From the IMG/VR virus record IMGVR_UViG_3300025889_018046, positions 1 through 21,626 of that record: a stretch of 21,626 nucleotides of DNA. One strand, given 5' to 3'. The DNA comes from a virus. How positions within the stretch are numbered: the stretch's first letter is position 1; every line of letters starts with the position of its first letter. The translations under genes and the position numbers were made by a program. Positions 1 through 21,626 of this stretch are shown piece by piece. A model generated the notes under the pieces. It was not told the DNA's origin. It made no database searches and saw nothing but the letters and a program-made list of their open reading frames with translations.

Positions 1-182
1 ACGATGAGTTTCAGTGGCGCTCGTTTGATACCTACGAGAAAGCCCTCAAGTTTATCCGCTCCAACATCCTTAAGTGGTGGCAGCAGTATCACACCTTCGA
101 ACAAGAAGATGCGCCTGCTGATGATAACTACTGGGGCGATGAATGCCTAACTGCTTCACAACGTAACTCATTCATGCACTGA
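1..182 (+). CDS. C-terminal end of an unknown protein (5' truncated)
   Basis: Reading from base 3, an open frame runs to the TGA at 180-182 and gives about 59 residues. It is rich in Trp, Tyr, Asp and Glu, including ILKWWQQYH and an acidic stretch EQEDAPADDNYWGDE. The start lies outside the window. The next gene starts 2 bases after the stop, as in the rest of this tightly packed strand. I do not recognise the family. It is called coding because the frame stays open to the window edge, the composition is protein-like and the spacing to the next gene is typical. Confidence 0.55.
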   Translation, partial: DEFQWRSFDTYEKALKFIRSNILKWWQQYHTFEQEDAPADDNYWGDECLTASQRNSFMH

Positions 183-184
183 TC

Positions 185-373
185 ATGCCAACCATGAAAC
201 TATCTAGAGAATTTGTTCGTCGTCTCGTTCGTGCTTATGAACAAGATCTGATCCAGTTAATTAACACCACGCCGGAGCATCCTGGTGGTGACTGGGCTAC
301 AAAAGATCTGATGCTTTGTGAAGACATCAGGGAAATGAGTTTCGATCCATTCCTACAGCACATTGAGTTTTAA
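185..373 (+). CDS. small unknown protein, 62 aa
   Basis: The ATG at 185 lies 2 bases after the previous stop; a second in-frame ATG at 194 is an alternative start. The product has a basic N-terminal helix (SREFVRRLVRAYEQD) followed by an acidic half ending FDPFLQHIEF. There are no cysteines, no signal peptide and no recognisable domain. The next gene begins 2 bases after its TAA, so translation is probably coupled. The family is unknown to me; support is position, spacing and composition only. Confidence 0.5.
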   Translation: MPTMKLSREFVRRLVRAYEQDLIQLINTTPEHPGGDWATKDLMLCEDIREMSFDPFLQHIEF

Positions 374-375
374 TC

Positions 376-597
376 ATGACACTTACCAAAGAACAAGTTG
401 ATCTCCTGCGTGACTCTTACGCATGGAAGATTGTTGACGACATGGATGTACGTGATCTTATGGAATCTTGTGCACTCCAGATAGCTAACGAGCTGATGCA
501 CGTAGAAGGAGAACAGTTAATCGCAGAGATCGCTGAGATGTATGACGAGGAAACAGCTAATGATTTAGTTACCAAAGTAATCAACCACACAAAGTAA
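376..597 (+). CDS. small acidic unknown protein, 73 aa
   Basis: The ATG at 376 follows the upstream TAA by 2 bases. The product is acidic and helical (for example DLMESCALQIANELMHVEG, then EIAEMYDEETANDL). No domain, signal peptide or membrane segment is visible. It is followed after 5 bases by a GTG-started gene. The function is unknown; it belongs to a run of small early-type phage genes. Confidence 0.55.
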   Translation: MTLTKEQVDLLRDSYAWKIVDDMDVRDLMESCALQIANELMHVEGEQLIAEIAEMYDEETANDLVTKVINHTK

Positions 598-602
598 CTC
601 CC

Positions 603-1304
603 GTGACTAACTACAACGGCTACGTTCTTCAGCGCGGTTTGTCTCCCATCGATGGCAAACCTTTCGTGGTGATCATGACTATGAACACCAGTAATCGCAA
701 GACCGGCAAGATGCTACAGGTCTGGATTCTCCGAGAGGATGTTAACCCTGTAGAGGCTATTGCCACGGGTGAAGACTTCTCGATCTGCGGCGATTGTCCG
801 CATCGTAAGCAAGCTGATGGCTCCCGTTCTTGCTACGTCAACGTAGGTCAAGCGCCTCTGGCTATCTGGAAGGCATACAAACGTGGCAGCTACGGCAAGC
901 TGTCTGACCTGATGCCTCAGATGATTCAAGGCAAGCGTATCCGGTGGGGTGCCTATGGCGATCCGTCGATCATCTCCCCAGCGCTGTTCGCCACCATCAA
1001 TGAGCACGCGGCATCACACACTGGCTACACACATCAATGGCGTCAACCGTTTGCACAGTGGTGCAAGGGTGTGTTTCAAGCATCTTGCGACGGTATGGCT
1101 GACTATCTGGATGCCACGGTGCACGGCTGGAAGACGTTCGCGGTCATCCCTAAGGGCAGCAGCGCATACAGTGGTAAGCTATGCCCTGCAACTGCAGACA
1201 ACTCACAAGCTACTTGTGCGACCTGCAAGCTGTGCGACGGTGCCAAAGCTGACATCTTCGTAGAAGCTCACGGTACGGGCGCTAAGTATGTGACTGCCAG
1301 CTAA
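603..1304 (+). CDS. cysteine-rich conserved phage protein, 233 aa
   Basis: The start is GTG at 603; no upstream ATG fits. Two cysteine clusters stand out. The first is ICGDCPHR followed by SCYVN (C62, C65, H67, C77). The second is near the C terminus: C194, then C205-x2-C208-x2-C211 in TCATCKLCDG. Between them is a conserved-looking core, RWGAYGDPSII and TGYTHQW. I recall the same arrangement (CPHR...CYVN, GAYGDP, TGYTHQW, C-terminal CPA...C..C..C) in uncharacterised proteins of many unrelated phages, so this is probably a widespread phage family of unknown function. The cysteines suggest a bound metal, either structural zinc or an Fe-S cluster, but which is inference. It may be an enzyme, because Gly, Asp, His and Trp are conserved outside the cysteine sites. 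It is cytoplasmic, with no signal peptide. Confidence 0.85.
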   Translation: MTNYNGYVLQRGLSPIDGKPFVVIMTMNTSNRKTGKMLQVWILREDVNPVEAIATGEDFSICGDCPHRKQADGSRSCYVNVGQAPLAIWKAYKRGSYGKLSDLMPQMIQGKRIRWGAYGDPSIISPALFATINEHAASHTGYTHQWRQPFAQWCKGVFQASCDGMADYLDATVHGWKTFAVIPKGSSAYSGKLCPATADNSQATCATCKLCDGAKADIFVEAHGTGAKYVTAS

Positions 1305-1341
1305 CGCTGGGCCCAACTCACACAATTACACTAACAACACC

Positions 1342-1566
1342 ATGACCGTAACTTTTCCCTACGACGTCTACAGCCTGAGCGCTTACTCTCTGTCTTACCA
1401 CGCGGTCCGCAGGTTTAAGCAGATTCTGCTTAAAGACATGATGCTTCCGGCAGACATCATTGAGAAGATCGAAGACGAAATTCTCCCTGCTCTTGAGTAC
1501 ATCGAAGGCTGGGAACCTACAGACGACATGATTCAAGATCACATCGAATCGCGGGGGATGTTCTAG
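1342..1566 (+). CDS. small unknown protein, 74 aa
   Basis: The ATG at 1342 follows a 37-base A/C-rich gap. The product starts MTVTFPYDVYSLSAYSLSYH and continues as an acidic helical protein (MLPADIIEKIEDEILPALE). No domain is recognised. Its TAG stop shares its last base with the GTG start of the RlpA-like gene (TAGTG), which implies translational coupling. The octamer CCACGCGG, repeated across the window, lies in this gene at 1398-1405. An antisense frame covers the same bases, but the + frame fits the spacing and strand of its neighbours. Confidence 0.55.
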   Translation: MTVTFPYDVYSLSAYSLSYHAVRRFKQILLKDMMLPADIIEKIEDEILPALEYIEGWEPTDDMIQDHIESRGMF

Positions 1567-1883
1567 TGAGGCGCCTCCTACTTCTACTCTCGCTGATGTT
1601 CACCCAACCAGTATCAGCAAGACCAGTAACAGCAACTGTGTATCACGAGTGGTACCACAATCGAGTCACTTACTGCGGTCAGACTTATCAGCATTGGGGT
1701 ATCTCAGCAGCTCATCCATGGTTACCTTGTGGCACGAAGGTCAACGTAAGCCACGCGGGCAGAACACTCACAGTTCCGATAACTGATCGCTGCGATTGCA
1801 ACTCGATTGATCTATCGGCAGGCGCTGCCTACAAGTTAGGTGTTCCTATCGACGGAATCGCAAGAGTATTCATCAATTACTGA
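1566..1883 (+). CDS. secreted RlpA-like double-psi beta-barrel protein, 105 aa
   Basis: The GTG start at 1566 overlaps the preceding stop by one base. Residues 1-19 form a clear signal peptide (MRRLLLLLSLMF, cleavage near VSA/RP). The mature part is a single RlpA-like DPBB domain: SAAHPWLPCGTKVNV (residues 47-61), then the VPITDRCDCNSIDLSAGAA stretch (70-88). This matches the family pattern AAH..LP.GT..V and DR....DLS. Four cysteines (C37, C55, C76, C78) could form disulfides outside the cytoplasm. RlpA proteins bind or cleave stem-peptide-free peptidoglycan at septa. Here the loop before SAAH is shortened and lacks the acidic residues found in lytic family members, so an expansin-like wall-binding role is possible. 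It begins a run of envelope-directed genes. Confidence 0.8.
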   Translation: MRRLLLLLSLMFTQPVSARPVTATVYHEWYHNRVTYCGQTYQHWGISAAHPWLPCGTKVNVSHAGRTLTVPITDRCDCNSIDLSAGAAYKLGVPIDGIARVFINY

Positions 1884-1890
1884 GGTCATC

Positions 1891-2490
1891 ATGCTCAAAG
1901 TAACTAACAAGACTAGAGCTTCAAGGACCAGAGGAAAGTTTATCTATTGCCCGCACTGTGGTTCTCAGCATCGGGTCTTTCACTTCGCTTGGACGGCAAG
2001 CCAGTGCACTGACTGTGGGAACTGGTCAGATAAACAAGAGTATCTACTGGAAAAGCCCACGCTGCCTAAGGAAAATCGTCCTGTCATCGCTTTGATTTTC
2101 GACCGAAGCTTCTGGAGTTTCATCGACAAGTTCAACGAGCACATTCTCTATGAGCACGGTTACGAACTTGTGGAGGTTGATAGCAGCGGAACACGGACAG
2201 CTTGGCACTATCGACCGATCGGCAACGACGACTATGACTCAGCAGAGGATCTACCCATTTGGGTCTGGGATGATCTGCGCGAGTGTCTCTCTTTGAGACA
2301 CAACATGATCCCGGAAGACTTAAGCGTCTGCAAACGCATGGTTGACCCCGGTCTCGGCATTATGCTGCCGGAAGACTTCGAGCTACTGAAACAAGGAGGG
2401 TTACCGGATGGCTGCATCAGGGCAACTGTCGCTGCCGACACTCAACACGAATCACCGAAACATCCTGCGCAGAGCGATCATGCAGGATAA
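1891..2490 (+). CDS. zinc-ribbon protein, 199 aa
   Basis: I prefer the ATG at 1891 over an upstream in-frame GTG at 1840, because the sequence TGAGG at the upstream stop (1881-1885) gives a ribosome site at good spacing. The N terminus is basic (KVTNKTRASRTRGK), followed by a two-CxxC zinc ribbon: C20-PH-C23 and C39-TD-C42. The middle carries DRSFWSFIDKFNEHILYEHG and an acidic stretch. The family is unknown. The zinc ribbon suggests binding of nucleic acid or protein, and host transcription modulation is one possibility. The last 83 bases overlap the next gene in another frame. Confidence 0.65.
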   Translation: MLKVTNKTRASRTRGKFIYCPHCGSQHRVFHFAWTASQCTDCGNWSDKQEYLLEKPTLPKENRPVIALIFDRSFWSFIDKFNEHILYEHGYELVEVDSSGTRTAWHYRPIGNDDYDSAEDLPIWVWDDLRECLSLRHNMIPEDLSVCKRMVDPGLGIMLPEDFELLKQGGLPDGCIRATVAADTQHESPKHPAQSDHAG

Positions 2491-2677
2491 GAAAGAATCT
2501 GGCTCTTACTTCACTGTGGGTAAAGCAGTCTCAAACAGGAACCACGGCTACAGCAACGCTCTCACAAAGCTAGAAGGCTTGGGCCTGATCGAGGTTATGA
2601 GGGACGGGGAGCGGGTCAACACCTGGCAAGTTCGCTTGCTTGTGTGTCCGACCGAGCTCGCTAAAACCCTAAGATGA
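2408..2677 (+). CDS. winged-helix DNA-binding-like protein, 89 aa
   Basis: The start at 2408 is supported by a strong Shine-Dalgarno, AAGGAGG at 2393-2399, eight bases before the ATG and inside the upstream gene. Starting at 2480 instead would remove the first helix (NHRNILRRAIMQ). The product reads as helix, then a short basic segment (KAVSNRNHGYSNAL), a recognition-type helix (LTKLEGLGLIEV) and a wing (RDGERVNTWQVRLLV). This is the layout of a small winged-helix regulator. No effector domain is seen. It may regulate neighbouring phage genes. Family assignment is by fold impression only. Confidence 0.55.
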   Translation: MAASGQLSLPTLNTNHRNILRRAIMQDKKESGSYFTVGKAVSNRNHGYSNALTKLEGLGLIEVMRDGERVNTWQVRLLVCPTELAKTLR

Positions 2678-2705
2678 CCCGCTTGGTGCACCCTACTGAC
2701 GAACA

Positions 2706-2984
2706 ATGAAACTTTTTACCTCACTCCTTTTCACTTCTCTCACCACCCTTTGCGTCGCCACACCGGCTCATGCACAGTGGGCAATGACCTGTACCCGTGA
2801 GTACAACAGCTCCGTCAACCTGAGAAATCAACCCAGCACACGAGCCACGATCATCGCTTCAATCCCTAACGAATCCTACGTTCGCGCACTTACATGGGTG
2901 TGGGGAGCTGACAAGATGCGCTGGTACAAAACTGAATACAACGGCCTTGTGGGTTGGATGCGCTCAGATTATCTTTGCCGCTGA
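2706..2984 (+). CDS. secreted bacterial SH3 (SH3b) domain protein, 92 aa
   Basis: The ATG at 2706 opens a signal peptide of about 23 residues (MKLFTSLLFTSLTTLCVATP, cleavage near AHA/QW). The mature protein is one SH3b domain: SVNLRNQPSTRATIIASIP, WVWGADKMRWYKTEY and GLVGWMRSDYLC match the family pattern (N-R-S.....I..I..G, W.kV...G..GWv...yl). SH3b domains usually bind peptidoglycan or peptides in the periplasm. Two cysteines in the mature part may pair. It follows the RlpA-like gene and precedes two membrane-anchored genes, so it is probably part of an envelope-remodelling or lysis set. No catalytic domain is present. Confidence 0.8.
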   Translation: MKLFTSLLFTSLTTLCVATPAHAQWAMTCTREYNSSVNLRNQPSTRATIIASIPNESYVRALTWVWGADKMRWYKTEYNGLVGWMRSDYLCR

Positions 2985-2990
2985 CACACG

Positions 2991-3401
2991 ATGCGCCACA
3001 ACATCAAGTACATCATCGTCGGTACTGTAGCTTTTATCTTTGCCCTTACAGCTTCAAGTGTTATCGGGACAGTAGTTAACGCTCTTATTCCTAACCCAAA
3101 CAAAGTAGATCCTGAGGGCAAACTTGATGAGGACCCTCAGAAAAAGTCTAAAGCTGAGTGGCTGCAGCAACTAGAGGGAGGAGGACCGGCTAAGACCCAA
3201 GAGACCAAGACTAAGTCAACACCAGAACCAACACCAGAACCAGCACCTCAGCCGGTAGCCGAGCCTGCTCCCGTGTTTCAGCCAGTTAACCCAGCTGTTG
3301 CTCCTCCGCCCCCAACGCCTAGAGTAGGCCCTGGAAACTTCGACGCACCTCAACCTTACACACCACCTCCAGCACCAAGAACAGGCCCAGGCAACATGTG
3401 A
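2991..3401 (+). CDS. membrane-anchored proline-rich protein, 136 aa
   Basis: The ATG at 2991 is 6 bases after the previous stop. One N-terminal transmembrane helix (about residues 7-33, IIVGTVAFIFALTASSVIG) is followed by a charged segment (EGKLDEDPQKKSKAEWLQQL) and a long Pro/Ala/Glu/Thr-rich tail. The tail contains TPEPTPEPAPQP and two copies of a short repeat, PRVGPGNF and PRTGPGNM, about 20 residues apart. The topology suggests a periplasmic arm spanning the wall, somewhat like TonB or spanin-type linkers. There is no lipobox. Spanin-like or wall-spanning anchor roles are inference; no homologous family is recognised. Confidence 0.65.
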   Translation: MRHNIKYIIVGTVAFIFALTASSVIGTVVNALIPNPNKVDPEGKLDEDPQKKSKAEWLQQLEGGGPAKTQETKTKSTPEPTPEPAPQPVAEPAPVFQPVNPAVAPPPPTPRVGPGNFDAPQPYTPPPAPRTGPGNM

Positions 3402-3408
3402 TTAACTA

Positions 3409-4152
3409 ATGAAACTTAAAATGTACGCTTTAATAGGCACAATCACAGGTGCTGCACTGGCACTCGGTGTCCACCACGGAAAACAATTTCTTAAATCGAG
3501 AAGCGAGGTAAGTAAGTATCACCAAGAGATGCTTCTTGCGACAGAACAACCCTTAGAGTTGGGGAACAATCCGGCTCGGACTTACCCTGATGGTGGGTTA
3601 CCTTTGGACGCTACACCTGAGCCAGGCTACCCAATCGAACCGGGATCCTTACGGCCATCCATACAGTTCACAGATCAACCTCCGCCGCTGCCTCCTCTAT
3701 CCAGCACACCTTTTCTTGTCCTTAAAAAATCATCGCAAACAATCAAATCAACCAAAGACCCGGTCTGGACGCTACAGCTTATCAGCAAGGACGGCACTGT
3801 TCTAGATAGCCTGCAGGCTGTGACGGGCAGAGCGTCCCGACAAACAGCTAACCGTCATGTTGCGGGGACAAAAGCTCCGTTGCCTATCGGCGAATACAGA
3901 ATCGACCGAACTGGTATCGAACGAGGACCGTTTGGCGATCCTGAGTTAGGTCGTGGCTACTGGGTTCCTATAACCCCTTTGTTTAACACCGGAAGATCAG
4001 ACTTAGGTTTCCACGTCGATCCTTCATGGGGGAAACTCAACGGAGAATCAGGAACAAGCGGATGCATCGGTCTACAGAGTGTCGATGCAACAGTGAAACT
4101 TGTTACCTGGATTAAACACTTCAACGTCAGCAAACTTACAGTTCAATCATAG
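3409..4152 (+). CDS. membrane-anchored L,D-transpeptidase-like (YkuD-fold) protein, 247 aa
   Basis: The ATG is at 3409, 7 bases after the previous stop. An N-terminal hydrophobic anchor (residues 5-22) and a proline-rich linker (about 57-101, including TDQPPPLPPLSST) lead to a C-terminal catalytic domain (about 102-245). The domain shows PLPIGEYRID, GRGYWVPITPLF, GFHVDPSWG and GTSGCIGL. The pair H202 and C219 in H-x14-S-G-C matches the active site of the YkuD/L,D-transpeptidase superfamily, although the usual His before Gly-Cys is Ser here, as in the Tlde1/DUF2778-like and some cyanobacterial members. Expected activity is peptidoglycan cross-linking, exchange or L,D-carboxypeptidase cleavage in the periplasm. 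Such an enzyme is uncommon in phages and fits the RlpA-like and SH3b neighbours. Confidence 0.8.
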   Translation: MKLKMYALIGTITGAALALGVHHGKQFLKSRSEVSKYHQEMLLATEQPLELGNNPARTYPDGGLPLDATPEPGYPIEPGSLRPSIQFTDQPPPLPPLSSTPFLVLKKSSQTIKSTKDPVWTLQLISKDGTVLDSLQAVTGRASRQTANRHVAGTKAPLPIGEYRIDRTGIERGPFGDPELGRGYWVPITPLFNTGRSDLGFHVDPSWGKLNGESGTSGCIGLQSVDATVKLVTWIKHFNVSKLTVQS

Positions 4153-4205
4153 TGTGACACACCTGTTGACTCAGCTCTCACAATTACAACACTTCAACTA
4201 AGAAC

Positions 4206-4352
4206 ATGAACAAGCTTCCTGTGATCTTCTGTATCCTCAGTCTCGGCCTTGCCTACTACGTCCTTGAACACGCCCCAAAACCCAAACGACTCAGCACCAG
4301 CGCGCCGCAAACGACTCAAGCAGAGACTAATGGAGCTCGGTATCGGTTCTAA
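4206..4352 (+). CDS. tiny membrane or secreted peptide, 48 aa
   Basis: An ATG at 4206 opens a 48-codon frame ending with TAA at 4350-4352. Residues 2-20 are KLPVIFCILSLGLAYYVL-type: a short positive N terminus and a strong hydrophobic helix, then a basic and Thr/Gln-rich tail. This is the look of a single-pass membrane peptide or signal peptide. It sits directly after the L,D-transpeptidase gene, behind a 53-base gap with a weak TTGACT element at 4165-4170. A holin-like or small lysis role is possible but unproven. The next gene overlaps its end in another frame. Confidence 0.5.
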   Translation: MNKLPVIFCILSLGLAYYVLEHAPKPKRLSTSAPQTTQAETNGARYRF

Positions 4353-4482
4353 AGCAGTCAATGTACGTCTCAAGACAATACGAGTCCATCAAAGCAAAGT
4401 AGATGAAGTAAAACAACTGCTCATCTATTTAGGTGCTGAGAATGAGTACCGTATTCTCCCTAAAACCGACTACCGGACATGA
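4330..4482 (+). CDS. small basic unknown protein, about 50 aa (start uncertain)
   Basis: The frame is open from a TTG at 4249, but the first ATG is at 4330, which I prefer because it overlaps the upstream peptide gene by only 23 bases. The product is MELGIGSKAVNVRLKTIRVH followed by a helical, slightly basic part (QSKVDEVKQLLIYLG). If the TTG start were used, a basic segment (ARRKRLKQRL) would be added and the whole upstream peptide gene would be overlapped. The stop TGA overlaps the next start (ATGA, 4479-4482). The family is unknown. Confidence 0.45.
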   Translation: MELGIGSKAVNVRLKTIRVHQSKVDEVKQLLIYLGAENEYRILPKTDYRT

Positions 4483-4607
4483 TGAAACGTTTGATCGATC
4501 TCCTGCTCGCGTCAATTGTTTTAATCGGTCTAACTTCACTCGCCCACGCGCATCACGGAGAACCGGAAAGGCACAACTCACCTAGCATTGAGGAACATCA
4601 TGAGTGA
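4479..4607 (+). CDS. tiny secreted His/Glu-rich peptide, 42 aa
   Basis: The ATG at 4479 overlaps the previous stop (ATGA). The first 24 residues are a textbook signal peptide (MMKRLIDLLLASIVLIGLTS, cleavage near AHA/HH). The mature peptide is only about 18 residues and full of His and Glu (HHGEPERHNSP, EEHHE). No lipobox cysteine is present, so it is not an outer spanin. The His cluster could bind metal. With the 4206 peptide it is a candidate lysis or envelope accessory factor; this is inference. Its end overlaps the next gene's start region. Confidence 0.45.
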   Translation: MMKRLIDLLLASIVLIGLTSLAHAHHGEPERHNSPSIEEHHE

Positions 4608-4830
4608 GGAGATGGTGCGATTCACTAAACAAGAGATTCTCCTGATCCGACGAGCACTCAACGCTCTTCGTGTTCGTAACGAACTCAAGTGCATCTCTGC
4701 TTCTGAAGATTACAAAAGAGATTTACTCAACACTGTTGAGACAATCAACTACCTCGAACACAAACTTCTTTTGATCGAACCCGACACAAATGTCACTCTC
4801 GACTGCACTAAAACCGTTCGCGACGTATGA
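4600..4830 (+). CDS. small unknown protein, 76 aa
   Basis: The ATG at 4600 is preferred over an in-frame TTG at 4588, because GAGG at 4590-4593 gives a ribosome site 6 bases upstream. The product is helical and charged (FTKQEILLIRRALNALRVRN, then ETINYLEHKLLLIE). No domain is recognised. It overlaps the secreted peptide gene by 8 bases and the following MarR-like gene by 41 bases, both in other frames. It may be a small DNA- or protein-binding factor; no direct evidence supports this. Confidence 0.5.
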   Translation: MSEEMVRFTKQEILLIRRALNALRVRNELKCISASEDYKRDLLNTVETINYLEHKLLLIEPDTNVTLDCTKTVRDV

Positions 4831-5107
4831 AGGCAGGGAGATCTCAGCGAAGACGCTGGTGATCTTTTTAGCCGTCGCTGAGGCGGGTGAGGACGGAGTC
4901 CTACAGGCTGATCTTGTCCGACAGCTAAAGCTTGATAAGAGCAACGTCTCGCGAAACTGCCTCTTACTCGCAGCAAAGACAGAGAAAGGTCTAGATGGGC
5001 TCAAGCTCATTGATAAAGCTCCGTCGCCCACGAACGCCTCGATCAACCTGTTGCGATTGACCCCAGCAGGTCAGTCTTTGTACTCCTCAATACTCGAAAG
5101 GCTCTAA
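4790..5107 (+). CDS. MarR-like winged-helix regulator, 105 aa
   Basis: The ATG at 4790 lies inside the end of the upstream gene. Residues 18-60 give helices and a helix-turn-helix resembling MarR-type regulators: AKTLVIFLAVAEAGEDG, LQADLVRQLKLDKSNVSRN. These are followed by a wing-like segment (LKLIDKAPSPTNASINLLRL) and the typical end TPAGQSLYSSILERL, recalling the MarR pattern LT..G..l.......l. The protein is shorter than most MarR proteins (about 140 aa), so the dimer helices are reduced. It probably controls a phage promoter; the palindromes at 5650-5874, about 700 bases downstream, are possible targets. That link is inference. Confidence 0.65.
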   Translation: MSLSTALKPFATYEGREISAKTLVIFLAVAEAGEDGVLQADLVRQLKLDKSNVSRNCLLLAAKTEKGLDGLKLIDKAPSPTNASINLLRLTPAGQSLYSSILERL

Positions 5108-5130
5108 ACTCAGGCAGCTTCAGCTAGCCA

Positions 5131-5649
5131 GTGGGCGTTCTCGCAGACTTCCAGATCTCTGCTCTCTGTACATCAGGGATGATCACCCCGTTCGATCGGG
5201 ACTTAGTGAACCCCGCGAGTCTGGATGTTCGATTGGGTGAAACGATCCTGATTGAAGCTGAAGGCTGTGGGTTGAAAGATCTAAGTCTCCACGGCTTCAC
5301 TAAAAAGAAACCTTTCTATCTAAACCCTGATGAGTTTGTCCTGGCGCATACGCTCGAAACTTTCAACATCCCTGAGCACCTGGCAGCGCAGTTCGCGTTG
5401 AAGTCTTCGGTAGCGAGGGCGGGACTCGAGCATCTCCTTGCGGGCTTCATCGACCCCGGCTTCAACAATTCCGTTCTGACTCTCGAGCTGAAGAACGCTC
5501 GCCGTATGGAGCGATTCCCGCTTTGGCCTGGCATGCGGATTGGGCAGATCATCTTCTACACGATGGATCAAGTCCCCTTGGCCAACTACAGCGAAACCGG
5601 GAGATACAACGGGGATGCGAGCGTCGCTGCATGCAAGGGATTGATGTGA
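5131..5649 (+). CDS. dcd: dCTP deaminase (possibly with dUTPase activity), 172 aa
   Basis: The start is GTG at 5131, which aligns the N terminus (VLADFQISALCTSG) with known Dcd proteins. Family motifs are in order: LVNPASLDVRLG (25-36), DEFVLAHTLETFNIP (67-81), FALKSSVARAGL (88-99), GFIDPGF (105-111) and LTLELKN (116-122). S92, R96 and E119 correspond to the catalytic Ser111, Arg115 and Glu138 of E. coli Dcd; the first Arg of RSS is Lys91. Dcd converts dCTP to dUTP, feeding dTTP synthesis for phage DNA. The GFIDPGF segment is closer to the bifunctional deaminase/dUTPase and dUTPase type (GWIDAGF) than to E. coli Dcd (HRIDPGW), so direct dUMP formation is possible. It is about 20 residues shorter than E. 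coli Dcd. Confidence 0.88.
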   Translation: MGVLADFQISALCTSGMITPFDRDLVNPASLDVRLGETILIEAEGCGLKDLSLHGFTKKKPFYLNPDEFVLAHTLETFNIPEHLAAQFALKSSVARAGLEHLLAGFIDPGFNNSVLTLELKNARRMERFPLWPGMRIGQIIFYTMDQVPLANYSETGRYNGDASVAACKGLM

Positions 5650-5744
5650 TCCTCGGCGGCGAAATGCCGTGTATCAAGGATTGCAACAAGTTAAAAGTTC
5701 TAAAGAGAGCGGCAAATGAAAGTCGAAGTTCTTCTGTAGAGTAA
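5646..5744 (+). CDS. possible mini-gene, 32 aa
   Basis: A GTG at 5646 overlaps the dcd stop (GTGA), the same junction style as at 18666, and opens a 32-codon frame ending TAA at 5742-5744. The peptide has two cysteines close together (MPCIKDCNK) and a basic, Ser-rich tail. It overlaps half of the inverted repeat described for 5693-5765. It could equally be non-coding leader sequence. Evidence is junction geometry only, so confidence is low. Confidence 0.2.
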   Translation: MILGGEMPCIKDCNKLKVLKRAANESRSSSVE

Positions 5745-5765
5745 AAGTTTTTATATAGAACTTTT
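5693..5765 (+). promoter_or_regulatory. AT-rich inverted repeats between dcd and the 5902 operon
   Basis: A perfect 10-base inverted repeat is visible: AAAAGTTCTA at 5693-5702 and TAGAACTTTT at 5756-5765. A further AAGTTCT copy lies at 5726-5732, and AAAAGTT at 5743-5749 can also pair with AACTTTT at 5759-5765. Three or four copies of one half-site in both orientations suggest a multi-site operator. Alternatively it is a hairpin ending dcd transcription, but the right arm lacks a long T run. The bases 5650-5874 hold these sites and the promoter below and no convincing large gene. Confidence 0.4.
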
Positions 5766-5789
5766 GAGTTTAATACCCTTAGAGACCAA

Positions 5790-5805
5790 CACAGATAACT
5801 CTGTG
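5790..5805 (+). promoter_or_regulatory. 16-bp operator-like palindrome
   Basis: CACAGA-TAAC-TCTGTG is a perfect 6+6 palindrome with a 4-base centre. It ends 8 bases before the -35 box at 5814. An outer pair, ACCCTT at 5775-5780 and AAGGGT at 5809-5814, encloses it, and its right arm touches the -35 box. Both geometries fit a dimeric repressor or activator site controlling the downstream operon. The protein that binds it is not known; the MarR-like protein at 4790-5107 is one candidate. Confidence 0.45.
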
Positions 5806-5813
5806 AACAAGGG

Positions 5814-5842
5814 TTGACAAGGGGAGCGAGATCCTTTATCTT
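5814..5842 (+). promoter_or_regulatory. sigma70-type promoter for the 5902-11794 operon
   Basis: A perfect -35 box TTGACA (5814-5819) is followed after exactly 17 bases by TATCTT (5837-5842), which has the key T, A and final T of a -10 box. Transcription would start near 5849, leaving a leader of about 50 bases before the ATG at 5902. This is the best promoter seen in the window. It would be read by host vegetative RNA polymerase, suggesting early expression. The adjacent palindrome suggests control. Confidence 0.6.
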
Positions 5843-5901
5843 GCTCGAAGCGGCGGCACAGAGCCTAAAACGCGGTGCAGACTACCTCACATCACACCGA
5901 C

Positions 5902-6327
5902 ATGACTAAGCACACCATCGCAAAACTGGTAGAGCAGGGTCGCCACGCGGCTGCGCTCTACGACGAGTGCGACACCGCACTCACCCAGCTCAACGATTCT
6001 TTCGGCATCCCCTACGAGGCATCTCGATCCAATTTGACTAACGATCTAATCCAAGCTGATGTCTCGGGACTGGATCTGAGTGTGTTTCAAGGCAAAGACT
6101 CCCTCTTTAAATACCCAGACCTCCATACCCACATCGTTGTCCGCATCAACCGGATTGCTACAGGGAACACCAAGCTCGATCGGCTCGATCAAAAGATCGT
6201 CGACATGGAAGAGAAACTCAAGCTTCTGAAGCTCCAACGCAAACACCTGACCGAGGAGCTCAAATCGATCGGTGCAATCGATCTCATCACCGACAAGATC
6301 ACGACCGTGTTCAACCGCCTGAAGTAA
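5902..6327 (+). CDS. unknown coiled-coil protein, 141 aa
   Basis: The ATG at 5902 is used; an in-frame GTG at 5875 would add nine residues and cannot be excluded. Neither has a clear Shine-Dalgarno. The protein has a helical N-terminal half (IAKLVEQGRHAAALYDECDT) and a C-terminal coiled coil with heptad spacing of Leu/Ile (LDRLDQKIVDMEEKLKLLKL). The end, LITDKITTVFNRLK, is amphipathic. It is the first gene of the operon driven from 5814 and lies 5 bases before the DUF3150-like gene. It may be an adaptor or subunit of the AAA+/VWA machine; that is inference from order. The family is unknown. Confidence 0.65.
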   Translation: MTKHTIAKLVEQGRHAAALYDECDTALTQLNDSFGIPYEASRSNLTNDLIQADVSGLDLSVFQGKDSLFKYPDLHTHIVVRINRIATGNTKLDRLDQKIVDMEEKLKLLKLQRKHLTEELKSIGAIDLITDKITTVFNRLK

Positions 6328-6332
6328 GGACC

Positions 6333-7541
6333 ATGAGTGACAACGTATTCATCCTCAAAGTTGAGATCAGTGCTAGTGTGCGCCAAAGCACACAGATTAA
6401 GTTCGACGATCTCAGGCTCCCTGAAGCTGCTGTCGACGCTTTAAAGAAGCAGCAATCCGTCTCTGTACGACCGACTATCTCAGGGAAGCTTCGTGAGTTC
6501 CTAGATCGTCTTCGTATGCAGCAGCGGCACCTATACGACGACTGCACTATCCATCAAGGGGACACTCACTTTCTCCACGAGGATTATTTCCAAGACGCGA
6601 TGCGGCTCATCGAAGAGATTCGGCGCGACGCAGCTCGTTACAACGAACAGCTTCAGGAGTTATGGCACGAAGAGTACGCTCGTTGGGCAACCATGGTCGA
6701 TGGATTCCTCGAGCCACTCTTCACCGAAGATGCGGAAGCTCTTCGTCTAGCCAAAGAGGCTTACCTTTCGCTTTTCCCAACCAAGCAAGAGTTCCAGAAC
6801 CCAATCAAAGTCTTTGTTCTTGGACCAAATCCGGTATCCCTCGAGACGGCTTCCTCAGCTGACGACCACCCTTTAAGCGCAGAAATTCGCGAGGCGTCGA
6901 TACTCAATACGACTGAGGTTCTCAAAGCCGCTCGGGATGGAGCAGCGGATCGTGCTTGCCTTAAAGCAGCCGAGCTTCTTGATGACCTTGATGTCCGAAT
7001 CCCCAGCAAAGTAGGAGCCAGACAAACGGGTGGTAACAAGAGGCGGGGATCTTGGGAGATCGCAACCCAAGAGCTTGAGCTCATCGCCACGCACTGTCCA
7101 GGTTTTGAAAACCTCTCCAAACTCTCAAATCAATTGATGCAGATCGGGGTGGAGATGCAAACCGGAGACTCGAAGACGAGAACGAGCGCTCAACAGAAGT
7201 TCAACCAACTCAAAGTTGAGATTCGTAAGGAGCTCGAAAGCATCGTTTCTAAAAGAGACGCTACCGACGGGCTCGAAACCCTGAAGCGGTCCTTAGCCTT
7301 GTCCGGCAGGTACCGAGACCTCCTCGGTCAGATCCAAGCAGCAGAATCTCAGGAGCAACTGGATGCACTCTATGAAGGCATACAAACCGAAAAGGATGTG
7401 TACGAGCAGCGTGCTCGGCACCTGCAGCAGCTGTTCGAACAACGAACAGAACTTATCCGAGCATCAAACATTAACCTCGACGATGTTCTCGCTGAAGTTC
7501 AGCAACTAAACCCCTCAACAACAAACGATTGCGACTTCTAG
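6333..7541 (+). CDS. DUF3150-like protein, 402 aa
   Basis: The ATG is at 6333. The N terminus is a beta-rich segment (FILKVEISASVRQSTQIKFD) followed by DLRLPEAAVDAL. A helical region follows with THFLHEDYFQDAM and YNEQLQELWHEEYARW. This order (short strand, DL.L, then GxxFL-type motif and a helical W/Y-rich stretch) resembles DUF3150 proteins, a phage/plasmid family often found beside MoxR-type AAA+ ATPases. The middle (about 175-300) is variable and the C-terminal third is coiled coil (residues about 290-390). The function of DUF3150 is unknown; I infer a structural or substrate-adaptor role for the ATPase encoded 2 bases downstream. Family assignment is moderate because the motifs are loose. 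Confidence 0.65.
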   Translation: MSDNVFILKVEISASVRQSTQIKFDDLRLPEAAVDALKKQQSVSVRPTISGKLREFLDRLRMQQRHLYDDCTIHQGDTHFLHEDYFQDAMRLIEEIRRDAARYNEQLQELWHEEYARWATMVDGFLEPLFTEDAEALRLAKEAYLSLFPTKQEFQNPIKVFVLGPNPVSLETASSADDHPLSAEIREASILNTTEVLKAARDGAADRACLKAAELLDDLDVRIPSKVGARQTGGNKRRGSWEIATQELELIATHCPGFENLSKLSNQLMQIGVEMQTGDSKTRTSAQQKFNQLKVEIRKELESIVSKRDATDGLETLKRSLALSGRYRDLLGQIQAAESQEQLDALYEGIQTEKDVYEQRARHLQQLFEQRTELIRASNINLDDVLAEVQQLNPSTTNDCDF

Positions 7542-7543
7542 AA

Positions 7544-8728
7544 ATGAACGACGCACTTTTCACTAAGCTTCAGAACTTTCGTTCCTCACTCAACACCAAG
7601 TTTCTCGAGCGAGAGGATGTTATTGACGGAGTGCTTGCTTCAGTAATAACCAAACAAAACTGTTTCCTCTTTGGCTTGCCTGGTACAGGTAAGTCTGAAC
7701 TGGTTCGGGAGATTAGTAACGGGTTCAAAGGCTCCGAGTTCTTTGGGTACTTGCTGTCCCCGACCACAGATCCTTCAGAGTTGTTTGGCCCCGTGGCGGT
7801 CTCGAAGCTGCTTAAAGATGAGTACGTCAGAGACGTAAAAGGGTATTTACCGAGTGCCAACATCGCTTTTCTAGATGAGCTCTTCAGGGGAAGCAGCGCA
7901 GTGCTGAATAGCCTTTTGACGATCCTCAACGAGAGGACCTTCAACAACGGTCGCGAAGTTATCCAGACACCTATTCAATCAGTTGTTGCCGCAACAAACA
8001 GCTTCCCCACGGAAGAATCGCTGCAAGCTTTCTGCGACAGATTCTTATTTCGACCTACGGTTGAACCACTTAAAAAGCCAACCTCAAGACGACTATTGGA
8101 CTTCTGGGCTCTTGGGATAGAAGAACGTCCCTGTGTTGTATCCAAGCTCAGCTATGCAGATCTGACCAAACTTCAGGAAGAAGCAACGAACATCGAAGCC
8201 TCTGAGGAATTCCTAGATCGGTTCAGCCAGGTTTTCGATCTGCTCTCATCAAGAGGGATCACCATCTCCGACAGACGTCGGGTTCAGATTCTTCGCTTTA
8301 TGAAAGCTTGGGCTTTGGTCCAGGGCGACGACATGATCTATGCTGAACATCTACACCGCTCACTGATTCACATTGTATACCAGACGACCGAAGACATTCC
8401 TGTGATCAAAGAAGTCCTCGATCAAGCAGTTCCTACTGCGGAAAAGATGATCGCTAGCCTGAAACGGGCGCACAATGGGATCCTCACTGAGTATCACGCG
8501 ATCCACGGGGCGAACTCGAAGAGTGTTTCAGACCTCAATGGGGTCGTCGGAAAACTCCGTAAGCAACACGCAGATCTACAGATTCTGGAAGAGAAGCTGG
8601 ACAGCCTTCTTGAAGCTAAGGACTGCCGAATCACTATTAGCGCTCGCCGCGACGGAGTGAAACTCTCGCAGATGGTCGAACAGAGCAAGCAAATGATCGC
8701 TCAATCCATCTCTGATATCACACTATGA
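7544..8728 (+). CDS. RavA/MoxR-type AAA+ ATPase, 394 aa
   Basis: The ATG at 7544 is 2 bases after the previous stop; an in-frame TTG at 7529 is less likely. AAA+ motifs are complete: Walker A GLPGTGKS (44-51), Walker B IAFLDE (107-112), sensor 1 ATN (150-152) and arginine-finger candidates in FCDRFLFR (163-170). The segments GYLPSANIAFLDELFRG and NSLLTILNERTFNNG closely follow E. coli RavA (GYLPEA.IVFLDEI..., NTLLTAINER.F), as does the DR.L.R after sensor 1. The C-terminal half is a helical lid with a long coiled-coil region (about 310-385). MoxR ATPases act as chaperone-like motors with a VWA partner; here that partner is encoded next, with an ATGA overlap. Cyanophage genes of this kind are sometimes labelled cobS, but the RavA match is better. 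Confidence 0.87.
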   Translation: MNDALFTKLQNFRSSLNTKFLEREDVIDGVLASVITKQNCFLFGLPGTGKSELVREISNGFKGSEFFGYLLSPTTDPSELFGPVAVSKLLKDEYVRDVKGYLPSANIAFLDELFRGSSAVLNSLLTILNERTFNNGREVIQTPIQSVVAATNSFPTEESLQAFCDRFLFRPTVEPLKKPTSRRLLDFWALGIEERPCVVSKLSYADLTKLQEEATNIEASEEFLDRFSQVFDLLSSRGITISDRRRVQILRFMKAWALVQGDDMIYAEHLHRSLIHIVYQTTEDIPVIKEVLDQAVPTAEKMIASLKRAHNGILTEYHAIHGANSKSVSDLNGVVGKLRKQHADLQILEEKLDSLLEAKDCRITISARRDGVKLSQMVEQSKQMIAQSISDITL

Positions 8729-10269
8729 ATTTCAAGAAAGAACGTGAGTATTTGAGACTTACGGAAAACGAGCCCTTGATCCTTGCGGTAACAGCTCTTA
8801 GTGACTTCCTTTGGGAAGATTTCATTCGTGACACGCACCCAACTGTCAGTTATCTGATCGATCAGTACAACATCAGGCAACTCTCCCGTTTCGGAAAAGA
8901 GTTGTTCGACTTCTTGTACAACGGAGGAGCCGTGACACCTCTCATCTCGATGGATGAAGCTGAGAGCTACTTCCGAGCCAAGCAGAACGGACAAAATCCG
9001 GAGTTCCCTGCCGGTTACAAACCAGAATCTGCCTTCTGGGTCGCAATCTTTGCGGAGATCTGCAACGCTCCTGCATGGCCACGGCTTATGACCGTTTCTT
9101 GCGGAAATCAGTTCAACGCAGGTAACAACGCAGTCAACATCCTGAATGAGTTGAGCGAAGTTCTAGAGACTCAGATCGAGCAACACCAACTCCCTATCGA
9201 CCTGATCGCTGAAGGGGGCAAGAGGCTGGAGGAGCTCCGCCAAGCTTTCCTCGAAGCGAAGGCATCTGGTGATGACAGGAGCGCTGCAAAAATCAGAGAA
9301 GCAGGGAAAGAGCTAGGTAAAGCCATCGAAGAGGCTGTCGAGAAAAGCCGTCAGATGGTGCAGCCTGAAATCTCACGGGCAATCGACACTGTCGAGAAGA
9401 CTTCTAATGAAACACAAAACGCCATCAACAGTCTTGCAGGAAGCCAACAAGGAAACGGTAAACACAGTGATGATCTGCACGAAAAGCGCGAGCTCGCGAA
9501 GAAACTCCAACGCAACCCAAGCTTAAAGAAACTAATTAACAAACTTGGTGCGTTGAGACGAGCCTGGAACGACCGCAAGAGAGCTAAGCGTGCACAGAGC
9601 AACTACAGCGACATTGTCGGTGCGAAGTTCTCAGACGAGGTGACAAAAGCCTTCCCTGTCGAGCTCGCTCTGGCTGCCACAGAGGAGGGTCGGGCTCTTT
9701 TCGCTCTCAAATATGCCCAGAAAACAGTTCTCACCAAGGATTACGAGGCGAAGATAAAAGACATCGACAGAGGCCCAGTGGTTATGTATATCGATGTGAG
9801 TGGCTCTATGTGCGGAGAGGCAGAACTTTGGAGCAAAGCTCTCGCTTATGTGGTCTCAGAGGAATGCGTCCAACAAAAGCGTGAGCTACGCATTCACCTG
9901 TTCGACACCAAAGTTCAGAAAAGTATATTCCTCGACCCTGCTCGGGGAAATAACGCTGACCTTCTTAAATTTGTTTTGAGTTGGACTACACATGGGGGCA
10001 CGTCGTTTAGTTCAGTAATAGACCACGCGCTGAACTCTGCTATTGATCCCAGGGCTGACGTTTTAATGATTACAGATGGTCAGGCTGAGGTAAGCGACCC
10101 GTTTATCAGGCGCCTCAACGCACTAAAGGACGAGTTGGATCTCCAGTGGACTTCGTTCTGCATTGGCGTCCAGGCTCGAGTTCTCAGTCAGTTCAGTGAC
10201 GATGTGCAACTTGTAGACATCCAAGACAACCCAGAGTCAGTAACCTTGTTTCAAAATGCGCTGAGGTAG
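8725..10269 (+). CDS. ViaA-like VWA domain protein, 514 aa
   Basis: The ATG at 8725 overlaps the ATPase stop (ATGA), so the two are translationally coupled. The long N-terminal part is helical (residues 1-340), with a charged coiled-coil section (about 165-265) and a basic patch (RRAWNDRKRAKRAQ). The C-terminal VWA domain (about 350-510) has an intact MIDAS: D357, S359, S361 in IDVSGSM, T426 in HGGTSF, and D451 in MITDGQAE. This two-part layout, helical N terminus and C-terminal VWA beside a RavA-like ATPase, is that of E. coli ViaA, which stimulates RavA. The VWA domain should bind Mg2+ and a partner protein. The cellular target in this phage is unknown. Confidence 0.85.
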   Translation: MNFKKEREYLRLTENEPLILAVTALSDFLWEDFIRDTHPTVSYLIDQYNIRQLSRFGKELFDFLYNGGAVTPLISMDEAESYFRAKQNGQNPEFPAGYKPESAFWVAIFAEICNAPAWPRLMTVSCGNQFNAGNNAVNILNELSEVLETQIEQHQLPIDLIAEGGKRLEELRQAFLEAKASGDDRSAAKIREAGKELGKAIEEAVEKSRQMVQPEISRAIDTVEKTSNETQNAINSLAGSQQGNGKHSDDLHEKRELAKKLQRNPSLKKLINKLGALRRAWNDRKRAKRAQSNYSDIVGAKFSDEVTKAFPVELALAATEEGRALFALKYAQKTVLTKDYEAKIKDIDRGPVVMYIDVSGSMCGEAELWSKALAYVVSEECVQQKRELRIHLFDTKVQKSIFLDPARGNNADLLKFVLSWTTHGGTSFSSVIDHALNSAIDPRADVLMITDGQAEVSDPFIRRLNALKDELDLQWTSFCIGVQARVLSQFSDDVQLVDIQDNPESVTLFQNALR

Positions 10270-10272
10270 ACC

Positions 10273-10479
10273 ATGAGTTTCTTTAACAAAAAAGACTTGG
10301 AGGAAGTAGATGATATTATAGCTTACTATAACCTACCAAGAAAAGCCGCAAACAACTTCTCAAAGATTGGTGACTTCTGGGCCGACGACCTAGGCAATTG
10401 GTGGATCTGCAATAAGATCGTGGCAGGCGAACCTATTTATACGAGGTTGACTCCCAATGAGCCGGATAAACCTTGCTAG
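10273..10479 (+). CDS. small unknown protein, 68 aa
   Basis: The ATG at 10273 follows the VWA stop by 3 bases, with GAGGT just upstream as a ribosome site. The product is acidic at the N terminus (KKDLEEVDDIIAYYN) and rich in aromatic residues (DFWADDLGNWWICNK). No domain is recognised. It overlaps the next gene by 23 bases. Its place directly behind the AAA+/VWA pair makes it a possible accessory to that system. Confidence 0.5.
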   Translation: MSFFNKKDLEEVDDIIAYYNLPRKAANNFSKIGDFWADDLGNWWICNKIVAGEPIYTRLTPNEPDKPC

Positions 10480-10939
10480 ATCAATCCGGAACTTAGAGAC
10501 AAAGTACGGCGGAAATACGACTCGATTTGAGCTTGAAGAGTGGCTCCGCGATCAACTATTAGATACTTATCTGGAAGTAAATAATCAAGACAAGACTGAT
10601 AACAGCTTTAAGTTTGAGGACACGTTCATCGTCTTCTTGCCTAAACAGCAGTTAATAAACCTAACGAGACTAGATGACGAAGGCAAAGTTCTAGAGTGCT
10701 CTATATCGTTTAAGAGTTTTATGCTCGAAAACTACGGAATAAGTTCCATGCAGGATGCGAGGACAAGCATCGAGCTTACGACCTTCGATTTCGAGTTAAT
10801 TGCAATGCAGATCACCGACTCCATCTCAGAGTGGGGTCAGTATGCCTTGATACTGACTCGACTCGGCGAGTGGCAAAAAGCAAACGGAAAGCGACAGGAA
10901 TCTAAAGATAAACGAAAAAACCAAGACATGTCTCAGTAG
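10457..10939 (+). CDS. unknown protein, 160 aa
   Basis: The ATG at 10457 lies inside the end of the previous gene. The protein is mixed alpha/beta with a strand-rich centre (DTFIVFLPKQQLINLTRLDD, then VLECSISFKSF) and a helical C terminus (ISEWGQYALILTRLGEWQKA) ending in a very basic, Lys/Gln-rich tail. There is no signal peptide. The family is unknown. It is probably co-transcribed with the RavA/ViaA-like genes, as there is no terminator between them. Confidence 0.55.
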   Translation: MSRINLARSIRNLETKYGGNTTRFELEEWLRDQLLDTYLEVNNQDKTDNSFKFEDTFIVFLPKQQLINLTRLDDEGKVLECSISFKSFMLENYGISSMQDARTSIELTTFDFELIAMQITDSISEWGQYALILTRLGEWQKANGKRQESKDKRKNQDMSQ

Positions 10940-10975
10940 CGCCATTACTTTCGACAAGTCATTCAAAAACTCTCG

Positions 10976-11794
10976 ATGCAGTTCGAGTTCGCCTTCACAC
11001 TTGGCAAAACAAAGCTCAATCAAAGCGAAGCCAAGGCCCTCCTCTCGGCCACAGAAAGTCCCGCCAAGATTACGATCGATATCCTGAACCATATCGATCC
11101 CAACCTTGTCGACTCGAAGAAGCTCTTCTCCTTGAGCGTGGAGAAGAAGAATCCCGAGCTCGCAACTCTCGCCGCACGGTTTGCAATCGAGGGCATTGAG
11201 CTCAGCAAGAAACGACGCGCTAGCGCCGAGATTAAGCGTATTAGCGACATCAAGCCGTCGCGAGCCATCGAACGAGCCTCAGACGCTATCGCTGAGCTTA
11301 ATGAGATGAATGGTATGAAGAGTCTTGGAGCGGCAATGCTCCTCGCTTCCCTCGCCAAAGGCCAAGAGCGAACCCTTCGTCAGATCGCTGTGTCCACGGT
11401 GAATGATCTCGCATTTAAAGGAGAGGTAAGCGCTGACTCCGCTTGTTTCCGAGGCTTTATGAAGGATGGCGACGACAACTACAAGCCCATCGATAAGCGC
11501 CCCGGTATCGACCGCAGCGAGTGTTTCCATACTTCTCCTGTGTACACGGCTCTTCGCGAAGGTCTGTCGCTACTCATGAGCTGGGGAATGATTAAAACAA
11601 CCAAAACGACTGATTTTGGATCAAAGAGCGGTAGCGAAGAAGGTAACCTCAAGCTCCTCCGTCGGACTGTCTACAACGTTGAGCTGACCGAACTCGGAAT
11701 CAAAGCCTCCGAGCAGTGGGCTGACATCAACAAGTTCATCAGTCACCGCTGGTCGCAGCGCGTGCGGAACCGTTACGCTTATGCTGCTGCTTAA
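10976..11794 (+). CDS. unknown helical protein, 272 aa
   Basis: The ATG is at 10976, after a 36-base gap. Residues 1-110 are helical with a basic patch (ELSKKRRASAEIKRIS). The middle contains AAMLLASLAKGQERTLRQIA and the later part resembles a winged-helix segment (YTALREGLSLLMSWGMIKTT, then a strand pair KLLRRTVYNVELTELGIKA). The C-terminal pattern 'helix, turn, L.R..Y.V.LTE.G' is common in DNA-binding wHTH domains, so DNA binding is possible. I do not recognise the family. It is the last gene before a strong terminator and closes the operon that starts at 5814. Confidence 0.6.
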   Translation: MQFEFAFTLGKTKLNQSEAKALLSATESPAKITIDILNHIDPNLVDSKKLFSLSVEKKNPELATLAARFAIEGIELSKKRRASAEIKRISDIKPSRAIERASDAIAELNEMNGMKSLGAAMLLASLAKGQERTLRQIAVSTVNDLAFKGEVSADSACFRGFMKDGDDNYKPIDKRPGIDRSECFHTSPVYTALREGLSLLMSWGMIKTTKTTDFGSKSGSEEGNLKLLRRTVYNVELTELGIKASEQWADINKFISHRWSQRVRNRYAYAAA

Positions 11795-11812
11795 CGGCGC
11801 AGAGAAACCCAC

Positions 11813-11838
11813 GGGGCGCCCTCAGCGGCGCCTTTTTT
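11813..11838 (+). terminator. rho-independent terminator after the 10976 gene
   Basis: GGCGCC at 11815-11820 pairs with GGCGCC at 11827-11832 across a 6-base loop and is followed directly by six T residues (11833-11838). It lies 19 bases after the stop at 11794 and ends 3 bases before the polymerase ATG. It separates the RavA/ViaA-like operon from the replication genes. Confidence 0.85.
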
Positions 11839-11841
11839 ATT

Positions 11842-13737
11842 ATGAAAGTCAAGTACATCACAACACAAGACGCGCTGAGTGAGGCCCTTGCTGAGCTCAA
11901 AGAAATCAAAAAGCTTTGCGTCGACACAGAAACGACAGGACTTGACGCTCGCATTGCGGACCTGCGGCTTCTCCAGCTTTGCTCCACAGAAGAGAAGGAT
12001 GAGGATCGGACTGTCTATGTGATCGACTGCTTCAAGGTGAAACCCACTAAGGAGTTAAAGGAACTAATCGAGAGTCGCGAAATGCTCGTAGCTCACAACA
12101 TGAATTTTGACTTCCAGTTCCTTTTAAAAATCGGCATCGACTACAAAGGAAAGATATTCGACACCTTTATCGCCGAGAGGTGCCTTCGAGCTGGTTTTAA
12201 AGAGAAGCGGATCAGTCCACAGGCAAAGAAACCTTACTTTGCGGATGTCTCCTGTTCACTGAAAGCAGTAGTCGAGAGGCGGTTGGAGCTCGAAGTGGAT
12301 AAGGAACAACAGGTGTCTGACTGGTCGAAGATGGATCTGGACGAGGATCAGATTACTTACGCAGCTAAAGACGTCGATCTGCTCCCAAGGATCGCAGCGG
12401 ACCAACTTAAGGAGTTGGCAGAGGAGGCTCTTCTCGACATATACTCCCTCGAATCCAAGTGCATCCGCCCTGTGGCATCGATGTGTCACAGAGGATTTAA
12501 CGTTGATGTTAATAAGCTAGTTACGTTAAAAGAATCTATTTCCGAGGAACTCCAGAAAAAGACTATAGAATTCTGTACCGAGCTCGACGACGCTCTTCCA
12601 CCTGACCTGAAGCTACCCAGGAACATCGATGGACAGCTGGCAATCGGTAAGAAACAGCGAAAGGAATTCAACCCTGGCTCTGGTGTCCAGTGCGTCAAGC
12701 TTTTCCAAGCCCTCGATATTGAGTTACCTCTTGATGGAAGAACAGGCAAACCGACGCTTAATCAAGTCGCCCTGTCCGAATTCGACAGCGACGATCGAAT
12801 CCTTAATCTCTACCGACAACGGGTCAAGATCGAAACAAGGCTCGAACATGCCGAGAAACTACTTGCAAATATTAATCCTGTGTCTCTTAGGATTCACAGT
12901 CAATATAATCAGTACGGCGCCAACAGCGGACGCTTCACTTCATCCGGTGCCAAGAAGCAGACAGCTAAACAGGTAAAAACACAATTTGCTGTAAACGCTC
13001 AGCAGATACCGCGCAACAACGAATTCCGAGAGTGTTTCGTTTCGAGCGAGGGTTACAACCTAATCATTTGCGACTTCTCTCAGATTGAATTGAGGCTTGG
13101 TGCGGAACTGATTGGCATCCCTCAGATGATCGAAGCTTTCCAGAAAGGACGGGATCTACACACAGTTACGGCGAGCCTTATCTACAAGGTCCCTCTAGAA
13201 GAAGTTAAGAAGAATCAGCGGCAGGAAGGTAAAACTCTGAATTTTGCGCTTCTGTACGGGATGGGCTACAGGAAATACAAAACGTACGCGGCTCAGTCCG
13301 GGAAGGTGATTTCGATAGGGGAGGCAAAAGTTGCCCACGCTGCCTTTCACAACGCCTACCCTCGTTTACGTCAATGGCACCGAGAAAGAGCAGCTTTAGT
13401 AGAAGACGGTTGGTGCTATGTGAGGACTCCACTAGGAAGAAGACGTCTTCTGTCTTACGACGATGCGACAATGACGGCATGCGCAAACACCCTGATCCAA
13501 GGAGCAGGTGCGGACATCCTTAAGCTATCGCTCGCAAACTTAAACGAACATCTAAACGAAGAGGCGCACCTCGTGGCGTGTGTTCACGATGAAATCGTCC
13601 TCGAAGTGCTTGAGAGTAAAACGGATTACTACAAAGAAGTACTTGAGAGGTGCATGCGCGAAGCCGCTGAGACTATCCTCAAGATCGTCCCTTCAAAAGC
13701 TGACGCGGGGACTGGCAAAACCTGGGCTGAAAAATGA
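11842..13737 (+). CDS. family A DNA polymerase with 3'-5' exonuclease, 631 aa
   Basis: The ATG at 11842 follows the terminator. The exonuclease domain is complete: Exo I DTETTGLD (D28, E30), Exo II HNMNFD (D90) and Exo III YAAKD (Y173, D177). The polymerase domain has motif A DFSQIELRLG (D411), motif B R460, K464, F468 and Y472 in the RQEGKTLNFALLYG stretch, and motif C VHDEIVLEV (H582, D583, E584). There is no 5' nuclease domain. It replicates phage DNA with the primase-helicase and SSB-like protein encoded downstream. The residue equivalent to E. coli Phe762 is Phe (F468), the ancestral state. At 631 aa it is slightly smaller than T7 gp5 (704). The stop overlaps the next ATG (ATGA). Confidence 0.95.
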   Translation: MKVKYITTQDALSEALAELKEIKKLCVDTETTGLDARIADLRLLQLCSTEEKDEDRTVYVIDCFKVKPTKELKELIESREMLVAHNMNFDFQFLLKIGIDYKGKIFDTFIAERCLRAGFKEKRISPQAKKPYFADVSCSLKAVVERRLELEVDKEQQVSDWSKMDLDEDQITYAAKDVDLLPRIAADQLKELAEEALLDIYSLESKCIRPVASMCHRGFNVDVNKLVTLKESISEELQKKTIEFCTELDDALPPDLKLPRNIDGQLAIGKKQRKEFNPGSGVQCVKLFQALDIELPLDGRTGKPTLNQVALSEFDSDDRILNLYRQRVKIETRLEHAEKLLANINPVSLRIHSQYNQYGANSGRFTSSGAKKQTAKQVKTQFAVNAQQIPRNNEFRECFVSSEGYNLIICDFSQIELRLGAELIGIPQMIEAFQKGRDLHTVTASLIYKVPLEEVKKNQRQEGKTLNFALLYGMGYRKYKTYAAQSGKVISIGEAKVAHAAFHNAYPRLRQWHRERAALVEDGWCYVRTPLGRRRLLSYDDATMTACANTLIQGAGADILKLSLANLNEHLNEEAHLVACVHDEIVLEVLESKTDYYKEVLERCMREAAETILKIVPSKADAGTGKTWAEK

Positions 13738-14039
13738 CGACGCCAACAACGCGCAAGAGGAAAAAACCCGAACCGAAAATTAAATTCAAAGTGGGAGACC
13801 GCGTTAAAGAAATCAACAAGTTTCAACACTCCTTGGTAAACCCTATGAGGGGTAAGGAATACAAACAAAAGTTCGCAGCAATAGCAGCGAGCGAAAGAGA
13901 AGGCGAAGTGATTGAGATCCTTCTGATCAAAAACTCTGTTGGCAGTAGAAGGGTCTACGTTGACGTCTTGTGGGATGGATTCAAGACCCCCACGAGGCAC
14001 GAGCAAACTCGGTTATTTCTACTCGACCCAGGAAACTAA
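13734..14039 (+). CDS. small basic SH3/KOW-like barrel protein, 101 aa
   Basis: The ATG at 13734 overlaps the polymerase stop (ATGA). A basic N-terminal tail (TTRKRKKPEPKIKF) precedes FKVGDRVKEIN, and the C-terminal part (EGEVIEILL, RRVYVDVLWDG, QTRLFLL) reads as beta strands. The pattern VGDRV...G.V......Y.DV.WDG..... is that of small SH3- or KOW-like barrels. Coupled translation suggests a polymerase accessory or nucleic-acid-binding role; this is inference. Confidence 0.6.
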   Translation: MTTPTTRKRKKPEPKIKFKVGDRVKEINKFQHSLVNPMRGKEYKQKFAAIAASEREGEVIEILLIKNSVGSRRVYVDVLWDGFKTPTRHEQTRLFLLDPGN

Positions 14040-14079
14040 AGAAAATAAGGTAGACTCAACCCGTTTAAAAACGCAGATT

Positions 14080-14589
14080 ATGCAGATCATAGGTCTCCCT
14101 GTAGATAAAAAGAAGGAGATATTCACTGCAAAAGTGGATGAAAGCTACGTTGGCTGTGTGCGTACAGAGGAGTACGTATGCTTCACGTTAGAGAAGTTTG
14201 ACACCGCACTCAAGGCGGCGAATAAAGCCAGAAACCTTCAAAGGAACCTTAAAACCAAAAGCGAAAATAAAATATCGTCGATAACTGTAAAGACAACTAG
14301 CGAAAAAACTGAAAAGAAAGTAGCTTATACGCAAAAGCTGTATACGCTTGCGGAAACCGAGGCGATGCCCCTCCTGAGATTCCAAGAGGTGTGGGTTATC
14401 ACCCGTGAGAACCTTTACGTAAGGGATTGTCTCGACCAGAAAAACAAGAGGCTAGTTAGGTACACACCAGATAAAGAAAAAGCAAAGCACTATAGCGACC
14501 ACGAGGAAGCCAAGATGACTATGCGAGTCCTCAAAGGAGTTGTTGGTCCAGGGTTCGACCTCAAACGTTTCTTTGTAGAAAACAAATAA
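14080..14589 (+). CDS. unknown basic protein, 169 aa
   Basis: The ATG at 14080 is the first start outside the upstream gene; the frame is open further upstream, but starts there lie within the 13734 gene. The N-terminal part (about 1-60) and C-terminal part (about 95-169) both look beta/alpha (ESYVGCVRTEEYVCFTLEKF; VWVITRENLYVRD). They are joined by a Lys/Ser/Thr-rich linker (KTKSENKISSITVKTTSEK). No family is recognised. A TAGACT element at 14051-14056 upstream is similar to those before the next two genes. Confidence 0.55.
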   Translation: MQIIGLPVDKKKEIFTAKVDESYVGCVRTEEYVCFTLEKFDTALKAANKARNLQRNLKTKSENKISSITVKTTSEKTEKKVAYTQKLYTLAETEAMPLLRFQEVWVITRENLYVRDCLDQKNKRLVRYTPDKEKAKHYSDHEEAKMTMRVLKGVVGPGFDLKRFFVENK

Positions 14590-14613
14590 TTCTTTTAAAC
14601 TGAGATCAAACAG
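14588..14613 (+). promoter_or_regulatory. conserved upstream element, copy 1
   Basis: AATTCT (14588-14593), two bases, TAAACT (14596-14601), then GAGATCAAACAG to 14613, ending 9 bases before the ATG at 14623. Nearly the same string lies before the ATG at 14895. TAAACT has the T, A and final T of a -10 box, but no -35 box is seen, so it may be a phage-specific or activator-dependent promoter, or a translation leader. Confidence 0.4.
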
Positions 14614-14622
14614 GGAACTAGC

Positions 14623-14856
14623 ATGGCAGCTCGTTACGCAGGTGACATCTTCAATATCAGCCTCGATGGCGAAGAAGAGAGTGATTCTCGTCTCGTAGAG
14701 CTGTTTCCCGGTTTAGCCTCGCCTAAGTTCCAAGAGGACAAAGATTCCTACTACGGTTTTTCGAGCCCTCGGGAACCAAGGCTCGTAGGCGGGTACAAGG
14801 CTGCCCCTGTGTTCGGAGGCTTTAAAACCTTCGGTATGCAAAAGAAAGAAGCATAA
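14623..14856 (+). CDS. small Gly/Tyr-rich unknown protein, 77 aa
   Basis: The ATG at 14623 has AGGGA about 6 bases upstream. The product is acidic in the first half (NISLDGEEESDSRLVELFPG) and Gly/Phe/Tyr-rich in the second (YYGFSSPREPRLVGGYKAAP, then VFGGFKTFGMQKKEA). It has no cysteine and no membrane segment. The low-complexity, glycine- and aromatic-rich tail is seen in some small virion proteins, but no family is recognised. It shares its upstream element with the next gene, so the two are probably expressed together. Confidence 0.6.
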   Translation: MAARYAGDIFNISLDGEEESDSRLVELFPGLASPKFQEDKDSYYGFSSPREPRLVGGYKAAPVFGGFKTFGMQKKEA

Positions 14857-14880
14857 AATTCTGTAGACTAGAATCAACAG
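14857..14880 (+). promoter_or_regulatory. conserved upstream element, copy 2
   Basis: AATTCT (14857-14862), one base, TAGACT (14864-14869), then AGAATCAACAG to 14880, 14 bases before the ATG at 14895. It matches copy 1 at 14588-14613 in order and content, with small spacing changes. ATTCT and AGAAT also form a 5-base inverted repeat around the TAGACT core. Confidence 0.4.
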
Positions 14881-14894
14881 AAAGCTCTAAGCAG

Positions 14895-15767
14895 ATGACT
14901 GCCACGCGGTACAAGTTACCCTCCTCGCTAATGAAGATGGCGGGGACAAAGTTCGGCTTTGACCTGGGTGAGCTTTTCAATGACGAAGGCGAAGGCACTG
15001 GAACTATGGAAGGTTTTGTGCCTTCCTTCCAATCCAAAGTCCTCGAGAAAGGCCGTGGTGGTGTTCTCAGCTATAAGGCACCCAAGATGCCCACGCGGGA
15101 AAGCGTGTTCACGCTGACCCCAGCACCTCAGCAAGTTGCTGAAGCTGCACCCGAACCAACTCCTGTGCCCACCACGAAACCTGCTTACGACGTCTCGAAC
15201 GTTACTTACAGCAAGGACTACACAGGCAACCTGAGTCAGCAAGAGGCGGCTGGTAAGGCAACTCAACTCCTGCATCGCGCTATCGGTGCGACGGGGATCA
15301 AGAGTCAGGAAGATTTCAACAAACTTTACAGCGGTCTGTACGAAGACCTCCAAAGCGGCAACGACTACGGCCAAGACATCAGTCGGTTCTACACCGCTGC
15401 TCGCTCGGCGGGTTACGAGCCTTACGCCACTACTGCAACAGACATCAAACCGATCACACGAGATCTCTCTGCAACCCAGGGATATCAAAGCTTCGTCGAA
15501 GGTCTTTACACCACGCCGGAGCAAATGGGGCAGTTCTATGACCCCGCAGACTTCGGCCGCCGCATCATCGAAGGCAAAGCTTACTATCGTCCTGGTGGAA
15601 TCCAAACTAACCTGGAAGCAATCGGTAACGTTGCAAACCGCATTACCGAATTAGGCGAACCTTTCTACGGCAAGACTCAAGCGTATAAAGGTGGTTACCG
15701 CGCCGGAATCCCTGCCGACGAAAAGGATCCGTTCCGCCAGTACTACGAAGCTTTCCTCAAAGGCTGA
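14895..15767 (+). CDS. unknown protein, 290 aa, possible virion or internal protein
   Basis: The ATG is at 14895. The N-terminal third is low complexity (GFDLGELFNDEGEGTGTMEG). A Pro/Ala/Thr linker (residues about 76-95, TPAPQQVAEAAPEPTPVPTT) leads to a helical C-terminal region with many Tyr and Gly (DFNKLYSGLYEDLQSGNDYG, SRFYTAARSAGYEPY, then KAYYRPGGIQTN). The ending DPFRQYYEAFLKG is followed by a terminator. It lacks cysteine and has no catalytic motif I can see. Composition resembles phage structural or internal virion proteins, but this is only an impression. The antisense strand has a 225-aa frame with Ser/Cys/Val-rich composition that I take as a shadow. Confidence 0.7.
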   Translation: MTATRYKLPSSLMKMAGTKFGFDLGELFNDEGEGTGTMEGFVPSFQSKVLEKGRGGVLSYKAPKMPTRESVFTLTPAPQQVAEAAPEPTPVPTTKPAYDVSNVTYSKDYTGNLSQQEAAGKATQLLHRAIGATGIKSQEDFNKLYSGLYEDLQSGNDYGQDISRFYTAARSAGYEPYATTATDIKPITRDLSATQGYQSFVEGLYTTPEQMGQFYDPADFGRRIIEGKAYYRPGGIQTNLEAIGNVANRITELGEPFYGKTQAYKGGYRAGIPADEKDPFRQYYEAFLKG

Positions 15768-15784
15768 GGATTAAAACTAAGGGC

Positions 15785-15813
15785 AAAGGCTCCGCAAACG
15801 CGGAGCTTTTTTT
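15785..15813 (+). terminator. rho-independent terminator after the 290-aa gene
   Basis: GCTCCGC (15789-15795), loop AAAC, GCGGAGC (15800-15806), followed by seven T residues (15807-15813). The A residues before the stem can pair with the T run. It starts 18 bases after the stop at 15767 and closes the 11842-15767 group. Confidence 0.9.
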
Positions 15814-15847
15814 ATGTACACTTCGGGCCAAGCACGGAGAAAGAGAA

Positions 15848-16375
15848 ATGTATACGCAATACTCTATAACACTAGAAACTAAACGAGTTAAAACTGTATT
15901 GGCTATAACTGCCAACGACGCTGGCCACGCTCAGGCGCAGGCGAAAGACATCGCAAGGGCGCTTAAAGCAGATCGATTCGAGCTGCATTATGAAGAAGCG
16001 AAGGAAACAAGCCTCAGCAAACTCTTCAGGAAACTGGCTTACAACGAGTTTGAGCACAAGACATGCGAGCTCTGGGACCAAGGATTGGTCAACGGAGTGC
16101 CGGTAGCATACCTGATGAACAATCGCTTCTACGTAAGACCAGTGGTCTTGGACTACCTAGACATAACACGAGAAGAAGTGGTGTCCCCCTTATGCGGAAA
16201 TAAACTGTGTGTAAATCCATACCACAATAAATACAAAGCGACAAAAGCATCAAAGTTAAGTAGCGCAGACGTGAATTTGGCGCTAGTGTTCAGCAGCCAA
16301 GGCGTGCCCGTAAAGGAAATCGCCAAGGTACTCAAAGTCCACAGATCAACGATCTACCGAATCCTCAACAGATGA
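15848..16375 (+). CDS. degenerate HNH zinc-finger protein with C-terminal helix-turn-helix, 175 aa
   Basis: The ATG at 15848 has GGAG 9 bases upstream. The N terminus (1-50) is a small alpha/beta segment. Residues 112-128 (SPLCGNKLCVNPYHNKY) match the second half of the zinc-bound HNH motif of phage endonucleases, C..(R/K).CVNP.HL. At the position of the first catalytic His (LDH before the Cys) this protein has VSP, so nuclease activity is doubtful. Residues 140-172 form a clear helix-turn-helix (GVPVKEIAKVLKVHRSTIYR), like resolvase-type HTHs. It is therefore probably a DNA-binding protein derived from an HNH homing nuclease. It follows a terminator and its stop overlaps the SSB-like start (ATGA), so it may lead and perhaps regulate that operon. 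Confidence 0.7.
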   Translation: MYTQYSITLETKRVKTVLAITANDAGHAQAQAKDIARALKADRFELHYEEAKETSLSKLFRKLAYNEFEHKTCELWDQGLVNGVPVAYLMNNRFYVRPVVLDYLDITREEVVSPLCGNKLCVNPYHNKYKATKASKLSSADVNLALVFSSQGVPVKEIAKVLKVHRSTIYRILNR

Positions 16376-17016
16376 ACGTTTTTGTGCTGGGTCTCCGCGC
16401 ATCGGGCGGCGGTCTTCTCGAAGAAGGAACCGTCACACTGACAGCGGAGTCTCTTCCCGCAACGGAGAAAAAAATCTCAACGAAAGTCTGCTTGGTCCAA
16501 AAAGCAGACCATTACGTGGGAAAACTCCTGAACGAAGTCCAGGAAGGGGAGACTTTCTTCGCAATCGGACCCACCAAGGCAGATCCAGACGGTGTGCTGA
16601 AAATGCAACCTATGCTGATCGTGCGCAAAGATAACTGGGATGACCTACTTGCGGTCAACCTTTTTGTCGCCACGGGTGGCCTGGGTCCGAAAACTGAGGA
16701 AACCCAACTCGCGGACAACACCGTTACTAATCGTTCGCTTGCTTGGCAAGACGAAAAACAAGAAACCAGCTGGATGAAGCTCAGCTGCTGGAACGAACTC
16801 TCGGGTCAGCTCGCTGAACTCCCGCCCGGAACCCCGACGATTGCTGTCGGGCGCGTGAGCACTTCGGAAAAAGAAGAGCGTGTGTTCCTCAATTACGGCG
16901 TAGACAAGATTCTCTATCTGCCCCGTTCAACGCGGTCTGCTCCAAAGAAAGCCGCCGATCCTGAAAAAGGACGTGTTTCTACTGCTGCTCTCGGTTCTCT
17001 CGACTTTTCGCTCTGA
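16372..17016 (+). CDS. SSB-like OB-fold protein, 214 aa
   Basis: The ATG at 16372 overlaps the upstream stop (ATGA). Residues about 95-185 contain an SSB-like OB fold: NLFVATGGLGP, TNRSLAWQDEKQETSWMKLS, then CWNELSGQLAELPPGTPTIA and VGRVSTSEKEERVFLNY. This follows the SSB pattern (strand, W...v..W......l..G....V.GR......). The N-terminal half (STKVCLVQKADHYVGKLL, EGETFFAIGP) could be a second OB fold. The tail is basic and Ala-rich and ends LGSLDFSL without the acidic tip of bacterial SSB. It probably coats single-stranded DNA during phage replication. The match is by pattern only, and divergent. Confidence 0.65.
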   Translation: MNVFVLGLRASGGGLLEEGTVTLTAESLPATEKKISTKVCLVQKADHYVGKLLNEVQEGETFFAIGPTKADPDGVLKMQPMLIVRKDNWDDLLAVNLFVATGGLGPKTEETQLADNTVTNRSLAWQDEKQETSWMKLSCWNELSGQLAELPPGTPTIAVGRVSTSEKEERVFLNYGVDKILYLPRSTRSAPKKAADPEKGRVSTAALGSLDFSL

Positions 17017-17022
17017 TTAACC

Positions 17023-17850
17023 ATGGTATTTATCGCAGGAAAGTTCTCGGCTGATGAAATCCTCTGCCAGATTCCGCCGCACACGCTCCGTATCGATCTT
17101 CAAGCGCGCCGTTGGAAATCCGATACTGACTCTGAAGCGGCCATCACTGACTCGAATGACAACGGTATACCCATTGAATTCATCCTTCTTGGGTTCACGC
17201 CGTATTTCGGTAACCTCGGTATGCGCTCGCACGAGGAGTTTATTCGTATTAGTTACATTGGTGTCACACCTTCTCATCGTCTTCTTCCTCCACGCTGTGT
17301 ATGTACAAGCATCATTAGCGGCAAGTCGAGTCAGAAAAACTTTATTTCATACTTCCAAACGCTCTACAACAACCGTATTAACGTTGGTGAGGTAATCACT
17401 TCAACCAAGTTCACGCAGAAGTCCTTCAACGAGAGGGACCCTGTAACTGGAGCCGATGGAGCAAAGATCAATTACAACGTTCTCGAGTTCAAAGACCGCC
17501 CTGCTCAAAGCGATGAAGAGCGGAAGCTTATCGAGGATATTGGAAATTGGCTTGAGAGCGATGGAGGAGAGCTGGTATCAGGTGCTCTACGTAGTAGTAT
17601 CTCCGGTGCGAATCTGGTCGAGCTTCCTTTGGGAGAGGACCACGCGGCAATCAAGGAAGCTTTTGTTGAAGCTAACCCCAAGAGACTAGAAGGATCCGCC
17701 CCTGCTACTTTGGCTTCTCTTCCCGCTTCTGCGGGTGAGCCAGGAGCTAAGGCAGATAAGGAACCTCCTGCCGCTAAGAAGGAAAGCGCTAGTAAAGAAC
17801 TTTCCGAAGAACAAAAGGCTGCTTTAAAAGCAGCGGGTCTTGAGATCTGA
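17023..17850 (+). CDS. unknown protein beside the SSB-like gene, 275 aa
   Basis: The ATG is at 17023, 6 bases after the SSB-like stop. Residues 1-125 are mixed alpha/beta (FILLGFTPYFGNLG, SHEEFIRISYIGVTPSHRLL, then CVCTSIISGKSSQKNFISYF). Residues 210-275 are a disordered Ala/Pro/Lys/Glu tail (GEPGAKADKEPPAAKKESAS) ending EEQKAALKAAGLEI. The ordered core plus flexible tail, and the place beside an SSB-like gene, suggest a replication or recombination accessory such as a ssDNA-binding mediator. I recognise no catalytic motif. A terminator follows directly. Confidence 0.65.
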   Translation: MVFIAGKFSADEILCQIPPHTLRIDLQARRWKSDTDSEAAITDSNDNGIPIEFILLGFTPYFGNLGMRSHEEFIRISYIGVTPSHRLLPPRCVCTSIISGKSSQKNFISYFQTLYNNRINVGEVITSTKFTQKSFNERDPVTGADGAKINYNVLEFKDRPAQSDEERKLIEDIGNWLESDGGELVSGALRSSISGANLVELPLGEDHAAIKEAFVEANPKRLEGSAPATLASLPASAGEPGAKADKEPPAAKKESASKELSEEQKAALKAAGLEI

Positions 17851-17871
17851 GACCCGATCCAAACCGACCTT

Positions 17872-17899
17872 AAGGGTTCTCACCAGAGAGCCCTTTTTT
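17872..17899 (+). terminator. rho-independent terminator after the 275-aa gene
   Basis: AAGGGTTCTC (17872-17881), loop ACCA, GAGAGCCCTT (17886-17895) with one G-T pair, continuing into a T run to 17899. Its T run contains the complement of the nblA stop codon (17898-17900), so the convergent genes 17023-17850 and nblA meet here. On the reverse strand no T run follows the hairpin, so it should stop mainly + strand transcription. Confidence 0.85.
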
Positions 17900-18137
17900 A
17901 TGCCATATCGAGGAGGTCCCCGAAGCAAGGGAGATCAATATCCATTGCAGCGCAGTAGAGCACAAGGTTTTCAAGTAGTTTGCCCCTGATAAGATAGCTT
18001 GCGTATATGAGACCAAGGAGCTCATCAGCTTCTGACTCACTGAGTCGCTTGACGCTATCTAGAAACACTCGATGAGCAAAATTCTGCTCGAGCGTGAGGT
18101 GAGCCTTTAACTTATCCAAAACGGTATCTGCTTCCAT
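17898..18137 (-). CDS. nblA: NblA-like phycobilisome degradation adaptor, 79 aa
   Basis: This is the only convincing reverse-strand gene. Residues 13-66 follow the NblA pattern: HLTLEQNFAHRVFLDSVKRL, then SESEADELLGLIYASYLIRG and KLLENLVLYC. Host NblA reads LTLEQ.F..R.F...V..(M/L)S.EQA.ELL..LY...M.RE.......L. NblA dimers bind phycobiliproteins and deliver them to the ClpC protease, causing bleaching under starvation. Phage NblA is known from Microcystis, Phormidium and Planktothrix phages and would recycle antenna proteins to amino acids. It is longer than typical host NblA (55-65 aa), with a 12-residue N-terminal extension and a longer tail (MDIDLPCFGDLLDMA). A reverse-strand TATAAA at 18165-18160, inside the divergent gene, could be its -10 box; no clear -35 box accompanies it. 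Confidence 0.85.
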   Translation of the reverse strand: MEADTVLDKLKAHLTLEQNFAHRVFLDSVKRLSESEADELLGLIYASYLIRGKLLENLVLYCAAMDIDLPCFGDLLDMA

Positions 18138-18669
18138 GTCGTTCTACCAAGTCCCGAAATTTATATTCGCTCCCATAGCTAAGAGCGGATGGGGAGATGG
18201 GTCAATTCTACTTCCGTCAGACTTCAACGGACAGCTGGCACAGCAGGTTAGAGAAGCAGGGATAACCGACGTTTTAGTCAACGACGATGAGGCTAACCTA
18301 CAGGACCCTGAATGGTGGGAGAAACTAAGAGACAAAGTAGACTGGGTGATCGCAATAACACAAGGAACACCTCAATACACCTCATGGATTACTGAATACG
18401 GTATTGATATTGCGAGAGAAGGTCTGATCCTTCTTGATAGGATCACCTTCCTCGAACCCACGCGGAACCGTGAAGCTTTCTTAAACGAGTCTTCTCTAGT
18501 AAATATGAAGATTCTGTCCCCTAGGCCAACATTTCGTGCCGATGGTAAACAATTAAAGGACTCTGTGACTTCTGCGTGGTTTGTATTCAAGAAGGCTGGA
18601 GCAGCTAGGTGCAGTACGTTTATTGATTTCGAAGTAGGCTGGCCGCATCCAAAAAATCTTCGAAAGTGA
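18136..18669 (+). CDS. phage DNA-methyltransferase-like protein, probably degenerate, 177 aa
   Basis: The ATG at 18136 shares its A and T with the nblA start codon on the other strand. The C-terminal half follows a family of phage DNA methyltransferase-like proteins: ILLDRITFLEPTRNREAFL (97-115), ILSPRPTFRADG, then DSVTSAWFVFKK (family pattern L.RL.FLEP.R.R..L, PR.SF.GDGK.DS...AWFVW). The N-terminal half resembles the SAM-binding motif I region (GSILLPSDFNGQLAQQVREA, then VLVNDDEA) but lacks a clean GxG. Where active members have NPP(Y/F) after a hydrophobic strand, this protein has DWVIAITQGTPQYTSW. I infer a methyltransferase fold with weakened or lost catalysis. Its stop overlaps the next start (GTGA). 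Confidence 0.6.
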   Translation: MSFYQVPKFIFAPIAKSGWGDGSILLPSDFNGQLAQQVREAGITDVLVNDDEANLQDPEWWEKLRDKVDWVIAITQGTPQYTSWITEYGIDIAREGLILLDRITFLEPTRNREAFLNESSLVNMKILSPRPTFRADGKQLKDSVTSAWFVFKKAGAARCSTFIDFEVGWPHPKNLRK

Positions 18670-18980
18670 CCAAGCGTCTTAACGCCATTCTGGAGCAGAT
18701 GGTACAACTCCAGACAGAACAGAACGCTAAACTAGATAAGATCACTGCTCTGCTCGTTGGGCAACAGTTGCTAACAGAGTGTATGGATTATCAAGGTCAA
18801 GCGAGATCACCAGAAGAATGCGCTGAGATAACAATCGAAGGCTTCTCTGCGGCTCTGTGTCTTATGAGCGAACTCGACCAACGTAACAGAGAGTATCAGT
18901 ATCAGAAGCAAGAGTTCTTTATTGACGATGAAGACGATGATGACGAAGAGGAAGAAACTGAAATCTCAGATTCGTTCTAA
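18666..18980 (+). CDS. coiled-coil protein with very acidic C-terminal tail, 104 aa
   Basis: The GTG at 18666 overlaps the previous stop (GTGA). Residues 1-35 form an amphipathic coiled coil (LNAILEQMVQLQTEQNAKLD). The middle contains ECAEITIEGFSAALCLMSEL. The last 19 residues are almost all acidic (IDDEDDDDEEEETEISDSF) and end in Phe. Acidic tails ending in an aromatic residue occur on ssDNA-binding proteins such as SSB and T7 gp2.5, where they recruit replication enzymes. Alternatively it may mimic DNA. No known family is recognised. Confidence 0.6.
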   Translation: MTKRLNAILEQMVQLQTEQNAKLDKITALLVGQQLLTECMDYQGQARSPEECAEITIEGFSAALCLMSELDQRNREYQYQKQEFFIDDEDDDDEEEETEISDSF

Positions 18981-19006
18981 GCTGACTAAGAATTGACACG
19001 TATCTT

Positions 19007-19786
19007 GTGTCCGATACACGCGTAACAGTTAACGGATTAAGGCACTACATTTGCAATGGAGTTCCTGTACCGCTTCCTTCAGTAACATCAATCCTGAGTG
19101 CCACACAAACCGAGGAAACGAGAAAAAAACTAGCTCATTGGAACCTGATGAATCCAGGAGCTGCCGATCAGGCCGCCGAAAGAGGAACTTGGATTCACTC
19201 GAGTGTGGAAAACTACCTACTAGGGTTAAAGGTTGTTCCTCCGGAACGATATAGTCCGTACTGGAACGGAATGCCTGAGCTGCTTGACGAACTCATTAGC
19301 GGCGGAAGAGTGCTCTGGTCCGAAAAGCCGTTCAACCAACCACGCTGGTCAAGCTACGTAGGCGACGACGGTGTAGGAAGAATTCACTATTACGACGACA
19401 AGACTGGATACGGTTACGCCGGATGTTGTGACCTGATCTACATGAACCAAAACGCTGAGATTATTCTGGCTGATTTCAAGACGAGCAACGGTCCATACTC
19501 CGCCCGCTTCCCCCGCAAAGACGCAAAAATCGACGAAAAGACTAGAAAGGCTCTAATCTCCGGTGTGTTTAAAACTAAGAAAACTAAACTTCAACTAGCT
19601 GCATATAAAGCAGCTGCGGAAGCTTGCCTTGGAATTAAGATAGATAAAACGCAGATCATCGTTACTACAGCTATAGAAGAATTCAACACACAGATTTTTA
19701 CTTTTGGCCCTGAAGAGGTCGAGAGAGACGAAGAAAATTGGTTTCAAGTGGTTAGGCAGTACTACGAGGCCAAGGCTTCAAAGTAG
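19007..19786 (+). CDS. PD-(D/E)XK exonuclease, RecB/Cas4-like, 259 aa
   Basis: The start is GTG at 19007, giving MSDTRVTVNG; a 26-base gap precedes it. Nuclease motifs are in order: PSVTSILSATQ near the N terminus, GTWIHSSVENYL (H64, E68), GYAGCCDLIY (D142), ILADFKTS (D156, K158) and LQLAAYKAA (Q197, Y200). This E/H-D-DxK-QxxxY series is the RecB/Cas4 branch of PD-(D/E)XK nucleases, common in phages including cyanophages. No iron-sulphur cysteine set like that of Cas4 is seen. The probable role is end resection or degradation of DNA in phage recombination and replication. The gene lies before the primase-helicase. It may continue by a frameshift into the frame at 19786-19893 (see that entry). 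Confidence 0.85.
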   Translation: MSDTRVTVNGLRHYICNGVPVPLPSVTSILSATQTEETRKKLAHWNLMNPGAADQAAERGTWIHSSVENYLLGLKVVPPERYSPYWNGMPELLDELISGGRVLWSEKPFNQPRWSSYVGDDGVGRIHYYDDKTGYGYAGCCDLIYMNQNAEIILADFKTSNGPYSARFPRKDAKIDEKTRKALISGVFKTKKTKLQLAAYKAAAEACLGIKIDKTQIIVTTAIEEFNTQIFTFGPEEVERDEENWFQVVRQYYEAKASK

Positions 19787-19893
19787 AATTCCCAAACCTT
19801 GAAAAGGCAGTCGAGGAGGGGCTTCTTCACCTTCTCTTTAGATTGCTTGATGACATTTCAGGCATACTGGAGGCACCCCGCGACACACCATGA
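19786..19893 (+). other. start-less coding-like frame ending in an ATGA junction
   Basis: In the -1 frame relative to the nuclease gene, an open stretch from 19756 runs past the nuclease stop to TGA at 19891-19893. It encodes EFPNLEKAVEEGLLHLLFRL followed by LDDISGILEAPRDTP, an amphipathic, protein-like sequence. Its stop overlaps the primase ATG as ATGA, the coupling junction used repeatedly in this genome. No ATG, GTG or sensible TTG start lies in the frame (the only TTG is at 19843). It could be a C-terminal extension of the nuclease reached by -1 frameshifting or disrupted by a sequencing indel, or a decayed gene. Confidence 0.35.
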
Positions 19894-21626
19894 AGTTCAT
19901 CTGTTCTGTAAACAAGGTTGTCGCAAAGTATCTCCACCCTGAGACAGGCAAGATAGCGTCTGGGGGAAACTTCACTGCGTTCAACGCTAATTGGGTCGCC
20001 TCGGAACTAGAACCGCAAGAAATAGCAGAACATGTAGGTAAAAGTCATGGTCTTTGCGCGTGGCATTTAATTAATGGGCAGCGGAATTCGAAGGGTACTG
20101 GGGTAATCAAGGCAGGTCTAATTATCGTCGATATCGACAACCAAGCCGACCATAAAGATAGCGAAGGCAATAAAGTACAGAAACAGGAACTAACTGTAGA
20201 GCAAGCCCTAGAGCTAGATATCTGTAAGAAGTATTTGACTGTCGGTTACTACTCACCTTCGACCACGGAAAGCTGGCCTCGCTTCCGTTTGGTCTTCGGT
20301 CTGGAGAGTGCGATCATCGACCCTAAGACATACAAGTTTTTAACCCAGCAGATCTACAGCCAAATCCCTGGATCCGATGTGCGGGCTACGACGATCCCAA
20401 ACCTTTTTTATGGGGCCAAAGACGATGAAGCCGTCTTTGCTTGTCCCGGAGGATTTATCCCCAAGGAAAAAATCCAGGAGGCCGCTAAGGTGGCTGCAAC
20501 TCTTCCAGACGAGAACGGTGAGGAGAGCGATGCAGAAGAAACTTTAAATAGCCTAAAGGAAGACCCCGAAGGGATCGATTTAGCCAAACTCGTTTCCAAC
20601 ACAGTCCGATCCGTTCTGGACGGGGAGGAGGTGGACGACCGCAGCTCGACAATGGCTGCAGTCTTTAAGGAGCTTCTCGGTTGGGTCAACTGGCTACGTG
20701 AGCGGGATATCCCTGTGCGCGTATCACCCTTGACAATTGCACAGGATGCGTTCTATAACATCTATGCGTACCCACATGACCTCGATGGCAAATTTGGTCG
20801 GATCCTGAACTCCATCCGCGACGCGGACGGCCTTCAACCAGCAATCGCCTTGGCTTCCGAGCTAGGCGGTCTTGCAGTCTGGAAGAAAGTCAAACTTGTA
20901 AATCAAAAAGCTTTTCAAAAATTTGCTTCCGATACCGAGAAGGAGGCTCTTGCTGCAGCCAAGAAAGCCAAACTCAATTCGGTTCTCGACATCAGCGCTT
21001 TCAGCCTAGAAACAGATAAACCATCTGTTGCTGTAGCTGACAAAATCACATCAACATCACAATCAACATCAGATCAAATGAATACCCCCTCAACCCCCAC
21101 GCAGCTCGTAAGTCTTGTAAGTAACGCTGGTGGCCAGAATCGTCAGTTTTCGGAGAACGACGTTGCAGATATCATCGTCACCAACCAGGGCGACGACTTT
21201 ATTTATGACAGCTACCTGGATCAGTTTTATCACTACGACAACGATGGCGATCTTTGGTATCACCAGGACGAACAGCACATCAAACGCCGGATCGTAAAAG
21301 CACTCGACTCTTTCGTGATCGCGGGTGTTCTCCCTAAATACACGGCCTCGACGATTCAGAGCGTGTACCAGATCCTCAAAGCAAAGCTCCTTCGTTCCGC
21401 TGATGGAGGAAGGAAAAGTGTCTGGAGTAAGTCAAGAGGCCTTATACCCTTCTCGAATGGAGTGCTCGATAGCAAGACGCTCGAGTTTCATGGGGGAGCT
21501 CACAAAGATCTTTTTCTGCGGTTCAAGCTTCAGTACAGCTTTCAGAAGAAGGCCGACTGCCCAGAGTTCCTATCATGGATCAAAAATTGCTTGCATCCGG
21601 GACAAGAGCTTTTGATTAGAGCTTTC
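19890..21626 (+). CDS. D5-type primase-helicase, N-terminal 579 aa (3' truncated)
   Basis: The ATG is at 19890 and the frame is open to the window end. Residues about 50-190 form an archaeo-eukaryotic-type primase domain: LIIVDIDNQ (D81, D83) gives the hhhDhD metal site, and YYSPSTTESWPRFRLVFGLE (120-139) the following basic strand. The middle (about 250-320) includes GLQPAIALASELGGLAVWKK, recalling primase C-terminal helices. A Ser/Thr-rich linker (about 385-405) precedes the D5_N domain, with SRGLIPFSNGVLDSKTLEFH and CPEFLSWIKNCLHPG matching the family pattern lipF.NGvld..t. and cp.fl.fl. The superfamily 3 helicase core (Walker A) would follow beyond the window. It primes and unwinds phage DNA with the family A polymerase. 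Confidence 0.85.
   Translation, partial: MKFICSVNKVVAKYLHPETGKIASGGNFTAFNANWVASELEPQEIAEHVGKSHGLCAWHLINGQRNSKGTGVIKAGLIIVDIDNQADHKDSEGNKVQKQELTVEQALELDICKKYLTVGYYSPSTTESWPRFRLVFGLESAIIDPKTYKFLTQQIYSQIPGSDVRATTIPNLFYGAKDDEAVFACPGGFIPKEKIQEAAKVAATLPDENGEESDAEETLNSLKEDPEGIDLAKLVSNTVRSVLDGEEVDDRSSTMAAVFKELLGWVNWLRERDIPVRVSPLTIAQDAFYNIYAYPHDLDGKFGRILNSIRDADGLQPAIALASELGGLAVWKKVKLVNQKAFQKFASDTEKEALAAAKKAKLNSVLDISAFSLETDKPSVAVADKITSTSQSTSDQMNTPSTPTQLVSLVSNAGGQNRQFSENDVADIIVTNQGDDFIYDSYLDQFYHYDNDGDLWYHQDEQHIKRRIVKALDSFVIAGVLPKYTASTIQSVYQILKAKLLRSADGGRKSVWSKSRGLIPFSNGVLDSKTLEFHGGAHKDLFLRFKLQYSFQKKADCPEFLSWIKNCLHPGQELLIRAF

Follow-up and report, generated by a model that had tools for sequence, protein, structure and literature searches.

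A conserved MoxR-VWA operon with a putative DUF3150-related third component in the replication region of uncultured phages

Organization of the operon

The window that we analyse here is a viral DNA stretch of 21,626 nucleotides (IMG/VR record IMGVR_UViG_3300025889_018046), whose open reading frames include seven co-directional genes on the + strand, A to G, spanning positions 5902-11794. Gene A (5902-6327) encodes a coiled-coil protein of 141 amino acids that matches no known family; we place its start at ATG 5902, from which homologues align, the longer alternative being GTG 5875. It is followed by gene B (6333-7541), a 402-residue third component that is a putative remote DUF3150 homologue and has a variable tail with a -DF end, and by gene C (7544-8728), a predicted MoxR AAA+ ATPase of 394 residues with a bpMoxR domain, AAA_lid_8 and a RavA-like core. 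Gene C overlaps by ATGA with gene D (8725-10269), which encodes a 514-residue VWA protein with an intact MIDAS and a long N-terminal part. The operon closes with gene E (10273-10479; 68 residues), gene F (10457-10939; 160 residues, matching no known family) and gene G (10976-11794; 272 residues). For the product of gene G, an AF2 model with a pLDDT of 84 was obtained; neither the sequence search against the PDB nor the fold search gave anything significant, the only matches being weak ones to MarR-type winged helices at E > 0.1.

Three further + strand genes of the window are relevant to what follows: a family A DNA polymerase (PolA) with 3'-5' exonuclease at 11842-13737, an SSB-like protein with the C-terminal tip GSLDFSL at 16372-17016, and a conserved 275-residue protein, without a family match and with the tip GLEI in the window, at 17023-17850 (hereafter the 17023 protein). 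The SSB family PF00436 matches 27 of 31 members of the SSB-like family, the window copy falling under the Pfam cut-off.

A promoter had been proposed at 5814-5842 (+ strand, TTGACA-17-TATCTT) in a first-pass annotation of this DNA. When we searched the window and its relatives for the pattern, it proved to occur at chance level in the window (3 found versus 3.9 expected), but a loose regular expression located a similar site upstream of gene A in 25 of the 63 relatives. Between this site and gene A, at 5849-5879 (+ strand), we find a pseudoknot-like leader RNA element with the consensus [n]GG[CT]GGCACCG[GA]CC[n]..AACGYGGYGC, which is present in 48 of 63 relatives, at a distance of 18-27 nt from gene A in all except one. 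Pair 6 of stem P1 covaries, with C-G in 32 of 43 sequences and T-A in the other 11, and pair 3 is paired in 38 of 43, as G-C, C-G or A-T. Stem P2 reads GCAC/GTGC in 29 sequences and has an A.C mismatch in 11, and it is therefore less secure than P1. A search of the operon leader against Rfam gave no match. The element is a candidate cis-regulatory pseudoknot dedicated to the MoxR-VWA operon. At the other end, the intrinsic terminator annotated at 11813-11838 (+ strand) is indeed found, at 11813-11834, and a hairpin with a T-run recurs at this position in most of the relatives shown.

Conservation and genome context

Genes A, B, C, D and G precede PolA, in that order, in all 62 contigs that could be evaluated from an abundant, uncultured phage clade, with PolA as a constant neighbour; gene F is found in 50 and gene E in 15 of the 62. 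The description of seven tightly spaced + strand genes is borne out, and the block is syntenic as one unit in relatives. The first-pass annotation had further grouped a DUF3150-like gene and four orphan genes with the ATPase/VWA pair. Since A, B and G accompany the pair in all 62 contigs and F does so in 50, these genes are conserved beside it; gene E is sporadic, which leaves a single set of all four orphans unsupported. However, the whole replication region of the clade is syntenic, and therefore co-occurrence alone is weak evidence of joint function.

The operon's neighbours comprise PolA, SSB, nuclease and primase genes. The 85-kb genome of one relative (G001) carries the operon in its replication half, on the opposite strand from the terminase, portal and head genes. 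The named phages nearest to the window by PolA infect Pseudanabaena, at an identity of only 28%. Gene B occurs at 110 viral loci; a two-pattern scan of limited sensitivity detected it in no genome among 84,980 bacterial and archaeal species.

The ATPase and the VWA protein

Protein C carries the Walker A motif GLPGTGKS (residue 44), the Walker B motif FLDE (109), the sensor-1 motif AATN (149) and SDRRR (242), and protein D carries DVSGS (357), GGTSF (424) and ITDG (449). All of these are invariant or nearly so among 45-47 homologues, and the MIDAS residues of D (D357, S359, S361, T426 and D451) are invariant in 47. Together with the ATGA overlap, these motifs uphold the earlier description of an AAA+ ATPase with RavA-type motifs coupled to a VWA protein with an intact MIDAS. 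The best Pfam domain of C is PF20030 (bpMoxR, 187.7 bits), with PF07728 at 76.6 bits and AAA_lid_8 at 23.5 bits against a cut-off of 22.8. By both its AAA+ motifs and its match to a MoxR-clade domain, C is thus classed as a MoxR AAA+ ATPase of the RavA-like branch. Pfam VWA_2 matches D below cut-off only, with the metal-site residues DxSxS, T and D present.

The nearest solved structure to C is RavA (E 7.5e-41), of which residues 10-276 are aligned. Against the RavA model NF010054, C scores 129.4 bits (curated cut-off 681), with a match that stops at residue 267-269; against the ViaA model NF008230, D scores 54.6 bits (curated cut-off 500), a weak match confined to the C-terminal part. On these scores, C and D are related to RavA and ViaA, but are members of neither family. 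The idea of a phage version of RavA-ViaA as such finds no support in this comparison, in which only the AAA+ core matches RavA. The HExxH peptidase motif occurs in none of 66 D homologues, and D is thus not of the metallopeptidase-VWA type of jumbo phages.

Gene B and its relation to DUF3150

Pfam DUF3150 (PF11348) gave no match to B in 11 records at E<=10, and it is absent among the families listed for 45 B homologues at E<=1. Because PF11348 misses B and these homologues, the label 'DUF3150-like' given to the gene at first reading rests on profile-profile and fold evidence. An hhalign comparison of B with DUF3150 aligned 221 columns with a score of 33.1 and an E of 0.0014, at a probability of only 18%; among the controls, none of 30 column shuffles scored above 26.2 and no unrelated profile above 21.5. 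Foldseek matched the model of B to that of a viral (phage) DUF3150 with a probability of 1.00 and an E of 4.9e-4, at a low TM-score. These two comparisons support B as a putative remote homologue of DUF3150, the link being a statistical one; the label would apply in this remote sense and not as a Pfam match.

Searches of the PDB with B, by sequence or fold, gave nothing significant. As a DUF6744 protein B fares no better, the hhalign probability against one such protein being 0.3%, and it has no similarity to LPD29 proteins. DUF3150 itself appears in one record only among isolated phages, and one query found none among viral contigs. Our literature search found no paper on DUF3150 or DUF6744.

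C-terminal tips

The variable tail of B ends in -DF in 69 of 69 homologues, and the SSB-like protein ends in FSL in 78 of 79, with a tip of the type GS[LIV][DNE]FSL. In relatives the 17023 protein mostly has the tip G[LI][DE]F, which is lost in the window and in some relatives (LEI, LEV, LSV, LAV). No protein of the genomes G001 and G005 other than the B, SSB-like and 17023 proteins ends in [LIP]DF or DFSL. Since the tips are nearly constant in this clade, covariation within the clade is uninformative.

The bacterial elements that carry DUF3150 do vary in their tips. An aromatic C-terminal end is found in 19 of 21 DUF3150 proteins and 13 of 13 exonucleases, and in 26 of 261 other genes. The tips of DUF3150 and of the RecE/YqaJ exonuclease match within elements and are element-specific (exact permutation p=0.00035; unrelated bacterial elements); as regards independence of the elements, the test was repeated using only those below 40% identity. 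Only three of nine SSBs in these elements have an aromatic end, and their MoxR, Bet and VWA proteins are mostly without aromatic tips. A plasmid DUF6744-MoxR-VWA module likewise has a tip in common with SSB and a Sak4-like ATPase. The -DF tip of B, the FSL tip of the SSB-like protein and the within-element matching of DUF3150 and exonuclease tips are new observations.

A familiar counterpart is the C-terminal tip of SSB (DDDIPF), which also combines an acidic flexible tail with a Phe end and recruits or activates ATPases (PMC5928155, PMC7847540). Its terminal Phe is required for activating the AAA+ ATPase ClpX (PMC7847540), and the SSB tail is bound by Red-beta (PMC7496540). The phage tip differs in that it occurs also on the third component of a MoxR-VWA module, and in its xDF form without Pro.

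Comparison with known systems

Phage MoxR-vWA pairs have previously been described in other phages (PMC7824862). RavA-ViaA of E. coli shares with our operon the MoxR AAA+ core and an adjacent, overlapping VWA partner gene, but phage C gives no match to the C-terminal half of RavA, and the phage adds the third component B and a context of replication genes. In elements of Pseudomonadota, all three types of component recur in a recombination/replication context: SSB, Bet annealase and RecE/YqaJ exonuclease genes lie beside a CobS-like MoxR, a DUF3150 protein with an aromatic C-terminal tip, and a metallopeptidase-VWA. Their MoxR, however, is of the CobS type (phrog_249), and their VWA carries an HExxH part that D does not have. 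The paper on SXT that characterises ssb, bet and exo leaves MoxR and cobS unmentioned.

The DUF6744-MoxR-VWA modules of plasmids and of Moorella phage MTATph1 also join a bpMoxR ATPase to a VWA protein and a third gene. Their VWA is homologous to D (393 columns, E 4.9e-26) and their neighbours are clamp, SSB or Sak4-like ATPase genes, but a comparison of one DUF6744 protein with B showed no similarity. Aphanizomenon phage vB_AphaS-CL131 has a MoxR and VWA pair beside a DNA polymerase III beta gene (LPD29-MoxR-VWA-DnaN), its third gene carrying LPD29 and being dissimilar to B; sliding clamp genes adjoin two other MoxR-VWA modules in all. Finally, the MoxR-vWA ternary conflict systems resemble our operon in joining MoxR and VWA to a constant third component, and in the bpMoxR domain that is the best Pfam match of C. 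Domain searches with A-G found no VMAP, iSTAND, FtsH or beta-propeller component, and no effector.

Interpretation and alternatives

The PolA, SSB, nuclease and primase context of the operon, the Red, SSB and clamp neighbours of related modules, and the shared tips point to replication or recombination. Gene context and the likeness of the B and SSB-like tips suggest that the machine works on these processes rather than on host respiration. We propose, as a reading with an even chance of being right, that the operon encodes a phage MoxR-VWA ternary machine that acts on replication or recombination complexes via shared C-terminal tips. C would form the MoxR ATPase ring, with D as its VWA cofactor and B as the third component of a putative ternary complex; A, F and G would be clade-specific accessories. 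The free C-terminus of B would present its -[x]DF tip, of the same kind as that of the SSB-like protein (..GSLDFSL) and, in most relatives, of the 17023 protein (..G[LI][DE]F), and one common putative receptor may read all of these. Such a receptor would bring the ATPase to the single-stranded-DNA or replication complexes of the phage, its presumed target, where it might remodel or recycle proteins, for example by exchanging SSB-type proteins or freeing a stuck replication or recombination assembly. The first-pass annotation had envisaged that dedicated partner subunits accompany the phage MoxR-VWA pair, and most of the partners do co-occur with it, but a role in replication or recombination was not among its proposals.

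An alternative role in virion assembly or processing, which would parallel that of the MoxR-VWA pair in the tail of Acidianus two-tailed virus and the proposal made for group 2.2 jumbo phages, we consider unlikely. Chaperoning a large complex would suit MoxR biology, and authors working on archaeal viruses and on jumbo phages have tied the MoxR-VWA pairs found there to virion assembly (PMC7824862, PMC7159879). Against this, the operon of G001 keeps to the replication half and away from the strand of the structural genes, always adjoining PolA; related modules adjoin SSB, annealase, nucleases or clamps; and the D homologues are uniformly without the peptidase motif. Host take-over, in which the pair either mimics RavA-ViaA so as to remodel respiratory or membrane complexes of the host, or acts against a host MoxR system, would fit with RavA as the closest solved structure and with the weak C-terminal ViaA match, but the RavA match ends by residue 269, the scores fall far below both cut-offs, and a constant core gene of a replication block would be unusual for an accessory host-range gene; we regard this as very improbable. 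We give still less credence to a role in defence or superinfection exclusion along the lines of the MoxR-vWA conflict systems. The bpMoxR domain of C is named for the MoxR-vWA-beta-propeller conflict systems (PMC7159879), but A-G are without beta-propeller, VMAP, iSTAND or effector domains, PADLOC gave no match of weight, and the components show conserved sequence and gene order instead of diversification.

The tips themselves could have another meaning. Non-polar or aromatic C-terminal residues can act as protease signals, and the shared tips might thus be stability signals (C-degrons for a host protease) rather than marks of a common docking partner. We think this quite unlikely, though less so than host take-over, given that each element has its own tip, on which unrelated proteins of that element agree, whereas MoxR, Bet and VWA from the same elements mostly do not have them.

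Extended further, the docking interpretation would make the MoxR-VWA machines found in phages, in plasmids and in integrative elements a general class of replication or recombination remodellers. Their third component (DUF3150, B or DUF6744) would have an element-specific C-terminal address tip shared by, and co-evolving with, the element's ssDNA-handling proteins (SSB, RecE/YqaJ exonuclease, Sak4-like ATPase), and one receptor would sort by the last residues. This extension is tentative, and we would sooner doubt it than rely on it. Should the tips prove to be genuine address tags, synthetic peptides of 6-10 residues would offer a direct and cheap handle on the substrate. In phages as well as in integrative elements and plasmids, AAA+ remodelling would then be tied to replication and single-strand annealing, and DUF3150, DUF6744, B and phage 'CobS/CobT', whose names are missing or misleading, would fall into one functional class. 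MoxR-VWA modules occur repeatedly in mobile elements and phages, with few targets established, and the phage CobS-type members bear the PHROGs label 'porphyrin biosynthesis' (phrog_249).

The operon and its core genes

The window is a 21.6-kb piece of an uncultured virus record, in which seven genes, A to G (5902-11794), run tightly packed in one direction, followed by a hairpin terminator and then by a family A DNA polymerase gene (PolA, 11842-13737, +). The first-pass annotation described here an operon joining a DUF3150-like protein to a RavA-like ATPase and a ViaA-like VWA protein. As an observation, the seven-gene operon is sound. By its sequence, C (7544-8728) is a MoxR-type AAA+ ATPase, with bpMoxR as its top Pfam domain (187.7 bits), and D (8725-10269) encodes a VWA protein whose MIDAS is complete. 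The closest solved structure to C is RavA (E 7.5e-41), with the alignment confined to residues 8-269. With the RavA model, whose cut-off is 681, C reaches 129 bits, and D, which is related to the C-terminal part of ViaA, scores 54.6 bits against a cut-off of 500. C and D are therefore relatives of RavA and ViaA, not members. The earlier interpretation is partly supported: the evidence favours a MoxR-VWA pair with a third component, not RavA-ViaA as such. The module is a variant of a kind already known.

The name ‘DUF3150-like’ for that third component, B (6333-7541), is also justified in part. Pfam DUF3150 matches neither B nor any of 45 B homologues. Nevertheless, when profiles are compared, B residues 6-269 align with columns 31-256 of 360 of DUF3150 (reference set: 21 distinct proteins from Pseudomonadota genomes) with a score of 33.1 (E 0.0014), above the controls: at most 26.2 for column-shuffled B (n=30), at most 21.5 for six other protein families of the phage, and 21.3 for a reversed profile. 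B as modelled by AlphaFold (pLDDT 84) has six matches among viral predicted structures at E≤0.001; one is named DUF3150 (prob 1.00, E 4.9e-4), and the names of the other five are uninformative. The TM-scores are low (0.2-0.35), as expected if the helices are long and flexible or the match is distant. We regard B as a likely, though not proven, remote homologue of DUF3150.

Distribution and gene order

Profile-guided scans placed relatives of B at 110 viral loci and of D at 191, the best 80 of each being kept, while a scan with two peptide patterns found no B in bacteria or archaea (84,980 species, one genome each). At all 62 loci with enough flank, A (5902-6327), B, C, D, G (10976-11794) and PolA share a strand; F (10457-10939) occurs in 50 of these loci and E (10273-10479) in 15. 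Spacing in the first set of loci varies from 6 to 909 bp between B and C and reaches 192 bp between C and D, so that gene order withstands insertions. In some relatives, about 0.9 kb of extra sequence separates the MoxR and VWA genes (loci L071 and L073) or B and C (L023, L094 and L103). Since the clade's replication block is syntenic throughout, order alone does not mark out the MoxR-VWA module. In G001, an 85-kb relative, the terminase, portal, head and lysis genes are on one strand and the block is on the other.

C-terminal tips

All 69 distinct B proteins terminate in Asp-Phe, after a variable and often acidic stretch. The SSB-like protein (16372-17016, +) ends in FSL in 78 of 79 cases, mostly as GS[LIV][DNE]FSL; in its family, 27 of 31 proteins give a hit to the SSB domain (best E 4.3e-5). 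In the family of the next gene product, the 17023 protein (17023-17850, +; 275 aa), 43 of 61 members have [LI]DF or LEF as their last residues. Among the 134 ORFs of the relative G001 and the 132 of the relative G005, only these three proteins have [LIP]DF or DFSL at the terminus.

In Pseudomonadota loci, DUF3150 is accompanied by a CobS-like MoxR and a VWA protein that includes an HExxH part; SSB, Bet annealase and RecE/YqaJ exonuclease are often present too. The final residue is F, W or Y in 19/21 DUF3150 proteins and 13/13 exonucleases, versus 26/261 other genes, 1/17 MoxR, 0/9 Bet and 2/18 VWA. The tips of DUF3150 and exonuclease also match within an element, as in SSFYF/NSFYF, NEWFY/VGWFF, FSASF/FSAAF, QNMFF/RNMYF and QFAW/EVIW. 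Over ten elements the last four residues show 23 identities, where shuffled pairing would be expected to give 11.6; the eight elements with DUF3150 identity below 40% show 17 versus 8.4 (exact p 0.00035). As DUF3150 and the exonuclease are not related by sequence, the likeness of their tips is best explained, on these sequence comparisons, by a common binding partner. Loci with such an element-specific aromatic tip are L226, L230, L234, L236, L253, L254, L257, L258 and L262. The phrog_249 label ‘porphyrin biosynthesis’ on the CobS-like MoxR of recombination modules (L226 5064-6140; L236 10592-11551) is probably misleading.

Two Pseudanabaena plasmids carry the order DUF6744-MoxR-VWA-AAA_24 (Sak4-like ATPase)-SSB (L210 3476-9146; L264 1015-6735). 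Here DUF6744 (..FDLGF, ..FDIGF), the Sak4-like ATPase (..LEF) and SSB (..YDDF, ..DDDF) all end in Phe; MoxR and VWA do not. The DUF6744 tip is not universal, since the proteins of a Moorella phage, Streptomyces and Alicyclobacillus are without it. A sliding clamp gene adjoins two more MoxR-VWA modules, and on a Lysinibacillus plasmid (L265 5021-7951) the pair lies beside an S16 (Lon-type) protease gene, a possible further partner.

Proposed mechanism

In known MoxR-VWA systems, the VWA domain captures a substrate peptide and the MoxR ring alters the substrate's fold or releases it (PMC7159879). SSB tails recruit or activate ATPases: mycobacterial SSB needs its terminal Phe to activate ClpX (PMC7847540), and Sak4 is loaded by the SSB tail of phage HK620 (PMC5928155). 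The SSB tail is also bound by Red-beta, and the site involved may overlap the one for lambda exonuclease (PMC7496540). Peptide capture and ATPase recruitment together lead us to propose that B would dock the C-D motor on a receptor that also reads the SSB-like and 17023 tips; in other elements, the same kind of receptor would read exonuclease tips. The motor would presumably remodel ssDNA-protein complexes. One candidate receptor is the VWA site, whose MIDAS metal could be within reach of a terminal carboxylate or Asp; an annealase or another replication protein are alternatives. Literature searches covering open-licence papers found no description of common C-terminal tips, which to our knowledge have not previously been described, and which are the part of the finding most worth an experiment.

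Leader RNA and upstream genes

A 31-nt pseudoknot-like leader element (5849-5879, +) sits between a promoter-like site and gene A. It is present in 48/63 relatives, 18-27 nt before gene A in all but one of them, and absent from about 15/63. In the genome sequences examined, its strict pattern occurs only at that place, and Rfam gives no match for it. Stem P1 shows compensatory changes: one pair is C-G in 32/43 and T-A in 11/43, and another has G-C, C-G and A-T variants (both p 5e-5 by shuffles, values that ignore the relatedness of the sequences). A second helix (GCAC/GTGC), with mismatches in 13, crosses P1 and with it would form an H-type pseudoknot. The leader may regulate the operon.

Upstream of the operon, at 1566-1883, 3409-4152 and 5131-5649, lie RlpA-like and L,D-transpeptidase-like genes, both identified by reading the sequence alone, together with a dCTP deaminase-like gene (PF22769). 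The 603-1304 product matches phrog_2554, a family of unknown function, over the family's C-terminal part only (E 2.3e-66).
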